From NCBI RefSeq assembly GCF_022809775.1, contig NZ_CP094380.1:310001-374000 (forward strand): 64,000 nucleotides of DNA. Direction: 5' to 3'. A model generated the notes under the pieces. It saw only the letters and a list, made by a program, of their open reading frames with translations. It was not told where the DNA came from and did no database searches. Source of the stretch: Pseudodesulfovibrio tunisiensis. Lineage in GTDB: Bacteria > Desulfobacterota > Desulfovibrionia > Desulfovibrionales > Desulfovibrionaceae. The position numbers and the translations under genes were made by a program. Of the stretch, positions 1 through 64,000 are shown in pieces (position 1 is the first letter of the stretch; each line of letters opens with the position of its first letter).

Positions 1-3000
1 TTTCCCTGATGGTCACGGTGGAAAATCGTCCCGGAATGCGTTTGCGCCATTCCCCGATTTCCCGGGCCAGTTCATGATCGTTCCTGTTGCGCTGTGCGGA
101 CAGCTTAAGAGCCGGAATGTACATGGTGTCCATGTATTCCCGGACCATGCGATGCGTTCCGTACTGGTGGAAGGCGTTTTTCATGGCCTCCTTCATGCGG
201 CGCACCCAGGCGTGGGGCACTCCATCGCCGCCCCGGTCGTAGTATTCCGGGGCCACTTCGCTCTCCAGCACCGCGTACATGTTGTCCGCGTCCACGATGT
301 CCTGATTGACCTGCGTTTCATAGACAAGCCCCTGACCGATGGCCCAGCCGTTGTGACCGTCGTAGGCCTCGTCCCACCAGCCGTCCAGAATGCTGCAATT
401 GGGAACGCCGTTGACCGCAGCCTTCATGCCGCTGGTGCCGCTGGCTTCCATCAGCCGGATGGGCGTGTTGAGCCACACGTCCGCGCCCGAGACGAGCAGG
501 CGGGCCAGCCGGATGTCGTAGCCTTCCAGAAAGACCACGTGGCCCAGAATGTCATCCTGTTTGGCCAATCGGCTGATCAGACTGATGAATCCGGCTCCGA
601 TGGTATCCGCCGGATGCGCCTTGCCCGCAAAGATGATGTTCACGGGTCTGTCCTGATTCAGGAATATCTCCTTGACCTTGTTCAGGTTGTGGAAGAGCAG
701 GGTCGGTCGTTTGTATGCGGTGCATCGCCGGGCAAAGCACAGGGTCAGATGGTCCGGATTCAGGGCGGACAGGAATTGGCGGAGACGGTTCGGCGGTTCG
801 CCCTCGCGTTGCCACTGTTCCGAGACGGAGCGGTGGATTTCCTCGTAGAGCCGATGTTTCAGCCGGACATGGGTGTCCCACAGACGGCGGTCGTCGATCG
901 AGTCGATGCAGTCCCAGCCGTTGCCGTGCAGAAGCTCCTGATGCACGGACAGGCCGCAGCTTTCCTCGATGGCGTGGCGATGCTCCTCGTCGAGCCACGA
1001 CGGGATGTGCACGCCGTTGGTGATGTGGCCGACCGGGACCTCGCCGAGCAGGAAACCGCGCCACAGGTCCATCCACATGCGCCGGGACACGTCGCCGTGC
1101 AACCGGCTGACGCCGTTGCGGAGACAGGAGAGCTGGAGCGCGAGCACGGTCATGTTCAGATGGTCGGCTTCCTCGGCATAGATGTGGCCGAGGTTCCACA
1201 GTGCGTCCCACGGCACGCCCATTTCCTCGGCATAGCCCCGGAAATAGTTCTCCACCAGCGACTTTTCGAATCGTTCGTTGCCCGCCGGGACCGGGGTGTG
1301 CATGGTGAATACCGTGGAGCCGCGCACCACTTCCTTGGCCGTGGCAAAGTCCAGACCATCGAGAAACATGAGCTGCCGGATGCGTTCGAAGAGCAGGAAC
1401 GCGGAGTGACCTTCATTGAGATGATGGATGCTCGGTTCGATGTTCAGGGCCTTCAGCAGCCTGACCCCGCCCACGCCGAGCACGATTTCCTGTTCGATGC
1501 GTCCCTTGGAGGATGGCTCGTACAATCGGGCGGCGATGTCCCGGTCCGTGCGGGAGTTCTCGGCCACATCCGTATCCAGCAGATAGAGCTTGGCGCGCCC
1601 CACGCGTACTTCCCATATCTGGGCGTACACGGTGCGGCCCGGCATATCCACGGTGACGAGAATCCGTTCCGTGTCGTCCTTCTGGAGCTGGGTGATGGGC
1701 ATGGCCGCGAAATTGTTTTCGCGGTATTCCACCACCTGTTCTCCGTTGCCGTTGATGCGCTGGTGGAAGTAGCCGTTCTTGTAGAGCAGGGAAATGCCGA
1801 TGAACGGCAGGTTCAGGTCGCTGGCCGACTTGATGTGGTCGCCTGCGAGCAGGCCCAGTCCGCCGGAATAGATGGGAATGGCCTCATGCAGCCCGAACTC
1901 CATGGAAAAGTAGGAAATCGGGTTCTGCCATGTAATGCCCTTGTATTCGGCGTTATCCGATTCGGCCATGTATGCGTCGAATCGTTCCATGACGCCGGTG
2001 AAGCGCGCCATGAATTCCATGTCCCCGGAAAGCTGGTTGAGCCTGTCGCGGTCCATGGTGTCCAGAAAGCGGATCGGGCTGTGTTCGCATTCATGCCATT
2101 TGTCCGCATCCATCCATTCGAAGAGCTCCTGGGAATCGCGATGCCAGACCCACCAGAGATTGTTGGCCAGCTCCCGGAGTCGGGTCAGCGCCGGGGGAAG
2201 TTCGGTGACCACATTGAAGGACCGAAGGCGTGGCTGGGTGGTGTTGACCCCGGAGAAGCTGACCGCCTTGCCCGGAGCCGCCGCCATGCGCTGCACCCCG
2301 GCAATGCGTTCCTTGCGGATTTCCGCAGCCAGCTCATACGCCTCGACATAGCGGGGATAGAAGTGTTCCCATGTGGCTTTCTCGGCAGCGTCCCGCGCCC
2401 GGGCACTGCGGTCGATTCGTTCATCCTCGGACCAGCTCGTGAAGTCGTGGAGATGATCCGCGAGCTTGGCCGCTGCCGTGGCGTAGTCGTCTTTCAGCCG
2501 GTTGAGCACGTGAACTCCGGGGTTGCCGTCCGGGAATTCCTCCATGATCCACTGTCCGAATCCGGCGCGGTCGGATGTGACCGTGGGTACGGAAAACGCC
2601 GCACTCTCCATGGGCGTATAGCCCCACGGTTCGTAAAACGAAGGGAAGACCGTCAGGTCCATGCCGGACAGGGCCTCGTAGTATTCCAGATTGAGCACGC
2701 CATCGTTGCCATCCAGATACACCGGAATGAAAATCACGCAGCAGCGGTTTTCGGGCGTGTTGTTCAGCTGCTTTTCCCGGCAGCGGGCCACGATGGGATC
2801 ATGGTCCGCATTCCCCAGATGATGCGTGGCGATTCCCGCGTATTTTTCGATGCCGTACCGCTCCTCCTTGAGCAGCCTGCGCGCTTCGTCGCTGAATCCG
2901 GCATATCCGCAGCTCACCAGCATGAAGGAGACCACGGTGATGTCGGTTTCCGTCTTGGCAAGGCGAGCGTCGACTTCGGCCAGACTGTCCAGAAGCAGGT

Positions 3001-3910
3001 CGATGCCCTTGTTGTGAAATTCATATCTCCCGCTTGTGGCGACAAGCAGGGTCCTTTTCGGATCCAGTTCCCGTTCCAGAAAGCGGGAGGCCAGTTCCAG
3101 CAATTGCTTGCGCGCCTCCCGGCGAGTCTGGGCCACCGTGGCCGGTTCGGCGAATCCTTCCAGATTGAAGCCGTTGACCGTAACCACGGCCGGGTTGGTG
3201 CCCAGCAGGTGGCAGGCTTCCCTGCGCGTGATGTTGGACACCGTGGTGAAGCAGTCTGCCTCGCGCGCGGAGACCGATTCCATGGAGTGCTTGGCGGACA
3301 CGCCCACGGCCTTGGCTTCGAGGGTCGGTTCGATTTCTTCCAGTCTCTGGTAGATGTCCGTGCCGGAACCGGACATGGCGCGCCCCAACATGGTGGCGTG
3401 CGTGGTCAGGACCGTGGATACACCGGGCGCGTGCTTTTTCAGGTAGAGCACGCCCGCACCGGACATCCATTCGTGGAAATGGGCAAACACGTCCGCCACT
3501 TCGGCCACGTCGTCATAGGTTTCCTTGATGGCCATGGCCGCGGCCGTGCTGAAGAGCACCGGCTCGATGTAATCCCATGCCCCGGTCATGGAATCCACGC
3601 CGAAATCGTTCCAGAGTTGGAAAAGCAGCTTGTCCGAGGCGGGAAACGCATTCTGGAAGCCGATGAGCACGGCCCACGGTCTGCCGGGGATTTCCCATTT
3701 CCCGGTTCGGGTTTCAATGCCCTTGGCGCGCAAGCGTTCCAGCGTCGGCACGATTTCCCCGGGTGGATCGCATGGTTCGAATCCCGGGTTGCGGTCGAGC
3801 AGGGGGCCGACGGCCACGTAGCGGCCCTTGAATGCGAGCATGGCTTCGGCCGCCTTGCTGCTGATCACGGTGTGGATGCCGCCCACCTTGTTGCAGACTT
3901 CCCATGACAC
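1..3910 (-). CDS. Fused GT3 glycogen synthase / GT35 alpha-glucan phosphorylase, partial at 3' end
   Basis: This reading frame runs off the left edge of the window, and about 1303 codons are visible. The first ~560 residues match the GT3 (animal/yeast-type) glycogen synthase fold: an N-terminal SWEVCNKVGGIHTV, then AHFHEW, TTHAT and FPSFYEPWGYTP. The rest is a glucan phosphorylase with the pyridoxal-phosphate motif EASGTSGMKAA, whose lysine lies at 422-424. Expected roles are elongation from a nucleotide sugar and phosphorolysis of alpha-1,4-glucan in the cytoplasm. It is the last visible gene of a glycogen operon. The only in-frame start I see is GTG at 3910, but the family normally begins a few residues earlier (LFEV-SWEV). 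An ATG at 3936 encodes MENCWLFE in another frame, so the N-terminus appears frameshifted. Confident on family, unsure on start. Confidence 0.85.
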   Translation of the reverse strand, partial: MSWEVCNKVGGIHTVISSKAAEAMLAFKGRYVAVGPLLDRNPGFEPCDPPGEIVPTLERLRAKGIETRTGKWEIPGRPWAVLIGFQNAFPASDKLLFQLWNDFGVDSMTGAWDYIEPVLFSTAAAMAIKETYDDVAEVADVFAHFHEWMSGAGVLYLKKHAPGVSTVLTTHATMLGRAMSGSGTDIYQRLEEIEPTLEAKAVGVSAKHSMESVSAREADCFTTVSNITRREACHLLGTNPAVVTVNGFNLEGFAEPATVAQTRREARKQLLELASRFLERELDPKRTLLVATSGRYEFHNKGIDLLLDSLAEVDARLAKTETDITVVSFMLVSCGYAGFSDEARRLLKEERYGIEKYAGIATHHLGNADHDPIVARCREKQLNNTPENRCCVIFIPVYLDGNDGVLNLEYYEALSGMDLTVFPSFYEPWGYTPMESAAFSVPTVTSDRAGFGQWIMEEFPDGNPGVHVLNRLKDDYATAAAKLADHLHDFTSWSEDERIDRSARARDAAEKATWEHFYPRYVEAYELAAEIRKERIAGVQRMAAAPGKAVSFSGVNTTQPRLRSFNVVTELPPALTRLRELANNLWWVWHRDSQELFEWMDADKWHECEHSPIRFLDTMDRDRLNQLSGDMEFMARFTGVMERFDAYMAESDNAEYKGITWQNPISYFSMEFGLHEAIPIYSGGLGLLAGDHIKSASDLNLPFIGISLLYKNGYFHQRINGNGEQVVEYRENNFAAMPITQLQKDDTERILVTVDMPGRTVYAQIWEVRVGRAKLYLLDTDVAENSRTDRDIAARLYEPSSKGRIEQEIVLGVGGVRLLKALNIEPSIHHLNEGHSAFLLFERIRQLMFLDGLDFATAKEVVRGSTVFTMHTPVPAGNERFEKSLVENYFRGYAEEMGVPWDALWNLGHIYAEEADHLNMTVLALQLSCLRNGVSRLHGDVSRRMWMDLWRGFLLGEVPVGHITNGVHIPSWLDEEHRHAIEESCGLSVHQELLHGNGWDCIDSIDDRRLWDTHVRLKHRLYEEIHRSVSEQWQREGEPPNRLRQFLSALNPDHLTLCFARRCTAYKRPTLLFHNLNKVKEIFLNQDRPVNIIFAGKAHPADTIGAGFISLISRLAKQDDILGHVVFLEGYDIRLARLLVSGADVWLNTPIRLMEASGTSGMKAAVNGVPNCSILDGWWDEAYDGHNGWAIGQGLVYETQVNQDIVDADNMYAVLESEVAPEYYDRGGDGVPHAWVRRMKEAMKNAFHQYGTHRMVREYMDTMYIPALKLSAQRNRNDHELAREIGEWRKRIPGRFSTVTIRE

Positions 3911-3952
3911 TCTTCAAAAAGCCAACAGTTTTCCATGCCTTTTCTCCTGTGG

Positions 3953-5152
3953 TCAGGCGCCTGCCGGGCATTCCGTCACCCTGAGCGCAAGATCGTTGAG
4001 CGCGTTCATGTAAGTGATGAACGCCTGATGCGGGGTCTCGTAGGGATTGAAGTACTTGTGCACGTCGCCGTCGGAAAACCATTTGGTGCACATGTAGTAG
4101 AAGTGGTCGCTGGTGAGCAGTTCGCGCCAGTTGGCGATGAGGTCGTCGTCTCCGGTCGCCAGAACGTCCCTTTCCAACCTGTAGGCCAGTTCCGCAGCCT
4201 GATCCTGCATGGGATTGCCGAGCCAAGCCGTGACATCACGCTCCAGATCAGCCCATGACGTGAAATGGGGCACGTCGAGTTGGGCCACGGGATCAAGGCG
4301 GGCCGCGACTTCTGCCGGGGTCTGGAAACAGAAGTCGGGATGCGTCAGGATGCTGCCGGGAAGATTGCGGAAAAATTGGAATATTCCGGTGTCGGCCCAC
4401 TGGTGTTCGCCCAGCGTCTCGTAATCCATGAACAGATTCACGGTTTCACCGCTGCCTGCCACGGCGTGGACCCATCGTGCGTATTTTTCCGTGGTGATGG
4501 GCCATTCGTTCCAGTTGCGGTCCGAGAAACGGAAGGCCACGTCGTCGGACAGCCGATAGTTCTTGAGCAGGGCCTTGAGCTTGCAGCAGCCGGAAGGCTG
4601 GTAGATGAAGTTGGGTGATCTCCAGCCAAGACTCTGGTCCGCGCCTTCAGCCAGAATGACCTTGTAGCCCATTTTTTCCACTTCCAGGGCAAGGTCGTTG
4701 TTGTAGATCAATTCCGTGTTTCGGAAGGTCACGGGTCTGGACCCGAAGAAATCCTCGAGCACCCGACCGTGCATGATTACCTGCCGCCGGAATTCCTCGC
4801 GCGAAAACAGGAAGGCCAGTGAATGATAGTGGGTCTCCCCGATGAATTCCACGCACCCCGTGGCCGCGAGTTCCCGGAAGGATTCCAGCACCTCGGGGCA
4901 GAATTCCTGAAACTGTTCCATGGCCACGCCCGTGATGGCGTAGGAGATGCGGAACCTGCCGTCGAATTCGCGGATCAGGTCGAGCATCAGCCTGTTGGCG
5001 GGCAGGTAGCATTTGTGCGCCACCTTGAGCAGGATTTCCCGGTTGGCGTTCTCGTCGCGGTACAGATGCCTGCGCCCGATGTCGAAGAACGTGTATCCCT
5101 GATCCAGACGCATGGGCTGGTGCACCTGAAAGTACATGCAGATCGAGATCAT
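3953..5152 (-). CDS. GH57-family alpha-glucan hydrolase/transferase
   Basis: A 399-residue cytoplasmic enzyme of glycoside hydrolase family 57, which retains alpha-1,4-glucan chemistry (amylase, 4-alpha-glucanotransferase or branching). Family regions are visible in order: FQVHQP near residue 8, GETHYHSL near 105, FRNTEL near 143-148 with the likely nucleophile Glu147, and FMDYETLGEHQW near 241-252 with the likely acid/base Asp243. It is shorter than the 550-700-residue branching enzymes, so amylase or glucanotransferase is more likely; the exact activity cannot be read from sequence. Its ATG overlaps the stop of the upstream glycosyltransferase (ATGA), indicating translational coupling. The downstream gene is the GT3/GT35 fusion. 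An upstream in-frame start at 5212 is rejected because it lies inside the previous gene. Confidence 0.88.
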   Translation of the reverse strand: MISICMYFQVHQPMRLDQGYTFFDIGRRHLYRDENANREILLKVAHKCYLPANRLMLDLIREFDGRFRISYAITGVAMEQFQEFCPEVLESFRELAATGCVEFIGETHYHSLAFLFSREEFRRQVIMHGRVLEDFFGSRPVTFRNTELIYNNDLALEVEKMGYKVILAEGADQSLGWRSPNFIYQPSGCCKLKALLKNYRLSDDVAFRFSDRNWNEWPITTEKYARWVHAVAGSGETVNLFMDYETLGEHQWADTGIFQFFRNLPGSILTHPDFCFQTPAEVAARLDPVAQLDVPHFTSWADLERDVTAWLGNPMQDQAAELAYRLERDVLATGDDDLIANWRELLTSDHFYYMCTKWFSDGDVHKYFNPYETPHQAFITYMNALNDLALRVTECPAGA

Positions 5153-6441
5153 GCCCCACCTCCAGCCAGTTCCCGGTAGACGGCGAGCACGCGTTCGGCA
5201 GCGCGTTCCCACTTTACCTTTTTCAGCGTTTCCATGCCTTGTTTGACAAGGGTCGCGGCCCGTTTCTCGTTTTCCAGAATGTCGAGAATTTCAAAGGCCA
5301 GCCTGTCCACGTCCCAGAAGTCGATCGTGACCGCCTCATCCAGAATTTCGGCCACGCCCGACTGCTTGGAGACAATGGCCGGAACATTGTAGACCATGGC
5401 CTCCAGCGGGGTGATGCCGAATGGTTCGGACACGCTGGGCATGACGTACAGGTCGCTCATGGCATAGATGCGTTCCACGTCCGCGCCGCGTACGAAGCCC
5501 AGAAAATGGAACTTGTCGGCCATGCGCAGTTCGGCCATGCGTTCGACCATGCGCGGAAACATGTCACCCGACCCGGCCATGGCGAACCGGACGTGCGGAT
5601 TCCTTTCGAGCACCCTGGCCGCGGCCTCCACAAAGTAGTCGGGGCCCTTCTGAAAGGTGATGCGTCCCAAAAACAGGACCAGTTTCTCCTTGAAGGGTTT
5701 TTCCAGCTTCATCTGGCCGAATCGACGTTCCTTGGATACCGCGTTGTGCACCACCGATATTTTTGCCGGATCAATGGAATACCGCTTCACGATGGTTTCC
5801 TTGGTGAAGTGGCTGACCGCAATGATGCGATCGGCCGCTTCGAATCCGGCGCGTTCGATGTCGTAGACCCGCTGATTGATGTGTTCGCCGCTTCGATCGA
5901 ATTCCAGTGCATGGGCGTGGACCACCAGAGGTTTGCCGGAAATGCGTTTTGCCTCCACTCCGGCCGGGGCGGTCATCCAGTCGTGGCAATGGATCACGTC
6001 GAAATCCTCGGATGCGGCGACCTGCCCGGCAACCACGCTGTAGCGGATGATTTCGCTCATCAGGCTGTCGCCGTAGCCGCCGTGAAAATCGCCGTTGGCC
6101 TGCCCGAGTACGTCCGAGATGGTGACGAATTCGTCCCGCTCCAGCATGTCCCGGTATTCCGTTTCCGTGATGTAGGGCCGCAACGGGGAGAGCACGGCCA
6201 GTACGTTGACGCGTTCGCGCAGTTCCCTGATGGCGGCCTTGCCGATCCTGAATCTGATCCGGTTTGCCCCCACAAGGGTCAGGTGGCTGGCTTCCTCGTC
6301 GGAATCCAGCCTGGGCAGGACAAAGAGGATGTCCGTGCCGTGCGCGGCAAGTCCCTTGGTCAGGCCGAGACAGGCCGTGCCCAGCCCTCCGGAAATGTAT
6401 GGAGGAAACTCCCATCCGAACATGAGTACCCGCATGATCAT
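5149..6441 (-). CDS. Glycosyltransferase, GT4/GT5 glycogen-synthase-like
   Basis: A 430-residue two-domain GT-B glycosyltransferase. The N-terminus (MFGWEFPPYISGGLGTACLG) has the GGLGT loop typical of ADP/UDP-glucose glycogen synthases. The C-terminal half has the donor-site motif SEPFGITPLEAM around residues 330-345. It probably adds glucosyl or related units during glycogen or short-glucan synthesis, but GT4 enzymes vary in donor and acceptor. The ATG at 6441 overlaps the TGA of the debranching enzyme, with GGGAG a few bases upstream. An in-frame ATG two codons later (6435) is the alternative. Both junctions in this operon use ATGA overlaps, so the genes are probably made in fixed ratio. 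Confidence 0.85.
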   Translation of the reverse strand: MIMRVLMFGWEFPPYISGGLGTACLGLTKGLAAHGTDILFVLPRLDSDEEASHLTLVGANRIRFRIGKAAIRELRERVNVLAVLSPLRPYITETEYRDMLERDEFVTISDVLGQANGDFHGGYGDSLMSEIIRYSVVAGQVAASEDFDVIHCHDWMTAPAGVEAKRISGKPLVVHAHALEFDRSGEHINQRVYDIERAGFEAADRIIAVSHFTKETIVKRYSIDPAKISVVHNAVSKERRFGQMKLEKPFKEKLVLFLGRITFQKGPDYFVEAAARVLERNPHVRFAMAGSGDMFPRMVERMAELRMADKFHFLGFVRGADVERIYAMSDLYVMPSVSEPFGITPLEAMVYNVPAIVSKQSGVAEILDEAVTIDFWDVDRLAFEILDILENEKRAATLVKQGMETLKKVKWERAAERVLAVYRELAGGGA

Positions 6442-8396
6442 TTGCTCCCGAGCAGCTTGTTGAGGCGGATAGCCTCTCCCACGCTCCACGCCTGGGCTAT
6501 GCAGCCCTTGGGCTCGTGTGGCGGATTTCCGGTGTAGATTTCCGGGATGGAGAAGATGCCGAAATCATCCGGAAAGGAGCGGAGTATGGGCTTGAAGTAT
6601 TTTCTGAGAAACGCCTTGGCTCCGGCCTTGTCCTCTGCCTGCCGGATCAGGGCTTCGCCGAAATGTCCGGCCAGCCAGGGCCAGACCATGCCCTGATGGT
6701 AGGCCGAGTCGCGCGCGTTTGCGTCGCCCCGGTAGAACGGGGAGTAGTGCGGATTGCGTGGGGAAAGCGTGCGCAGACCATGGGGCGTGAGCAGGTGTGC
6801 CTGCACCGTGCCGATGACCGCGCGCATCCTGTCCGTGTCCAGCATGGAGTGGGGAAGGGAGGCTGCAAAGACCTGATTGGGCCGGATGGATTCGTCGCAT
6901 CCGTTGCTGTTCACCACGTCGCACAGGCAGTTGTCGCGCGTGTTCCAGAAGCGGGATGTGAAATTTTCCGCCAGCGTGTCTGCGGCCTGTCCGGCACGCG
7001 CTGCAAGTTCCGCGTCTTCGTGGCGCATCAGTTCCAGAAGAAAGCGCAGGCCGTTGTACCACAGAGCGTTGATCTCCACTGCCGCGCCATGGCGCGGAGT
7101 CACAGGGCCGCCGTAGGCCTGGGCATCCATCCAGGTGAGCTGGGTGTTTTCATTGCCTGCATGCAACAGGCCGTGCTCGTCGAGAAAGCACAGGGGCACC
7201 CGGCCATCCAGATGGGCCCGCACGATGTTCTTCAGGGCGGGATAGACCCGGTCCATGACGAATTTTCGCTTGCCTCCGGCCTTGAGGTATTCCTGCACGG
7301 TCCAGAAGAACCAGAGGGAGGCGTCCACCGAGTTGTAGGCCAGATGTTCGGATGACTGGTCCAGATAGTTGGGCAACAGACCGTCCCGTTCCAGCCCGGC
7401 GTAGGCGGCAAGCACCTCCTCGCCGAAGTCGAGGCGTCCGGTGTGAAAGGCCAGACCGGGCAGGGCGATCATGGTGTCGCGACCCCATTCCCCGAACCAG
7501 TGGTAGCCCGCGATCACGGACGCGAATCCGGACGTGTTGCGGATCAGGAACTGGTCGGCTGCGTATTTCAGCTGCCGGACGGCCCGGCAACGGTCCCGGC
7601 AGGATGCGAATGCGGTTTCCCTGCGCTCCATTTCCCGTTTGCGGAGGCGTTCCGGATTGCCCAGCGGTTCGGTGGATGCCGCGAATATCACGGGTTTGCC
7701 CTTTTGCAGCGCGGTCTCGAACATGCCGGGGCAGAACAGGTCCTCCTGATAGTCGAAGCCCCGGGCGCGTTCCATCAGGTATTCCACATTGTATGTCCAT
7801 TTGGGGCCGGGAAAGAATTCCGAGGAACGGCTTGTGCCCATGTGGAGAGGGGGCATGCCTTCGTAGGGTTCGATCTTGCACCCGTTGCGTTCCGGATAGG
7901 TCTTCGGCCGCAGGAACATGTTTTCCCGGGTCAGCTTGTGGATGCTGCGGAAGGCCAGAAGAGGGCGGATGCGCAGGGTCGGGCTGACCTTGCCTTCGAG
8001 CAGTTCGTAGCGCAGCAGCACCGTGTTGCTGCCATGCACCATGAGCATGGTCTTGCGAATGACCGCGTCGCCGATCCGGTAGGTGATGGACGGGCAGAGA
8101 TTCTGTTCGAAGCCTTCCACGAACTGATGTCCGGTGGGATGGTACACCCCGGGATACTTGTTGGTGGACAGAAGGAATTCCCTTTCATCGGCAATGACCG
8201 AGGTCTCGACCTTGGACAGCAGAACAAAACGGCCTTTGGGATTGTTCAGAGATGCCACAAGCAGACCGTGATATTTGCGCGTATGACAATTGATGATCGT
8301 GCTCGACGCGTATCCGCCGAGGCCGTTGGTGTCGAGCCACTCCCTGCGGGTGGCTGTTTCCGTGTTGACGCACTCGTCCCTGGGAATGTGTTTCAT
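6438..8396 (-). CDS. Glycogen debranching enzyme (amylo-alpha-1,6-glucosidase family)
   Basis: A 652-residue protein matching the archaeal/bacterial amylo-1,6-glucosidase family (GDE_N plus GDE_C, GH133). The N-terminal segment REWLDTNGLGGYASSTI is the family hallmark, followed by HTRKYHGLL. The C-terminal half is the (alpha/alpha)6 barrel, with WFGEWGRDTMIALPG near residue 300 and TWMDA near 410. It would remove alpha-1,6 branch stubs from glycogen after phosphorylase or GH57 action. It is the first gene of the minus-strand glycogen operon. The start at 8396 has a modest GGTGA ribosome site. Nothing appears truncated. Confidence 0.92.
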   Translation of the reverse strand: MKHIPRDECVNTETATRREWLDTNGLGGYASSTIINCHTRKYHGLLVASLNNPKGRFVLLSKVETSVIADEREFLLSTNKYPGVYHPTGHQFVEGFEQNLCPSITYRIGDAVIRKTMLMVHGSNTVLLRYELLEGKVSPTLRIRPLLAFRSIHKLTRENMFLRPKTYPERNGCKIEPYEGMPPLHMGTSRSSEFFPGPKWTYNVEYLMERARGFDYQEDLFCPGMFETALQKGKPVIFAASTEPLGNPERLRKREMERRETAFASCRDRCRAVRQLKYAADQFLIRNTSGFASVIAGYHWFGEWGRDTMIALPGLAFHTGRLDFGEEVLAAYAGLERDGLLPNYLDQSSEHLAYNSVDASLWFFWTVQEYLKAGGKRKFVMDRVYPALKNIVRAHLDGRVPLCFLDEHGLLHAGNENTQLTWMDAQAYGGPVTPRHGAAVEINALWYNGLRFLLELMRHEDAELAARAGQAADTLAENFTSRFWNTRDNCLCDVVNSNGCDESIRPNQVFAASLPHSMLDTDRMRAVIGTVQAHLLTPHGLRTLSPRNPHYSPFYRGDANARDSAYHQGMVWPWLAGHFGEALIRQAEDKAGAKAFLRKYFKPILRSFPDDFGIFSIPEIYTGNPPHEPKGCIAQAWSVGEAIRLNKLLGSK

Positions 8397-8643
8397 GCTT
8401 CACCGCCGATGGGGAAAAACAATTTGCAACAAGCCGGAAAAGGCAGTTTCCTACCTTTGACTTAGATAGAAAAAGGCAAGTCTCGGCAAGCGAAAAGCGG
8501 TGACGGAATGTTATTTTTTGAAAACGGAGGGGAAATGTCGAGCAGGGCGGATCGGAAAAGGGGGACCGGAGAAAAGGGGGATGGCCGATTTGTCGTGAGG
8601 GAGGTGACGTATCGTGTGTGTTCCGGATGGGCGGAGGAGATGC

Positions 8644-8670
8644 GAAAAGCCTTGGGGTGTCAGGCTTTTC
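8644..8670 (-). terminator. Hairpin terminator candidate
   Basis: A perfect 9-bp stem (gaaaagcct/aggcttttc) with a 9-base loop lies just past the stop of the small minus-strand gene at 8698. The A-rich and T-rich flanks make it potentially bidirectional. It separates that gene from the glycogen operon. Confidence 0.55.
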
Positions 8671-8697
8671 TCACAGCGGCCATCCCCTTTTTCATGG

Positions 8698-8940
8698 TCA
8701 GCCGGCCAAGGCCGGCTTGAACTTGTTAAGGAGCCAGTTGCGGGCCTGGGCTGCCCGTTTCGGACTGCCCAGCTTGTCGAGTTGGACCGGGTGGATGGTC
8801 CCGGAGGCCCGAATGCGCAGACGGCGCCTGATTTTTCTGTTTATGGTGATTTCCTTGCCCTTGTAGAGCATGGAAACCGGCTCTTCCCAAATGCATATGA
8901 GTTTGCGACAGTCGTCTGTCAGTTTCATTTCCATCTTCAT
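8698..8940 (-). CDS. Small basic protein of unknown function
   Basis: An 80-residue protein that I do not recognise. It is lysine/arginine rich (ITINRKIRRRLRIRASG in the middle) with no membrane segment or signal peptide. The C-terminal half, with SPKRAAQARNWLLNKF, could be a short helix. An AGGAGAG ribosome site sits about ten bases before the ATG, and a terminator hairpin follows, so it looks like a genuine monocistronic gene. The last codons coincide with a perfect GC palindrome (8700-8717) overlapping the stop. Charge and size would suit a nucleic-acid-binding or ribosome-associated protein, but that is a guess. Confidence 0.6.
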   Translation of the reverse strand: MKMEMKLTDDCRKLICIWEEPVSMLYKGKEITINRKIRRRLRIRASGTIHPVQLDKLGSPKRAAQARNWLLNKFKPALAG

Positions 8941-9194
8941 TTCTACTCTCTCTCCTGAAGAAAACAGATACCGGCCCGTTTTTCGCCGGGCTGGATATTC
9001 CGGCCATGCAACCGGCCGGGAGGCGTATTTTCGTGATTCCGGGGATTTGCCGGAGCGTGAAAATTTGCTCAGTCCGAGTCGGGCTGGGCACTCTCCTGAG
9101 CAGCAAGCGTGCCAGCATGATGTGTGTCTTTCCTAACTGTCTTGTTTCATTGGCAGAATATCTAAATCTCGCGTAAGGCGGTTTTATCTTGCCC

Positions 9195-9210
9195 CACAAG
9201 TTTTCTTGTG
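9195..9210. promoter_or_regulatory. CACAA-N6-TTGTG dyad, distal activator-site candidate
   Basis: A perfect 16-bp dyad (CACAAGTTTTCTTGTG) identical in both arms to the dyad at 12391-12406 upstream of the second sigma-54 promoter. It lies ~400 bases before the amiF promoter, so it may be a distal enhancer or may serve a different transcript. Confidence 0.35.
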
Positions 9211-9512
9211 CGCGCCGGGCTGATCTTGAGTGGGAGCCCCCGGATTGCGGGGGGATGCGCGGTGAATACCAGGATTCTTGTAGCCTTTGTTTCTTTGTCG
9301 GACTTGCCGGAAGTCTGCGTCGGCAAGACACCGAACCTCTATTAATAGGTGTTGATTTGTCTTTGGCAAGGGGCGGGAAAAAATATTTCGGCCTTGTGCC
9401 AAATTTCTCGAGGCCGAAGAAACTCCCACAAGCAAAACGTGATGCACAATTCGAGTGGTAGGCGTGAAAAACGGGCATTGACGGGCGTTAGCGCAAGGCA
9501 ATGCTCAGTGGC

Positions 9513-9528
9513 TACCATGTTTGTTGTG
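9513..9528. promoter_or_regulatory. Imperfect TACCA-N6-TTGTG activator-site candidate
   Basis: A half-conserved copy of the CACAA-N6-TTGTG dyad (right arm perfect, left arm 3 of 5). It is centred about 85-90 bases upstream of the amiF -24 box, a usual distance for an NtrC-type enhancer. Confidence 0.35.
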
Positions 9529-9607
9529 GCACATGGCAGGGGGGCGTATTTTCGTTTCTTGGATGCTATTCTAATAAAATCAGTGTGTTAAGTAGTCTGT
9601 GCAAAAG

Positions 9608-9623
9608 TGGCACGGTTGTCGCT
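9608..9623 (+). promoter_or_regulatory. Sigma-54 (-24/-12) promoter of amiF
   Basis: The sequence tggcacggttgtcgct has GG and GC separated by exactly ten bases, matching the TGGCAC-N5-TTGC sigma-54 consensus except for C in place of T in the -12 element. It lies ~100 bases before the amiF ATG. An almost identical element precedes the FmdB-like gene at 12473, which supports both. Confidence 0.85.
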
Positions 9624-9720
9624 TAGAGGGAAGCAACTGTTCAGCAAGAGCTGGCAAACATTCTCTGGTTTTACTGTAGTGGCAATCAATTAAAATGTAC
9701 TAACTGATTTGGAGGAAAAA

Positions 9721-10725
9721 ATGGGTAGCATCGGTAGCATAAGCCGTCCGTCTGAAGGTATGCTCATGGGTCTGGTTCAGTACCCCGTGCCTGTTGTGAA
9801 CTCTCGCCGTGACATCGAAGCCAATGTCGATCGTATCTGCGAAGCCACCGCCAACACCAAGGCCGGTTACCCGGGCATGGACCTCATCGTCTGGCCTGAG
9901 TACAGCTCCCAGGGCCTGAATACCAAGAAGTGGGTTACCGACGAATTCCTGATGGACGTTGAAGGCCCCCTGTTTCAGAAGTACGCCCAGACTTGTAAGG
10001 AAAACGACATTTGGGGCCTGTTCTCCATCATGGAGCGCAACCCCAACAAGGACCAGATGCCGTACAACACTGCGGTCATCTTCAATAACAAGGGCGAACT
10101 CGCTCTCAAATACCGCAAGCTGAACCCCTGGGTGCCCATCGAGCCCTGGATGCCCGGCGACCTCGGCCAGCCCGTGTGCGACGGCCCCGGCGGCAGCAAG
10201 CTTTCCGTCTGCATCTGCCACGATGGCATGTTCCCGGAGCAGGCCCGCGAAGCCGCGTACAAGGGCTGCAACGTGTACATCCGCATTTCCGGCTACTCCA
10301 CCCAGGTCAATGACCAGTGGATTCTGACCAACCGTTCCAACGCCTGGCAGAACCTGATGTACACCGCTTCCGTCAACCTCGCTGGTTACGATGGCGTGTT
10401 CTACTACTTCGGCGAGGGTCAGGTCTGCAACTTCGACGGTACCACTCTGGTTCAGGGTCATCGTAATCCCTGGGAAATCGTTACCGCCGAAGTGTTCCCC
10501 AAGATGGCCGATCAGGCCCGCACCGACTGGGGTCTGGAAAACAACATCTACAACGTCGGCACGCGCGGCTATGTCGCTGTTCCGGGCGGCGTGAAGGATT
10601 GTCCGTACACCTGGGTCAAGGACTTCGCCAAGGGCGAGTATCACCTGCCTTGGGAAGACGAGATCAAGATCAAGGACGGCTCCATCTACGGCTACCCGAC
10701 CACCGGCGGTCGCTTCGGCCTGTAG
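9721..10725 (+). CDS. amiF: Formamidase AmiF
   Basis: A 334-residue nitrilase-superfamily enzyme that is nearly colinear with Helicobacter pylori AmiF as I recall it, from MGSIGS to YPTTGGRFG. It hydrolyses formamide to formate and ammonia in the cytoplasm. Counting from this start, the catalytic triad falls at Glu60 (WPEYSSQG), Lys133 (KYRKL) and Cys166 (CICHDGM), the numbering known for AmiF. The start is set by GGAGG just before the ATG at 9721; an in-frame ATG at 9709 would include the ribosome site. A sigma-54 promoter lies upstream and an OFA transporter downstream. Formate is an electron donor for Desulfovibrio, so the enzyme could supply both nitrogen and reductant. Confidence 0.95.
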
Positions 10726-10756
10726 TTCGCCACTGAGCCCTAAACAGTGACGCAAA

Positions 10757-10786
10757 GGTCCCGGAGGCGTTCTCGTCTCCGGGGCC
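10757..10786 (+). terminator. Intercistronic hairpin after amiF
   Basis: A ~13-bp stem (ggtcccggag-gcg / cgt-ctccggggcc, with wobble pairs) and a 4-base loop lies between amiF and the transporter gene. There is no T-run, so it may stabilise the amiF mRNA or give partial termination rather than fully separating the genes. Confidence 0.45.
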
Positions 10787-10936
10787 ATCCCGGGCCGGAT
10801 GTTCCGAACCGGGGATCTTGTGTTGCATTCGAAAAACAACCTGCAACTTCTTCGCAACGCGCCTTTTCAGCCGACTCTTGTTTCCGCTCCGGTGCGGAAC
10901 TGTCGACATTGTAGAAACTAAAAAGGTTCAATTACC

Positions 10937-12214
10937 ATGGAAAAAATTAAAAATCGTTGGCTTATAGCAGCCTGCGCCGTGGGAGTGCATCTCTCCATCG
11001 GTTCGGTCTACGCGTACAGCGTGATGACGCTTCCGCTTAACAACCTGCACGGCTGGCTGAAAAGCGACATCACTCACGCATTCAGTCTTGCAATTTTCTT
11101 TCTCGGTTTGTCCGCAGCATTCCTCGGACCCACTGTGGAAAAGATGGGCCCCAGAAAATCCGGTCGCCTTTCCGCCTGCTTTTATGCATTGGGCATGTTC
11201 GGCACCAGCATGGCCGTGAAGACCGGCTCCCTGTGGCTGTTCATTCTCTCCTATGGCGTGATCGGCGGCATTGGTCTGGGCACGGGCTACATCACGCCGG
11301 TTTCCACCTTGGTCAAATGGTTCCCGGACCGCCGCGGTCTGGCAACAGGCATGGCCATCATGGGCTTCGGCTTCGGCGCTCTGGTGTTCGGCCCTGTCAT
11401 GGCCAAGCTGTTTTCCATCATGGCGATCTGGAAGGCCTTCCTCGTGTTGGGCGTGGTCTATTTCTGCCTGATCTTCAGCTCCGCCCTGTACATTGCTGCG
11501 CCGCCGAAGGGTTGGCTGCCCAAGGGCTATGACCCGAAAAAGGCTGCTGCCGAGGGCAAGCGCGTGATCAAGAAGGACCTTGCCCAGCTGACTGTCCGCG
11601 AGGCCATTCGCACCAGGCGTTTCTACTACATGTGGATCATGCTGTTCATCAACATCACCTGCGGCATCGCCCTGATTTCCGTGGCATCGCCCATGGCGCA
11701 GGAAGTCACCGGCATGTCCGCCATGGCTGCGGCCACGATGGTCGGCCTCATGGGTCTTTTCAACGGCGGCGGTCGTCTCGGTTGGGCCACCCTGTCCGAT
11801 TATCTCGGCCGTTCCCGTACCTTCATGGCCTTCTACATCATTCAGATCTTCGCCTTCCTGGCTCTGACCAAGGTGACGGATGCCGTGGCTTTCCAGGCCC
11901 TGCTTTTCCTCATCCTGACCTGCTACGGCGGTGGATTTTCGACTCTGCCCGCGTTCCTGGGCGACATGTTCGGAACCAAGCAGCTCGGCTCCATTCACGG
12001 CTACACCCTGACCGCTTGGGGTTGCGCCGGAATCGTCGGCCCCACCATCGTGACCGAGGTGCTGGAGATGACCGGCAGCTATTCCGGAACCCTGTACATC
12101 TTCACCGGATTCCTGGCTGTGGCTCTTGTAGTGTCCTGCCTCATGGTTCTGGATCTTCGCCAGAAGCGCAAGCTCCAGATGAGTCAGGAAGCTGCGACTT
12201 CCATGCCCGGCTAG
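10937..12214 (+). CDS. OFA-family MFS transporter (oxalate/formate antiporter type)
   Basis: A 425-residue integral membrane protein with about twelve transmembrane helices. It matches the OFA branch of the major facilitator superfamily: the N-terminal VHLSIGSVYAYSV and GYITPVSTLVKWFPDRRGLA are typical of OxlT-like carriers. Following formamidase directly, it most plausibly exports formate or exchanges it for another anion, moving the product of the enzyme encoded upstream. Substrate assignment is inference; OFA proteins carry varied carboxylates. An ATG preceded by a weak ribosome site opens the frame. No separate promoter is obvious in the 211-base gap, so it is probably read from the amiF promoter. 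Confidence 0.82.
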   Translation: MEKIKNRWLIAACAVGVHLSIGSVYAYSVMTLPLNNLHGWLKSDITHAFSLAIFFLGLSAAFLGPTVEKMGPRKSGRLSACFYALGMFGTSMAVKTGSLWLFILSYGVIGGIGLGTGYITPVSTLVKWFPDRRGLATGMAIMGFGFGALVFGPVMAKLFSIMAIWKAFLVLGVVYFCLIFSSALYIAAPPKGWLPKGYDPKKAAAEGKRVIKKDLAQLTVREAIRTRRFYYMWIMLFINITCGIALISVASPMAQEVTGMSAMAAATMVGLMGLFNGGGRLGWATLSDYLGRSRTFMAFYIIQIFAFLALTKVTDAVAFQALLFLILTCYGGGFSTLPAFLGDMFGTKQLGSIHGYTLTAWGCAGIVGPTIVTEVLEMTGSYSGTLYIFTGFLAVALVVSCLMVLDLRQKRKLQMSQEAATSMPG

Positions 12215-12252
12215 ATCGCGTCTTCTCCCATCCAGCCGTAGACGTCCTCCTT

Positions 12253-12282
12253 GGCCCCGCCCGAGCAGCATCGGGCGGGGCC
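12253..12282 (+). terminator. Strong terminator hairpin after the OFA gene
   Basis: A perfect 12-bp GC stem (ggccccgcccga/tcgggcggggcc) with a 6-base loop lies 38 bases past the transporter stop. It lacks a clear T-run but should be very stable, and it separates the first transcript from the second sigma-54 promoter. Confidence 0.65.
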
Positions 12283-12306
12283 TCCGTCTATCCTTGCCGC
12301 AAGTCC

Positions 12307-12322
12307 CACCAGCAAAGTTGTG
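12307..12322. promoter_or_regulatory. CACCA-N6-TTGTG activator-site candidate
   Basis: A near-perfect copy (9 of 10 arm positions) of the CACAA-N6-TTGTG dyad, about 150 bases before the -24 box at 12473. With 12391-12406 it gives two candidate enhancer sites for this promoter. Confidence 0.4.
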
Positions 12323-12390
12323 GGTACAGTTTTGCTTGTCACCCAAGAGTCAGGCGGTCCGCGGCTTTTCCGATTCCCCGGTGTGGATGT

Positions 12391-12406
12391 CACAAGAAAC
12401 GTTGTG
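12391..12406. promoter_or_regulatory. Perfect CACAA-N6-TTGTG activator-site candidate
   Basis: The dyad CACAAGAAACGTTGTG has both arms identical to the dyad at 9195-9210. It ends 67 bases before the sigma-54 -24 element, so it is well placed for the NtrC-type regulator encoded at 17888. Confidence 0.5.
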
Positions 12407-12472
12407 GGGCTTTGTTGGATGTCTGTGATTTTTAGTACAATGTTTTCAAGTGTTTATTAAGATTGTCATACT

Positions 12473-12488
12473 TGGCACGATTGTCGCT
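12473..12488 (+). promoter_or_regulatory. Sigma-54 (-24/-12) promoter of the FmdB-like/urea channel operon
   Basis: The sequence tggcacgattgtcgct differs from the amiF element at only one base and keeps GG-N10-GC. It sits ~27 bases before the ATG at 12515, so the transcript leader would be very short. Confidence 0.85.
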
Positions 12489-12514
12489 TTGTCTGTGAAA
12501 AAAGGGAGGAACAT

Positions 12515-12748
12515 ATGCCTATCTACGAGATGCATTGCCGGGCGTGCGGAAGGGATTTCGAAACCCTGGCCCGGATCACCGAGGAAACCATCCCCTGCGT
12601 TCACTGTCAGTCCGCGGACACCTACAAGCACATATCGTCCACGCACTTCAGGCATGCCGATCATTGGATGCGCAACATGATGGGCGCCATGCACAAGTCG
12701 CAGGAGCGGGATCAGTTGAAAAAGGAAATGGAAAAGGCCGTGTCCTGA
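12515..12748 (+). CDS. FmdB-family small zinc-ribbon protein
   Basis: A 77-residue protein of the FmdB zinc-ribbon family. The N-terminus MPIYEMHCRACGRDFE is the family signature, and two CxxC pairs (CRAC near residue 8 and CVHC near 28) would bind zinc. The rest is a charged tail without a known domain. FmdB was named as a putative regulator of the formamidase gene in Methylophilus, which fits its presence in an amiF regulon, although most FmdB relatives have no proven role. A GGGAGGA ribosome site precedes the ATG, and a sigma-54 promoter lies just upstream. The urea channel gene follows 42 bases later. Confidence 0.85.
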   Translation: MPIYEMHCRACGRDFETLARITEETIPCVHCQSADTYKHISSTHFRHADHWMRNMMGAMHKSQERDQLKKEMEKAVS

Positions 12749-12790
12749 TGGACCCGGCGTTCAACAACAACGCACGAGAGAGGTTCTTTT

Positions 12791-13804
12791 ATGTCTGAAG
12801 GGAAAGGGCTTGCGGAGAATCCGCTGTTCGCATTCGGCGATGCCGTGCTTCGCGGATGCGGGCAGGTGATGTTTCAGAACAATCCGATTACCGGGCTGTT
12901 GTTTTTCGTGGGAATGTTCGTCAATTCCTGGCAACTCGGCATATGCGCGCTGCTTGGCACGATCGTGTCCACGGCCGTGGCCTGGATGCTTGGTGCGGAC
13001 AAGGGCGCGATCAGGGCCGGACTGTTCGGGTTCAACGGCACATTGGCAGGCGTGGCTCTGCCGTTCTATTTCGTGTTCAGCCCGGAACTGCTGTTGTACG
13101 TGGTCGTGAACGCGGCCTTTTCCACGGTGATCATGGCCGCGCTCATGAACTTTCTTGGTCGCTGGGGCATTCCGGCCCTGACCGCGCCGTTCGTGCTGGC
13201 CACCTGGACGCTCATGTTCTGCGCGTCCAAGTTCGGGGCTCTGCACTCCGGACCGCTGCTTGCGGTTTCCGTGCCTGATCCTTCGGCTCTGATTGAACTC
13301 GGCAACGTGAGCCTTACCACCTTCTGGCACGGCGTGACCAAGGGCGTCGGCGAAGTCATGTTTCAGGACAATGTGCTTACCGGCCTGATCTTCGTGGTCG
13401 CCATTCTGGTCAATTCGCGCATTTCCGCGCTTTTTGCGGTGATTGGTTCCCTGGTCGGACTGGTAACGGCCCTGATCATGCAATCGCCTGAAGCTCCGGT
13501 GCGTCTCGGCCTGTACGGATACAATTCCGTGCTGTGCGCCATTGCGCTGGGCGGCGTGTTCTACTTCCTGAACTGGAAGACCTTTCTGTACGCCGTGGGG
13601 TGCATGATCATCGGTGCCATTGCCACGGCTTCCATCAGCGCCATGCTTGCGCCCGTGGGCATGCCGGCCCTGACCTGGCCGTTCATCATCGTGACCTGGT
13701 TTTTCCTGTTTGCCAGCCGGATGTTTTCCCGGATCGAGGAAGTGCCCGCGGACAAGGGCGGCACTGCCGAGGAAAACCTGCGACTCAAGAAACAGGCTGC
13801 ATAG
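12791..13804 (+). CDS. Urea/amide channel, UT family (dvUT type)
   Basis: A 337-residue membrane protein with the length and the two-fold internal repeat of the urea channel from Desulfovibrio vulgaris (dvUT). The repeat is plain: [19 protein letters not shown] near residue 24 matches [19 protein letters not shown] near 186, each starting a five-helix half. Each half ends in [12 protein letters not shown] / [12 protein letters not shown], the oriented-helix region with selectivity threonines. It should let urea, and possibly the isosteric formamide, enter by facilitated diffusion. No urease gene is in the window. The formamidase in the same regulon suggests formamide could be the physiological permeant; that is inference. 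Confidence 0.93.
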
Positions 13805-13865
13805 TTGTCGTGGGCCTTCCGCGCGATTGCTGGAGCGCGGCATGTGCCCATACACTTGGGTAAGG

Positions 13866-13898
13866 GGACCCGGGCCGCTGGTTTCAGCGGCCCGGTCC
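13866..13898 (+). terminator. Hairpin between urea channel and zinc-ribbon genes
   Basis: An 11-bp perfect stem (ccgggccgctg/cagcggcccgg) with a 4-base loop plus three outer pairs across a bulge. There is no T-run. It probably attenuates or stabilises the transcript before the 186-residue gene. Confidence 0.5.
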
Positions 13899-13930
13899 TG
13901 TCAGAACGCATCCGATACAGAGGAGAAGTC

Positions 13931-14491
13931 ATGACTGTTTCCCACAAGCGATATGCCTATTGTGCCAATGAATCCTGTCCGCATCTCATGTCCGGGAACA
14001 CGTATCCGGACGATGCCCGGGGCATGTTCGTTCGTGAAATCGAAGAGGGCGGGCATCCGTCCGACTGTCCCTATTGTGGGGTTCCCATGAAGAGCGCCTG
14101 TCCCGGGTGCGGGCATGTGCTGGACTCCCGGCCCATGCGCTTCTGTCCGTTTTGCGGCGTGGAATTGCTCAAGGCCAGATCCGAGGTTGTGAATTGTCGG
14201 GTTTGCGGCCGGCCCATCATGGGGGCGGAAAAAAATCCCATGGATATTCCCTTGTGTTCGGAGCGGTGCATCAGCGAGTTCATCGCGCGAAACGTTCGGG
14301 TTTGCGATCAGTGCGGAAAGCGGTTCAACGCAGCCGATGAACACTCCGGGGGCATGGCCGACATCGCATTCGATGGCGAAGACGGCGTTGCCAGGGACTT
14401 CTGTTCGGTCGAATGCATGAACACCTATGCCAAAGTGAACAAATGTAATGAGGATGATGTAATAGCAGAAACGATAGCTGCATGTCTCTAG
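13931..14491 (+). CDS. Multi-zinc-ribbon protein of unknown function
   Basis: A 186-residue soluble protein very rich in paired cysteines: CPYC, CPGC, CPFC, CRVC, CSERC, CDQC and CSVEC occur in sequence between residues ~47 and 165. This pattern suggests three or four treble-clef or rubredoxin-like zinc knuckles. There is no signal peptide. The start follows GAGGAG seven bases upstream. I do not recognise a named family. Its place at the end of the FmdB-like/urea channel transcript suggests a metal-binding or regulatory partner of amide metabolism. It could also be a protein-interaction scaffold. A function cannot be assigned. Confidence 0.75.
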   Translation: MTVSHKRYAYCANESCPHLMSGNTYPDDARGMFVREIEEGGHPSDCPYCGVPMKSACPGCGHVLDSRPMRFCPFCGVELLKARSEVVNCRVCGRPIMGAEKNPMDIPLCSERCISEFIARNVRVCDQCGKRFNAADEHSGGMADIAFDGEDGVARDFCSVECMNTYAKVNKCNEDDVIAETIAACL

Positions 14492-14571
14492 TCTGTTCGT
14501 TGTCGCGATAAAGTCGATAGGTGGTTGAGTTTTAAAAGCAAGGTGAATGATCTCATAATTCGTTTGTCAGG

Positions 14572-14600
14572 TTGACGCGATTGTTCCATTTGGGTACATG
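14572..14600 (+). promoter_or_regulatory. Possible sigma-70 promoter upstream of the sensor kinase
   Basis: TTGACG and TACATG are separated by 17 bases in the AT-rich gap before 14681. The -10 match is weak. No sigma-54 element was seen here, so the sensor pair is probably expressed constitutively. Confidence 0.25.
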
Positions 14601-14680
14601 CATTCGAAAAATAAGTAACTGTATTGGTAGATATAGCGAAATTTGTTTGAATGTAGATATAAAACTATAGACGTGAAGTA

Positions 14681-17600
14681 ATGAAGCTGTTTTTGAAAGC
14701 CCTGAAGCGGAGGCGGACCTATAACTCGTTGGTAACAAACGAGTCCATCGAGGATTTTTCGCTCAGGCATGTCAGCAAATCCTTTCGCCGCTGGTCGGAA
14801 TGGGAGCTTGCCAACACCGCCTTGGGAGGCATCTCCTTTCTGGCCCTGGAAGCCATCGGTGCGCTGATAATTCTCAATTACGGCTTTGTGAATTCGGCGT
14901 TGGCCGTGGCCGTTCTGGGCCTGATCATCGTTCTGACCGGCATTCCCATCGCGTATTATGCATCGCGGGAAAATATCGATATCGACCTGCTGACGCGCGG
15001 GGCCGGATTCGGGTATATCGGGTCGACGATAACCTCTCTGGTCTACGCCTGCTTCACCATCATCTTCTTTGCCATTGAAGCGACGATCATGGCCAAGGCC
15101 ATCAATCTCTGCTTCAGCGTGCCCTTGCCCATAGGGTACATTTTCTGCTCGCTGGTCATTGTTCCGTTTTCCTTCTACGGCGTTACGGTCATCACCAAGT
15201 TGCAGAACTACACCCAGGCCCTGTGGCTGTTCCTGTGGATCGCTCCCATCGTCTACATAGTGGTGAAGGACCCGGGATCACTGCTGCAATGGACGACATT
15301 CATGGGCACGGAGCAGGCAACTCCGGATTTCAGTCCGTTCCTGTTCGGTTCGGCCCTGTCGGTCCTGTTCTCCCTGATTCCCCAGATAGGGGAGCAGGTG
15401 GACTATCTGCGGTTTCTTCCGGACAAGGGGCCGGACAACAAGGTTCGCTGGTGGGCTGCGGTGCTGGCTGCCGGACCGGGCTGGATTGTCGTGGGCGCGG
15501 CGAAAATCCTGTGCGGTTCGTTTCTGGCCGTGCTCTTTCTGCGCACGGGCGGCCTGATCGACGGCATGGTCATGGATCCGGTGGACCTGTATCTGAATGC
15601 GTTCGATTACATTCTGGAGAATCAGGAATACGCCATTGTCGCGGTCATGATCTATGTGGTTGTCTGTCAGATCAAGATCAACGCGACCAACGCCTATGCC
15701 GGGTCTCTGGCCTGGTCCAACTTCTTTTCGCGGGTGACCCGCAGCCATCCGGGCCGGGCAGTGTGGCTGGTATTCAACGTGGTCATTTCCATTCTGCTGA
15801 TGCAGCTCGGCGTATTCAAGACCATCCAGTCCATGTTGCAGGTCTACGCCATTTTCGCCGTGGCCTGGATCGGCGCCATTGCCTCGGACCTGACCATACT
15901 CAAGCCGCTGGGGATCAGCCCGCCGTACATCGAGTACAAGCGCGCCTATCTCTACAGCATCAATCCCGTGGGATTCGGGGCCATGCTTTTGGCCGCGCTG
16001 GTGGCTCTGCTGGCTCATTTCGGTGTGCTCGGCGAATACGGCCAGTTCTTTCCGGCCCTGATTGCGTTCTTCGTTTCCTATGCCACGGCCCCGATCATCG
16101 CGTTTCTGACCAAGGGTAGGTTCTATCTCAAGCGCCAGAACACGGACACGTTTCAGGACAGTCTGTTCACCTGTGCCACCTGCCACAAGGAGTACGATCA
16201 TCAGGACATCATCTATTGCCCGATCTACGACGAGTACATCTGCTCGTTGTGCTGCACGCTGGACAGTGTGTGCGAGGGGCGGTGCAAGGATTTTTCCACG
16301 GAAAAGAGTGAAGATGTTCTGGACAAGAGCGGCGGGATTCGCAAGTTCAAGCCGTTCGTGCACCACTATACCGCAGTCATGGCCATCATCGGGATCATCT
16401 TTTTCATCACCTTTGCCACCTCGGGGTTCAGCAACGCCCCGGAATGGCCGAAATTTCGCAACATCCTGATCATCACGTTCATTTTCACGGCTCTGGTCGT
16501 GGGCGTATGGGGCTGGTGGTTCACCCTGATTCAGGAACGCAGGCTGGTGGTCGAGGATGAACTGGACAAGCAGGTGCATGAGCTGCAGCAGGAGGCGAGC
16601 ATTCGACGCAAGGTCAGCGCCGTGCTGGAAAAGACCAGCAAACAGCAGCAGCTCATTCTGGAAAACACCACCATCGGCATCGCTTATGTGATCGATTCCC
16701 AGCTCATCTGGTGCAACAATCGTTTTCTGAAGTTGTGCCGTGTGACCGGGGATTCGCCCAAGCCCGTGTCCGTGCTCGAATTCTTTCCGGATCAGGACAT
16801 GTACGAGACCGTGAGCAAGGAAGCGCGGATCAATCTTTGGAAGTCCGGAAACTACTACACGGAATTTCCCCTGGATTGCTCGGACGGAGAGCCCTGCTGG
16901 CTGACATTGTCCATCAATGCCATTGATCGCAGGGATTCCTCCCAGGGCATGATCTGGCTCGTCAATGACGTGAGTGAGCAGAAGCAGGCGGAAAAGGCGC
17001 TCAAGGAGAGCCGCAGACGGCTCAGGGAACTGAACGAGAATCTGGAGGGACAGGTTCGGAAACGGACCGAGGAACTCAAGCAGAGCTATCGTTCCCTGCG
17101 TCAGGCCGACAAGATGGCGTCGCTGGGCATCCTGATTTCGGGCATGGCGCACGAGATCAACAATCCCATGAACTTCATCCGGCTCAATTCCCAGACCATG
17201 CGCGAAGCCTGGGTGAACATCATGGATGTGCTGGATCAGTATGCGGAGACGGACGAACCCATCTGGATCGGCAACATGCCTCTTGATTATGCGTCCAAAA
17301 GCATTCCCCGGATGCTCGACGGCATTGTCGAGGGCTGCGACCGCGTTTCCAGCATCGTGAGCAATCTCAAGGATTATTCGCGTCAGTCTCCGGTGAACAT
17401 GGGGGGCAGGGTAGACATGAACGAGGCGCTCAAGGCCGCGCTTACCCTGTTGGCTCCATCCTTCAACAACGGAGCCGTGGAACTTGATCTGGACACGCCG
17501 GAGGCGGTTCCCACGTTCAAGGGCGATCTGCGCAGAGTGGAGCAGGTACTCATCAATCTCATTCAGAATTCCTGTCAGGCCTTGGGTGACAGGGAGAGAA

Positions 17601-17854
17601 AAATAGCAATTCGGACGTACGAGGAAAACGGGAAAGTCTGTTTTTGGATACAAGACCATGGGGTGGGCATTTCAGAGCAGAATCTGCGCCATGTGCGCGA
17701 CCCGTTTTTCACGACCAAGCGGGCCAGCGGCGGGACGGGACTCGGTCTGTCCGTATCCGCTGGCATTGTGGAGGAGCACTTCGGCACCATGGACATCGAG
17801 TCCGTACCGGGCCGGGGAACCACGGTCACGCTCCGGTTTCCGGTCTCCGAATGA
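14681..17854 (+). CDS. NCS1-type permease / Cys-rich / PAS / histidine kinase fusion
   Basis: A 1057-residue fusion. Residues ~35-480 form a ~12-helix permease resembling the NCS1 purine-cytosine permease family (RRWSEWELANTALGG, then YAIFAVAWIGAIASD). Residues ~498-536 are a Cys module with CATC, CPIYDEYICSLCC and CEGRC. Two further helices lie near 562-612, followed by a coiled coil, a PAS-like domain (~640-745), an H-box with His824 (GMAHEINNPMN), an N-box near 961 and the G-box GGTGLGLSVSAG near 1019. It is presumably a membrane sensor whose transporter domain binds the signal, as in CbrA-like kinases. The response regulator gene starts 33 bases downstream. The ligand is unknown; formamide, urea or a nucleobase breakdown product are candidates given the adjacent amide genes. 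Confidence 0.88.
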   Translation: MKLFLKALKRRRTYNSLVTNESIEDFSLRHVSKSFRRWSEWELANTALGGISFLALEAIGALIILNYGFVNSALAVAVLGLIIVLTGIPIAYYASRENIDIDLLTRGAGFGYIGSTITSLVYACFTIIFFAIEATIMAKAINLCFSVPLPIGYIFCSLVIVPFSFYGVTVITKLQNYTQALWLFLWIAPIVYIVVKDPGSLLQWTTFMGTEQATPDFSPFLFGSALSVLFSLIPQIGEQVDYLRFLPDKGPDNKVRWWAAVLAAGPGWIVVGAAKILCGSFLAVLFLRTGGLIDGMVMDPVDLYLNAFDYILENQEYAIVAVMIYVVVCQIKINATNAYAGSLAWSNFFSRVTRSHPGRAVWLVFNVVISILLMQLGVFKTIQSMLQVYAIFAVAWIGAIASDLTILKPLGISPPYIEYKRAYLYSINPVGFGAMLLAALVALLAHFGVLGEYGQFFPALIAFFVSYATAPIIAFLTKGRFYLKRQNTDTFQDSLFTCATCHKEYDHQDIIYCPIYDEYICSLCCTLDSVCEGRCKDFSTEKSEDVLDKSGGIRKFKPFVHHYTAVMAIIGIIFFITFATSGFSNAPEWPKFRNILIITFIFTALVVGVWGWWFTLIQERRLVVEDELDKQVHELQQEASIRRKVSAVLEKTSKQQQLILENTTIGIAYVIDSQLIWCNNRFLKLCRVTGDSPKPVSVLEFFPDQDMYETVSKEARINLWKSGNYYTEFPLDCSDGEPCWLTLSINAIDRRDSSQGMIWLVNDVSEQKQAEKALKESRRRLRELNENLEGQVRKRTEELKQSYRSLRQADKMASLGILISGMAHEINNPMNFIRLNSQTMREAWVNIMDVLDQYAETDEPIWIGNMPLDYASKSIPRMLDGIVEGCDRVSSIVSNLKDYSRQSPVNMGGRVDMNEALKAALTLLAPSFNNGAVELDLDTPEAVPTFKGDLRRVEQVLINLIQNSCQALGDRERKIAIRTYEENGKVCFWIQDHGVGISEQNLRHVRDPFFTTKRASGGTGLGLSVSAGIVEEHFGTMDIESVPGRGTTVTLRFPVSE

Positions 17855-17887
17855 TCGGACGCACGTTCGTAGAAAAGGGAGGGACCT

Positions 17888-19327
17888 ATGCAACGACACC
17901 CGTATCCCGGGCTGCCGATCCTTATCGTTGACGACGAAAGGGCGGCCTTGGACAGTTTTGAAATCGCGCTGTATTCATCCGGCTACTCCAACGTGGTGGT
18001 TTGCGATGACAGCCGAAAGGTCATGGACCTCATGGAAGAGCAGGAATTCTGCCTTGTCCTGCTCGACCTGATCATGCCGCATCTGACAGGTTCGGAGCTG
18101 CTGGTTCGCATCAAGGAACGTTTTCCCCATGTTCCTGTCATCATCATTACTGCGGTCAGCGACATCAGCTCCGTGGTGCAGTGCATTCGCAACGGCGCCG
18201 TGGACTACATTCTCAAGCCCGTGGACAAGGAAGAGATCAGCAACCGGGTTCGCAATGCCCTTGAGTACAGCGATCTGGAACAGGAGAACGTCCGTTTGCA
18301 GCAGGGACTGCTGGACGGCACCCTGTGCCATCCCGAGGAATTCGACCACATCGTGACGCGCAATTCGAAGATGATGTCCATCTTCAAGTATTGCGAGGCC
18401 GTGGCCGGGAGCCTGAAGCCTGTGCTCATCACCGGGGAAACCGGGACGGGCAAGGAACTGATCGCGCAGGCCGTGCACCGCCTCAGCGGGCGCAAGGGCG
18501 AGTTCGTGGCCGTGAACATTGCGGCATTCGACGACGCCATTCTGGCGGATTCCCTGTTCGGTCATGTTCGCGGTGCGTTCACCGGAGCGGACCGGGCGCG
18601 CATGGGCCTTGTGGAAAAGGCCAATGGCGGAACCCTGTTTCTGGACGAGATCGGCGACCTCAGCCTGCAATCGCAGGTCAAGCTGTTGCGTCTGCTCCAG
18701 GAGCAGGAGTATTTCCCGGTTGGCTCGGACGTGCCCAAGAAGGCCAATGTCCGTATCGTCACGTCCACGCTTCGCGATGTGGGGGCACTCAAGCGCGAAG
18801 GCAAATTCCGCGAGGACTTGTATTATCGTCTGACTGCTCATCATGTGAGCCTGCCCCCCCTGCGGGAGCGTCCCGAGGACGTTCGGCCTTTGCTGGATCA
18901 TTTCCTCAGATTGGAAGCCGAGGAACTGGGCAAGGCCGTGCCCACGTATCATCCCGAACTCGTTAATTTGCTGCGCACCTATCGTTTTCCCGGCAACATC
19001 CGCGAATTCAAGGCCATGGTCGGCGATGCCCTGAGTCGTCACACCTCGCGCATGCTTTCCTCGGCTTCGTTTCGGGAACACATGAACACCGAGGAGTGCC
19101 TGTGCGAACCGGAAGGGGAGACTCTTGTCGGAACCGGGCTGGAATGCCTGCGCTTCGACCCGGAGAATCTGCCCGGACTCAAGGATGCCGTATCCCATGT
19201 CTCCTCCGTGCTCATTGAACAGGCCATGGAGAAGTCCGGAGGCAATCAGAGCGCGGCGGCGCGCATTCTGGGCATTTCCCAGCAGGCCTTGAGCCTCAAG
19301 CTGAAAAAGATGCGCGAGGCGGCCTGA
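17888..19327 (+). CDS. NtrC-family sigma-54 response regulator
   Basis: A 479-residue regulator with a receiver domain (acidic pocket VDDE at 14-17, phospho-acceptor Asp60 in LLDLIMP, Lys in LKPVD), an AAA+ sigma-54 activation domain and a C-terminal Fis-type helix-turn-helix (NQSAAARILGISQQALSLKL). The activation domain has Walker A GETGTGKE near residue 183, the sigma-54 contact GAFTGA near 229 and LFLDEIGDL. It lies directly behind the permease-kinase and is almost certainly its partner. The two sigma-54 promoters at 9608 and 12473 are its most likely targets, through the CACAA-N6-TTGTG dyads. The start at 17888 follows GGGAGGG. Confidence 0.93.
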   Translation: MQRHPYPGLPILIVDDERAALDSFEIALYSSGYSNVVVCDDSRKVMDLMEEQEFCLVLLDLIMPHLTGSELLVRIKERFPHVPVIIITAVSDISSVVQCIRNGAVDYILKPVDKEEISNRVRNALEYSDLEQENVRLQQGLLDGTLCHPEEFDHIVTRNSKMMSIFKYCEAVAGSLKPVLITGETGTGKELIAQAVHRLSGRKGEFVAVNIAAFDDAILADSLFGHVRGAFTGADRARMGLVEKANGGTLFLDEIGDLSLQSQVKLLRLLQEQEYFPVGSDVPKKANVRIVTSTLRDVGALKREGKFREDLYYRLTAHHVSLPPLRERPEDVRPLLDHFLRLEAEELGKAVPTYHPELVNLLRTYRFPGNIREFKAMVGDALSRHTSRMLSSASFREHMNTEECLCEPEGETLVGTGLECLRFDPENLPGLKDAVSHVSSVLIEQAMEKSGGNQSAAARILGISQQALSLKLKKMREAA

Positions 19328-19407
19328 TCCGGACTGTTTGCGGTTTTGGCGCGAAGCTGGCAGGTATGGAGAATCCTCTTCCTCATGCATCTGCAAGGAG
19401 ATTCGTC

Positions 19408-19614
19408 ATGCCATACGTGAACATTCGCATCACTCGGGAAGGAGCAACCAGAGAACAGAAGGAACGTCTGATCCATGGAGCCACACAACTGCTCGTGGAC
19501 GTGCTCGGCAAGAATCCGGCCACCACGGTCGTGGTGATCGACGAAGTGGACACGGACAACTGGGGGATTGGCGGAGAGTGCGTCACGGAATTGCGCGCCC
19601 GTGAAAGCGGGTAG
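19408..19614 (+). CDS. 4-oxalocrotonate tautomerase-family protein
   Basis: A 68-residue protein of the tautomerase superfamily. After Met removal the N-terminus would be Pro1 (PYVNIRITREGAT), the catalytic base of the family. The length and the beta-alpha-beta pattern, with REQKERLIHGATQLL as the helix, fit 4-OT/DmpI-like hexamers. The substrate is unknown; many members are of uncharacterised or promiscuous activity. AAGGAG lies before the ATG. It sits between two sigma-54 activator genes on the same strand, 76 bases before the second one, which suggests co-transcription with that regulator. Confidence 0.85.
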   Translation: MPYVNIRITREGATREQKERLIHGATQLLVDVLGKNPATTVVVIDEVDTDNWGIGGECVTELRARESG

Positions 19615-19689
19615 TTTTTCCCTGTTGCACCGCACATCCCTGTTGCGCATCGGGGCCGTTGGCTGTAGATCGTTGCCAAGGTGAACCGT

Positions 19690-21105
19690 ATGCATGAATT
19701 CATGGTCCTGACTTCCGACGAGGAACAGGCTGAAGCCTTGATTCGCGCGCTTTCCGGGCGTGGCGACGTGGTTGCGTGCAAGCTCGTTTCCGAGTGTCGC
19801 GCGGTTTTGGCTGCCCATCCCGTGGATGTGGTCTTTGCGGACCATGCCGCGCTGCTCGGTGAAGGCCGATCCTACCCGGAAGGGGTAGGGCGACTTTGGC
19901 ACGGTCCGTCCCGGGCCGAGGTCGTGGTCATGGTGGAGCCGGAGAACGTGCGTGACGCAATGGGCGCGGTTCGTGCCGGTGCAGCGGATTTCCTGACGTA
20001 TCCTCTTGCCTCCGGGGATGTGGCGCATGTGCTGGAGCAGTTGGAAAAGCGCGGAATGCTTCGCACCGAGCTGGATTACCTCAAGGGACAGTTCTGGAAC
20101 GAGGATGCCCTTGAAGTGGTGCAGACTTCCAGTCCGGTCATGCGCGAGGTGTTTGCCAAGGTTCGCCAGATGGCCGGAACCCGGACCACAGTGCTGCTCA
20201 CCGGGGAAACCGGGACCGGAAAAAGCCTTGTTGCCCGGCTGATTCACGCCCACAGCACGCGGCGTGACGAGCCTTTCGTGAGCGTGCATTGCGGGGCCGT
20301 GCCCGACACCCTGATCGAAAGCGAGCTGTTCGGGCATGAAAAGGGTGCGTTCACCGGGGCGGTGCGCAGCAAGCCCGGCAAGTTCCGGCAGGCTCAGGGT
20401 GGCACCCTGTTTCTCGACGAAGTGGGCACCATCTCGCCGCTCATGCAGATCAAGCTGCTCAACGTGCTTCAGGAACGGACCATCCAGAGCGTGGGCGGGG
20501 ACAGGGATGTGCCTGTGGACGTGCGCATCATCGCGGCCACCAACGACGATCTGTGGGACATGAGCGAAAAGGGCCTGTTCCGCAAGGACCTCTTCTATCG
20601 GCTCAACGTGTTTCCCATCGAAATTCCGCCCCTGCGAGAGCGCAGAAGCGACATCCTCCGCTTCGCCGATGTCTTCATCAGCCATTTCAATGCCCAGCTC
20701 GGCAAGAACATCCGGGGCGTGGAACCGGACGTGCTCGAGGCGTTCCATGAATACGACTGGCCCGGCAACGTGCGCGAACTGGAGAATCTGGTGGAGCGCG
20801 CCTGCATTCTGGAGCAGGGGGAACGACTCGGGGCCGGCAGCTTTCCCCGCGAGTTTCTTCGGGAGGAAACCGTTCGCGAACCGGACGTGCATGTGGACAT
20901 TTCCCTGCCTCTTGGGCGTGCCCGTCAGGAAGTCGTGGATCGTTTCGAGCACGAGTACCTTTGTGAACTCCTGTCCGCCACGCATGGGCGGATCAAGGAA
21001 GCCGCACAATGGGCGGGCATCACGCCCCGTCAGTTGCACAAGCTGATGGCCAGACACAACCTTCGGCGGTGTTCCTTCCGGGATGTCGCAAAGCGGAACT
21101 CCTAG
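19690..21105 (+). CDS. Sigma-54-dependent regulator with degenerate receiver
   Basis: A ~471-residue activator. The N-terminal ~125 residues resemble a receiver with a candidate Asp ([11 protein letters not shown]). The conserved Lys that follows beta-5 is replaced ([10 protein letters not shown]), so phosphorylation control is doubtful. The AAA+ domain has GETGTGKS near residue 178, GAFTGA near 219 and [10 protein letters not shown] Fis-type helix-turn-helix ends the protein ([18 protein letters not shown]). No dedicated kinase gene is adjacent. The ATG at 19690 with AAGGTGA seven bases upstream is preferred to the GTG at 19681. A strong double terminator follows. Its targets are unknown; the neighbouring tautomerase or the operon at 21355 are candidates. 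Confidence 0.88.
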
Positions 21106-21146
21106 TTCCCATGCCGGAAAAATGGGAATTGCGGGTTCCTTTTTTT
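21095..21146 (+). terminator. Rho-independent terminator after the second sigma-54 regulator
   Basis: Nested stems (outer ggaac/gttcc, inner ttcccat/atgggaa) are followed immediately by seven T residues. The structure begins inside the last codons of the regulator gene. Confidence 0.7.
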
Positions 21147-21190
21147 CTGTCGACCTATCCATACGAAATACAATGAATATTTCTGAAATT

Positions 21191-21216
21191 GGCGGCTGCG
21201 GCCGCCTTTTTCTTTT
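21191..21216 (+). terminator. Second rho-independent terminator
   Basis: A perfect 6-bp GC stem (ggcggc/gccgcc) with loop tgcg is followed by a T-rich run. It is a back-up terminator 50 bases past the first. The rest of the gap up to 21354 is AT-rich with no other clear signal. Confidence 0.75.
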
Positions 21217-21354
21217 CTGGGCGTGCGAAACGAGAACCGTCAGTACCCATTTTGCTTGTTCCTCTTTTTAAAATAGTCTTTTAATTCAGTATATTATGAT
21301 TTGGTCTCATCCATGCAATCCGTGGCGCCGAACCAATAGCCCTGAAGGTTGCGT

Positions 21355-21654
21355 ATGGAACGGACCGTAACGGAACAATCTGGCTGCGTGGAAACCGTCG
21401 AGGGAGTGTTCATCCCCGACGGATGGAACAGCGATTTCATGGTGACCAGCGTGTTTGTCGCCTGCGATGGCGAACGCGAGATCGTTGTCCGGAATCTGGC
21501 CGAGCGCCCGGAAGTACTCGTCATGCTGCGCAGGCGTGTCCGCGTGACCGGTCTGGTGTTCCGGACCGGATGGCGCGAGGCCATGGATGTGGAGCGGGTG
21601 GTGCTGCTGACCGAAGCTCGGAAAGGGCATGCGTCCGTCCGGTCGGAAGAGTGA
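21355..21654 (+). CDS. Small beta-rich protein of unknown function, paired with 25526
   Basis: A 99-residue protein that I do not recognise. Its pattern of alternating hydrophobic strands (FMVTSVFVACDGEREIVV, then RRRVRVTGLVF and VERVVLL) suggests a small OB-like barrel. The same strand pattern, with V-x-A-x-x-G-x-R/E in the middle, recurs in the 89-residue protein at 25526. The two therefore look like members of one family flanking the aminomutase/ATP-grasp genes. An AAGG ribosome site lies seven bases before the ATG. The 69-base gap to the radical SAM gene has no terminator, so it is probably the first gene of the operon. Confidence 0.65.
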   Translation: MERTVTEQSGCVETVEGVFIPDGWNSDFMVTSVFVACDGEREIVVRNLAERPEVLVMLRRRVRVTGLVFRTGWREAMDVERVVLLTEARKGHASVRSEE

Positions 21655-21723
21655 ATCGTGCCGGAACGAATCGCCATGCGGTTGTTCCGGCGAAAAAAAA
21701 TATTCCAGAAAGGAACAAGTGAA

Positions 21724-22968
21724 ATGATTGAAATCGTGGAGAATGCCGATCAGGAACCTCCTGACCGCGCCGGGGTGGCCGCAGAAAAGGATTCGCTTTC
21801 CCTTTTGACGGACATGCGCGTGTTCCCTTCCATGTGGGAGTTTCGCGAGCATGTGTATCCGCATGTTTCGGACAAGCAGTGGAACGATTGGCATTGGCAG
21901 CTCGCCAATCGGATCACGGATGCGGACGTCATGGCCGACGTGCTCGGCCCCACCGGAGCTGAGGCCATGCCTCTTGGCAAGCGGCTGCCCGTTGCCGTGA
22001 CTCCGTATTATCTCGGCACCGCCGCCGTGTCCGGCAGCATGGGCCTGCGCCGCTGCATCGAACCGAGTCTGGGCGAGTTCGCCACAGGCCCGGGCGAGTG
22101 TGCCGACCCCTTGGGCGAGGACGGGCATTCCCCGGTGCCGGGCATCGTGCATCGGTATCCGGACAGGGTGCTTTTTCTGGTCACGGATTTCTGCTCCACC
22201 TATTGCCGCTACTGCACCCGTTCGCGGCTCGTGGGCCGCAAGAGCCGTCCGCCGCGCATCAATGACTGGAAGCGTGCCATCGACTACATTCGGGAAACCC
22301 CGGCCGTACGCGACGTCCTGCTTTCCGGTGGCGACCCTCTGACCCTGTCCGACGAGAGGCTGGACTGGCTGCTCACGGAGCTGCGCTCCATTCCGCATGT
22401 GGAGATCGTGCGCATCGGCACCAAGGTCCCGGCGGTTCTGCCCCAGCGTGTGACTCCGAAGCTGACGGCCATGCTCGGGAAGCATCATCCCCTGTTCATG
22501 AGTTTGCACTTCGCGCATCCGGACGAACTGACCTCGGAGACCTCGGCAGCTTGCGCCATGCTGGCCGACGCCGGCATTCCCCTTGGCAGCCAGACCGTGC
22601 TGCTGCGTGGCGTGAACGATGATCTGACCACCATGAAGAAGCTCATGCAGGGTCTGCTCAAGGTGCGCGTGAAACCCTACTACCTGTATCAGTGCGACCC
22701 GATTCCGGGGTCCGCGCATTTTCGTACCCCGGTGGAAAAGGGGTTGGAGATCATGCGTGGCCTGCGCGGACATACGTCCGGCTATGCCGTGCCGTACTAC
22801 GTGATCGATGCGCCCGGCGGTGGCGGCAAGATTCCCCTTCTGCCGGAATACGTGATGGGGCGGGAACAGGATTCCGTGGTGCTGCGGAATTACGAAGGCA
22901 AAATTTACGAATATCCCGACACCGTGGCGACCCCTGTGGTCGCGCCCGGTGGGCGGAGGGCCATGTAG
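21724..22968 (+). CDS. kamA: Lysine 2,3-aminomutase-family radical SAM enzyme (KamA-like)
   Basis: A 414-residue radical SAM/PLP aminomutase. The [4Fe-4S] motif is CSTYCRYC (Cys157, 161, 164). The PLP lysine is in APGGGGK (~Lys369). Two aspartates known in Clostridium lysine 2,3-aminomutase to hold the substrate side-chain amine (Asp293 and Asp330) are retained here as YQCD (~325) and VIDAPGG (~362), with the same 37-residue spacing. That favours L-lysine to L-beta-lysine chemistry over the glutamate aminomutase variant. The start at 21724 follows AAAGGAAC; upstream in-frame codons lack a ribosome site. It abuts the first ATP-grasp gene without a gap, so its product is probably consumed by those ligases and the GNAT. 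Confidence 0.88.
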   Translation: MIEIVENADQEPPDRAGVAAEKDSLSLLTDMRVFPSMWEFREHVYPHVSDKQWNDWHWQLANRITDADVMADVLGPTGAEAMPLGKRLPVAVTPYYLGTAAVSGSMGLRRCIEPSLGEFATGPGECADPLGEDGHSPVPGIVHRYPDRVLFLVTDFCSTYCRYCTRSRLVGRKSRPPRINDWKRAIDYIRETPAVRDVLLSGGDPLTLSDERLDWLLTELRSIPHVEIVRIGTKVPAVLPQRVTPKLTAMLGKHHPLFMSLHFAHPDELTSETSAACAMLADAGIPLGSQTVLLRGVNDDLTTMKKLMQGLLKVRVKPYYLYQCDPIPGSAHFRTPVEKGLEIMRGLRGHTSGYAVPYYVIDAPGGGGKIPLLPEYVMGREQDSVVLRNYEGKIYEYPDTVATPVVAPGGRRAM

Positions 22969-23970
22969 ATGAGAATCGGCATTACCTACGATCTGAAGGA
23001 CGATTACCTGAAACGGGGATTTTCCCTGGAAGAGGCGGCTGAGTTCGATTCCGAGGTGACCATTGCGGGCATCGCGGACGCCCTTGCCGCACCCGGTCGG
23101 GAAATCGTGCGGATCGGTTGCGTCACCGACCTGGTTCAGCGGCTGGCAGCCGGAGAGAGCTGGGACATGGTGTTCAACATCGCCGAAGGATGCCGGGGAC
23201 TGGGCCGCGAGGCCCAGGTCCCGGCCCTGCTCGACGCGTGGGGCATTCCCTACACCTTTTCCGGGCCGGAGCTCATGACTCTGACCCTGCACAAGGCCAT
23301 GACCAACGCCGTGGTCAGAACCTCGGGCGTGGCGACCGCGGATTTTCGTCTGGTGCGTGAACCAGCAGACATCGACAGGGTGAACCTGCCGTTTCCCCTG
23401 TTTGCCAAGCCCGTGGCCGAAGGCACGAGCAAGGGCATTTCCGATCGGTCCCTGATCCGCTCGAAGCAGGACCTCCGCGAGGTGTGCCTCGACCTGCTCG
23501 AAACCTTTTGCCAGCCCGTGCTGGTGGAAACGTATCTTCCGGGCCGGGAATTCACCGTGGGCCTGCTTGGGTGCGGAGCCGAGGCCCGTGCCGTTGGCGT
23601 GCTCGAGGTCGCAGCTGTGGGGCGTGGCGATGCTTCGGCCTATACCTATGAAAACAAGCAGGAGTGGCGCGACCGGGTTGCCTATGAACTCGTGGATGAC
23701 GAAGCGGCCATGAATGCCGCGGCTCTGGCACTGAAGGCGTGGCGCGGTCTCGGCTGTCTGGATGGCGGCCGTGTGGACGTGCGCCTGGACGAACATGGCG
23801 ATCCTCGTTTCATCGAGGTCAATCCGCTGCCCGGCCTGAACCCCGAGAGCTCGGACCTGCCCATTCTCTGGCGGCTTGGCGGCCATGAGTACAGCGAGCT
23901 TGTCCGATCCATTTTCGGGTCAGCCATGCTGCGAGCGCGCAGGGGCTGGGCAGGGAGGAGGGCGGCATGA
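22969..23970 (+). CDS. ATP-grasp ligase 1 (D-Ala-D-Ala ligase-like)
   Basis: A 333-residue ATP-grasp enzyme of the D-alanine-D-alanine ligase superfamily. The N-terminal domain has VFNIAEGCRGLGREAQVPAL (residues ~67-86), which corresponds to the Ddl serine/glutamate loop. The ATP-grasp core has LFAKPVAEGTSKGI near 145, REFTVGLLG near 190 and the metal-binding FIEVNPLPGLNP near 284. It would join a carboxylate to an amine with ATP. It starts on the base after the kamA stop, and its own stop overlaps the next start (ATGA). It is not a plausible cell-wall Ddl, since this context would be unusual. A beta-lysine-containing amide or dipeptide is a reasonable but unproven product. Confidence 0.85.
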   Translation: MRIGITYDLKDDYLKRGFSLEEAAEFDSEVTIAGIADALAAPGREIVRIGCVTDLVQRLAAGESWDMVFNIAEGCRGLGREAQVPALLDAWGIPYTFSGPELMTLTLHKAMTNAVVRTSGVATADFRLVREPADIDRVNLPFPLFAKPVAEGTSKGISDRSLIRSKQDLREVCLDLLETFCQPVLVETYLPGREFTVGLLGCGAEARAVGVLEVAAVGRGDASAYTYENKQEWRDRVAYELVDDEAAMNAAALALKAWRGLGCLDGGRVDVRLDEHGDPRFIEVNPLPGLNPESSDLPILWRLGGHEYSELVRSIFGSAMLRARRGWAGRRAA

Positions 23971-24983
23971 ATCGTCGAACCGTTGCCATCGTGCGCAATC
24001 ATGTGTCCGCTTCGGCTTTGGCCGATGCCCGGGACGTGCTGGACCAGTCCGCGTTCGTGGGGCGCATGCTTCGCGAGTCCGGGTGGAGTGTGGTGGAGAT
24101 CGAACTCGGCACTGATCTGGATGAAGCTGCGGCCACGCTCAAGGGCATCCGGCCGGACGTGGTTTTCAATCTGGTGGAGGACATTCTGGACGTCGGGGAG
24201 TTGGCGTGTCTGGCTCCGGCCGTGTATCGCCGACTTGGACTGCCTTTTACCGGCTCGGACGGTCCGGTTCTGCTCATGACCAATGACAAGTTCGCGGCCA
24301 AGCATCGGCTCGAGGCTGCCGGGCTGTCCACTCCGCCGGGCATCGACATGGGTGGGGTCAAGCGGGGGCGTTTCCCCGGTCCGGGCCGGTACATCGTGAA
24401 GAGCCGGACCGAACATGCCTCTCTCGGGCTGGATGACTCCGCAGTGGTGGACGTGTCCACGGCCGGGGAATTGCTGGAGGCCATGAACGGTTTTCGGGCG
24501 AGGATGGGCGGCTCCTGTCTTGCCGAGAGATTCGTGGATGGCCGGGAATTCAGCGTGGCCATTCTGGAACATCCGGCTGGCGTCGGCCGTGCGTTCGGTG
24601 TTGCGGAAATCGTGTTTCGTGCGGACATGCCCGTGAAGATCGTGGGCTATGACGCCAAATGGGTCGAGGGATCGGACGCGGACGCGGCCACGGTACGGAG
24701 TTTTTCCTTTTGTGAAACCGAACCGGAATTGGCGGAAGAGTTGCAGCGTCTCGCGTTGGACTGTTGGGATGAAATGGGCCTTGCCGGGTACGCACGGATT
24801 GATTTTCGTGTGGATGCGGAGGGACGGGCCCATGTGATCGATATCAATGCCAATCCGTGCATCGCGGAAAACGCCGGATTCATGGCCGCGGCCCGCCGGG
24901 CCGGATGGTCGGATCGGGACGTTATGGACGCGATAGTGCAGGGAGCCATGGAAAGAGATGGAAGCGGAATCAAAGCCGAGTGA
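23967..24983 (+). CDS. ATP-grasp ligase 2 (D-Ala-D-Ala ligase-like)
   Basis: A 338-residue ATP-grasp enzyme, homologous in plan to the preceding one but clearly divergent. It has VVFNLVEDILDVGELACLAP near residue 63, YIVKSRTEHASLGL near 142, REFSVAILEH near 191 and the metal-binding VIDINANPCIAENAGFM near 290. Two different ATP-grasp ligases in tandem imply two successive amide bonds, or a heteromeric ligase. The start overlaps the previous stop, and the GNAT start lies 26 bases inside its end. Substrates are not deducible from sequence. Confidence 0.85.
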   Translation: MNRRTVAIVRNHVSASALADARDVLDQSAFVGRMLRESGWSVVEIELGTDLDEAAATLKGIRPDVVFNLVEDILDVGELACLAPAVYRRLGLPFTGSDGPVLLMTNDKFAAKHRLEAAGLSTPPGIDMGGVKRGRFPGPGRYIVKSRTEHASLGLDDSAVVDVSTAGELLEAMNGFRARMGGSCLAERFVDGREFSVAILEHPAGVGRAFGVAEIVFRADMPVKIVGYDAKWVEGSDADAATVRSFSFCETEPELAEELQRLALDCWDEMGLAGYARIDFRVDAEGRAHVIDINANPCIAENAGFMAAARRAGWSDRDVMDAIVQGAMERDGSGIKAE

Positions 24984-25587
24984 ACCCGGCGAACCCGCCA
25001 CACACGGGAATATCGTTTTCAGGAACGGGCTGGAGCAGAGGGATGTTGCGGCATTGTGCGCACTGGCTGCGCAAACCGGATTCTTTTCCGATGACGAAGT
25101 GCTCATCGTGGACGAACTTGTCCGGGCCGCGCTCGAGCAGGGCGATGTCAGCGGATATCATTTTCTGGTCGTTCATGACGGGGCGGAAGGCAAGGAACCG
25201 GCCGGATTCGCGTGCTTCGGCCCGGTGCCGTGCACCGAGGGGAGCTGGGATCTGTACTGGATAGCCGTGTCCCCCGTTGTGCAGGGGAAGGGTTTCGGAC
25301 ATGCCCTGCTTGGCGAAGTGGAGCGCCGCGTTCGCATTCTGGGCGGCAGAAAGCTGTTTCTGGAAACCTCCTCCCGGGGACAGTATGCGCCGACCAGAGG
25401 GTTTTATTTGTCGAACGGCTACCGGGAAGAGGCCCGACTTCGGGACTACTATGCGCCGGGCGAGGACTGCCTTGCGTTTGCCAAGGCCTTGAAAGCAACC
25501 AGCAAAGAGCAGCCGGAGGCTTGCTATGAAGAAGACAAGTGGAATGACCAAGGTCAGCGGCCTTGTCCAGACCTGGCTCGGCAGTGA
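24958..25587 (+). CDS. GNAT-family N-acetyltransferase
   Basis: A 209-residue acetyltransferase of the GNAT fold. The acetyl-CoA loop is VVQGKGFGHALLGEVERR near residue 105, preceded by the strand WIAVSP and followed by LETSSRGQYAPTRGFYLSNGY. A KamA partnered with a GNAT is the architecture of N-epsilon-acetyl-beta-lysine synthesis (AblA/AblB) in methanogens and some bacteria. This GNAT may therefore acetylate a beta-lysine side chain or the ligated product, but I see no AblB-specific motif. The gene overlaps the end of ATP-grasp 2, and its 3' end overlaps the next gene by 62 bases. The last ~20 residues are probably dispensable. Confidence 0.85.
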   Translation: MEAESKPSEPGEPATHGNIVFRNGLEQRDVAALCALAAQTGFFSDDEVLIVDELVRAALEQGDVSGYHFLVVHDGAEGKEPAGFACFGPVPCTEGSWDLYWIAVSPVVQGKGFGHALLGEVERRVRILGGRKLFLETSSRGQYAPTRGFYLSNGYREEARLRDYYAPGEDCLAFAKALKATSKEQPEACYEEDKWNDQGQRPCPDLARQ

Positions 25588-25795
25588 AGACGAGCAGGAC
25601 GTGCTCGTGATCGCCGCGTCCGGGCGTGAACGCTACCTTGTCGATCCGGGCAGGGTCGCCTCGGAACTCAAGGGATACGAAGGCGAATGGGTGGAGGCCG
25701 TCGGTGTGGTCCGCCGCGAGGAAGGCAACCTGCATATTGCCTTGCGTTCCTTCTATACTCTGGATGATGACGACTGGGATGATGACGACTGGTAG
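25526..25795 (+). CDS. Small beta-rich protein with acidic DDDDW tail
   Basis: An 89-residue protein of unknown function. Its strand pattern (VSGLVQTWLG, DVLVIAASGRERYLV, WVEAVGVVRR, LHIALRSFYTL) resembles that of the 99-residue protein at 21355, suggesting two copies of one fold at either end of the operon. The C-terminus is a duplicated DDDDW motif ending the protein, an unusual acidic-aromatic tail. GGAGG lies six bases before the ATG, and the start is inside the 3' end of the GNAT gene. A strong terminator follows at 25826. A binding or carrier role is possible; nothing catalytic is visible. Confidence 0.7.
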   Translation: MKKTSGMTKVSGLVQTWLGSEDEQDVLVIAASGRERYLVDPGRVASELKGYEGEWVEAVGVVRREEGNLHIALRSFYTLDDDDWDDDDW

Positions 25796-25825
25796 GCTGT
25801 TGTCGGACTGACTCGTGATGTTGAA

Positions 25826-25858
25826 AAAGACCGGCAGGGAGGTGCTGCCGGTCTTTTG
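25826..25858 (+). terminator. Rho-independent terminator of the aminomutase operon
   Basis: A perfect 13-bp stem (aaaagaccggcag/ctgccggtctttt) with a 7-base loop, 30 bases after the stop at 25795. The A/T flanks make it work in either direction between converging genes. Confidence 0.9.
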
Positions 25859-25925
25859 TCTTGACCCGTTGTCGGGCCTTGGGGGCTGCATGCCTTGCGG
25901 CACGGGCGAGGAGATGGACCTGCAA

Positions 25926-25951
25926 GGGCCGAGGGGGGCAGACCTCGGCCC
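25926..25951 (-). terminator. Hairpin after the hydroxyacid dehydrogenase gene
   Basis: A perfect 9-bp stem (gggccgagg/cctcggccc) lies just beyond the stop at 25959 on the minus strand. There is no T-run; the bidirectional hairpin at 25826 follows. Confidence 0.5.
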
Positions 25952-25958
25952 CGGCCCG

Positions 25959-28775
25959 TCATTTGGCTTCAGTACATTCGTCCACGAGGTAGAGAATGTT
26001 TCTGTACGGCTTTCTGCCGTGCAGGGTCAGGCCGATTTCGCAGGTCCTGGAGGTGCTGTAGCCCTCGGCGCAATCCCGGATTTGCGAGGCGAGGGTGCGC
26101 AGGGCCGCAGCATTGAGTTCCGGGTGGGTAAACCCCTTGTCCCCGGAAAATCCGCAGCAGAATATCTTTTCGGGAATCACTACCTTGGTGACGCATTTTT
26201 CCGCAACTTCCCGGAATTTTTCCACCAGACCCATCTCACGCATGGAACAGGTCGCATGGATGGCCACGGCGCGGTTTTTGCGCGTGAAGTGCAGCTTGTC
26301 CGCGAGATGCTTGAGCACGAATTCCACGGGCTCCAGCAGTTCCAGTCGCTTGTCCAGCGTCTTGCGCATCCGCAACAGGCACGGGCTGGTGTCGCAGAGA
26401 ACCGGAATCCTGCCGTTGTCGGTTTCGCGGAGCAGCACTTCATTCAGTTCCGCGGACTTGGCGTCGGCTTCCTCGAACAGTCCCTTGGTCTCGAACGCCT
26501 TGCCGCAGCACAGACCGTTGGTCTTGTCCGGGATGATTACCTGAAAGCCCGCGCGTTCCAGCAGGCGCAGAGCTACGTCCACAAGCGGTTCGTCCTTGTG
26601 CTGCCCGTCATCGGCATATCCCATGGTGCGCACGGCGCAGGACGGGAAGTAGACCACGGTGTTCGGGCGTTTGTCCGGATTGGGTGCGGGCAACTTGGCT
26701 CCGCCCTTGAGGTGGACTTCACGCAGGTCGGGCAGGGTCATGCCCGAGAGCTTTCTGCCCAGAGGTGCGGTTTTGGTGGCAAGGGTGTGGCCCATGAGCC
26801 GATGCGCGGCAGAGGCCACATGCAGCATGGTCGAGGCCGAGTTCTGCACCAGCTTGAAGTGCTTGCCGATCTTGTCGGCGATGGAGTGGTGCGACGGACT
26901 GGCTGCTTCGTGGCGCAGGGTGCGCATGTATCCGGCGATGTCCAGAGCGAGCGGGCAGCGCGTGGAGCACAGACCGTCCGTGGCACACAGGTCGCGGCCT
27001 TTTGCGTCGAACAGCGCCTGCCACTTGTCCGCCTTTTCATCCTCTCCGGACCGGCGTAGGCCTGCAATGGCACGCAGCACGTAGATGCGCTGGCGCGAGG
27101 AAAGGCCCACTTCCCGCGACGGACAGACGTATTCGCAGAATCCGCAATCCACGCAGGTGTCGATGGTCGGATCCACGGGACCGGCATACTTGAGATTGGT
27201 CAGGTGGCAGCGCGGATCGTCGTTCAGGATCACGTTGGGGTTGAGCAGGCCTTCAGGATCGATGGTCTTTTTCAGGTCCTGCATGACCTTGTACAGATCG
27301 TCGCCCCATTCCAGACGCACGAACGGAGCCACGGCCCGGCCCGTGCCGTGTTCGGCCTTGAGCGCACCGCCCAGTGACAGCACCTTGTCGCCCACTTCGT
27401 CGAGCAGGTCGCTCAGGCGGCGCAGGGATTCGGGATCATTGAGCTTGAGCGGGATGGAGAAATGGATGTTGCCGTGCAGGGCATGGCCGTGCACCCCGGT
27501 TCCCGGAAATCCGTGCTTGGTGGTGATGTCCACGAAGGCGTTGCAGGCTTCGGGCAGATTCTTGATGGGTACGCAATAGTCTTCGGAATAGGCGAATTCG
27601 TCTGGATTGCGGGTGCCGGCGAGGATCGGGAACAGGGCGCGGCGGATGTTCCACAGGTTTTCGCACACGTCGTGGTCGGTCACGAATTCGGGCGGGATGG
27701 CCACGTCCACCTTGGACAGGGCTTCCAGCACGCTGTCCACGTTCGCCTGAAGTTTCTTTTCGTCTTCTCCGCGCGTTTCCAGAAGCAGGGCACAGCCGGT
27801 GTCACCCAGTCCCTGAAGGGAATCCGGGAATTCCGGGAGTTGCATCAATGCGCCGAGGGACACGCAGTTCAGAAATTCCACGGCATACATGTCGCAGCCT
27901 TCCTCAAGCCGCAGCACACCCTGAATCGCGTTTTCCAGCGAGGTGAAGCCCACCAGAGCCGTGGCGCGCAGGGGCTTGAGCACGCCGGTGCGCAGGGTGA
28001 TGTCGTGGATGAAAGCCAGCGTGCCTTCGGAACCGATGATCAGATGCTTGAGTATTTCAACAGGATCGTCATAGTCCGTGAACGCGTTCAGGCTGTATCC
28101 GGCCGTATTGCGAATGGAGAACTTGCGCCGGACCTTGGCGTCCATTTCCTCGCTGTCCAGAATGCGCTGGCGCAGGGCCGCGAGCTCGTCGAGCATGTGG
28201 GCGTGGCTCTTGCGGAATGCGGCAACATTGGACGGATCGGCTGTATCCACGGTGGCGCCGTCCGCCAGCGTGAAATGCAGGTCCGTCATCATGTGGTAGA
28301 TGTTCTTGTCGATGGTGCAGCTCAGGCCTGCTGCATTGGTGGAGGCCATGCCGCCGATGAACGCGCTGTTCACCGAGGAGGGGTCCGAGGTCAGGAGCCT
28401 GCGATAGGGCTTCAAGGCTTCGTTGATGTCGCCGCCCACGGCGCAGCAGCCCGCGCGTACGCGGTCGCCGTTGTCAAGGATTTCGATGCGCTTCCACTGG
28501 TCGCCGATCAGCCGGACCGTGACGTCCTCGGCAATGGTCTGGCCGCTCACGCCGGTGCCCGCACCCCGGAAGGTCAGGCTTACCTTGTGGGAGCGTGCGG
28601 CCCGCAGCAGGGCCTGCAATTCATCGGTCGTGGTCACGTCGACAACGGCCTTGGCAATGGGCTCGAACGGGCTGCCGTCCACGGAGAATGCCTTGACCAG
28701 CATCTCTTCCGTGTGTACCCGCTGTTCCGGGATGGTATTCTTGACATCCTCGACAAATGTATCAATAGGACACAT
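25959..28775 (-). CDS. FAD/Fe-S D-2-hydroxyacid (D-lactate) dehydrogenase
   Basis: A 938-residue fusion of a GlcD-like flavoprotein and a GlcF-like iron-sulfur protein. The FAD-binding region has LTFRGAGTGVSGQ near residue 66, NAAGLSCT near 148 and IIGSEGTLAFIHD near 240. Next come two ferredoxin-like clusters (CVDCGFCEYVCPS near 530 and CATDGLCSTRCPL near 592) and two CCG domains (CCGKAFETKG and CCGFSGDKGF). It oxidises a D-2-hydroxyacid to the 2-oxoacid and passes electrons to the quinone or an Fe-S acceptor. D-lactate is the usual annotation, but the clustered 2-oxoacid oxidoreductase and butyrate kinase suggest a longer or branched hydroxyacid. The start has AAGGAG five bases upstream. 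Confidence 0.88.
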   Translation of the reverse strand: MCPIDTFVEDVKNTIPEQRVHTEEMLVKAFSVDGSPFEPIAKAVVDVTTTDELQALLRAARSHKVSLTFRGAGTGVSGQTIAEDVTVRLIGDQWKRIEILDNGDRVRAGCCAVGGDINEALKPYRRLLTSDPSSVNSAFIGGMASTNAAGLSCTIDKNIYHMMTDLHFTLADGATVDTADPSNVAAFRKSHAHMLDELAALRQRILDSEEMDAKVRRKFSIRNTAGYSLNAFTDYDDPVEILKHLIIGSEGTLAFIHDITLRTGVLKPLRATALVGFTSLENAIQGVLRLEEGCDMYAVEFLNCVSLGALMQLPEFPDSLQGLGDTGCALLLETRGEDEKKLQANVDSVLEALSKVDVAIPPEFVTDHDVCENLWNIRRALFPILAGTRNPDEFAYSEDYCVPIKNLPEACNAFVDITTKHGFPGTGVHGHALHGNIHFSIPLKLNDPESLRRLSDLLDEVGDKVLSLGGALKAEHGTGRAVAPFVRLEWGDDLYKVMQDLKKTIDPEGLLNPNVILNDDPRCHLTNLKYAGPVDPTIDTCVDCGFCEYVCPSREVGLSSRQRIYVLRAIAGLRRSGEDEKADKWQALFDAKGRDLCATDGLCSTRCPLALDIAGYMRTLRHEAASPSHHSIADKIGKHFKLVQNSASTMLHVASAAHRLMGHTLATKTAPLGRKLSGMTLPDLREVHLKGGAKLPAPNPDKRPNTVVYFPSCAVRTMGYADDGQHKDEPLVDVALRLLERAGFQVIIPDKTNGLCCGKAFETKGLFEEADAKSAELNEVLLRETDNGRIPVLCDTSPCLLRMRKTLDKRLELLEPVEFVLKHLADKLHFTRKNRAVAIHATCSMREMGLVEKFREVAEKCVTKVVIPEKIFCCGFSGDKGFTHPELNAAALRTLASQIRDCAEGYSTSRTCEIGLTLHGRKPYRNILYLVDECTEAK

Positions 28776-28887
28776 ACGAACTCCTTAAAGAACGCAAGGC
28801 TCGGGTTCTTTCAAAACTTTTCGGTACATGAAACAAGGTTGCTCTTCCGGTTTTCATCGTATCGTGCGAGGCGGTCTTCCGCCTTGC

Positions 28888-28926
28888 GGGCCCCAGACGG
28901 ATGTTGCAGCACCCGTCTGGAGGCCC
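28888..28926 (-). terminator. Strong hairpin between oxidoreductase gamma gene and dehydrogenase
   Basis: A 13-bp stem (gggcc-ccagacgg / ccgtctgg-ggccc, one bulge), nine bases past the gamma-subunit stop. A second small hairpin lies at 28869-28884 and an inverted repeat at 28787-28811. Together they probably separate the dehydrogenase transcript or limit read-through. Confidence 0.6.
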
Positions 28927-28934
28927 GATCGCGC

Positions 28935-29471
28935 CTATACCGCGTTATAGCCGCATTCGAACGCCTTCATGTTGGCGGCTTCGAACTTCTGCTTTCCCTT
29001 TTTCCGGAACATGTCGTTCATGCCCTGGATGCCGTCTTCCATGGAGAAGTCGCCAGCCAGCTTGATGATGGCCGCGGCCGCGATGATGTTCGCGCCCCGG
29101 GGCTGTCCGATTTCATGCGCCAGCGTGTTGCAGGCCAGTCCGCAGACGGTCACGTCGTCGCGCACGTTCAGGTTGCCGGTCACCATGTCGGTGTTGGCCA
29201 GAATGATTCCGCCCGGCTTGACGATGGAGTGGAAGGCATCGAACGAGGGGCCGTTCATGGCCAGCAGGAAGTCGGGTTCCTCCTGAGCCGGGTTGTAGAT
29301 GGTGTCCTTGCCGTACTTGACCGTGCAGTTGGCGGTGCCGCCGCGCATGGCCGATCCGTAGGACGGAACCCAAGTGGCATTCTGGCCCTTGAAGACCGCG
29401 ACCTGGGACATGACCAGACCCGAGGTGAGCACGCCCTGTCCGCCGAATCCCGCGTATACTATCTCGCGCAT
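28935..29471 (-). CDS. 2-oxoacid:ferredoxin oxidoreductase, gamma subunit
   Basis: A 178-residue gamma subunit of the KOR/VOR-type 2-oxoacid:ferredoxin oxidoreductases. The N-terminus REIVYAGFGGQGVLTSG is the family signature for CoA-site formation, followed by WVPSYGSAMRGGTANCTV. Together with the beta, alpha and ferredoxin genes upstream it forms a complex that converts a 2-oxoacid plus CoA to acyl-CoA, CO2 and reduced ferredoxin. It starts one base after the beta-subunit stop. The neighbouring Ptb/Buk pair suggests branched-chain or short-chain 2-oxoacids rather than 2-oxoglutarate. Confidence 0.9.
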   Translation of the reverse strand: MREIVYAGFGGQGVLTSGLVMSQVAVFKGQNATWVPSYGSAMRGGTANCTVKYGKDTIYNPAQEEPDFLLAMNGPSFDAFHSIVKPGGIILANTDMVTGNLNVRDDVTVCGLACNTLAHEIGQPRGANIIAAAAIIKLAGDFSMEDGIQGMNDMFRKKGKQKFEAANMKAFECGYNAV

Positions 29472-29472
29472 T

Positions 29473-30213
29473 CTAGTTCTCCTTCCTCGCCTTGAATTCG
29501 CCCAGCGGGTAGTAGGGGATGAGTTCGGTCTCGATCCTTTCCATGGCCTTCAGGGGCGTCATCTTCCAGTTGGTCGGGCAGGGGGAGAGTACCTCGATCA
29601 CGGAGTAGCCTTCGCCCTTGACCTGCGCATCCAGACCGTTCCAGATGTATTTCTTGAGCTTCTTCACATTCTTGGGCGTGGTGACCGCTCCGCGCGCCGC
29701 ATAGGCAACGTCGAACTGGCTGGCAACGAGTTCCGGGAAACGCAGGGGCAGGCCCGTGGTTTCGCAGTCGCGACCAAGAGGCGAGGTCGTGGTCACCTGA
29801 CCGGGCATGGTGGTCCAGCTCATCTGGCCGCCGGTCATGCCGTAGTTGGTGTTGTTTATGGTAATGACCGTGAAGTTCTCGTTGCGGTATGCCGCGTTGA
29901 TGGACTCCGCGATGCCGATGCTGTATGCGTCGCCGTCGCCCTGATAGGCCACGATGGTGTTCTCGGGCTGCACGCGCTTCATGCCCGTGGCAACTGCGCC
30001 AGCGCGTCCGTGGGGGCAATGCAGCCGGTCCGTGACCAGACCGCCGCCCAGCAGGCTGGAGCAGCCCACGCCAAGGGCGAAGATGATGTTCTGATCCTGC
30101 CCCAGTTCCTCAAGGCATTCCGCAATGAGTCGGATCACGATGCCGTGTCCGCAGCCCGGGCAGAACGACATGGGGTTGTCGATGATGGCGGGCACTTTTC
30201 TCGCTTTGGCCAT
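29473..30213 (-). CDS. 2-oxoacid:ferredoxin oxidoreductase, beta (TPP) subunit
   Basis: A 246-residue thiamine-pyrophosphate-binding subunit. The [4Fe-4S]-proximal FCPGCGHGIVIRLI opens the protein. The TPP/Mg motif is AYQGDGDAYSIGIAESINAA (~92-111) continuing to NNTNYGMTGGQMS, and CPTNWKMTP lies near the end. The ATG at 30213 shares one base with the alpha stop (TAATG), so synthesis is coupled. The upstream in-frame extension is shadow sequence of the alpha gene. The small size matches four-subunit Kor/Oor enzymes. Confidence 0.92.
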   Translation of the reverse strand: MAKARKVPAIIDNPMSFCPGCGHGIVIRLIAECLEELGQDQNIIFALGVGCSSLLGGGLVTDRLHCPHGRAGAVATGMKRVQPENTIVAYQGDGDAYSIGIAESINAAYRNENFTVITINNTNYGMTGGQMSWTTMPGQVTTTSPLGRDCETTGLPLRFPELVASQFDVAYAARGAVTTPKNVKKLKKYIWNGLDAQVKGEGYSVIEVLSPCPTNWKMTPLKAMERIETELIPYYPLGEFKARKEN

Positions 30214-31274
30214 TAGTACCTCTCCTTGATCTCGCCATTGATGATCTTGCCCAGCCCTTCCTTGGTGAATCTGATGGACGGGATTCCGTACACGCAGGGC
30301 AGGCAGTATGCGGGCACGTTGCGGTCCTTGACGGTTTCCTTGGCGGCCAGAGCCACATCGTCGATGAGCTGGCCAGTGGCGTTGGCTTCCACGGAGATGA
30401 AACCCTTCACGTCTCTGTTGACCTTTTCGAACGCCTTGATCGGGAACGGCCATGTGGTGATGGGGCGGATGAAGCCGACCTTGTGGCCTTCCTCGCGAAG
30501 CTCCCTGACCGCGCCCTTGACCGAGCGGCCGGGCAGACCGTAGGCCACGAACACATAGTCCGCGTCTTCGAGTCCGTCGTCTTCCCAACGTTGCTCGTTG
30601 GCCTTGATGGTGTCGTGTTTTTTGTTCAGGTCCACTGCTTCGGTCATGGAGTTGCGGTCGAAGATGCCTATCTTCTTGTAGGAATACTTGCCGTCCATTC
30701 CCCAGGGCAGTTTTTCGGGTTCGATGAAGTCGGGCAGGTCGCACGGCTCCATCATCTGGCCCAGCGCGCCTTCGGTCATCATCACCGTGACGATGCGGTA
30801 CTTCTCGGCCAGTTCGTAGGCCGTTGCCATGAGGTCCACGGCTTCCTGAATGCTGCCCGGGCTGAGCACGATGCAGCGATAGTCGCCGTTGCCGCCGCCA
30901 CGCGTTTCGCGGTGGTAGTCGCACTGGGCGGAGTACAGGGTGCCCAGACCGTTGCCGTAGCGCACCACGTTGATGACCACGCAGGTAAGCTCCTCGTCCG
31001 AGATGCAGGAAATGCCTTCCTGCTTCAGGCTGATGCCCGGGCCCGAGGATGCGGTCAGCGCGCGCACGCCGCAGGAGGCTGCGCCCATGACCATGTTGAT
31101 GCCCGCGAGTTCGCTTTCGGCCTGGATGAAGCTGGCACCCACCTCGGGCAGCCGCTTGGACAGGTATTCCATGATTTCCGTGGAAGGCGTGATCGGGTAC
31201 CCGGCGTACAGCTTGACGCCCGCCCGCACAGCGGCTTCCGCGATGGCGATGTTGCCTTTCATCATGTCGCCCAT
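30213..31274 (-). CDS. 2-oxoacid:ferredoxin oxidoreductase, alpha subunit
   Basis: A 353-residue alpha subunit. Key regions are NIAIAEAAVRAGVKLYAGYP near residue 8, PSTEIMEYLS, then AESELAGINMVMGAASCGVR with the catalytic-site glutamate region, and SSGPGISLKQEG. It builds the substrate and TPP pocket with the beta subunit. The ATG at 31274 is preceded by GGGAGGG and lies two bases after the ferredoxin stop. An upstream in-frame extension is out of place in the ferredoxin gene and is rejected. Substrate range cannot be read directly. Confidence 0.92.
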   Translation of the reverse strand: MGDMMKGNIAIAEAAVRAGVKLYAGYPITPSTEIMEYLSKRLPEVGASFIQAESELAGINMVMGAASCGVRALTASSGPGISLKQEGISCISDEELTCVVINVVRYGNGLGTLYSAQCDYHRETRGGGNGDYRCIVLSPGSIQEAVDLMATAYELAEKYRIVTVMMTEGALGQMMEPCDLPDFIEPEKLPWGMDGKYSYKKIGIFDRNSMTEAVDLNKKHDTIKANEQRWEDDGLEDADYVFVAYGLPGRSVKGAVRELREEGHKVGFIRPITTWPFPIKAFEKVNRDVKGFISVEANATGQLIDDVALAAKETVKDRNVPAYCLPCVYGIPSIRFTKEGLGKIINGEIKERY

Positions 31275-31275
31275 G

Positions 31276-31494
31276 TTATTTCCCTCCCTGGCCGTTGTTC
31301 GAGATCTCGTACACGCCGTCCGGGCACATGGTGTAGCACATGCCGCACTTGATGCACTTTTCGTCATCGACCTGCACGGGAGTCATTCCCGCGCTGTTGA
31401 AGTGGTCCGCAAAGGAAATGGCTCCCTTGGGACAGTGCTCGATGCACAGTCCGCACTGTTTGCATCTTTCTTCCTTGACTATGATAACGTCCAT
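31276..31494 (-). CDS. 2-oxoacid oxidoreductase ferredoxin subunit (2x[4Fe-4S])
   Basis: A 72-residue ferredoxin-like subunit with two complete cluster motifs, CKQCGLCIEHCPKG near residue 11 and CIKCGMCYTMCPDG near 47. It is the first gene of the oxidoreductase block (delta-alpha-beta-gamma order) and carries electrons from the TPP site to free ferredoxin. It ends two bases before the alpha start. Confidence 0.93.
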   Translation of the reverse strand: MDVIIVKEERCKQCGLCIEHCPKGAISFADHFNSAGMTPVQVDDEKCIKCGMCYTMCPDGVYEISNNGQGGK

Positions 31495-31540
31495 AATAGC
31501 CTCTAACCTTTATGTTTTTCATTCCACGCAATAGCGGATG

Positions 31541-32815
31541 CTAGTTGCCTTGCTGCAAGCCTTCGCGGAGCTTCCTCTTATACCGGAATGTGAGCAGCGC
31601 ACTGATCACGCCGAGGGAGCAGACCACGATGTTGTAGGTGAAGATCATGGTGTAGGCCGCGTTGCCGTAGGTATCGATCCAGTTGCCGAACAGGATGAAC
31701 TGGAACAGGTCCGGGGAGTAGCCGATGGCACACACGATGCCGCCGGTGATGGCCGCGTACTTCACGGGGATTCCCACTTCCGAGGGCACGGCGAACATGG
31801 AGCCGCGGGCGCTGAACACGAACACCCCGAACACCAGCATCAGGGCGATGGCAATGGGGATGGCCGTGCCTTCGGGCAGGAACATGATGGTCAGCAGGGT
31901 TGCGGCTGCGCCGATCCAGGAAACCATGAGCACCTTGGTCACGGAGTTGAACTTGTCGCCCAGAAAACCGCCCACGGGACAGAGTACGAATCGGAGGCCG
32001 TACGTCCTGATGATGGCGAGTGCGCCGGAAAACACCACGGACACGCCGAGGACATTGGTAAAGTACGGGGTGAAGTAGGACAGGGAGCAGTACAGGGTGT
32101 AGGTGGCGAACACCGCAATGCCCGAAAACCAGGTGCCGGGGCACTTGAGCACGATGAAGAAGTCCTTGATCGTGATCTTGTCCTTGGCTTTCTTCTCTTC
32201 GGTCTTCTCTTCCGTCTTCTTGTCCGGGCCGTCGATCAGGAAGTACAGGATGGCCGTGCAAATTACGCCGCAGGCGGCAAAGAAGATCAGGACGGCCTTG
32301 AATCCGTAGATTTCATTGGCATACTTGGCGAAGACGCTCAGGGCGATGGCATTGACAATGGTGCTGCCGATGCCAGCGAAGGATTCCGCGAAACCGAACA
32401 CCTTGCCCTGTCTGGATTCATCCACAAGAGAGCGAACGATCTTGATATGTGCGGGAAACAGCAGAAACAGGCCGGTTATGGCCAGACCTGCATACACCAG
32501 AAGCGAGAACTGGTAGTTCAGATTGTACGCCCAGATCAGGGAAAGCAGGGACGTGCCGAGCAGGCCGCCCAGATACAGGAGTTTGTGGTTGTACTTGTCC
32601 GAGAGAATGCCCCCGATGGGCGCGCCCGCAATGTTGCCGATGCCGAAGATGGCGACAAGCGTGCCGAGCTGCGCATTCGTGGCGCCCAGCGCGTGCAGGG
32701 TGGTGTCGTAGAACACGTACTGGACGAACGGCACCGCATAGGTGATGGCGTAGGCCATGCCTATGAAAAACAGGGCCACGAACGTCTTGACGCTGAATCC
32801 TCTTTCTTCCCGCAT
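31541..32815 (-). CDS. MFS transporter, probable carboxylate importer
   Basis: A 424-residue major-facilitator protein with ~12 helices. There is a charged central loop rich in Lys/Glu (KKTEEKTEEKKAKDK near residue 205), and GGILSDKYNHKLLYLGGLLG near 68 is the MFS loop 2-3 motif. It sits between the acyl phosphotransferase and the oxidoreductase genes, so the likely cargo is the hydroxy- or keto-acid substrate or the carboxylate product. GGAGGAG lies before the ATG. The specific substrate is not deducible. Confidence 0.82.
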   Translation of the reverse strand: MREERGFSVKTFVALFFIGMAYAITYAVPFVQYVFYDTTLHALGATNAQLGTLVAIFGIGNIAGAPIGGILSDKYNHKLLYLGGLLGTSLLSLIWAYNLNYQFSLLVYAGLAITGLFLLFPAHIKIVRSLVDESRQGKVFGFAESFAGIGSTIVNAIALSVFAKYANEIYGFKAVLIFFAACGVICTAILYFLIDGPDKKTEEKTEEKKAKDKITIKDFFIVLKCPGTWFSGIAVFATYTLYCSLSYFTPYFTNVLGVSVVFSGALAIIRTYGLRFVLCPVGGFLGDKFNSVTKVLMVSWIGAAATLLTIMFLPEGTAIPIAIALMLVFGVFVFSARGSMFAVPSEVGIPVKYAAITGGIVCAIGYSPDLFQFILFGNWIDTYGNAAYTMIFTYNIVVCSLGVISALLTFRYKRKLREGLQQGN

Positions 32816-32848
32816 ACAATTGCTCCTCCGGTTAAATGTGAGTACCGA

Positions 32849-33745
32849 CTAGGACTGGGCCAGCAGGCAGGCGAGGGCGATGGAGTTGATCTTCACTTCC
32901 GCGGTGTCGGAACGCGAACCGAGCACCACGGGGTGGGTGGTTCCGAGCACCACGCCAGCCCATTTCGCTTTGCTGAGGGTCAACCAGGATTTGCCGAGGG
33001 CATTCCCGGTTTCGATGTTGGGGGCAAGAATCAGGTCCACCTCGCCGCTGATGCGGCTGTCGATGCCCTTGTGCTCGGCCGCGTGGCGGTCGAAGGCCAC
33101 GTCAAAGGCGATGGGGCCCTCGATCACGCAGTCCGGGAGTTCGCGGTTGCGGGACATGGTCACCAGCGCGTCCGCGTCCACTGTGGCCTGAATCTTCGGA
33201 TGGACCATTTCATTGGCCGTGAGCGCGGCCACGTTCGGGCAATCCATGCCCAGCCGCTTCATGGCTCCCAGCGCATTGACGAGAATCTGCCTCTTCTGCT
33301 CCAGGTCCGGGCTGGTGTTGATGCCGCTGTCGCTGCAAAAGATCAGCTTGTGGTATTCCTTGAGGTCATAGGCTGCGAGCGCGCTGATCAGGCTGCCGTT
33401 GCGCAGACCCTTTTGCCGGTTCAGGATGGCACGCATGTAGATGGCGGTGTTGATCACGCCCTTCATGAGCACGTCGGCCTTGCCCGATCTCACGATTTCA
33501 ACTGCCTTTCCGGCACAGGTTTCGGTTTCGTCGCAGGCAATGATTTCGCATTCGTCGAGGCCTACCTTTTCGGTCAGATCCCTGATTTCGTCTTCGGGAC
33601 CGACGAGAACCGGGAACAGGAAGCCCATGTCCGAAGCGAGTTTCACGGCGGACAGCAGCTCCTCGTCCTGAGCCGCGGCCACGCACACCCGGTATTGCCG
33701 ACCGGAGCGCACCCTGGTGATCAATTCATCGAAATTGGAAAGCAC
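32849..33745 (-). CDS. ptb: Phosphate butyryltransferase-like acyltransferase
   Basis: A 298-residue PTA/PTB-family enzyme that swaps CoA for phosphate on a short acyl group. Motifs include VGPEDEIRDL near 46, KADVLMKGVINTAIYMRAIL near 92, ALTANEMVHPKIQATVDAD near 180 and EGPIAFDVAFD near 214, as in butyrate/branched-chain enzymes rather than Pta. A GTG start at 33745 with GGGAG upstream lies 20 bases after the kinase stop. With the adjacent kinase it turns acyl-CoA into acid plus ATP. A longer in-frame extension (to 34345) is shadow of the kinase gene. Confidence 0.9.
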   Translation of the reverse strand: MLSNFDELITRVRSGRQYRVCVAAAQDEELLSAVKLASDMGFLFPVLVGPEDEIRDLTEKVGLDECEIIACDETETCAGKAVEIVRSGKADVLMKGVINTAIYMRAILNRQKGLRNGSLISALAAYDLKEYHKLIFCSDSGINTSPDLEQKRQILVNALGAMKRLGMDCPNVAALTANEMVHPKIQATVDADALVTMSRNRELPDCVIEGPIAFDVAFDRHAAEHKGIDSRISGEVDLILAPNIETGNALGKSWLTLSKAKWAGVVLGTTHPVVLGSRSDTAEVKINSIALACLLAQS

Positions 33746-33765
33746 GATTCGTTCTCCCAACAGGT

Positions 33766-34824
33766 TTAATAGGTCTTCACGTCTTCGCTGCCGCTCATGA
33801 CACGCAGCGCGCCGAGGGCCAGCGCCTTCATCTCCATTTCGCCGGGAATCACCTCGAATTCGGCGAGATAACTCACATGTTCTTTCAATTTGTCCACAAT
33901 AAGCTGCGAGTGGGCGATGCCCCCGGTGATGATGATCCTGTCCACCTCGCCGCACAGGGATGCGCCGTACGCCGCGATTTCCTTGGCGGTCTGGTAGATG
34001 AACGCGTTGAGCACGCGCATTGCGTCCGGGTCTCCGGCCAGATAGCGGTTTTCGATCTCCAGCATGTCCTTGGTGCCGAGGTGGTCGAACATGCCTGCGC
34101 GGGTGCTGATCTTGGAAACCATTTCCCGCAGCGTGTATTTGCCGCTGTAGCAGAGCTCGACCAGAGGAAAGCTGGGCAGTCCTCCGCAGCGTTCCGGGGA
34201 AAAGGGGCCGTTGCAGCGACCTCCGCTTCCGTCGATCATCACGCCCTTCAGATGCGCGGCAATGGAAATGCCGGAGCCGAGATGTGCCACGATGAAATTG
34301 AAGTCCGCGTATTCGCCGCCGAGTCGGGCCGCGGTTTCCCGGCACACGGCCTTCTGGTTCAGGGCATGCATCCAGCTCGGCCGTTCCAGCTCGGAAATGC
34401 CCGATATCTTGGCGATGCCCAGAAATTCGTCCACGGACACCGGGTCCACGGTGAACGCGGGGATGTCGAACGAGTCTGCAATGTCCTTCGCAATGACCGG
34501 CCCCAGATTCGAGGGATGTTCGCCATTGATGGCGTTGCGCAGGTCCTCGATCATGGTCGGGCTCACCTCGTAGGTGCCGCCCGCCAGAGGCTTGAGCAGA
34601 CCGCCGCGTCCCACCACGCAGTCGAAATCCTCCAGCATGTGGCCGTTCTCGGCCAGAGTCCGGACAATTACGTCCTTGCGAAAGCGGAACTGCTCGAAGA
34701 CCGTGGGGAAATGATTCACTTCGTCCTGATCGTGCTGGATGTTTTCGCCGAACAGCTGTTCGCCGTCTTCGAACACTGCGATCTTGGTCGAAGTTCCGCC
34801 GGGATTGACAACAAGTATCTTCAT
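33766..34824 (-). CDS. buk: Butyrate/branched-chain fatty acid kinase
   Basis: A 352-residue member of the ASKHA acetate/butyrate kinase family. It has VNPGGTSTKIAVFEDGEQL at the N-terminus, GRGGLLKPLAGGTYEVSP near 72, VAHLGSGISIAAH near 183 and ITGGIAHSQ near 299. Length and the RGGLL loop fit Buk rather than AckA. It makes ATP from butyryl-, isobutyryl- or isovaleryl-phosphate. It is transcribed before ptb, and together they form the substrate-level phosphorylation step of this catabolic cluster. Confidence 0.92.
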   Translation of the reverse strand: MKILVVNPGGTSTKIAVFEDGEQLFGENIQHDQDEVNHFPTVFEQFRFRKDVIVRTLAENGHMLEDFDCVVGRGGLLKPLAGGTYEVSPTMIEDLRNAINGEHPSNLGPVIAKDIADSFDIPAFTVDPVSVDEFLGIAKISGISELERPSWMHALNQKAVCRETAARLGGEYADFNFIVAHLGSGISIAAHLKGVMIDGSGGRCNGPFSPERCGGLPSFPLVELCYSGKYTLREMVSKISTRAGMFDHLGTKDMLEIENRYLAGDPDAMRVLNAFIYQTAKEIAAYGASLCGEVDRIIITGGIAHSQLIVDKLKEHVSYLAEFEVIPGEMEMKALALGALRVMSGSEDVKTY

Positions 34825-34926
34825 TCCTGTTTCCTGCCGGATGGCGGTCCCGGAAGAGGGAATCCCTTCCGGGCCGTCAGCCGCTTCATGAGTCTGTGTG
34901 GTTGATGGTTGGCCGGGAGAATCCGC

Positions 34927-35679
34927 CTAGACCAGCGCGGATATTTCCCGGGAGACCTCTTTCAGCCTGTTGACGATGGTTTCGACGTTGTGGCTTCGGA
35001 TGCGTTGGGTCGGACCGGAGATGCTCATGGCCGCGATGGCGTGGCCGTCCCTGTCCAGAATGGGCACGCCTACGCAGGTCAGGCCGATTTCCTGTTCCTC
35101 GTCGTCCAGTGCGTAGCCGTCGCGACGAATGGTCGCCATCTGCTCCAGCAGAGCCTCGACGCCCTGAATGGTCTTGGGCGTGAACTGGACGAATTCGTAT
35201 TGCCGGAGCGTGTCCCGTTCGATGTCGTTGGAAAAGGCGAGCAGGCATTTGCCTACGGAAGAGCAGTAGCAGTCCATGCTGGTGCCGATTTTCGGGCTGA
35301 CCGAAAGCACGCTGTTCTTCTTTTCCTCCTTGACCACGATCACGCTCTTGTAGGGACCTGAGTTCGAGCCATCCAGAACCGAGACGTTGACCGCTTCGCC
35401 GAATTCCTCGCACAGGGTTTTGGCGAACGGCTTGAACACGTCGTACAGCTTGATCTTGTTGGCCATGGAGAACAGGCCCACACCGAGAGTGTATTTCCCG
35501 GATTCCGGGTCCTGCTGCACGAATTTCCGGCTCTCCAGCGTGGCCAGTGTGCGGAAGATCGTGCTCTTGTACACGCCCATGTCCTTGCTGATGGTCGAGA
35601 TGCCGACCGGTTCCTCCCTGCCGTTGATGTACAGAAGCACATCAAGAGCCCTTGCCACTGAACTGATGATGTCAGACAT
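34927..35679 (-). CDS. IclR-family transcriptional regulator
   Basis: A 250-residue IclR-type regulator with an N-terminal winged helix (ISTISKDMGVYKSTIFRTLA near residue 26) and a C-terminal effector-binding GAF-like domain (SSVGKCLLAF near 143, GLTCVGVPILDRDG near 200). It lies inside the keto-acid cluster, between the BCCT carrier and buk, and probably controls these genes in response to the substrate. GGGG about eleven bases upstream of the ATG is the likely ribosome site; longer in-frame starts run through unlikely sequence. Palindromes upstream of the BCCT gene are candidate operators. Confidence 0.9.
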   Translation of the reverse strand: MSDIISSVARALDVLLYINGREEPVGISTISKDMGVYKSTIFRTLATLESRKFVQQDPESGKYTLGVGLFSMANKIKLYDVFKPFAKTLCEEFGEAVNVSVLDGSNSGPYKSVIVVKEEKKNSVLSVSPKIGTSMDCYCSSVGKCLLAFSNDIERDTLRQYEFVQFTPKTIQGVEALLEQMATIRRDGYALDDEEQEIGLTCVGVPILDRDGHAIAAMSISGPTQRIRSHNVETIVNRLKEVSREISALV

Positions 35680-35851
35680 TGTTGTTACTGCCCCTTTGTT
35701 GTTTCCTTGCAGACTGTTGAAAAACGGTAATCCGCTGCGCTGCCTCGATGCGTTCGAACCTTGGCGCATTGCCTGTGTGCGTCGGTCTTGAGCGCTTTGC
35801 ATGCCTTGCATTCCGTCATTCTTGAACCGCCTGTTCTGTTCAACTGGTTGC

Positions 35852-37456
35852 CTAGACTTCGTTGAGTCTTTCCCTGGTCTTGATGAGTTTGATGAGCGAG
35901 AACACTGCCCCGATGATGACCAGCGTGATGGGGGTACCACCGAGATAGGTCAGGGTCTTCATGCCTTCCAGCCCCGAGGACGCAAGCATGATGAACGCCA
36001 GCGTTCCGATGATCAGGCCCCAGGCCACCTTGAGAACCACGGGCGCTTCCTGATCCTTTTCGGACAGATGCTTGGTGGTCAGGGAAGCCATGGCATTCGT
36101 GGTCGAATCCGCGGCCGTGATGAAGGAAATGAATACGATGAACAGGAACACGGGCACGATGACAGCCGCGAGATCCATGTTTTCCAGAAGGATGTAGACG
36201 GCCTCGTCAACACCGGTCGCGATGCTGGCCTGAAGGTCCACGCCGCCGAATATCTGCTGCCAGATGGCCGTGCTGCTGAACACCGACGAATGGATGAAGA
36301 CGAAGACCACGGGAAGGATCACGTTGATGGAGATGAATTCCCTGACCGTGTATCCCTTGGAGATGCGTCCCAGAAACAGGGCGGAGATCGGTGCCCAGAT
36401 CATGTAGTTGGCAAAGGAGAACACGGTCCATTTCTGCGGCCAGGAATCAATGCGGAAGGCATCCGTGAACAGGCAGCGGGAAAAGAAGTTGTTGGCAAAC
36501 GAACCGAAGGATTCCACGCTGAAGTCCAGAATGAAGACCGTGGGGCCGAGGATGAAGGCAGCGATGATGAGGATGAAAAACAGCTTGGTGTTGAATTCCG
36601 AAAGGATGCGCATGCCCTTGAGCAGCCCGCTGATGGAGGAGATGAGACAGACGATGATGACCATGGTGATGATCATGCCCCACACCTGCGGGGAGCTCTG
36701 GATCGAGGGGAAGAAGCGGGAAATGCCGCGGGAGAGCATGAGGACGCCGGTTCCCAGCGATGTCCCCATGCCGAGGGCCAGAGCGTACAGGGAAATGATG
36801 TCCACGACCTTGCCCACGCCCTGATTGGCGCGTTTGCCGAAGATCGGGAACAGGATGGAGCCAAGGCTGAACGGCCTTTTCAAATTATAGTAGCAGACAG
36901 CGAATACCAGCGCGGGCAATGCATTGATGGAGTAGGGCACCAGACCCCAGTTCATGTACATGGATGCCAGCGAGAATTTTGCTGCATTGTAGCTGTTTGG
37001 TGCGAACCCAAAACTTTGCGGCGGTGCCAGCATGTCCTGCAACGGCTCGACAATGGGCCAGAAAAGGATGTTGATGGCTATGGTTGTACAAAGAGTGACG
37101 GCGAACCATTGCCATTTGCTCAGTACTGGCTTCGCCTTTTTGCCACCGATGACCACGTTGCCGAATTTCGAGAAGAACGCCACGGTTATGACAATGAGAC
37201 ACAGAAATCCAGTGGAAGAAAAAAGCCAGCTGAAATTGTCAAGTATGAATGCTTGACCATGCTTCACTATGGATTCAAAAAGCTCCGGCATTGCCATGCC
37301 GATGATGATCGATGAGGCAATGAGTGAAAATGGAATCCAGAAAATCGTATGATTGATTGAACTTTTTTCACATTCGACTGGATGACAGTTGGAGGATGCC
37401 GTGGAAATGCTCAAATCCGCCTCCCTGATGATTTTGAATCTTTTGAATGGATTCAT
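35852..37456 (-). CDS. BCCT-family transporter with altered aromatic box
   Basis: A 534-residue secondary transporter of the betaine/choline/carnitine family with about twelve helices. The signature region is WTVFSFANYMIWAPISALFL near residues 330-349. BetP-type members have several tryptophans here (WxWWxxWxPF) that cage the quaternary ammonium, and most are replaced in this protein. GRISKGYTVREF follows as in the family. The change suggests a substrate other than glycine betaine or choline, perhaps the hydroxyacid of this cluster or a taurine-like compound; that is inference. The N-terminus has a ~35-residue cytoplasmic tail. It is the first gene of the minus-strand cluster. Confidence 0.87.
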   Translation of the reverse strand: MNPFKRFKIIREADLSISTASSNCHPVECEKSSINHTIFWIPFSLIASSIIIGMAMPELFESIVKHGQAFILDNFSWLFSSTGFLCLIVITVAFFSKFGNVVIGGKKAKPVLSKWQWFAVTLCTTIAINILFWPIVEPLQDMLAPPQSFGFAPNSYNAAKFSLASMYMNWGLVPYSINALPALVFAVCYYNLKRPFSLGSILFPIFGKRANQGVGKVVDIISLYALALGMGTSLGTGVLMLSRGISRFFPSIQSSPQVWGMIITMVIIVCLISSISGLLKGMRILSEFNTKLFFILIIAAFILGPTVFILDFSVESFGSFANNFFSRCLFTDAFRIDSWPQKWTVFSFANYMIWAPISALFLGRISKGYTVREFISINVILPVVFVFIHSSVFSSTAIWQQIFGGVDLQASIATGVDEAVYILLENMDLAAVIVPVFLFIVFISFITAADSTTNAMASLTTKHLSEKDQEAPVVLKVAWGLIIGTLAFIMLASSGLEGMKTLTYLGGTPITLVIIGAVFSLIKLIKTRERLNEV

Positions 37457-37594
37457 AGTGTTTGAATACTATTGCTACTGCGATTCTGCATCATGGATGA
37501 AATTCCTTTTTTTCATGAATGATAGTTGCCGAGCCGCATTTGATAATGTGTAAAAAAGGCTTTTCAGTTGATCATCTTATTTCGTTCCACTCAG

Positions 37595-37609
37595 TAGAAC
37601 GGCGTTCTA
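37595..37609. promoter_or_regulatory. IclR-type operator candidate upstream of the BCCT gene
   Basis: A perfect palindrome TAGAACGGCGTTCTA, with a second GTTC/GAAC pair just to its left (gttccactcagtagaac). It lies about 140 bases upstream of the BCCT start. GTTC/GAAC arms are common in operators of IclR relatives; assignment to the regulator at 34927 is inference. Confidence 0.35.
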
Positions 37610-37635
37610 AAAGTCCGTGAAGGTCACATGCATCA

Positions 37636-37665
37636 CGCAAAAAGATTAGTCAACCGGTTTTTGCG
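37636..37665. repeat. Inverted repeat, 8-bp arms
   Basis: The arms cgcaaaaa/tttttgcg are separated by 14 bases in the BCCT upstream region. It could be an operator or a weak terminator; no gene ends here, so an operator is more likely. Confidence 0.3.
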
Positions 37666-38115
37666 ATTTTCTGTAACTGATAGTGGAAGTATCCATACCT
37701 TCATGGGTGGAATAAAATAATATGTATAAAATTTCAGGCATGTTGCATAAGGCACATGTGAAGAAAACCGGAAAGACCCATATCGTGGTCCAGTGGATGC
37801 ATACCGGATGGGCTTACGAGTTTGCTTCCTTGTCGGAAGTTGGTGTCGGATATCGGCGTACTTGTTTGTTGTGTTGATAATGAATTTATTGTGTCTATTC
37901 CTGTATTAACGGTTGAAAAAAATATCGCATTGGTGTTTGTTTATTATGTCTTGCTTGGCATAGTTGTCTGTTCCCGGGATGGGAGCCTGATGGTGGAGCC
38001 TGATTGGCGGGCAGAAAGTCGTGTCGCATCGGAGGCCTCCATACGGAATTATGCCTGATTGGACATAGTTTCTCGTGCGGATATGACGACGGATCGCTGA
38101 ATCGCACATTGCCGA

Positions 38116-38131
38116 GCCGCCTGAGGGCGGC
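38116..38131 (+). promoter_or_regulatory. Leader hairpin before the molybdenum operon
   Basis: A perfect GCCGCC/GGCGGC stem with a TGAG loop lies 38 bases before the ATG at 38170. It could be a leader structure of the transcript. I do not see the full conserved architecture of the Moco riboswitch. Confidence 0.3.
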
Positions 38132-38169
38132 GAACACAGAAATTCGTATTCGTTCAGGAGTTCAGTCTC

Positions 38170-39195
38170 ATGATGAAGACCGTTCCCGTACAGGACGCCG
38201 TGGGCATGGTTCTATGTCACGATATGACCAGAATCGTGCCGGGCGAGTGCAAGGGCCCTGCCTTTCGCAAGGGGCATGTCATCGCGGTAGAGGATATCCC
38301 CGCTTTGCTCGAGATCGGGAAGGAGCATGTCTATGTGCTCAATCTGGAAAAAGGCGTGATTCACGAAAACGAGGCGGCGGAACGCATTTCCCGAGCTGCG
38401 GCCGGACCGGGTATCGCGCTTTCCGAAGTGAGCGAGGGCAGGGTGAATTTTCTGGCCTTTCCCGGCCTGCTTCGCATCAATGTGGAGGCGCTTCGGCGCA
38501 TCAACGCCATTGAAGAGGTGGTGCTCGCCACCATGCACAACGGCCAGCAGGTCACTTCCCCGCGTCCGGTGGCCGGAACCCGCGTGGTTCCCTTGGTCAT
38601 TGACGAGACAAAGATCGCTCGCGTCGAGGAAATCTGCGCCGAATCCGGGCCGATCGTGGAAGTGAAGCCGTTCCTGCATCACAAGGTCGGCGTGGTCACC
38701 ACGGGCAGCGAGGTGTTTCACGGCCGCATCCGGGACAAGTTCGGCCCGGTCATTCGCAAGAAGATCAAGGAGCTGGGCTCCTCGGTCATGGAGCAGCGGC
38801 TGGTGGCGGATGATCCGTCCCTGACCCGGGATGCCATTCTGGCGTTCATTGCGGAGGGAGCGGAAATGGTCGTGGTCACGGGCGGCATGTCCGTTGATCC
38901 GGACGACCAGACACCCACGGCGATCCGGGCCACGGGCGCGGACGTCATTACCTATGGTTCCCCAACCTTTCCGGGCGTGATGTTCATGCTCGCCTACAAG
39001 GACGGCGTACCCATCGTGGGGCTGCCGGGATGCGTCATGTACTACCGGGCCAGCGTGTTCGATCTGGTGGTGCCCCGCATTCTGGCCGGCGAACGGGTCA
39101 CGCGGGACGACATTGTGGACATGTGCCACGGAGGATTCTGCGCCGGGTGCGATTCCTGCCGCTATCCCATTTGTCCCTTCGGCAAGAACGGCTAG
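38170..39195 (+). CDS. Molybdopterin-binding protein (MoeA/MogA-like)
   Basis: A 341-residue protein with a molybdopterin-binding (MoCF_biosynth) domain. VGVVTTGSEVF near residue 178, VVTGGMSVDPDDQTPTAIRA near 236 and IVGLPGCVMYYRASVFDLV near 279 are its pterin-contact segments. The N-terminal ~150 residues resemble the MoeA-like domain used in molybdenum hydroxylase systems. The C-terminus carries an unusual cluster of cysteines (CHGGFCAGCDSCRYPICPFG), possibly metal binding. It lies just upstream of mop and probably delivers or matures the cofactor for that enzyme. The ATG at 38170 follows CAGGAG within ten bases or so. Confidence 0.85.
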   Translation: MMKTVPVQDAVGMVLCHDMTRIVPGECKGPAFRKGHVIAVEDIPALLEIGKEHVYVLNLEKGVIHENEAAERISRAAAGPGIALSEVSEGRVNFLAFPGLLRINVEALRRINAIEEVVLATMHNGQQVTSPRPVAGTRVVPLVIDETKIARVEEICAESGPIVEVKPFLHHKVGVVTTGSEVFHGRIRDKFGPVIRKKIKELGSSVMEQRLVADDPSLTRDAILAFIAEGAEMVVVTGGMSVDPDDQTPTAIRATGADVITYGSPTFPGVMFMLAYKDGVPIVGLPGCVMYYRASVFDLVVPRILAGERVTRDDIVDMCHGGFCAGCDSCRYPICPFGKNG

Positions 39196-39273
39196 TCCGG
39201 GAAGGGATTGCAGTTCCCCGTCTTCGGGGACGATTCATACTCGAATGGTTCAACGACCAAGGAGGACTTCGGA

Positions 39274-41994
39274 ATGATCAAGAGGACTCTCAAGGTAAAC
39301 GGCATCGACCGCATGGTTCTTGCCGAGCCGGATACTTCGCTGGCATTGGTGCTGCGCGAGAATCTCGGTCTCACCAGCGTCAAGGTCGGATGCGCGCAGG
39401 GCCAGTGCGGCAGTTGCAGCATAATTCTGGACGGCAAGCTGATCCGTTCCTGCACGCGCAAATGGGCCAAGCTCAAGGATGGCGCGCAGATTACCACTCT
39501 GGAAGGCATTGGCACTCCGGGCAACCTGCATCCCGTGCAGATGGCCTGGATTGCGCATGGTGGCGCCCAGTGCGGTTTCTGCTCGCCGGGCTTCATTGTT
39601 TCCTCCGTCGCTCTGCTGGCGGAAAATCCGTCTCCCACGCGTGAAGAGGTGCGCGACTGGTTCCAGAAGCATCGCAATGCCTGCCGCTGCACCGGGTACA
39701 AGCCCCTTGTCGATGCGGTCATGGACGCCGCCCGGGTCATGCGTGGCGAAATGACCATGGAAGACCTGCAATTCAGGATTCCCGAGGACGGTCGCATCTG
39801 GGGTACCCGCTACCCGCGTCCTTCGGCCATTGCCAAGGTTACCGGAACATGGGACTTCGGTGCGGATCTGGGCCTCAAGCTGCCACAGGGCACTCTGCAT
39901 TGCGCTCTGGTGCAGGCCGAGGTTTCCCATGCCAACATTCTGTCCATCGACACCAGTGAAGCCGAGGCCATGCCCGGCGTGTTCAAGGTCGTGACCCACA
40001 AGGACGTGAAGGGCAGGAACCGCATCACCGGCCTGATCACCTTCCCCACCAACAAGGGTGACGGCTGGGATCGGCCCATCCTTTGTGATGACAAGGTGTT
40101 CCAGTACGGTGACGCCATAGCCATTGTCTGCGCGGATTCGGACAGGCATGCGCAGGAAGCGGCCAAAAAGGTCAAGGTCGAACTGGAACAGTTGCCCGAG
40201 TACATGAGCGCGCCTGCGGCCATGGCCGACGACGCCATGGAGATTCATCCGGGCACGCCCAATGTCTATTACATTCAGAAAGTCGCCAAGGGCGAGGACA
40301 CCAGGCCCATTTTCGACAGGGACGACGTGGTCATCGCCGAGGGCGACTACTACACGCAGCGTCAGCCGCACATGCCCATCGAGCCGGATGTGGGGTTTGC
40401 GTATCAGGATGAGAACGGCAAGCTCTTCATCCATTCGAAATCCATCGGCCTGCATCTGCATCTGTTCATGATCGCCCCGGGGCTGGGCGTGGAGCCGGAA
40501 AACATGGCTCTGGTCCAGAATCCCACGGGTGGCACCTTCGGCTACAAGTTCAGCCCGACCATGGAAGCCCTGGTTGGCGCGGCCGCCTTGGCCACGGGGC
40601 GCCCGGTATTCCTCAACTATGACTGGTACCAGCAGCAGACCTACACCGGAAAGCGCTCCCCGTTCATCACGTGGCTGCGCATGGCTGCCAGCAGGGACGG
40701 CAAGCTGCTCGGCATGGAAACCGACTGGACCGTGGATCACGGCCCGTATTCCGAGTTCGGCGACCTGCTGACCCTGCGCGGCGCACAGTACATCGGCGCG
40801 GGCTACGACATTCCCAACATCCGGGGCGAGGGCCGCACCGTTTGCACCAACCATGCGTGGGGCGCAGCCTTCCGCGGTTACGGGGCGCCGGAAAGCGAAT
40901 TCCCGTCCGAAGTGCTGATGGACGAGCTGGCTGAAAAACTGGGCATGGACCCCTTTGATCTGCGCTATGCGAACGTGTACCGCAAGGGGTCCACCACTCC
41001 CACGGGGCAGGACCCGGAAGTCTACAGCCTGCCCGAGATGATGGACAAGCTGCGGCCCAAGTATGAAGAGGCCAGGAAGCGTGCCGCCGCCAATTCCACG
41101 GCCGAGATCAGGCGCGGCGTGGGCATCAGCATCGGTGTGTACGGTTCGGGGCTGGATGGTCCGGATACTGCCGAAGCCGACGCCGAGCTCAATGCCGACG
41201 GCACCGTGACCATCTACAATTGCTGGGAGGATCACGGTCAGGGCGCGGACATGGGCTCCCTTGGCACGGCCCACGAAGCCTTGCGCGCCCTGAATCTGAC
41301 CCCGGATCAGATCAGGCTGGTCATGAACGATACCAGTCTGGCTCCGAACTCCGGCCCTGCCGGTGGCAGCCGGTCGCAGGTGCTTGCAGGACAGGCCATC
41401 GTCAATGCCTGCCAGCAGCTGGTCAAGGCCATGACCAGGCCGGACGGCACGTTGCGCACCTATGATGAAATGGTCGCCGAGAAGCTGCCGCTGCGCTACA
41501 ACGGCAAGTGGACCGCTCCGGCCAACGATTGCGACGAGAACGGTCAGGGCAATCCCTTCTGCTGCTACATGTATGGCGTGTTCATGTCCGAGGTGGCTGT
41601 GGAAGTCGCCACTGGCAGGACCACGGTCGAGGCCATGACCATCGTGGCGGACATCGGCAAGGTCAACAACTTCCTGCTGGTGGACGGCCAGATATACGGC
41701 GGTGTTGCTCAGGGCATCGGTCTGGCCCTGTCCGAGGATTACGAGGACATCAGGAAGCACTCCACCATGGTGGGTGCCGGATTCCCGTACATCAAGCAGA
41801 TTCCCGACGACATGGAGATCATGTACGTGGAAACGCCGCGTCCCGACGGACCGTTCGGTGCTTCCGGCGTGGGCGAAATGCCGCTTTCGGCCCCCCATGC
41901 TGCCGTGATCAACGCCATCTACAATGCCTGCGGCGTGCGCATCCGCGAACTGCCCGCACGGCCCGAAAAGGTGCTGGCCGGACTCAAGGGATAA
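39274..41994 (+). CDS. mop: Molybdenum aldehyde oxidoreductase (Mop)
   Basis: A 906-residue xanthine-oxidase-family enzyme, nearly the same length as and colinear with D. gigas Mop as I recall it. The N-terminal plant-type [2Fe-2S] domain has CAQGQCGSC near residue 40. The second [2Fe-2S] domain has CGFCSPGF near 100 and CRCTGYKPL near 137. The large Mo domain has GGTFGYKFSPT near 418, AFRGYGAPE near 531 and the catalytic glutamate region GVGEMPL near 869. It oxidises aldehydes to acids in the cytoplasm with no FAD domain, passing electrons to flavodoxin or ferredoxin. It leads an eleven-gene block of maturation and partner genes. AAGGAGG precedes the ATG. Confidence 0.95.
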   Translation: MIKRTLKVNGIDRMVLAEPDTSLALVLRENLGLTSVKVGCAQGQCGSCSIILDGKLIRSCTRKWAKLKDGAQITTLEGIGTPGNLHPVQMAWIAHGGAQCGFCSPGFIVSSVALLAENPSPTREEVRDWFQKHRNACRCTGYKPLVDAVMDAARVMRGEMTMEDLQFRIPEDGRIWGTRYPRPSAIAKVTGTWDFGADLGLKLPQGTLHCALVQAEVSHANILSIDTSEAEAMPGVFKVVTHKDVKGRNRITGLITFPTNKGDGWDRPILCDDKVFQYGDAIAIVCADSDRHAQEAAKKVKVELEQLPEYMSAPAAMADDAMEIHPGTPNVYYIQKVAKGEDTRPIFDRDDVVIAEGDYYTQRQPHMPIEPDVGFAYQDENGKLFIHSKSIGLHLHLFMIAPGLGVEPENMALVQNPTGGTFGYKFSPTMEALVGAAALATGRPVFLNYDWYQQQTYTGKRSPFITWLRMAASRDGKLLGMETDWTVDHGPYSEFGDLLTLRGAQYIGAGYDIPNIRGEGRTVCTNHAWGAAFRGYGAPESEFPSEVLMDELAEKLGMDPFDLRYANVYRKGSTTPTGQDPEVYSLPEMMDKLRPKYEEARKRAAANSTAEIRRGVGISIGVYGSGLDGPDTAEADAELNADGTVTIYNCWEDHGQGADMGSLGTAHEALRALNLTPDQIRLVMNDTSLAPNSGPAGGSRSQVLAGQAIVNACQQLVKAMTRPDGTLRTYDEMVAEKLPLRYNGKWTAPANDCDENGQGNPFCCYMYGVFMSEVAVEVATGRTTVEAMTIVADIGKVNNFLLVDGQIYGGVAQGIGLALSEDYEDIRKHSTMVGAGFPYIKQIPDDMEIMYVETPRPDGPFGASGVGEMPLSAPHAAVINAIYNACGVRIRELPARPEKVLAGLKG

Positions 41995-42012
41995 TGCGAA
42001 TACGGTAAATAC

Positions 42013-42047
42013 CGGGCGGCGGTTGCGGTTCCACGCGCCGCCGCCCG
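42013..42047 (+). terminator. Intercistronic GC hairpin after mop
   Basis: A 9-bp stem (cgggcggcg/cgccgcccg) with a ~17-base loop lies between mop and the next gene. Without a T-run it probably gives partial termination or mRNA protection, allowing much more Mop than downstream maturation proteins. Confidence 0.5.
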
Positions 42048-42067
42048 CATGTATTTCGGGGGAGGAC

Positions 42068-44320
42068 ATGGAACAGGCGGAACTCAGGGAATGGGAACGA
42101 CGTTGCGTGCAGGAGGAAACCCCGCGCTGCGCGGCGGCATGTCCGCTGCATGTGGATGCCCGGACCTTTTGCGGTCTTGCGGAAAAGGGACGCTGGGACA
42201 AGGCGTGGTCCGTTCTGGCAAGGACCCTGCCGCTGCCCGGCGTGCTTGCTCGACTGTGCGAAGGCCCGTGCCGTGCCGAATGCGTACGCAGGGATGCTGG
42301 CGGGGCCGTGGACATGCCTGCGCTGGAACGGTTCTGCGCCGGAGTCGCCAAGCCTGTTTCGCCACCGCGTCCGCTTCCTTCCCGTGGCAAATCCGTGGCC
42401 GTGGTGGGCGCCAGCATGGCCGGATTGGCTGCGGCATGGGAACTGGCCCGTCGGGGCTTTGCCGTTTCCCTGCATTGCGATGTGCCCGGCGGCGCGCTCC
42501 TGTCCCTGCCCGAGGACCGGATTCCGTACGGCGCGCTTGATGTCGAGCTGGAGAATCTGCGCAGACTCAAGGTGGAAGTGCATGCCGGCCTGACTGCGAA
42601 TGCGGAATTGGTCCGGGAGTTGCGCGACACGCATGACGCCGTGTTTGTTGATCCGGAAAGCCTGTCCCCGGACGAGCTTGGCTGCGGAATGCCGGATGAT
42701 CTGACCCTCGGGACCGAATTCTCCGGCGTGTTCATGGGCCTTCCGGGAGAATCCTCCTTCATCCTTCAGGCTGCATTCGGTCGCAGGGCAGCCAACTCCA
42801 TTGAACGGTTCACGCAGGGCGTGTCCATGACTGCGGGCCGGGATCATGAAGGCCCGTATCCGTCCCGGCTTTACACCAGTCTGGAGGGGGTGGCCGAGGC
42901 GGCACCGGTCCCGGTAACGGACGAGGCGTCGGCTCGGAAGGAAGGCGCGCGCTGCATTCGGTGCGAATGCATGGAATGTGTGAAGCATTGCGTGTTTCTG
43001 CAGAATTTCAAGTCCTATCCCAAGGTCTATGTCCGCCGCATCTACAACAACGAATCCATTGTCATGGGCACGCGGCAAGCCAACACCATGATCAATTCCT
43101 GCATGCTGTGCGGTCTGTGCGAGACCGTGTGCCCCGAGGATTTCTCCATGGCCGAGGTCTGCCTTGAAGCGCGACGCAGCATGGTGGACCGGGGCAGGAT
43201 GCCTGCGTCGGCCCATGAATTCGCCCTGCGGGACATGGCGTTTGCCAATGGAGAAAAATGTGCGCTCGCCCGGCATGCGCCCGGGCACGATTCCAGCGAG
43301 TACGTGTATTTCCCGGGATGCCAGCTCACCGCGTCCGATCCGGGATCGGTGCGTGCTGCCTATGACGACCTGCGATCCCGGTTGGGGAAGGTGGGGTTGA
43401 TGCTTCGCTGCTGCAACGCGCCGGCTCACTGGGCTGGCAGGGAATCGCTTTTCCGGGAGTCCATGGATGCATTGCGGCATGACTGGGATTTTTTGGGCAG
43501 GCCCGTGATCATTGCGGCCTGTCCCACATGTCTGCAAATGCTTCGGGATAATCTGCCCGAGGCCGAGATTCAGTCGCATTGGGCCATCCTGCGCGTACTG
43601 GGGCCGCCACGTGGTGCGGACAGGTGTTCCGTGTCGCTGGCCGTGAACGATCCCTGCGCTGCGCGTCATGATGCTCCGCAGCGCGAGGACGTGCGCGCCG
43701 TGCTGGAGCAGTTGGGCGTGGAGACCGTGGACCCTGCGTTGACCGGCGAAATGACCGAATGTTGCGGCTACGGGGGACTGCTTGCCGAGGCGAATCCCGA
43801 GCTGGGCATGGCTGCGGCCGAGCATCGTTCCCGGGCCGCGTCGCAGGATTTCGTGACCTATTGCGCCATGTGCCGGGACATGTTCGCCCGGGCGGGCAAG
43901 CGGGCCATGCATGTGTACGATCTGCTGTACCCGTGCGGGGACGATTCCGCGCAACGTCCGGCTCCGGGCTATTCCGCGCGCAGGGAGAACCGGGCGCGCT
44001 TGCGGGAATCCCTGCTCATGGAGCTGTGGGGCGGATCGGCCCGGGAGCGTGAACCTTTCGAGGACGTGGTGGTTGCCTTCACGCCCGAGGTCTCGCGTCT
44101 GATGGAGGAACGACGGATATTGCAGAGCGACGTGCAGAAGGTGCTGCTGGCGACCGGGAGGAGCGGAAAGCGGTTCCGGAATCGAAAGACAGGACGTTTT
44201 CTCGCGTTTCACCGGCCCGTGGCCGTGACGTACTGGGTGGAGTATGAGGAACTGGAAACCGGGTATCTGGTGCATCGGACATGGTGCCATCGGATGCGCT
44301 TGCCCGGAGGTGATGCATGA
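42068..44320 (+). CDS. Pyridine nucleotide-disulfide oxidoreductase-like / dicluster / CCG protein
   Basis: A 750-residue multidomain redox protein. The N-terminus has GltD-like cysteines (CAAACPLHVDARTFC, then CEGPCRAEC). A Rossmann FAD/NAD site follows near residue 115 (VAVVGASMAGLAAAWELA). Two ferredoxin clusters (CIRCECMECVKHC near 297; CMLCGLCETVCP near 343) and two CCG-type domains (CCNAPAH and CCGYGGLL) come next, with an uncharacterised ~110-residue tail. It probably links Mop to a pyridine nucleotide or thiol/heterodisulfide pool. The start has GGGGGAGG just upstream; an in-frame extension to 41924 overlaps mop and is rejected. The next gene starts inside its last codons (ATGA). Confidence 0.85.
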   Translation: MEQAELREWERRCVQEETPRCAAACPLHVDARTFCGLAEKGRWDKAWSVLARTLPLPGVLARLCEGPCRAECVRRDAGGAVDMPALERFCAGVAKPVSPPRPLPSRGKSVAVVGASMAGLAAAWELARRGFAVSLHCDVPGGALLSLPEDRIPYGALDVELENLRRLKVEVHAGLTANAELVRELRDTHDAVFVDPESLSPDELGCGMPDDLTLGTEFSGVFMGLPGESSFILQAAFGRRAANSIERFTQGVSMTAGRDHEGPYPSRLYTSLEGVAEAAPVPVTDEASARKEGARCIRCECMECVKHCVFLQNFKSYPKVYVRRIYNNESIVMGTRQANTMINSCMLCGLCETVCPEDFSMAEVCLEARRSMVDRGRMPASAHEFALRDMAFANGEKCALARHAPGHDSSEYVYFPGCQLTASDPGSVRAAYDDLRSRLGKVGLMLRCCNAPAHWAGRESLFRESMDALRHDWDFLGRPVIIAACPTCLQMLRDNLPEAEIQSHWAILRVLGPPRGADRCSVSLAVNDPCAARHDAPQREDVRAVLEQLGVETVDPALTGEMTECCGYGGLLAEANPELGMAAAEHRSRAASQDFVTYCAMCRDMFARAGKRAMHVYDLLYPCGDDSAQRPAPGYSARRENRARLRESLLMELWGGSAREREPFEDVVVAFTPEVSRLMEERRILQSDVQKVLLATGRSGKRFRNRKTGRFLAFHRPVAVTYWVEYEELETGYLVHRTWCHRMRLPGGDA

Positions 44321-44532
44321 GCGTGATCAAGGTTCCCGAGGCCGACTCCTCGGGCTGGGAATGTGCGGTCTGTGGCGTGGCGCTGAGACCCTGCGCCGTG
44401 GAACTGGAGTATCTGGACAGCCGGTTCAACGTGGAACTGCCTGCGTGCCCCGAATGCGGCATGGTGTTCATTCCCGAGGACCTTGCTCTTGGCAGGATGG
44501 CGCAGGTGGAACGGTTGCTGGAGGACAAGTGA
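44317..44532 (+). CDS. Small two-CxxC redox protein (DVU_1557 family as recalled)
   Basis: A 71-residue protein with two CxxC pairs (CAVC near residue 16 and CPEC near 44) in a rubredoxin- or zinc-ribbon-like arrangement. There is no signal peptide. It is coupled on both sides: ATGA overlap with the flavoprotein and GTGA overlap with the methyltransferase. The family is known to me only as a conserved neighbour of molybdenum hydroxylase genes. An electron-carrier or metal-binding accessory role is likely. Confidence 0.78.
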   Translation: MSVIKVPEADSSGWECAVCGVALRPCAVELEYLDSRFNVELPACPECGMVFIPEDLALGRMAQVERLLEDK

Positions 44533-45191
44533 CCGTGCCGGATGCACCGCTGTGGGAACGCGCCGGACTCCGGCAGGTCGCCGGACAGACCTTGCGTCCG
44601 GGCGGATTTGCACTCACGGATCGGGCTGCGGAACATGCCGGGCTTGTCCCGGGCTGGCGCGTGCTGGACGTGGGCAGCGGCCTTGGAGCCACGGTGCGTC
44701 GGCTGCGTTCCCGGTACGGGGCGGCTGCCTATGGCGTGGAGATGTCCGCCAGTCAGATGTCCCGGGCCGGACATTCGCCGTGGTTCGTGCAGGGAACCGG
44801 ACACGCGTTGCCCTTTGCGGGCGGCGTGTTTCGCATGGTACTGTGCGAGTGTGTGCTTTCCCTGTTTCCGGATTGGCGAATCGGGCTGAACGAGTTGGGC
44901 CGGGTGCTTGTCCCGGGCGGCTGGCTCGCGGTTTCCGATCTGTGCGGCGTACCTCAGGCATCCTGTCCCTCCGGAGGTTGCGCAGATCGGCCGCTTCCGG
45001 TTGAAACCGTGCGGATTTTTCTGGAGGAGAACGGATTTTCCGTTTCCCTGTTGGAGGATCATTCCCGGATGCTTCGCGATCTGGCTGCAAGGCTGCTTCT
45101 TGCCGGTGAATCCGGTGCTTGTGTTTCGCATTCCGGGCTTGGGTATTTCCTGATGATCGCGCAAAAAAACGGAGTGGCCCATGCTGGATGA
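44529..45191 (+). CDS. SAM-dependent methyltransferase (DVU_1556 family as recalled)
   Basis: A 220-residue class I methyltransferase. Motif I is WRVLDVGSGLGATVRRLRS near residue 44, motif II region YGVEMSASQMSRA near 68 and post-motif ALPFAGGVFRMVLCECVLSL near 95. A CPSGGC segment near residue 151 adds cysteines not usual in the family. The GTG start overlaps the previous stop (GTGA), with GGAGG five bases upstream; a second GTG lies two codons later. Its substrate is unknown. The operon context suggests methylation of a cofactor, protein or pathway intermediate linked to the molybdenum hydroxylase. Confidence 0.8.
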   Translation: MTVPDAPLWERAGLRQVAGQTLRPGGFALTDRAAEHAGLVPGWRVLDVGSGLGATVRRLRSRYGAAAYGVEMSASQMSRAGHSPWFVQGTGHALPFAGGVFRMVLCECVLSLFPDWRIGLNELGRVLVPGGWLAVSDLCGVPQASCPSGGCADRPLPVETVRIFLEENGFSVSLLEDHSRMLRDLAARLLLAGESGACVSHSGLGYFLMIAQKNGVAHAG

Positions 45192-45636
45192 TGTCGGTCT
45201 TCGCATGATGGAACTGGGCGGCAGGGGATATTGTTGCAGCCAGATACTGATGCTCCTTGCCCTTGACGAGATGGGACGGGAAAATCCCGATCTGGTGCGG
45301 GCTTCGGCTGGGCTGTGCAATGGAATCGGAGATTGCTCCGGGCCATGCGGCGTGCTCACCGGAGCCGCCTGCCTGTTGGCATTGCATGGAGCCAAAGGCA
45401 CGGATTTCGAGGAGTCGGACGACCGTCTGCCTCTGATGCTGGAACAGTTGCGTACGTGGTTCACGGATCAGGTCGCCGGACAGTTCGGCGGGGTGGCCTG
45501 TGCCGACATTCTGGAAGGGGAATGCGGCGGTCCCAATCCCGAGCGATGCGGCGGGCTGGTTGCGGATGCCTATGCAAGGGTGCGCGAGATTCTGGTCGAA
45601 AACGGCATTGATCCCTCGGAAGGACGGGAGGCGTAA
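45181..45636 (+). CDS. C_GCAxxG_C_C family protein
   Basis: A 151-residue helical protein of the C_GCAxxG_C_C redox family, defined by spaced cysteines: YCCSQ near residue 18, CNGIGDCSGPCGVLTGAACL near 46-65 and CADILEGECGGPNPERCGG near 108. Here the central motif reads CGVLTGAA. Members are thought to bind a metal cluster and often accompany redox or selenium/molybdenum genes. It overlaps the methyltransferase by 11 bases, and its stop overlaps the radical SAM start. Confidence 0.85.
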   Translation: MLDDVGLRMMELGGRGYCCSQILMLLALDEMGRENPDLVRASAGLCNGIGDCSGPCGVLTGAACLLALHGAKGTDFEESDDRLPLMLEQLRTWFTDQVAGQFGGVACADILEGECGGPNPERCGGLVADAYARVREILVENGIDPSEGREA

Positions 45637-46985
45637 TGTCGATAGCCAGAAGCGTTTGCCCCATCTGCCTGCGTGCCATTCCGGGGCACCATGAAACCGA
45701 AAATCACGTGACCCGGCTGGTCAAGACGTGTCCGGAACACGGCGAGTTTCGCACCGTGGTCTGGCGTGGTTCCCCGGACTTCGACGAGTGGGCGCGGCCC
45801 AAGATTCCCTCGCAGCCACGGACACCGTTCACGGCTGTCGACCAGGGGTGTCCCTTTGATTGCGGTCTGTGTCCGGAGCATCGGCAGCATACCTGTACTG
45901 CGGTCATGGAAATCACGTGGCGATGCAATCTCGGATGCCCTGTCTGCTTTGCCTCGTCCGGCAGGGAAGCGCCGCCCGATCTGACTTTGGAGGAAATCGG
46001 CGGGCTGCTGGATCGCGTGGAACTGGCTTCCGGGTTCTGCAACATTCAGCTCTCCGGCGGTGAGCCCACGGTGCGCCGTGATCTGGGCGACGTGATCCGT
46101 CTGGCCAAGTCGCACGGGTTTCCGTTCATCCAGCTCAACACCAACGGCCTGCGACTGGGGCTGGAACCGGACTATGCGCAGGAACTGGCGCAGGCCGGGC
46201 TGGATTCCGTGTTTCTGCAATTCGACGGACTGGAGGACGGCATTTACACGGTGCTTCGCGGGCGGCCGTTGCTGGAAATCAAGCTGGCAGCCGTGGATAA
46301 TCTGGCCCGGGCCGGAATCGGCGTGGTGCTGGTGCCCACGGTCGTGCCGGGCGTGAACGAACACGGTCTTGGTGCGATCCTGCGTTTTGCCGCCGAACAT
46401 TCCCCGGGTGTGCGCGGCGTGCATTTTCAGCCCGTGAGCTATTTTGGACGCTATCCCGAACCGCCCCGGGATGACCAGCGCATCACGCTGCCCGAGGTCA
46501 TGCGACTGCTGGAGGAACAGACCGGCGGCGAAGTGCGGACAACGGATTTTCTGCCCCCGGGATGTGAACATGCCCATTGTTCGTTTCATGCAAACTACAT
46601 GGTTACGGAGCAGGGGGAGCTGAAGCGGCTGTCCTCTTCCGGGTGCGGATGCACGGCACAACGCGCCGAGGCCGGGGCGGACAAGGCCAAGGCATTCGTG
46701 CGCAGACAATGGAGCGGACAGGATGCGTCGAATTCGGCCGTGGACGAACTGCGGCCTCCGGATGATCTGGATCGGTTCATTGCCCGGGCTGCCACCCACA
46801 CGCTGGCCGTGTCCGGCATGGCGTTTCAGGATGCATGGACATTGGATCTGGAACGGCTGCGGGGGTGCTGCATCCATGAGGTGTCACCGGATGGGAGGCT
46901 GATTCCGTTCTGTGCCTACAACCTGACTTCCGCGAGTGGAGAAACGCTTTATCGGGGGCACTGTCGTGCACATGCCGTATCTTGA
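45636..46985 (+). CDS. Radical SAM protein, TrsS-like
   Basis: A 449-residue radical SAM enzyme. The N-terminus has a zinc-ribbon-like start (CPICLRAIPG) and CPFDCGLCPEHRQHTC. The [4Fe-4S] SAM motif is CNLGCPVC near residue 94, followed by NIQLSGGEPTVR near 134. Later cysteines (CEHAHCSFH, SSGCGCTAQ and CCIHEVSPDGRLIPFC) could hold auxiliary clusters. This resembles the TrsS family that occurs with XdhC and molybdenum hydroxylases, some of which are selenoproteins; here all relevant positions are Cys. The reaction is unknown. It is a prime candidate for modifying the Mop active site or a partner. Confidence 0.83.
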   Translation: MSIARSVCPICLRAIPGHHETENHVTRLVKTCPEHGEFRTVVWRGSPDFDEWARPKIPSQPRTPFTAVDQGCPFDCGLCPEHRQHTCTAVMEITWRCNLGCPVCFASSGREAPPDLTLEEIGGLLDRVELASGFCNIQLSGGEPTVRRDLGDVIRLAKSHGFPFIQLNTNGLRLGLEPDYAQELAQAGLDSVFLQFDGLEDGIYTVLRGRPLLEIKLAAVDNLARAGIGVVLVPTVVPGVNEHGLGAILRFAAEHSPGVRGVHFQPVSYFGRYPEPPRDDQRITLPEVMRLLEEQTGGEVRTTDFLPPGCEHAHCSFHANYMVTEQGELKRLSSSGCGCTAQRAEAGADKAKAFVRRQWSGQDASNSAVDELRPPDDLDRFIARAATHTLAVSGMAFQDAWTLDLERLRGCCIHEVSPDGRLIPFCAYNLTSASGETLYRGHCRAHAVS

Positions 46986-48252
46986 TCGCTGGATGGCCCG
47001 GCGCATGGGCGTGCAGGTGCTTCCCTCGGCCCGGGATGTCCGGCTGTGGCAGCTTGCCCGGCTGCGGGAGCTTCTCGTGCATGCCCGGAAAAACAGTCCG
47101 TTTTACGCCGAGCGGCTGGCTGGAGTGGATGCGGATTCGATTCGTTCCCTGCGTGATCTGGCCCGGATTCCCATGACGCGGCCCGAACATCTGCGGGACA
47201 ATCCGGATGCCATGCTGTGCGTGTCCCGCGACGAGATCGCCCGGGTGGTGACGTTGAACAGCTCCGGCACCACCGGGACGCCGAAACGGATTTTCAATAC
47301 CGAGGGAGATCAGGAGCGGATCAGGGATTTCTTCAGTCATGGCATGGCCAACATGCTCCGGCCGGGAGAGACCGCATTGCTGCTTCTGCCTGCGGACAGA
47401 CCCGGCGGAGTGGGCCGATTGCTGATGGATTCGCTCGAACGCATGGGGGCGGGTGGCGTGGCACATGGTTCGGCGGACAATGGCGCTGAAGCCGTGGACC
47501 ATCTGCTTGCCTCGGATGCCCAATGTGTGGTGGGCTCGCCTGCGCAGGTGAACGCGCTGGCTTCGGTCTGGGAACGGCGGGGGCTGCCGCCCGGACATGT
47601 GCATTCCGTGCTGCTGTGCTGGGATGCGATTCCCGACGCGGTTGTCGGGCATGTGACCCGGGCCTTGGGCTGCAAGGTCTTTCGGCATTGGGGCATGATG
47701 GAGACCGGGCTTGGTGGAGCTGTGGAGTGTGCTCCGGGATCGGGCATGCATATTCGCGAGGCGGACGTGCTTCTGGAAATCATTGATCCGGTTTCCGGGG
47801 AATTGCTGCCGGACGGTGAAGCCGGGGAAATCGTGACTACCATGCTTTTTCGCTGGGGCATGCCACTTGTCCGCTACCGGACCGGAGACAGGGGGCGCAT
47901 TCTGCCGGGAATCTGTGCCTGCGGCAGTCCGCTTCGCCGACTGGATTCGCAGGTGCGACGCATGGCCGAGGGCGTGGAAACCGGGTATGGAAGATTGACT
48001 CTGGCGCAATTGGACGAGGTCTTGTATGCCATACCGGAATTGATTGATTTTCATGCCGCATGGCATCCGGGCGAGTCGTTGCTGGAAGTGACGGCATTCG
48101 GCCATTCCTCGCGACTGGGGAATTTGGTTCGAAACGAACTGGAAGCGCTGACGAATCTTGGGCCGGACGCGAACGTGTCGGTCGAGGTCCGTCACGAGGA
48201 CGGTCCGGCCGTGCCCGGGCTGGCCAAGCGGCGCATACGCATAGGGAGATGA
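46966..48252 (+). CDS. AMP-dependent CoA-ligase-like protein (DVU_1553 family as recalled)
   Basis: A 428-residue member of the phenylacetate-CoA ligase branch of adenylate-forming enzymes. The ATP-binding loop is TLNSSGTTGTPKR near residue 88, the A5 region FRHWGMMETGLGGAVEC near 235 and the A7/A8 region RYRTGDRGRILPG near 295. A CACGSPL segment follows. Its acyl substrate is unknown; in a molybdenum hydroxylase operon it might activate an aldehyde-derived acid or act in cofactor chemistry. GTG at 46966 with GGGGG seven bases upstream is preferred; ATG at 46972 is the alternative. It overlaps the radical SAM gene by 20 bases. Confidence 0.8.
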   Translation: MHMPYLDRWMARRMGVQVLPSARDVRLWQLARLRELLVHARKNSPFYAERLAGVDADSIRSLRDLARIPMTRPEHLRDNPDAMLCVSRDEIARVVTLNSSGTTGTPKRIFNTEGDQERIRDFFSHGMANMLRPGETALLLLPADRPGGVGRLLMDSLERMGAGGVAHGSADNGAEAVDHLLASDAQCVVGSPAQVNALASVWERRGLPPGHVHSVLLCWDAIPDAVVGHVTRALGCKVFRHWGMMETGLGGAVECAPGSGMHIREADVLLEIIDPVSGELLPDGEAGEIVTTMLFRWGMPLVRYRTGDRGRILPGICACGSPLRRLDSQVRRMAEGVETGYGRLTLAQLDEVLYAIPELIDFHAAWHPGESLLEVTAFGHSSRLGNLVRNELEALTNLGPDANVSVEVRHEDGPAVPGLAKRRIRIGR

Positions 48253-48261
48253 TGAAGAGTC

Positions 48262-49278
48262 ATGGATATGAAGGCATTTGTTCGGTCGTTTCGGGAATTG
48301 CTTGATGGTGGAGAAACTCTTGTGCTCGCCACCGTGGTGGACAGCTCCGGATCCACGCCCCGGTCGTCCGGTGCCAAGATGGCGGTGAGGCGGGGCGGAT
48401 CCATCATAGGCACTGTGGGCGGCGGAATCATGGAGGCCATGGCCTGCCGCGACGGCGCAGCCATGCTGGACCTGCCCGAGGGGACCGTGAAGCTGGCGAA
48501 GATGGAGCTGACTCAGGATCTGGCGGCCAATTCCGACATGATCTGCGGCGGCAATCTGACCATCATGCTGGAGACCGTGTCCCCCAAGGGAAGCGGAGCG
48601 GAGCGGTTCCGGGAAATGGATGATCTGCTCAGGGCCGGAAAATCCGGGATGCTTCTGACCACTGTCCGGGACGACAGGGCCGTGGAACATGTTGTGTTCA
48701 CGGAAGATTCGGTCATGCCTGCGCAGTGCGGCGAGGCTTGGGACGTGCGGATGACGCGGTTTCTTGATGACGAGACCGGCAAGCTGCTGGCGGAACCGTT
48801 CGTGCCGCCTGCACCTCTGTACATCTTCGGAGCCGGGCACGTGTCCCGCTCCACGGCCCGGGTTGCGGCATTGGCCGGATTTCGTGTGGTGGTGCTGGAC
48901 GATCGCGAGGATTTTGCCAATGCGGAGCGGTTTCCCGAGGCCGACGAGGTGCGCGTTCTCCCTTCGTTCAGGGATGCTTTCGGCGGATTGGAAGTGGGCG
49001 ATGATGCCTTTCTGATCATTGTCACCCGAGGCCATGTGCATGATCGGGATGTTCTGGCGCAGGCCTTGGCGACCCCGGCCCGATACGTGGGCATGATCGG
49101 CAGCAAAAGGAAGCGTGACGCCATTTACGATGCCCTGCGCAAAAACGGGACTTCGGACGAGGCCATTGCGCGTTGCCATTGTCCCATCGGCCTGAAGATC
49201 GGGGCGCAGACTCCCGAGGAGATCGCCATCAGCATCGGCGCGGAACTCGTGGCCGCTAGAGCGGGGAAGCTGGCATGA
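48262..49278 (+). CDS. xdhC: XdhC/CoxF-family molybdenum cofactor insertion protein
   Basis: A 338-residue XdhC-family protein, which binds molybdenum cofactor, promotes its sulfuration and loads it into xanthine-oxidase-type enzymes. The N-terminal XdhC domain has TVVDSSGSTPRSSGAKMAV near residue 24 and GTVGGGIMEAMA near 50. The C-terminal Rossmann domain has LYIFGAGHVSRSTARVAALA near 187 and IVTRGHVHDRDVL near 253. The partner is clearly Mop. It starts nine bases after the CoA-ligase stop and overlaps the next gene by four bases. Confidence 0.92.
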   Translation: MDMKAFVRSFRELLDGGETLVLATVVDSSGSTPRSSGAKMAVRRGGSIIGTVGGGIMEAMACRDGAAMLDLPEGTVKLAKMELTQDLAANSDMICGGNLTIMLETVSPKGSGAERFREMDDLLRAGKSGMLLTTVRDDRAVEHVVFTEDSVMPAQCGEAWDVRMTRFLDDETGKLLAEPFVPPAPLYIFGAGHVSRSTARVAALAGFRVVVLDDREDFANAERFPEADEVRVLPSFRDAFGGLEVGDDAFLIIVTRGHVHDRDVLAQALATPARYVGMIGSKRKRDAIYDALRKNGTSDEAIARCHCPIGLKIGAQTPEEIAISIGAELVAARAGKLA

Positions 49279-50399
49279 CCCGGCTGGGCGCCGTGATTCC
49301 GGCTGCGGGGTTTTCCTCGCGCATGGGGCGGTTCAAGCCGCTTCTGCCCTTGGGGCCGGACACGGTGCTCGGACGATGCGTGCATGCGTTCACGCGCAAC
49401 GGCCTTGACGACGTGTGCGTGGTCACGGGATTCCGGGCGGAGGAAACTTCGGTTCTGGTTCGTTCCGAAAAGGCTCTGCCCGTATTGAACGTCGATTACG
49501 AGCAGGGCATGTTTTCCTCGATTCTGACCGGGATTCGCGCTTTGCCTGATGACGTCGAAGCGTTTTTCGTCCTGCCCGTGGATATTCCCCTTGTCCGGCC
49601 GGAAACCGTGGCCCGACTTGCCCGGGCGTGGGAGGAACGCAGGGCGCCGCTGGTCTATCCGGTGTTCCGGGGCGAACGCGGGCATCCTCCCCTGATAGGC
49701 CGGGAACTCATTCCCGACATTTTGCGTCACGACGGGCAGGGCGGCCTGCGGCGTGTTCTGGAAAACTGGGAAGATCGTGCGTTCGATGTCTCCGTGGCGG
49801 ATTCCGGAACGGTGCAGGACCTTGATTACGGCACTGACTATCTTGTGGCGCTGGAGCGGATCGGCAGGGACTATCCCCTTGAGGACGAGTGTCTGGCCCT
49901 GTGGGACATCTGTGGCGTGTCTTCCGATGTCCGCGATCATTGCCGCGCCGTGGGCAGGATTGCGCGCGCCATGTGCCGGGCCATGAACAGAACCGCTCGC
50001 GTGGAGCGTCTTGATCCGGATTTCGCATTCAGCGCCGGAATGGTTCATGATATTGCCAAGGGATGCAAGGGGCATGATCAGGTGGGGGCGGATTGGCTTG
50101 CGGAGCATGGATTCCATGCCGTGGCCCCCATTGTCGCGGTGCATTCGGACCTTGCATTCGATCCTGCTGCGGGATTCGGGGAACGGGAAGCCGTGTTCCT
50201 CGCTGACAAGGTGGTGAGCGGGAGTCAGGTGGTGCCTCTGGAAGCCCGATATGCCGCAAAGGTGGAATATTTTGGCGCGGACCCCAAGGTGCGGGCCGCG
50301 ATTCACGCCCGCCGTGAACGGGCCCGGCGGGTTCTGTCCGAATTCGAAAATCTGGCGAATGTGCCTCTGGATTCGCTGGCTCGCGAGGTGCTGCGGTGA
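49275..50399 (+). CDS. MobA/MocA-like NTP transferase fused to an HD domain
   Basis: A 374-residue two-domain protein. Residues 1-~195 are a nucleotidyltransferase like MocA/MobA (GAVIPAAGFSSRMGRFKPLL near 5, VLPVDIPLVRPETV near 96). Such an enzyme would convert molybdopterin cofactor to its cytosine dinucleotide, the form found in Mop. Residues ~200-374 form an HD phosphohydrolase-like domain (FSAGMVHDIAKGCKGHDQVG near 255, VAVHSD). The fusion suggests that one protein both makes and breaks a nucleotide linkage, or senses a nucleotide. It matches the DVU_1551 family as I recall it. It is coupled to xdhC (ATGA) and to the phosphatase (GTGA). Confidence 0.85.
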   Translation: MTRLGAVIPAAGFSSRMGRFKPLLPLGPDTVLGRCVHAFTRNGLDDVCVVTGFRAEETSVLVRSEKALPVLNVDYEQGMFSSILTGIRALPDDVEAFFVLPVDIPLVRPETVARLARAWEERRAPLVYPVFRGERGHPPLIGRELIPDILRHDGQGGLRRVLENWEDRAFDVSVADSGTVQDLDYGTDYLVALERIGRDYPLEDECLALWDICGVSSDVRDHCRAVGRIARAMCRAMNRTARVERLDPDFAFSAGMVHDIAKGCKGHDQVGADWLAEHGFHAVAPIVAVHSDLAFDPAAGFGEREAVFLADKVVSGSQVVPLEARYAAKVEYFGADPKVRAAIHARRERARRVLSEFENLANVPLDSLAREVLR

Positions 50400-51011
50400 T
50401 CGTGCTGGTTCGGCATGGGCATGCCCTTGGTGGAAAGGGGCATTGCATCGGTCGGACCGATATTCCCCTGTCCGAACAGGGAAGGGAACAGGCGCGCGTT
50501 CTGGCGGATTCCTTTGGCGTGGCGGATTTTCAGGCTGTCTGGTCCAGTCCGCTTTCCCGGGCATGGGATACTGCCGCGCCCGTGTGCGAGCGGCTCGGGC
50601 TTGCCTGTCGAAAGCATGAGGGGCTTTCCGAAATAGACATGGGCGACTGGGACGGGTGCGCCTTTGCCGACATTCGGGCAAGGCACTCGGCGGAATACGA
50701 GGCGCGCGGACAGGATTTCTCCGGGTTTCGCATTTCGGGGGGAGAATCCTTTTTTTCAGGTGCAGCAACGAGCTCTGGTTGCCTGCCGCGAGCTGGCTGC
50801 CGGGCCGCGTCCCTGTCTCGGAGTAACCCATGCCGGCGTATTGCGAACGTTGCTCTGCCATTTTCACGAATTGCCCTTGAATGACCTTTTTTGTTTTTCC
50901 CCGGCGCATGGCGAGTGCGTGGTCCTGACCGGAACAGCGGATGAATTGCATTTCGAGGCCGAAGGGGTGTCCTGTGACGGGTGCGTTCGGATGGTGGAAA
51001 GCCGTCGCTGA
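50396..51011 (+). pseudogene. Histidine phosphatase family protein, frameshifted at a T7 tract
   Basis: A phosphoglycerate-mutase/CobC-like phosphatase in two frames. The first part (GTG at 50396) has LVRHGHALGGKGHCIGRTD, SSPLSRAWDT and EIDMGDWDG, then goes out of frame at a run of seven T (50750-50756) after GGESFF. Reading six T instead restores QVQQRALVACRELA and the second catalytic histidine region VTHAGVLRTLL, ending at 51011. The joined protein would be ~204 residues. The lesion could be a true inactivation, a slippage-controlled site or a sequencing error. In this operon it may clear a phosphorylated cofactor intermediate. Confidence 0.75.
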
Positions 51012-51037
51012 TTTCCTGGGAAAAGTTCGAATGGGAA

Positions 51038-51067
51038 AAGGCCCGGCATCAGTGGATGCCGGGCCTT
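51038..51067. terminator. Bidirectional terminator between the molybdenum operon and efflux genes
   Basis: A perfect 13-bp stem (aaggcccggcatc/gatgccgggcctt) with loop agtg, followed by a T-rich stretch on the plus strand and A-rich on the other side. It ends both the rightward molybdenum operon and the leftward RND operon. Confidence 0.9.
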
Positions 51068-51086
51068 CTGTCTTTTGGAAAGGTGG

Positions 51087-54000
51087 TTACACCTTGGCTG
51101 TTTCGGCCTTGGCTGCCTTTCTGATGGCGGCGCGTTCCTTCATGCTGGCCTGAAGCGAGCAGAGGACCGGAACCACGACCAGAGTCAGGATCGTGGCGAT
51201 GGCCAGACCGAATATCACGGCCACGGCCATGGGACCCCACCATTGCGAGGATTCGCTGCCCGTGTCCAGACGCATGTGCATGAAGTCGAAGCTCACGCCC
51301 GTGGCCATGGGCACGAGGCCGAGGACCGTGGTGATGGCCGTGAGCAGCACCGGCCGGAATCGGGTCAGTCCGGCTTCGATCAGTGCATCGCGCACGCTGG
51401 CCCCCTGTTCCTTGAGCTGCTCGTAGTAGTCGATGAGTACGATGGCGTTGTTTACCACCACGCCAGCCAGACTGAGCACACCCACGCCGGTCATGATCAC
51501 GCCGAAGAAGGGGTTCCCGTGACCAGCAGGCCGATCATGACCCCGCCCAGCGACAGGATGACCGAGGTCAGGATGATGAACGGCGTGGTCATGGAGTTGA
51601 ACTGGGTCACCAGCACGAGGAAGATCAGGAACAGGGCGGACACGAATGCCTTGGTCAGGAATGCGGACGCTTCCGCCTGTTCCTCCTGTTCGCCGGTGAA
51701 CTTGTAGCTGTAGCCGCGCGGCAGCTTCATGTCCTTGAGGATGGTCTGGATGTCGTTGATCACGTCCTGCGCCAGTCGGCCGGAAACATCCGCGGACAGG
51801 GTGATCACGCGTTTCTGGTCAATGCGGTTGATGCCGCCCAGTCCGCCGCCGAGGGAGATGCTCGCCACGCTGGTGATGGGGATGGATTCCCCGTTCGGTC
51901 CGGAAATGGTGATGCGTTCGATGTCGTCCAGGGAGTCGCGATTCTTTTCCGGCAGTCGGGCGATGATGTCGTATTCGTCCTTGCCCTCGCGGTACACGCC
52001 AACCTTGAAACCGTTGATTGCCGTCTTCACGGCCCGGGCCACGGTGAACGCGTCCACGCCAAGGAGTGCGGCCTTTTCCTTGTCCACATCCACCCGGATT
52101 TCCGGTTTGGCCGAGACATAGTTGTCCTTGAGGTCCACAAGGCCGGGAACGTTTTTGATTGCGCGTTTGATCGTTGCAGCAAGCCTGCCGAGATCGCGCA
52201 GTTCCTCGCCGTAGACTTCCAGATTCACGGCACTGCCCGTGGGCGGTCCCATCTTTGCGGGCTCGACCTGAACTTCCGCGCCCTGAATGGCCTTTTGCAA
52301 CCGGGCGCGCAGCTCGTCCGTGATTTCCGTGGAGGAGCGGGAGCGGTCCTGCTTGTCCAGAAAATCCAGTGTGGTCAGGGAATAGTGTGTGCCAATCTCG
52401 CTGCTGCGGCCGGATTCGCCCACATTCGCAATGAAGTACTCCACGTCGGGATATTCCGTGGCCACGCGTTCCACGATTCGTGTCAGCCTGTCGGACGCGT
52501 CCAGATTGGTGCCCACCGGGGATTTGATCTTCACGTCCGTGCGCTTGGGGTCGGTCTTGGGCAGGAATTCAACGCCCTTGCCGAACAGGCCGAAGCCCAC
52601 GACGGAAAGGATCAGGAAGCCGAAGGACAGACCTATCACCTTGAGTCGGTTGTCCAGCGACCATTCCAGTATCGGACGATACAGGGAACGCAGACGATCC
52701 ATCATGCGGTCGACCAGCTTGGGCTTCTTCCGTCCGTCGTCCGAGGGAACGTCCTGAAACTTGGCGGACAGCACCGGATTGATGACCAGCGCCACGAACA
52801 GGGAGGCCAGCAGGGCGATGACCACGGTAATGGGCAGGTAGCTCATGAATTCGCCCATTATGCCGGGCCAGAATATCATGGGAAAGAATGCGCCGATGGT
52901 GGTCAGGGTGGAGGCAATGACCGGCCATGCCACTTCGTCCGTGGCCTCCAGTGCGGCCTGATACCGGGATTTGCCCATGTGCATGTGCCGGTAGATGTTC
53001 TCCACCACCACGATGCCGTTGTCCACGAGCATGCCCAGAGCGAGGATCAGCGAGAACATGATGACCATGTTCAGGGTGTAGGACATGATGTCCAGCACTG
53101 TGAAGGTGATGAGCATGGACACCGGAATGGCCAGCGACACGAATGCGGCCGAACGTCCGCCGATGAACGCGAACACCACGACCAGCACCAGAAGCAGGCC
53201 CGTGATGATGTTGTTCTGGAGGTCGTTGACCATGAGCCGGATGTCCTTGGACTGGTCCGAGGTCAGGTGCACCTTCAGGGTCGGAGGCAGGGTTTCCTGC
53301 GCCTCCCGCACCAGCGTCTTGACCGCGTCGTTGATCTCGATGACGTTTTCACCGGCCCGTTTTTTCACTTGAATGGTGACGCTTTGGATGCCGTTGATCC
53401 GGCTGCGGGACGTGGGGGCCTTGTAATGGTCGCGGATGGTGGCGATGTCTCGCAGGTACACGGGTCTGCCGTCCTGCTGGTGGACAATGATCCGGCTGAT
53501 TTCGTCCGGGTGCTGGAAATCCGCGGGAACGCGTACCAGATATTTGCCCCGGCCAATCTCCACGGACCCACCCGGGGTGTTCACGTTGGCGTTCTGCAGG
53601 GAGCCGAGCAGGCCGGAAAGCGGGATGTGGTAGAATGCCACGCGGTCCATGTCGAATTCCACATGGATTTCCCGCTCCAGTCCGCCGATGATCTTGGCAT
53701 CCAGCACGCCGGGCACGGCCTCGATCCGGTCTTCGAGTTCCTCGGCAAACACCTTGAGGCGTTTCAGGGAGAACGGGCCGGACAGCACCACGTTGAGGAT
53801 GGGGGCTTCGGAAAGGTTGATTTCCTCGATGATCGGATCGTCCGGCAGGTCCGGAGGCAGGTCCGGCTTGGCCTGATCCACCTTGTCGCGCACCTTCTGG
53901 AGCGCGTCGTCGATGTCCACGTCCGGAGAGAACTCCACCGTGATCATGGAAATGCCGTCGTCCGATACCGAGGATATTTCCTTGGTGCCGGAGAGTCCCT

Positions 54001-54214
54001 TGAGCTTGCGCTCGATGGGCATGGTCACCAGCGTTTCCATGTCCTCGGGAGCCACGCCTTCGAATGCGGTCGTCACGAAGATGTAGGGAATCTTCACGTC
54101 CGGGTCGCTTTCGCGCGGAAGCGAGACATAGCTGGCCATGCCCGCAATCACGATGAACAGGAAGAGCACCATGACCGTGGACTGCCGTTTCAGGGCGGTG
54201 CGGTTGACGATCAT
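51087..54214 (-). pseudogene. RND efflux transporter, frameshifted near the C-terminus
   Basis: An AcrB/MexB-like inner-membrane RND pump read in two frames. The first frame (54214 down to 51497, 905 residues) has the family N-terminus, FFPMIFWPGIMGEFM and a long periplasmic region. It breaks after LLVTG at a GGG run (51522-51524). Adding one G restores GNPFFGVIMTGVGVLSLAG and the following VVNNAIVLID helix, which continues to VLTLVVVPVLCSL and a stop at 51087. Intact length would be ~1040 residues, normal for RND. It overlaps the adaptor gene stop. If the deletion is real, the protein lacks the last transmembrane helices and would be non-functional; an assembly error is also plausible. Confidence 0.82.
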
Positions 54215-55251
54215 TTCACCACCACTTTCATGCCGTCTTCAACCAGTGTGTGCCCGGCCACGATCAGGTTTTCTCCGGGCTCAAGGCCTTCGAGAACCTG
54301 CGCCCTGTCGCCTTCGATCACGCCCAGACGCACGGTGCGGGAGCGGGCCGTGCCGTTTTCCTCCACATACAGGATGCGTTCCCCGCCCTGATTGATGATG
54401 GAAAAGAGCGGAACCACCACGGCGTCCCGAATCTGGCGGCGGAGCAGGGAGACCCGGGCCAGCATGCCTGCCCGGATGCGGTTGTCGCGGTTGTCCACCA
54501 GCACCCGGACCCGAAAGGTCTTGGAAGCCTTGTCCGCCTTGAAGGATACGAAATCCACGGTGCCTTCCCATTTCGCGCCGGGAAGGGCGTCCACGGTCAC
54601 GGTCGCCTTCTGCCCCTTGCGGATGTAGGGGATGTCCATTTCCGGAACATTGACATGAATGCGGATCACGGACGGGTCCACGATGTCGGCCACGTTGCCA
54701 CCTGCTGTCAGATGTTCACCCCGATCCACATAGCGGTGGTTCACGATGCCGCTGACGGGCGCGCGCACCACGCCGTATTCGAAATTCACCTGCATTTCCT
54801 TGAGGGATGCCTCGCTCTTGGCCAGTTCCGCTTCCATGCGGTCGAATTCCTCCTTGGCCAGCACGCCCTTGGCCAGCAGTTCCTGCCGACGGCGGAGCTG
54901 TTCGGCTGCGAGCTTGCGTTCGGCCTTGGCCTTGTCGAAACGTGCGCCCTCGGATGCCACGTCAAGTCGGGCGAGCAGGGCGCCGCGTTCCACCCGGTCG
55001 CCTTCGGACACGCCAAGCCAGATCACGGTGCCCGTGCTTTCCGAGGACACGCAGACATCCTTGTCCGGCTCGGTTTCCCCGGGCAGGGTGATGCGGTCCT
55101 CCATGCCTTGGAGTGCGGTTGGTGATATCACCACTTCCACGGCTTTTTCCCGCACTTCGGAGTTGGCCTGGGAAGCCTTGTCGCCGCACCCGGCGGCTGT
55201 CAGGATCAGCAGGCAGAGCAGCAAGGCGGGAAAAAATCCTGTTTTATGCAT
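54211..55251 (-). CDS. RND periplasmic adaptor lipoprotein (HlyD/MFP family)
   Basis: A 346-residue membrane-fusion protein. It starts with a lipoprotein signal (LLLCLLILTAAGC, lipid-bearing Cys22). A barrel-sandwich/lipoyl half-motif (STGTVIWLGVSEGDRVERG) follows, then a coiled-coil hairpin (~85-150, many Lys/Glu/Leu), the second lipoyl half (VRAPVSGIVNHRYVDRGEHL) and beta-barrel domains. It bridges the RND pump to an outer-membrane channel; no TolC-like gene is in this locus. The ATG at 55251 lies inside the last codons of the TetR gene, and its stop overlaps the pump start. Confidence 0.9.
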   Translation of the reverse strand: MHKTGFFPALLLCLLILTAAGCGDKASQANSEVREKAVEVVISPTALQGMEDRITLPGETEPDKDVCVSSESTGTVIWLGVSEGDRVERGALLARLDVASEGARFDKAKAERKLAAEQLRRRQELLAKGVLAKEEFDRMEAELAKSEASLKEMQVNFEYGVVRAPVSGIVNHRYVDRGEHLTAGGNVADIVDPSVIRIHVNVPEMDIPYIRKGQKATVTVDALPGAKWEGTVDFVSFKADKASKTFRVRVLVDNRDNRIRAGMLARVSLLRRQIRDAVVVPLFSIINQGGERILYVEENGTARSRTVRLGVIEGDRAQVLEGLEPGENLIVAGHTLVEDGMKVVVK

Positions 55252-55882
55252 GTACAGTCTCCCTGACGGCACAAAGACCGCCGTAAATGAATGTCGTGAG
55301 AAATTCGGTCAGGCTGTCCAATTCCTCCTGCGAGGTGATTCCCTTGCTCGGGTCGTGGGCCGCCATGACGAAATAGTGCGTGAGGATGCCGGTCGCGCCG
55401 ATCGTGACGCTTTCCATCCGGTGCTCGGGCATGTCCGAGCCGACAATCTCCCTGATTACCGGAGTCAGCAGTCGCAGCTCCATTTTCATGTGGCTGTCGA
55501 AGATGGTCGGATCGGAATCGTCGGCCAGGCATTCCCTGAGCAGCAGTCGGGTCCGGTTGAACTCCTGACGACTTTTCCTTTCGAAAAGGCAGAGGAAACG
55601 GAGTTGCGCCGTAATGTATATCCGCAGGGTTTCCTTGGCGGAAGTCACTGCGGTCAGGGCTTCGGATATTCGGGTGAAAACCTCCCGGGAACCGTCATCA
55701 ACCCATTTGGTCAGCACGGCTCGATAGAGCTTCTTCTTGTCGCCGAAATGATAGTTGACCGCGGCTACGTTGGCTTTGGCTTTCATACAGATTTCGCGGA
55801 CCGTTGTTTTCTTGAACCCTTTTTCGCAGAACACCTGGCTGGCCGCTTCCAGTATTCTTGCGCGTGTATCGCCGTCTTCCAT
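55244..55882 (-). CDS. TetR/AcrR-family regulator of the efflux operon
   Basis: A 212-residue TetR-type repressor. The helix-turn-helix spans RILEAASQVFCEKGFKKTTV and AKANVAAVNYHFGDKKKLYR (residues ~9-55). The C-terminal ligand domain is family-specific and not recognisable, although DUF1956/CecR-like members share this layout. GGAGGAAAC precedes the ATG at 55882; an in-frame ATG at 55909 would include the ribosome site. It is the first gene of the regulator-adaptor-pump operon, so it probably represses itself and the pump through the direct repeats at 55917-55940. Confidence 0.9.
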   Translation of the reverse strand: MEDGDTRARILEAASQVFCEKGFKKTTVREICMKAKANVAAVNYHFGDKKKLYRAVLTKWVDDGSREVFTRISEALTAVTSAKETLRIYITAQLRFLCLFERKSRQEFNRTRLLLRECLADDSDPTIFDSHMKMELRLLTPVIREIVGSDMPEHRMESVTIGATGILTHYFVMAAHDPSKGITSQEELDSLTEFLTTFIYGGLCAVRETVHA

Positions 55883-55916
55883 GTTTCCTCCGTGCTGGTA
55901 TTGAAACATCTTTTAA

Positions 55917-55940
55917 AACGTTGTTTGAATCGTTGTTTAG
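55917..55940. promoter_or_regulatory. TetR operator candidate (tandem CGTTGTTT)
   Basis: Two copies of cgttgttt with a 12-base period (55919-55926 and 55931-55938) lie ~40 bases before the TetR start. A repeat overlapping the promoter of an autoregulated TetR operon is a typical operator placement, but no other copy was seen to confirm it. Confidence 0.4.
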
Positions 55941-56057
55941 ACGCGAGGGAGAAATCTGTCAAGGCCATTTCCGGGCATTCGTTCCGAAGAGATTGCCGTG
56001 TTTTGCTGAGCTCGGCTTGTCGAAAATTGCCAAAAGGGAGGTGGTCGGTGGAAGCGA

Positions 56058-56086
56058 CAAGGCCCCGGATGGATTCCGAGGCCTTG
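56058..56086 (-). terminator. Hairpin after the 94-residue gene
   Basis: A 7-bp stem (caaggcc/ggccttg) extended inward by cgga/tccg, about 70 bases beyond the minus-strand stop at 56157. A second inverted repeat (ccctccg/cggaggg) sits at 56100-56131. Together they probably end that transcript. Confidence 0.5.
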
Positions 56087-56156
56087 TGCGGGGAGGGTTC
56101 CCTCCGCCTTCCGCCATGAGAAGACGGAGGGGACGGCGCGTATTTTCCGGCGTTCT

Positions 56157-56441
56157 TCAGATCATGGCGTCCACAACAACGCCCTTGGCATAACCGCCGA
56201 GAACGTCTTTCTGGAAGTTGTAACTCTGGGTCATGCCGGACGGGTCCGACGACCCGGGGTTCATGTAGTCCAGTGTCTTGGACACGAGCATGCCTTCAGC
56301 GGAAGACTTGTCCACCGGGGCCATGCCCGAACCGCTGCCGCTTTGGTTCATGTAGTCGAGGGTCTCGGAGACAACCGCCGCGCCGAACGTCTGCCGATCG
56401 AACGGCATGGGGCCTCCGACCCCGCCGATGCTCATGCTCAT
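56157..56441 (-). CDS. Small Gly/Ser-rich protein with duplicated SxTLDYMN motif
   Basis: A 94-residue protein without a recognised domain. It starts with a glycine-rich segment (MSMSIGGVGGPMPFD) and contains two copies of a V-S-[EK]-T-L-D-Y-M-N motif (residues ~24-32 and ~53-61), each followed by a Gly/Ser linker. It ends with FQKDVLGGYAKGVVVDAMI. There is no signal peptide or transmembrane helix. A ribosome site GGAGGG lies before the ATG. Internal duplication and flexible linkers suggest a binding or assembly role; function is unknown. Confidence 0.65.
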   Translation of the reverse strand: MSMSIGGVGGPMPFDRQTFGAAVVSETLDYMNQSGSGSGMAPVDKSSAEGMLVSKTLDYMNPGSSDPSGMTQSYNFQKDVLGGYAKGVVVDAMI

Positions 56442-56589
56442 GGTCTACCCTCCCGGTCAAAGGCCGGAAAAAGCGCCTATCAGACATATCGGCGGTAAAT
56501 ATGATATCTTTAGATCAGAATCTATATTGCGTGTAGGGTTGTCGCTCGAGCGGAGCGATCAAGCGTCCGTTCGGGACAGGGGGAAGGGT

Positions 56590-56790
56590 ATGGACAAGCA
56601 GCTTTTGAGTCTCGGCGCTGCCGTGGTGGCAGGAGTGCTGTTCGGGGTGGTGATGTTTCGGCAGAGTCGGGGTAATGTGTCGGGAGTGCGGCGGGGCGTC
56701 AGGATAATCTTTGGCGCTGTTGGTGCCGGGGGGGCCGTATATTACATACTATGGGTTGCTCTTGGACCGGGAAGAACCGGATGGCCCTGA
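56590..56790 (+). CDS. Small two-helix membrane protein
   Basis: A 66-residue protein with two predicted transmembrane helices (LLSLGAAVVAGVLFGVVMF and IIFGAVGAGGAVYYILWVAL) joined by a basic loop (RQSRGNVSGVRRGVR). GGGGGAAGGG directly precedes the ATG. The function is unknown. The next short frame at 56829 has the same helix-SRG-loop-helix plan and looks like a second copy. The reading frame extends upstream to 56407, but that part is opposite the 94-residue gene and lacks a ribosome site. Confidence 0.6.
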   Translation: MDKQLLSLGAAVVAGVLFGVVMFRQSRGNVSGVRRGVRIIFGAVGAGGAVYYILWVALGPGRTGWP

Positions 56791-56828
56791 AGCTCGACAT
56801 TTGTGGCGAGTGAAGGTATTTTCTACCT

Positions 56829-56990
56829 ATGAGTACCATATTCATTGTCGGAACAGCCATTGTCGCGGGCCTGGTCACGGGCGGGCTTGTCGTCTGGAAA
56901 AGTCGGGGCCAGTGCCCGCCCTGACGGCTGATCTTCAGTACGCTCGGCGCGGGTATCGCCGTGTATCTTCTTTTGACGGCCTTAAGCTGA
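56829..56990 (+). pseudogene. Second small two-helix membrane protein interrupted by in-frame TGA
   Basis: The frame from ATG at 56829 encodes a helix (IVGTAIVAGLVTGGLVVW) and KSRGQCPP, then TGA at 56922-56924. The same frame continues with RLIFSTLGAGIAVYLLLTAL to a TGA at 56988. The two halves together match the plan of the protein at 56590 (helix, SRG loop, R-x-IF-x-x-xGAG helix). The internal TGA is therefore either a nonsense mutation (CGA to TGA would suffice), a sequence error or a recoded codon. I see no convincing selenocysteine insertion hairpin. Its end overlaps the mazG stop by nine bases. Confidence 0.5.
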
Positions 56991-57791
56991 TTCGTCCTGT
57001 TGCGAGGCCTTGACCTCGTCCCACAGGGCATTCATGGCCTCAAGGTCCATGTCGGCAACGCTTTGCCCACGCTGTTGGGCAAGTTCCTCCATTGCATTGA
57101 ACCTGTTCAGGAATTTCTGATTGGCGAAATCAAGGGCTGCATTGGCCTTGATCCCTTTTCTGCGTCCGAGCTCCACCAGCGTGAACAGGCAATCCCCGAA
57201 TTCGCGTTCGCTGGCCTGCTCGTCTCCGGATTCGAGCGCTTCCTGCCACTCCCGCCATTCGTCCGCAAACTGTGCCTCCACATCCCGATCCGATTCCCAG
57301 GTGAAGTGGTTGCGTGCTGCCTTGGCATTGATCCGGTAGGCCTTGAGCAGCGGAGGCAGTCCCTTGGGCAGGGAATCGAACACCCGCTTGCGGTCGGTTC
57401 CCCTGTTTTCCTCCCGCTTGGTCTTTTCCCAATTGTCCCAGAGCTGGTCCAGATTGTCGAAGTGGCGGTCGCCGAAAACATGAGGATGACGGCGGATCAT
57501 CTTTGCCGCGTTGTGGCGCAGGGCGTCGGAAAGCGTGAAAGAGCCATCCTTCTGATATAGCACGCTCAGGAAAAGCAGGATGAACAGCACGTCGCCGAGC
57601 TCTTCCCGGGCGTCGGACGCATTGCCCGCACGGATGCCTTCGATCAGCTCGAAGGTTTCCTCGGCCAGATAGTCGCACAGGGTTTCCGGGGTCTGCTTCT
57701 TGTCCCAGGGGCAGCCGTTCGGGCCGATGAGGGCGTCAATGACGTCAAGCACCTCGGCCAGAGCCGGGGCATGGGGAAGGGAATCGCTCAT
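56982..57791 (-). CDS. mazG: MazG nucleoside triphosphate pyrophosphohydrolase
   Basis: A 269-residue tandem-domain MazG protein that hydrolyses nucleoside triphosphates to monophosphates and pyrophosphate. The N-terminal domain has GPNGCPWDKKQTPETL near residue 23 and the metal-binding EETFELIEGI and REELGDVLF helices. A second, weaker MazG domain occupies residues ~165-265 (SEREFGDCLFTLVELGRRKG). It is a house-cleaning enzyme. It is followed on the same strand by no other gene, and cvpA lies just upstream. Confidence 0.93.
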   Translation of the reverse strand: MSDSLPHAPALAEVLDVIDALIGPNGCPWDKKQTPETLCDYLAEETFELIEGIRAGNASDAREELGDVLFILLFLSVLYQKDGSFTLSDALRHNAAKMIRRHPHVFGDRHFDNLDQLWDNWEKTKREENRGTDRKRVFDSLPKGLPPLLKAYRINAKAARNHFTWESDRDVEAQFADEWREWQEALESGDEQASEREFGDCLFTLVELGRRKGIKANAALDFANQKFLNRFNAMEELAQQRGQSVADMDLEAMNALWDEVKASQQDESA

Positions 57792-57821
57792 GGAGCGCCT
57801 CCTGTTTGTGTCGCGGATGAT

Positions 57822-58397
57822 TTATTCTTCGTCGCCCGTTTCCGGGGAGTCCATGCCGATGGCCGTCTTTGCGCCGTTGATGGCCTCCTGCGGCGAGGGA
57901 AGGTCTATGCCCTTGGATTTCAGGGCGTCACGCATGGATTCCGGGGTCATGTCTCCGAGAACCTCCATGACATGGCGGGAATGCTGCGCCACCAGCGAGG
58001 TTTTCACTGTCTCGGAATCCGGGGCAAAGGACTGGACGAGCATGAGCACGATCATGCTGACCAGAGCGCCTTCCGCAAGGCCGAGAATGCCGCCCATGAG
58101 CCTGTCCAGCCATCCGAGCAGGGCTATGTTCAGGATGGTCTGAATGCCTTTGGCCAGTAGCCAGAAGGCCAGCACCGTTCCCGCGAAGACCAGAACATAG
58201 GACAGCGCGGCGACAGTCATCTGATTGCTGATGTACAGCTCCAGATGCGGCGCAAGGATCGAGTTGTATCTGGAAGCCAGCACCACGCCGAGAATGACCG
58301 CAGTGAGCGAAAGTATTTCCCGCACAAGTCCGCGGAAAAAGCCCCGGATCAGAAAAAGTCCGGCGACGCAGATGAGTATGATGTCTAGAAAGTTCAT
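57822..58397 (-). CDS. cvpA: CvpA-family membrane protein
   Basis: A 191-residue integral membrane protein with four helices. The N-terminus MNFLDIILICVAGLFLIRGF and the RGLVREILSL segment are characteristic of CvpA (named for colicin V production; broadly conserved, with envelope-related roles). The C-terminal ~50 residues are hydrophilic. The start at 58397 has AGGACC upstream; the longer in-frame extension is low-complexity shadow. It is transcribed ahead of mazG with a 30-base gap. Confidence 0.87.
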   Translation of the reverse strand: MNFLDIILICVAGLFLIRGFFRGLVREILSLTAVILGVVLASRYNSILAPHLELYISNQMTVAALSYVLVFAGTVLAFWLLAKGIQTILNIALLGWLDRLMGGILGLAEGALVSMIVLMLVQSFAPDSETVKTSLVAQHSRHVMEVLGDMTPESMRDALKSKGIDLPSPQEAINGAKTAIGMDSPETGDEE

Positions 58398-58575
58398 TGT
58401 GGTCCTGTTGGAATTTGCCGATTCTCTCCACGCAAGGGGATTATCAAAGAGGCGGTCAAAAGTGAACCATGTGCAGTATTTTTCTCCGGGGAGCACATGA
58501 GTTGCGCCATGTCGGCCTTGTCTTGGAGTCGTATCTCGGCTAATTGTTTCGGGCAGCGAGACAAGGAGGATGCAG

Positions 58576-59145
58576 ATGCAGGTCAAACAGACCGATTTTC
58601 CCGGCCTCCTCGTTCTGGAACCACGGGTTTTCCGGGATGAGCGGGGCTTTTTTCTTGAAACCTACAGCAAGCGCGCTTTTGCCGAAGCCGGAATTTCCTG
58701 CGAGTTCGTGCAGGACAATCATGCCTTTTCGCGTGAGGCCGGCGTATTGCGCGGATTTCATTTTCAAAGGCCGCCTGCGGCTCAGGCCAAGCTGGTCTGG
58801 GTGACTGCCGGGGCCGTGCTCGACGTTGTCATCGATCTGCGAAAGGGCTCTCCCACGTTCGGCAGGACCTACGGGATCGAATTGAGGCCGGAAAACTTCA
58901 CCCGCATGTTCATCCCGAAAGGGTTCGGACACGCCTACGTTACTCTGGTTCCCGATACGGAATTCATGTACAAGGTGGATGCTCCGTATACGCCGGAGTG
59001 CGATTCCGGCATTGCCTGGAATGACCCGGACATCGGCATGGATTGGGAGAGCCTGTTGTCGGGACGGAGTCCGATTCTTTCGGAAAAGGATCGTGCGCAG
59101 CCTGCTTTTGCAGATTTCGAGTCGCCGTTCATCTACGAGGAGTAG
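58576..59145 (+). CDS. rfbC: dTDP-4-dehydrorhamnose 3,5-epimerase
   Basis: A 189-residue RmlC-type cupin. Motifs FRDERGFFLETYSK near residue 20, VLRGFHFQRPPAAQAKLVWV near 57 with the catalytic His and Lys, DLRKGSPTFG near 87 and FIPKGFGHAYVTL near 112 match dTDP-4-keto-6-deoxyglucose epimerases of rhamnose synthesis. AGGAGG is six bases before the ATG at 58576; the ATG at 58570 is too close. It is followed immediately by the GDP-mannose gene, so both feed surface polysaccharide synthesis. Confidence 0.93.
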   Translation: MQVKQTDFPGLLVLEPRVFRDERGFFLETYSKRAFAEAGISCEFVQDNHAFSREAGVLRGFHFQRPPAAQAKLVWVTAGAVLDVVIDLRKGSPTFGRTYGIELRPENFTRMFIPKGFGHAYVTLVPDTEFMYKVDAPYTPECDSGIAWNDPDIGMDWESLLSGRSPILSEKDRAQPAFADFESPFIYEE

Positions 59146-59147
59146 CC

Positions 59148-60578
59148 ATGTCCAAGGAACAGCATCCCAAGGAAAGCCCCGGAGCCGGTCGTCATGCCAT
59201 CATTCTGGCTGGCGGGTCCGGCACGCGCCTGTGGCCCCTGTCGCGCAATCTCTTCCCCAAGCAGCTTCTGGCTCTGGACGGGGAAAGGACGCTGCTGCAG
59301 CAGACCGTGGCCAGAGTGCTTTCCGCATTTGCCCCCGCAAACATCTGGGTCGTGACCAACGAGGAGCATGTCTTCGAGGTTCGCAAGCAGATAGCCGTGC
59401 TGCACGAGGGACTGGGCAGTCAGGTCCTTACCGAGCCCATGGGCCGCAACACGCTTCCGGCCATCATGCTCGGCCTTGAACATATTTCCGGGGAAGGGGA
59501 TGACGCCACGGTGGCCGTGTTTCCTTCGGACCATCTCATCAAGGACGAGGCCGGATGGGCCGGTGCCGTGTCTCTGGCGGCCGAGCTTGCTGCGGATGGA
59601 CGGTTCGTCACCTTCGGGGTGACTCCTCGCAGCGCGGAAACCGGATACGGCTACATCGCCCTTGGCAGGGAAATCGGAAAAAACGTTCGCGAGGCGGACG
59701 GATTCGTGGAAAAGCCGGACATGTCCACTGCCGAAGCCTTTGTCCGGGACGGAAGCCATTTGTGGAACAGTGGCATGTTTCTGTTTCGTGCCCGGGATTT
59801 TCTCAAGGCTGTGGCCGAGCACCAGCCTGAACTCTGGGATTGGTGGCTGGCGCGGGAAGATCGACCGCTCGTGGACGGGTATCGCGACATTCCCAATATT
59901 TCGGTCGACTATGGTGTGGTCGAGCATCTCGACAACATTGCCGTGGTGTGCGGCGGATTCGACTGGGATGATCTGGGAAGCTGGGAGGCCATGTACCGCC
60001 TTGGGGACAAGGACGGGCAGGGCAATGTGGTGCAGGGCGATGTGCTGGTCATGGACTGCAGGAATTCCCTGCTCATTTCCGAGGGAGGAAAGCTTGCGGC
60101 CGTTGGACTGGAGGACATGATCATGGTGCAGACCCGTGACGCCACGTTGGCGTGTCCCATGTCGCATGTTCAGCGGGTCAAGGAGGTCGTGGACGAACTC
60201 AAGGCCGAAGGCAGTTCACTGGTCGAGAGCCATCCCACGGTCAAGCGGCCCTGGGGCAGCTACTGCGTTCTGGAGGAAGGACCGCACTACAAGATCAAGC
60301 GGATCGAAGTCATCCCCGGAGCGCGGCTTTCCGCACAGATGCATCATCATCGCAGCGAACATTGGGTCGTGGTGGATGGAACGGCTGTTGTCGAGGTGGA
60401 TGACGTGGAACGTACCCTGGTCGAGAACCAGTCCGTGGACATTCCCAAGACTGCAAAGCATCGGCTCGGCAACCCGGGAAAGGTGCCGCTGGAAATCATC
60501 GAGATACAGAGCGGCCCATACCTGGAAGAGGATGATATTGTGCGGTTCGACGATGTCTACGGTCGGGTCAAGAATTAG
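59148..60578 (+). CDS. Mannose-1-phosphate guanylyltransferase / mannose-6-phosphate isomerase
   Basis: A 476-residue bifunctional type II enzyme. Residues ~15-300 are the nucleotidyltransferase (IILAGGSGTRLWPLSRNLFP, EPMGRNTLPA, FVEKPD). Residues ~360-470 are the cupin phosphomannose isomerase (RPWGSYCVLEEG, HHHRSEHWVVVDGTA). It makes GDP-mannose for exopolysaccharide or lipopolysaccharide. The ATG follows the rfbC stop by two bases, with GAGGAG inside the end of rfbC. Confidence 0.94.
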   Translation: MSKEQHPKESPGAGRHAIILAGGSGTRLWPLSRNLFPKQLLALDGERTLLQQTVARVLSAFAPANIWVVTNEEHVFEVRKQIAVLHEGLGSQVLTEPMGRNTLPAIMLGLEHISGEGDDATVAVFPSDHLIKDEAGWAGAVSLAAELAADGRFVTFGVTPRSAETGYGYIALGREIGKNVREADGFVEKPDMSTAEAFVRDGSHLWNSGMFLFRARDFLKAVAEHQPELWDWWLAREDRPLVDGYRDIPNISVDYGVVEHLDNIAVVCGGFDWDDLGSWEAMYRLGDKDGQGNVVQGDVLVMDCRNSLLISEGGKLAAVGLEDMIMVQTRDATLACPMSHVQRVKEVVDELKAEGSSLVESHPTVKRPWGSYCVLEEGPHYKIKRIEVIPGARLSAQMHHHRSEHWVVVDGTAVVEVDDVERTLVENQSVDIPKTAKHRLGNPGKVPLEIIEIQSGPYLEEDDIVRFDDVYGRVKN

Positions 60579-60748
60579 TCCATTTCGTGTTTTTGTTGTC
60601 TAACATTTTGGAATAAAGACTTATTTGTTTTTAACGCACTTCGTGAATATTTTCATATTCTCTTGACACAAAAAGCGGCCATACCGTATGGGAACATAGT
60701 TCTTTAGGTGTGATTTTCACATTAACTCTAGAGTGATGGGGCGAGGTT

Positions 60749-61495
60749 ATGGAGGAAAAGAAATCAACGAAACGGTGTGGGGGGGCTATTCCCTTCATCA
60801 TCGGCTTCCTGGTTGCCTGCGTAATCGGATGGGCGTGGATCCCCGGACTGTTCTTCGACGATGTCGAACAGCCGATATGGTTCAGCCACAAGATTCACGT
60901 GGAAGATCAGGGAATGGACTGTGAGAGCTGCCACTATTTTCGTGAAGACGGCTCTTACGCCGGATTTCCAACCAACGAGGTCTGTGCCGAGTGTCATGCC
61001 GTCGATCCTGAAGAGGCGATCGAGGCGATCATGGACGCTGGCATTGATCCCAAGGACACGGAAGCGGTCATGAAGGCCGAACTCGAGGCGATCGAGGACA
61101 ATCTGGCTTCCGAGTCCGAAGAGGCAAGGGCTGCGGAGCGCGAATACGTGGTCAAGTATCTGATTCAGGGTGAGGAAGTTCCCTGGCTCAACTACCAGTA
61201 TCAGCCCGACAACGTGTTTTTTTCGCATGCTGCGCACAAGAATCTGGACATCGCTGAGCTTGCATCCATCAAGGATGACCTGAGCAGCGTTGTTCCCGGC
61301 GATGTTTTTGACGAACCCGCGGAGACCAATTGCAATCTTTGCCATCTCAAGGACATTGACAAGAATAATGTCCCGCCGGCGTTCAAGCGCAACATCCTTA
61401 CCGGTTACAGCAAGACGACGATGAAAATGTGGAAATGTGAACGGTGCCATGCTCTGAAGGGTCAGAGCAACGCCTGCTACGTCTGCCACAAGTAA
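60749..61495 (+). CDS. qrcA: Menaquinone reductase multihaem cytochrome c subunit QrcA
   Basis: A 248-residue membrane-anchored periplasmic cytochrome. One N-terminal helix (IPFIIGFLVACVIGWAW, residues ~14-30) acts as an uncleaved anchor. Five CxxCH motifs are visible: CESCH, CAECH, CNLCH, CERCH and CYVCH, with axial-histidine segments such as WFSHKIHV and FFSHAAHK. It receives electrons from periplasmic cytochrome c3 and passes them to the Qrc complex, which reduces menaquinone. The D. vulgaris complex is described as having six haems, one more than I can count here. It is the first gene of the qrc operon. Confidence 0.9.
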   Translation: MEEKKSTKRCGGAIPFIIGFLVACVIGWAWIPGLFFDDVEQPIWFSHKIHVEDQGMDCESCHYFREDGSYAGFPTNEVCAECHAVDPEEAIEAIMDAGIDPKDTEAVMKAELEAIEDNLASESEEARAAEREYVVKYLIQGEEVPWLNYQYQPDNVFFSHAAHKNLDIAELASIKDDLSSVVPGDVFDEPAETNCNLCHLKDIDKNNVPPAFKRNILTGYSKTTMKMWKCERCHALKGQSNACYVCHK

Positions 61496-61510
61496 TAAAG
61501 GGGTGCTGCA

Positions 61511-63481
61511 ATGAGCGTAGGACGCAGAGCATTTATCCAGCTGAGTCTTGGTGGCACCGTCGGCATCCTTTTCACGCCGGTGCCCTGGAAACTGCTTGAT
61601 GATGCGTCCATCTGGACGCAGAATTGGTCGTGGATTCCGACACTGAAATACGGCGAAATCGCCGATAAACCGACCGTCTCCAAACTGTGCGCCTCCGGGT
61701 GTGCGGTGAAGGTGCGTACCGTGGCCGGAGAGGCCTTCGGCACCGAGGGCAACGAAGCCAACGTGCTTTCCGGCGGCGGCATCTGTCCCATGTGCGCCAA
61801 CAGCGTGCAGGTGAAGAACAGCCCCAACCGGGTGAAGGCGCCGACCCTCAAGGGCGGCAAGACCATCTCCTGGGATGAGGCCATCGACATGGTGGCTGGC
61901 AAGGTCAAGGCCGCAGGTGCCCGGACCGCCGTCATTTCCGGCGATCAGACCGGTACCGTGAACGAGGTCTTCTCTGCACTGCTCAATGGCTTGGGCAGCG
62001 ACAACTTCTACATGATGCCGTGCGACATGCAGGCTTCCGACAGGGCGTGGACCGGTCTGATGGGCGGTTCCGGTCAGGTCGGTTATGATCTGGAAGGTGC
62101 GGATTTCGTGCTGTTTGCCGGTGCCGATGCCCTGGAATCCTGGGGCCCCACGGTTGCCAACATGAAGGCATTCACCGAGAACGGAAAGGCGACCTATGTC
62201 TTTGCCGGCCCGGTGCAGACCCGCACTGCCGCGGTTTCCTCCAAATGGGTGCCGGTCCCGGCCGAAGGCATGGCCGCCTTCACCCTGGGCCTCGCCTATC
62301 ATGTGCTGCAGGCTGGCAAGTCCGTGCCTGCTGCCGATTTCGCCCAGTTCAAGTCCATGGTGACCAGTGGATACTCCCCGGCCAAGGTCGAGGCGGCCAT
62401 CGGCGTCAAGGGCGACGTGATGGCGAAACTTGCCAGACAGCTTCTGAGCGCTGGCAATCCCGTTGTGGTTCCCGGCGGTTCTTCGGTTGCGGCGCACGCC
62501 GCGGCCTATGCCCTGAACCTGCTTCTGGGCGGCGCCATGAACATTCTGCCCGAATTCCCCACGGTTGTGGAGAACGCCATGTCCCGCAGCGAAATGCTGA
62601 AGAAGGACGTGCTCAAGGGCGTGAATGCCGACGTGCTGCTGGTCAACGAAGCCAATCCTTCCTTTGTTCTGCCCGAGCAGATCAAGGCCGGATTCACCGT
62701 TGCCTTCAGCCTGTACAATTCCGAAACCACTGCCGCGGCCGATCTGGTTCTGCCCGTGGCTCATTCCTTTGAACGCTTCGACGACCTCCAGAGCCCCTAT
62801 GGCGTGGCCAAGGCCACCTACAGCCTGGGTACTCCGGTCTGCAAGGCCGATCTGGATGTGAAGGCTCCTGCCGACGCGGTTCTGGCCATTGCGAGCAAGG
62901 CCGGTGTCGATCTCGGAGTGGAGACGTTCGAGGAAGTTCTTCAGGCCAAGGTTGAAGCCATTGGCGCGGATTGGGACGAACTGGCCGAAGGCGCTGCCTG
63001 GGTTTCCGAGGAAGCCGCGGAAGTCTCCGGCGTACGGTTTGCCGCCAACGTTCTTGGCAAGGCCGCCGTGCCTGTCAAGGGTACCGGAGCCGTCTCCCTT
63101 GCTCCGTATTCCCTGCTCACCGTGGGAACGCCGAATCAGGCGACCACTCCGAACGCACCGTGCGTGATCTCCAACAGCCAGTTGGTGGGCGACACCCTGG
63201 TTGTGATGATGGCCTCCGCCACTGCCGGCAAGCTCGGTCTTGCCGAGGGTGCCAAGGTCAAGCTGTCCGGCGGCGCCGGAGAGTGCGAAGCTCAGGTCAG
63301 GATATTCGAGGGCGTGCTGCCCGGAACGGTTGCGGCTCCGCTGAACATGGGCCACACCGTGGGCGACGAGTTCTCGAAGGGCAAGGGCGATAACATCTAC
63401 AAGATCCTCACCGTGAGTTCCGAAGCCGCCACGGGTGCTTCCACCTGGGCCGGTTCCACTGTGAACGTCGCCAAAATCTAG
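61511..63481 (+). CDS. qrcB: Menaquinone reductase molybdopterin-oxidoreductase-like subunit QrcB
   Basis: A 656-residue periplasmic subunit of the molybdopterin oxidoreductase superfamily. A twin-arginine-like signal (GRRAFIQLSLGG) starts the protein. A four-cysteine region (CASGCAVKV then CPMCAN, residues ~59-96) lies where family members hold an Fe-S cluster. The rest follows the superfamily plan, but QrcB is known to lack molybdenum. It is a structural and electron-transfer component between QrcA and QrcC. It begins 15 bases after qrcA. Confidence 0.9.
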   Translation: MSVGRRAFIQLSLGGTVGILFTPVPWKLLDDASIWTQNWSWIPTLKYGEIADKPTVSKLCASGCAVKVRTVAGEAFGTEGNEANVLSGGGICPMCANSVQVKNSPNRVKAPTLKGGKTISWDEAIDMVAGKVKAAGARTAVISGDQTGTVNEVFSALLNGLGSDNFYMMPCDMQASDRAWTGLMGGSGQVGYDLEGADFVLFAGADALESWGPTVANMKAFTENGKATYVFAGPVQTRTAAVSSKWVPVPAEGMAAFTLGLAYHVLQAGKSVPAADFAQFKSMVTSGYSPAKVEAAIGVKGDVMAKLARQLLSAGNPVVVPGGSSVAAHAAAYALNLLLGGAMNILPEFPTVVENAMSRSEMLKKDVLKGVNADVLLVNEANPSFVLPEQIKAGFTVAFSLYNSETTAAADLVLPVAHSFERFDDLQSPYGVAKATYSLGTPVCKADLDVKAPADAVLAIASKAGVDLGVETFEEVLQAKVEAIGADWDELAEGAAWVSEEAAEVSGVRFAANVLGKAAVPVKGTGAVSLAPYSLLTVGTPNQATTPNAPCVISNSQLVGDTLVVMMASATAGKLGLAEGAKVKLSGGAGECEAQVRIFEGVLPGTVAAPLNMGHTVGDEFSKGKGDNIYKILTVSSEAATGASTWAGSTVNVAKI

Positions 63482-63492
63482 GGAGATTCATC

Positions 63493-64000
63493 ATGCAAAC
63501 AAAAGAATTCAAGATCAAATGGGGCATGGTGATCGATATTGACAAGTGCACCGGTTGCGGCGCCTGCATGGTTGCCTGTCAGGTGGAGAACAATATCGCT
63601 CCCATGACCAAGAAGGACCCGTACAACTACGTCCAGTCCCTGACCAAGGATCGCGACGACGCTTCCAACAAGCTGAAGACGCTGACCTGGATGAACGTGT
63701 ACGAACTGTCCAACGGCAAGGCGTTCCCGGATCACGAGGTCGCCTATCTGCCTCGCCCCTGCATGCAGTGCGGCAATCCCGCATGCGTGCCCGTGTGCCC
63801 GGTTGTTGCCACGGACAAGAATGAAGAGGGCGGCATTGTCAGCCAGATTTATCCCCGCTGCATCGGCTGCCGGTACTGCATGGCGGCTTGCCCCTACCAT
63901 GCCCGGTACTTCAACTGGTGGGATCCCCTTTGGCCGGAAGGCATGGACAAGGGCCTGAGCCCGAGCGTGTCCGTGCGTCCCCGCGGCGTTGTTGAAAAGT
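63493..64000 (+). CDS. qrcC: Menaquinone reductase iron-sulfur subunit QrcC, partial
   Basis: The first ~169 codons of a DMSO-reductase-type iron-sulfur subunit, cut by the window end. Visible cluster motifs are CTGCGACMVACQ near residue 19, CMQCGNPACVPVCP near 91 and CIGCRYCMAACPYHARYFNWW near 120-140, consistent with the four [4Fe-4S]-type ferredoxin of Qrc. It wires QrcA/QrcB to the QrcD quinone-site subunit expected beyond the window. GGGAGA precedes the ATG at 63493. Confidence 0.92.
   Translation, partial: MQTKEFKIKWGMVIDIDKCTGCGACMVACQVENNIAPMTKKDPYNYVQSLTKDRDDASNKLKTLTWMNVYELSNGKAFPDHEVAYLPRPCMQCGNPACVPVCPVVATDKNEEGGIVSQIYPRCIGCRYCMAACPYHARYFNWWDPLWPEGMDKGLSPSVSVRPRGVVEK

Follow-up and report, generated by a model that had tools for sequence, protein, structure and literature searches.

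A lysine 2,3-aminomutase-like enzyme, two ATP-grasp ligases and an N-acetyltransferase in a recurrent operon of Pseudodesulfovibrio tunisiensis and other bacteria: a possible route to an acetylated beta-lysine peptide

N-epsilon-acetyl-beta-lysine is a known solute (PMC1224877). In the synthesis of NAGGN, Ngg acetylates glutamine and also forms a peptide bond (PMC8070244). The operon described here resembles the AblA/AblB system in that one operon holds a KamA-family aminomutase with both lysine-selecting Asp residues and a GNAT acetyltransferase, but its KamA lacks the zinc-site Cys residues and scores under the AblA cut-off, its GNAT is not AblB, and two ligases are extra. With the AsnO-Ngg route the operon would share an ATP-driven peptide bond and N-acetylation (at some loci combined in a single AG2-GNAT protein), whereas it has an aminomutase instead of an asparagine-synthase-like gene. 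Neither AG2 nor GNAT matched a NAGGN model at E <= 1e-3 in NCBIfam, which we take to include such models; AsnO was sought within the operon. Iyer and colleagues reportedly surveyed the neighbourhoods of ATP-grasp amidoligases in 2009 and may have listed such operons. Among the titles and opening lines of abstracts listed in literature searches, none describes the KamA-AG1-AG2-GNAT set, and the main text of PMC4641369 mentions neither lysine nor ATP-grasp enzymes nor acetyltransferases. The pathway has no name in the sources examined, and its product is possibly a small stress-protecting peptide. The operon suggests that many sulfate-reducing and uncultured bacteria hold a small metabolite not yet described, and its well-delimited gene set has a first step that can be tested.

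Within the window (the whole stretch of 64,000 nucleotides that was analysed), KamA, AG1, AG2 and GNAT form a tight operon flanked by the small genes sm1 and sm2, with all frames open (Table 1). A preliminary description of this DNA had proposed that the four genes are coupled without gaps, and their junctions bear this out: KamA and AG1 abut (0 nt), AG1 and AG2 overlap by 4 nt (ATGA), and AG2 and GNAT overlap by 26 nt. GNAT and sm2 overlap by 62 nt, and sm1 is separated from KamA by 69 nt. The ATG start of KamA is preceded by AAAGGA, with GTG at 21658 as a longer alternative. Homologs of sm1 lie 5' of KamA in L032, L033, L034, L036, L037 and L044 (L numbers denote individual loci); an sm2 homolog is found 3' of GNAT in L034 (47 per cent), and L043 has one of weak similarity there (31 per cent, E 9e-4). 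The two small proteins show no similarity when compared with each other. The preliminary description was silent on sm1 and sm2, the upstream sigma54-activator gene, sigma54 control, the deacetylase partner found in relatives and the breadth of the gene set.

Table 1. Genes and candidate regulatory elements of the operon region (positions are those of the window)
Feature	Position	Strand	Description
Sigma54-dependent activator	19681..21105	+	NtrC-like AAA+, Fis-type HTH; Pfam Sigma54_activat (E 9e-68), HTH_8
Terminator-like hairpin after activator gene	21191..21206	+	GGCGGCTGCGGCCGCC and T-rich tail
Candidate sigma54 (-24/-12) promoter	21302..21317	+	TGGTCTCATCCATGCA; 37 nt 5' of sm1
sm1	21355-21654	+	99 aa, small protein; first operon gene; no Pfam/NCBIfam family
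KamA	21724-22968	+	414 aa, lysine 2,3-aminomutase-like radical SAM/PLP enzyme; Pfam Radical_SAM and LAM_C
AG1	22969-23970	+	333 aa, Ddl-like ATP-grasp ligase 1; Dala_Dala_lig_C (E 4e-25)
AG2	23967-24983	+	338 aa, Ddl-like ATP-grasp ligase 2; Pfam Dala_Dala_lig_C
GNAT N-acetyltransferase	24958-25587	+	209 aa; Acetyltransf_1 (E 5e-10), also Acetyltransf_7
sm2	25526-25795	+	89 aa, small protein, acidic tail; no Pfam/NCBIfam family
Terminator-like hairpin at operon end	25825..25857	+	13 pairs, AAAAGACCGGCAG / CTGCCGGTCTTTT; inner part also in hairpin scan

KamA, the single protein of its kind in the window genome, aligns with PDB 2a5h at E 1.4e-128, and its D325, D362 and K369 fall on residues 293, 330 and 337 of that structure. 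We take Asp293 and Asp330 of 2a5h to be the substrate-selecting pair of lysine 2,3-aminomutase; the earlier statement that the aminomutase keeps both residues thus holds for the window protein and extends to its relatives. Specifically, the Asp pair, the PLP Lys and the CxxxCxxC motif are all present in the window KamA and in 53/53 other cluster-type KamA rows (two of which come from KamA-AG2-only loci), whereas the pair occurs in 0/3 members of a distant KamA-like group. Residue 300 is Asp where 2a5h has Cys268, which together with a C-terminal Cys cluster presumably forms the zinc site of AblA lysine 2,3-aminomutase. The zinc-site cysteines are seen in none of the 53 cluster-type rows versus all six AblA-type rows, and this subfamily, lacking the zinc site, should help to establish which elements of lysine 2,3-aminomutase are essential.

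All nine cluster-type KamAs that were scored miss the NCBIfam equivalog cut-offs. Against the AblA model TIGR03820 (cut-off 525.4 bits), the window KamA reaches 464 bits and eight of the nine lie at 431-492, the L078 and L118 inputs ending at their tblastn match limits; the protein of the KamA-AG2-only locus L138 barely misses (524.6 bits), and the control from L035 scores 775. By this family test KamA is not AblA; its predicted reaction is the conversion of lysine to beta-lysine. In the tree, 48/52 cluster-type KamAs form their own clade; those of L140, L142, L144 and L149 branch off elsewhere, at forks with weak support, and were retained in the counts. Another KamA relative, EpmB, serves EF-P modification according to its NCBIfam name, and by analogy with EpmA/EpmB the ligases could attach (acetylated) beta-lysine to a protein or RNA. 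We consider such tagging highly improbable: the window KamA scores lower against the EpmB model TIGR03821 (231 bits) and stays below its cut-off of 369.3, the AG2 model described below has the fold of a small-molecule ligase, and no protein-substrate gene was recognized by eye among shared neighbours, unless it is sm1 or sm2.

GNAT carries the acetyl-CoA motif QGKGFG, in which Gly 112 is kept in 79/83 loci and Gly 114 in 82/83. The AblB model TIGR03827 is not among its NCBIfam matches and has no match across the whole window genome; as a control, the AblB neighbour in L035 scores 304 bits. By the family test, then, GNAT is not AblB. The suggested resemblance to N-acetyl-beta-lysine synthesis stands in so far as an aminomutase and a GNAT of the right kind are present, but does not extend to the enzymes themselves being AblA and AblB.

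Both ligases retain the ATP/Mg and catalytic residues of D-Ala-D-Ala ligase (Ddl), and Dala_Dala_lig_C was recognized twice, in agreement with the two Ddl-like enzymes originally reported. The predicted model of AG2 shows the full Ddl fold (compared by VIA-align); the AG1 fold is assigned from sequence only. In AG1, columns K230, R268, D270, E283, N285 and S295 are kept in 90/90 loci, the last in the position of the Ser of the Ser-Leu motif, which we take to bind the acceptor carboxylate in Ddl. AG2 differs from Ddl in having mostly Ala for this Ser (column 303 in 97 loci: Ala 71, Ser 18, Gly 5, Cys 1, uncovered 2) and Gly for the Leu (column 304, 93/97). Against the NCBIfam Ddl models TIGR01205/NF002378 (cut-offs 245.65/243 bits), AG1 (109/137) and AG2 (71/97) score far below, and a separate Ddl of the window genome passes with 261/305; we therefore rejected either protein as the cell-wall Ddl. 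At least 7999 AG1-like proteins exist (7999/8000 candidates scored match at E <= 1e-40), and the 120 matches listed are annotated, where a name is given, as D-Ala-D-Ala ligase or as members of that family, one also being called hypothetical; for these proteins the annotation is probably wrong. Because two Ddl-like ligases with catalytic residues are present and neither is the genome's Ddl, the natural reading is at least one amide bond beyond N-acetyl-beta-lysine.

The arrangement recurs far beyond chance, and comparable gene sets occur in distant bacteria. Named genomes were scanned for AG2; among the 80 best loci, counting those with enough flank, AG1 lies 5' of AG2 in 70/73, KamA 5' of AG2 in 51/52 and GNAT 3' of AG2 in 54/57, and all four are ordered on one strand in 37/39. 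The preliminary description had made consistent linkage of the ATP-grasp genes a point to check, and linkage is what we found, though some loci miss one ligase. In 60 genomes including that of the window, AG2 (E <= 1e-40) and cluster-type KamA (one a partial match) each occur in 20, 19 of which are shared. Long single open reading frames in L139, L146 and L147 read as AG1-AG2 fusions, and AG2 is fused to GNAT in L058 and L105. The linkage and the fusions together support the assignment of KamA, AG1, AG2 and GNAT to one pathway. Variants are also seen: the four genes stand in a different order in L142 and L149, and L145 reads KamA-deacetylase-AG1-AG2-GNAT; L141 yielded no legible genes with the open reading frames chosen. 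One ligase is missing from L158 (KamA-AG1 alone), L138 and L148 (KamA-AG2 alone) and L105 (KamA with the AG2-GNAT fusion), and KamA from L137 (AG1-AG2-GNAT), L139 (the AG1-AG2 fusion and GNAT), L084 (AG2-GNAT) and L058 (AG2-GNAT, with 2.2 kb upstream only). Judging by these loci, neither ligase depends strictly on beta-lysine or on its partner.

Such linkage bears on the simplest alternative, in which KamA and GNAT make an N-acetyl-beta-lysine solute and the ligases serve something else. KamA and GNAT fit that pathway in kind, and the window genome has one KamA and no AblB. However, the near-constant company of KamA and AG1 around AG2 and the fusions involving both ligases speak against it, as does the presence of a KamA in a second, lower score band in 16 of the 20 genomes with a cluster-type KamA (own genome included). 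All six second-band members examined are AblA-type (one by NCBIfam), which argues for a cluster product other than N-acetyl-beta-lysine; in L035 the second KamA is AblA and stands beside AblB, so that the cluster would be redundant there. We regard this alternative as very unlikely.

The best explanation, in which our confidence and our doubt are evenly balanced, is that the operon makes a small acetyl-capped beta-lysine di- or tripeptide. As we infer the substrates and the order of the steps, KamA would convert L-lysine to beta-lysine in the cytosol, AG1 and AG2 would form one or two ATP-driven amide bonds that link it to a further amino acid or amine, or to two of them (via an acyl-phosphate, as in D-Ala-D-Ala ligase), and GNAT would N-acetylate a remaining amine. 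The simplest role for such a peptide would be that of a compatible solute or stress metabolite; the compatible-solute role, taken by itself, is tentative and somewhat less likely than not.

In 30/97 loci the set includes a further protein, a GNAT-deacetylase of the acetylpolyamine-amidohydrolase type. The nearest PDB match of the HDAC domain in L078 is an acetylpolyamine amidohydrolase (E 1e-71), and the catalytic His, Asp and Tyr columns are kept in 28-30 of the 30, the remainder being uncovered by the alignment. Unlike that enzyme, the protein begins with a part that weakly matches GNAT families in Pfam, and in L074 a single 813-aa frame reads GNAT-HDAC-GNAT and includes the operon's GNAT. 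The fused deacetylase is absent from the window genome, where a search found just a 33 per cent relative covering part of it. With this type in about one third of related loci, the acetyl group would be removable there, and could act as a protecting group during ligation or as a recycling switch.

The likeness to acetylpolyamine amidohydrolase also suits a polyamine-like conjugate, in which the ligases would link a carboxylic acid or diamine to a cationic amine, be it beta-lysine or another, and acetylation and deacetylation would control a cationic metabolite as they do when polyamines are turned over. In L135, a distant AG1-AG2 pair follows genes for an arginase-family protein and a pyruvoyl arginine decarboxylase (Pfam; L136 likewise by eye), a hint of other amine partners, and KamA-AG1 of L158 is followed by ABC-transporter genes resembling a PotABCD operon (one gene checked; label by eye). 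Yet polyamine genes adjoin only distant ligase pairs or, once, L158, the window operon has none, and KamA leaves free a carboxylate that Ddl-type ligases would activate; we think such a conjugate unlikely. Beta-lysine occurs in antibiotics, and stand-alone Ddl-type ligases elsewhere produce dipeptide antibiotics, which would fit a secreted specialised metabolite containing beta-lysine (an antibiotic or metallophore). That reading is quite unlikely, given that, among neighbour families shared by at least 3/97 loci, inspection by eye picked out a Pit-type transporter (4 loci) and an ABC-F-like protein (3 loci) but no other gene for export, resistance or a carrier protein, and that one compact, widely occurring set better suits a general metabolite. 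Extended to relatives, the preferred acetylated-peptide reading becomes a widespread pathway, spanning about ten bacterial phyla as judged by record titles, that makes a family of N-acetylated beta-lysine peptides, includes an acetylation/deacetylation cycle in some, and has ligases catalogued under the name of the cell-wall enzyme D-Ala-D-Ala ligase; we hold this broader view to be plausible, with a little less than even confidence.

The sigma54-dependent activator encoded upstream is probably the operon's regulator. Its N-terminal part has no receiver (PF00072) match at E <= 1e-3 in Pfam. A homolog adjoins the set in 9/16 complete sets (L032, L033, L034, L036, L037, L045, L047, L049 and L051) and also in L044 and L127; L039, L040, L041, L046, L048 and L050 showed none near the set or within the stretch examined, and the L038 stretch ends before its neighbourhood can be judged. 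The operon would be expressed from the candidate sigma54 promoter before sm1. Taken alone, the window site is not above shuffles (p 0.4), but better consensus matches stand at the equivalent site, 37-39 nt before sm1, in L032, L033, L034, L036 and L044. The gap between sm1 and KamA was scanned for sigma54-like sites in six loci, and none exceeded shuffles. Hairpins resembling terminators follow the activator gene and the operon, in a scan for intrinsic terminators where shuffled sequence yields about as many hairpins as real sequence.

Among other neighbours, mechanosensitive-channel genes occur in 3/97 loci (three query proteins), namely L035 (Pfam) and L042 and L074 (labelled by eye), two of which are not full sets, and the osmotic hint that they offered was dropped. 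DUF47 and Pit-like neighbours, labelled by eye, are found in 10 and 4 loci, respectively, and can be explained by shared synteny of related records.

The six genes of the operon, which include the lysine 2,3-aminomutase-like KamA, the Ddl-like ATP-grasp ligases AG1 and AG2, and a GNAT acetyltransferase, are set out below with the other located features. The window's genome is a single 3.61-Mb contig, and its close named matches are Pseudodesulfovibrio and relatives. The preliminary description of a gapless, coupled operon holds for genes that abut or overlap on one strand, but 69 nt separate KamA from sm1, the small protein gene at the 5' end. Its assignment of an aminomutase, two ATP-grasp ligases and a GNAT agrees with the Pfam domains of all four proteins (Radical_SAM and LAM_C in KamA, Dala_Dala_lig_C in both ligases, Acetyltransf in GNAT). 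Neither sm1 nor sm2, the small protein at the other end, has a Pfam match. A terminator-like hairpin lies 3' of the sigma54-activator gene, and a 13-pair hairpin was read from the sequence 3' of sm2.

Coordinates of features in the window and in locus stretches from other genomes (L numbers)
Feature	Sequence	Position	Context
Six-gene operon (sm1, KamA, AG1, AG2, GNAT, sm2)	window	21355-25795	one strand
sigma54-activator gene	window	19681-21105	upstream of operon
GGAAC-N5-GTTCC dyad-like stretch	window	near 21235-21250	upstream of sm1
Distant ligase pair	L135	2761-6320	directly 3' of arginase-family and pyruvoyl-dependent arginine decarboxylase genes (Pfam)
KamA-AG1, without AG2 and GNAT	L158	3512-11807	sigma54-activator-like gene upstream, PotABCD-like ABC-transporter operon downstream
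AG2 paralog	L035	6029-7042	near AblA/AblB and a Zn_protease-RimK-AstE-MscS row
Second sm2-like, GNAT-like (33%), sm1-like, NtrC-like gene group	L037	2368-5413	near main operon

The window gene set is real, strongly linked and intact. With AG2 as bait, 20 of 60 genomes (own included) had a match at E <= 1e-40. KamA matches in the same genomes fell into two score bands, one covering 19 genomes that reach at least 443 bits, along with genome G044 by a partial match, the other at 390-413 bits. AG2 and first-band KamA have 19 genomes in common; the exceptions are G018, which has just an AG2 paralog, and G038, which has KamA and AG1 alone. KamA, AG1, AG2 and GNAT follow in this order on one strand in 16 of the 20 flanking stretches fetched; two others are halves of one set split at contig ends (G008), and the remaining two hold AG2 paralogs located elsewhere. 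The gene-neighbourhood search that had been proposed was made on the best 80 of 581 relatives from a scan of named genomes, picked for their similarity to AG2 rather than KamA, and it bore out the four-gene set: AG1 is upstream of AG2 in 70 of 73 loci with at least 1.5 kb of flank, KamA upstream in 51/52 (at least 4.5 kb), GNAT downstream in 54/57 (at least 2.5 kb), and 37 of the 39 loci with both flanks keep the four-gene order on one strand. In a drawn phylum sample, 144 of 296 genomes have an AG2-profile match at E <= 1e-25, with more distant ligases mixed in. An older gene-neighbourhood survey may already contain this gene set.

KamA, AG1 and AG2 occur together under the titles of Desulfobacterota lineages, Acidobacteria, Nitrospinota, Planctomycetes, Bacteroidota, Spirochaetales, KSB1, Neomarinimicrobiota, Krumholzibacteriia, Sumerlaeota and Dependentiae, these labels being record titles, mostly of metagenome bins, of which single ones may be wrong. 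Kiritimatiellae (L058) and Verrucomicrobia (L084) records have AG2 and GNAT without KamA and AG1. A bin titled Asaia bogorensis (L123) has the cluster, its closest KamA rows come from other phyla, and its label may be wrong.

KamA, present once in the window's genome, aligns with the lysine 2,3-aminomutase structure 2a5h across 361 residues. D325 and D362 align with the two Asp that hold the lysine side chain, and K369 with the PLP lysine. Retention of both substrate-selecting Asp, as first described, was confirmed, and the Asp pair, the PLP Lys and the three cluster cysteines recur in 53/53 other KamA rows, of which two belong to loci with KamA and AG2 only. In a distant KamA-like group (three rows) the pair is replaced by Glu, and by Ala or a gap. 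Identity with AblA of the N-epsilon-acetyl-beta-lysine pathway was rejected because KamA scores below the AblA cut-off and lacks Cys268 and the C-terminal Cys cluster. Both features are missing from all 53 cluster KamA rows and present in 6/6 AblA-type rows. None of the nine KamAs scored (L138 and L142 included) reaches the AblA, glutamate, arginine or EpmB cut-off; L138 misses that for AblA by less than 1 bit. A control KamA in L035 scored 775 as AblA, and its adjoining gene is AblB, which had no match in the window's genome. Of the 52 cluster KamAs in a 63-row maximum-likelihood tree, 48 fall into a single group (100/99); the six AblA rows form their own, and the other four cluster KamAs sit on weakly supported forks near these AblA rows. 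By the tests made, the operon lies outside AblA/AblB, Ddl, NAGGN and EpmB.

In the simplest predicted pathway, KamA would turn lysine into beta-lysine, AG1 and/or AG2 would carry out a ligation and GNAT would acetylate, with deacetylation as an optional step. A second-band KamA coexists with the cluster type in 16 of 20 genomes (six of that band were examined), which counts against the operon being a mere copy of the N-epsilon-acetyl-beta-lysine pathway. A solute role is a guess by analogy with solute-pathway precedents; no result in this analysis connects the operon with salt.

Of 97 loci, 30 encode a deacetylase partner, GNAT-HDAC (31 under a looser cut-off), which was not found in the window's genome. 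The nearest PDB relative of its deacetylase domain is acetylpolyamine amidohydrolase, whose catalytic columns are retained; its N-terminal GNAT match is weak. GNAT-HDAC lies 3' of the set on the same strand in the same-genus relatives L032, L033, L034 and L036 and beside it on the opposite strand in L045, L047 and L051. L074 has a single 813-aa GNAT-HDAC-GNAT frame whose final part is the operon's GNAT, and L101 spreads the same arrangement across two frames.

Variants were read from 15 further stretches chosen among the phylum-sample matches. L140, L143 and L144 keep the usual order, as does L145 with a deacetylase after KamA; the order is AG1-AG2-GNAT-KamA in L142 and in L149 (ligase places taken from the phylum-sample profile search). 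L146 and L147 pair KamA with a long ORF taken to be an AG1-AG2 fusion; L139 has such an ORF together with GNAT but without KamA (8 kb seen). L138 and L148 have KamA-AG2 and no other set genes, and L137 has AG1-AG2-GNAT without KamA. With the ORF choice made, L141 gave no gene reading. Among the other loci, AG2 is fused to GNAT in L058 and L105. A CxxCxxCC protein, its Pfam match below cut-off, is found in 12 of 97 loci. The distant ligase pair of L136, judged by eye, shares the arginase-family/arginine decarboxylase context of L135. The AG2 paralogs of G005 and G018 (L035 and L042) have Leu for a catalytic Lys, Val for an Asp and no metal-site Asn, and look like dead ligases.

An activator homolog lies near 9 of the 16 complete sets among the fetched flanking stretches. 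Five related loci have a -24/-12-like site 37-39 nt 5' of sm1 (p 0.003 to 0.03 vs base shuffles); the window's, at the equivalent place, is weaker (p 0.4). Good matches also lie 5' of the set in L037, L045, L047 and L127, while those of L049 and L051 are weaker. No good match falls between sm1 and KamA in any of six loci. The dyad-like stretch upstream of sm1 recurs in L032, L033, L034, L036 and L044 and may be where the activator binds, or may belong to a terminator.
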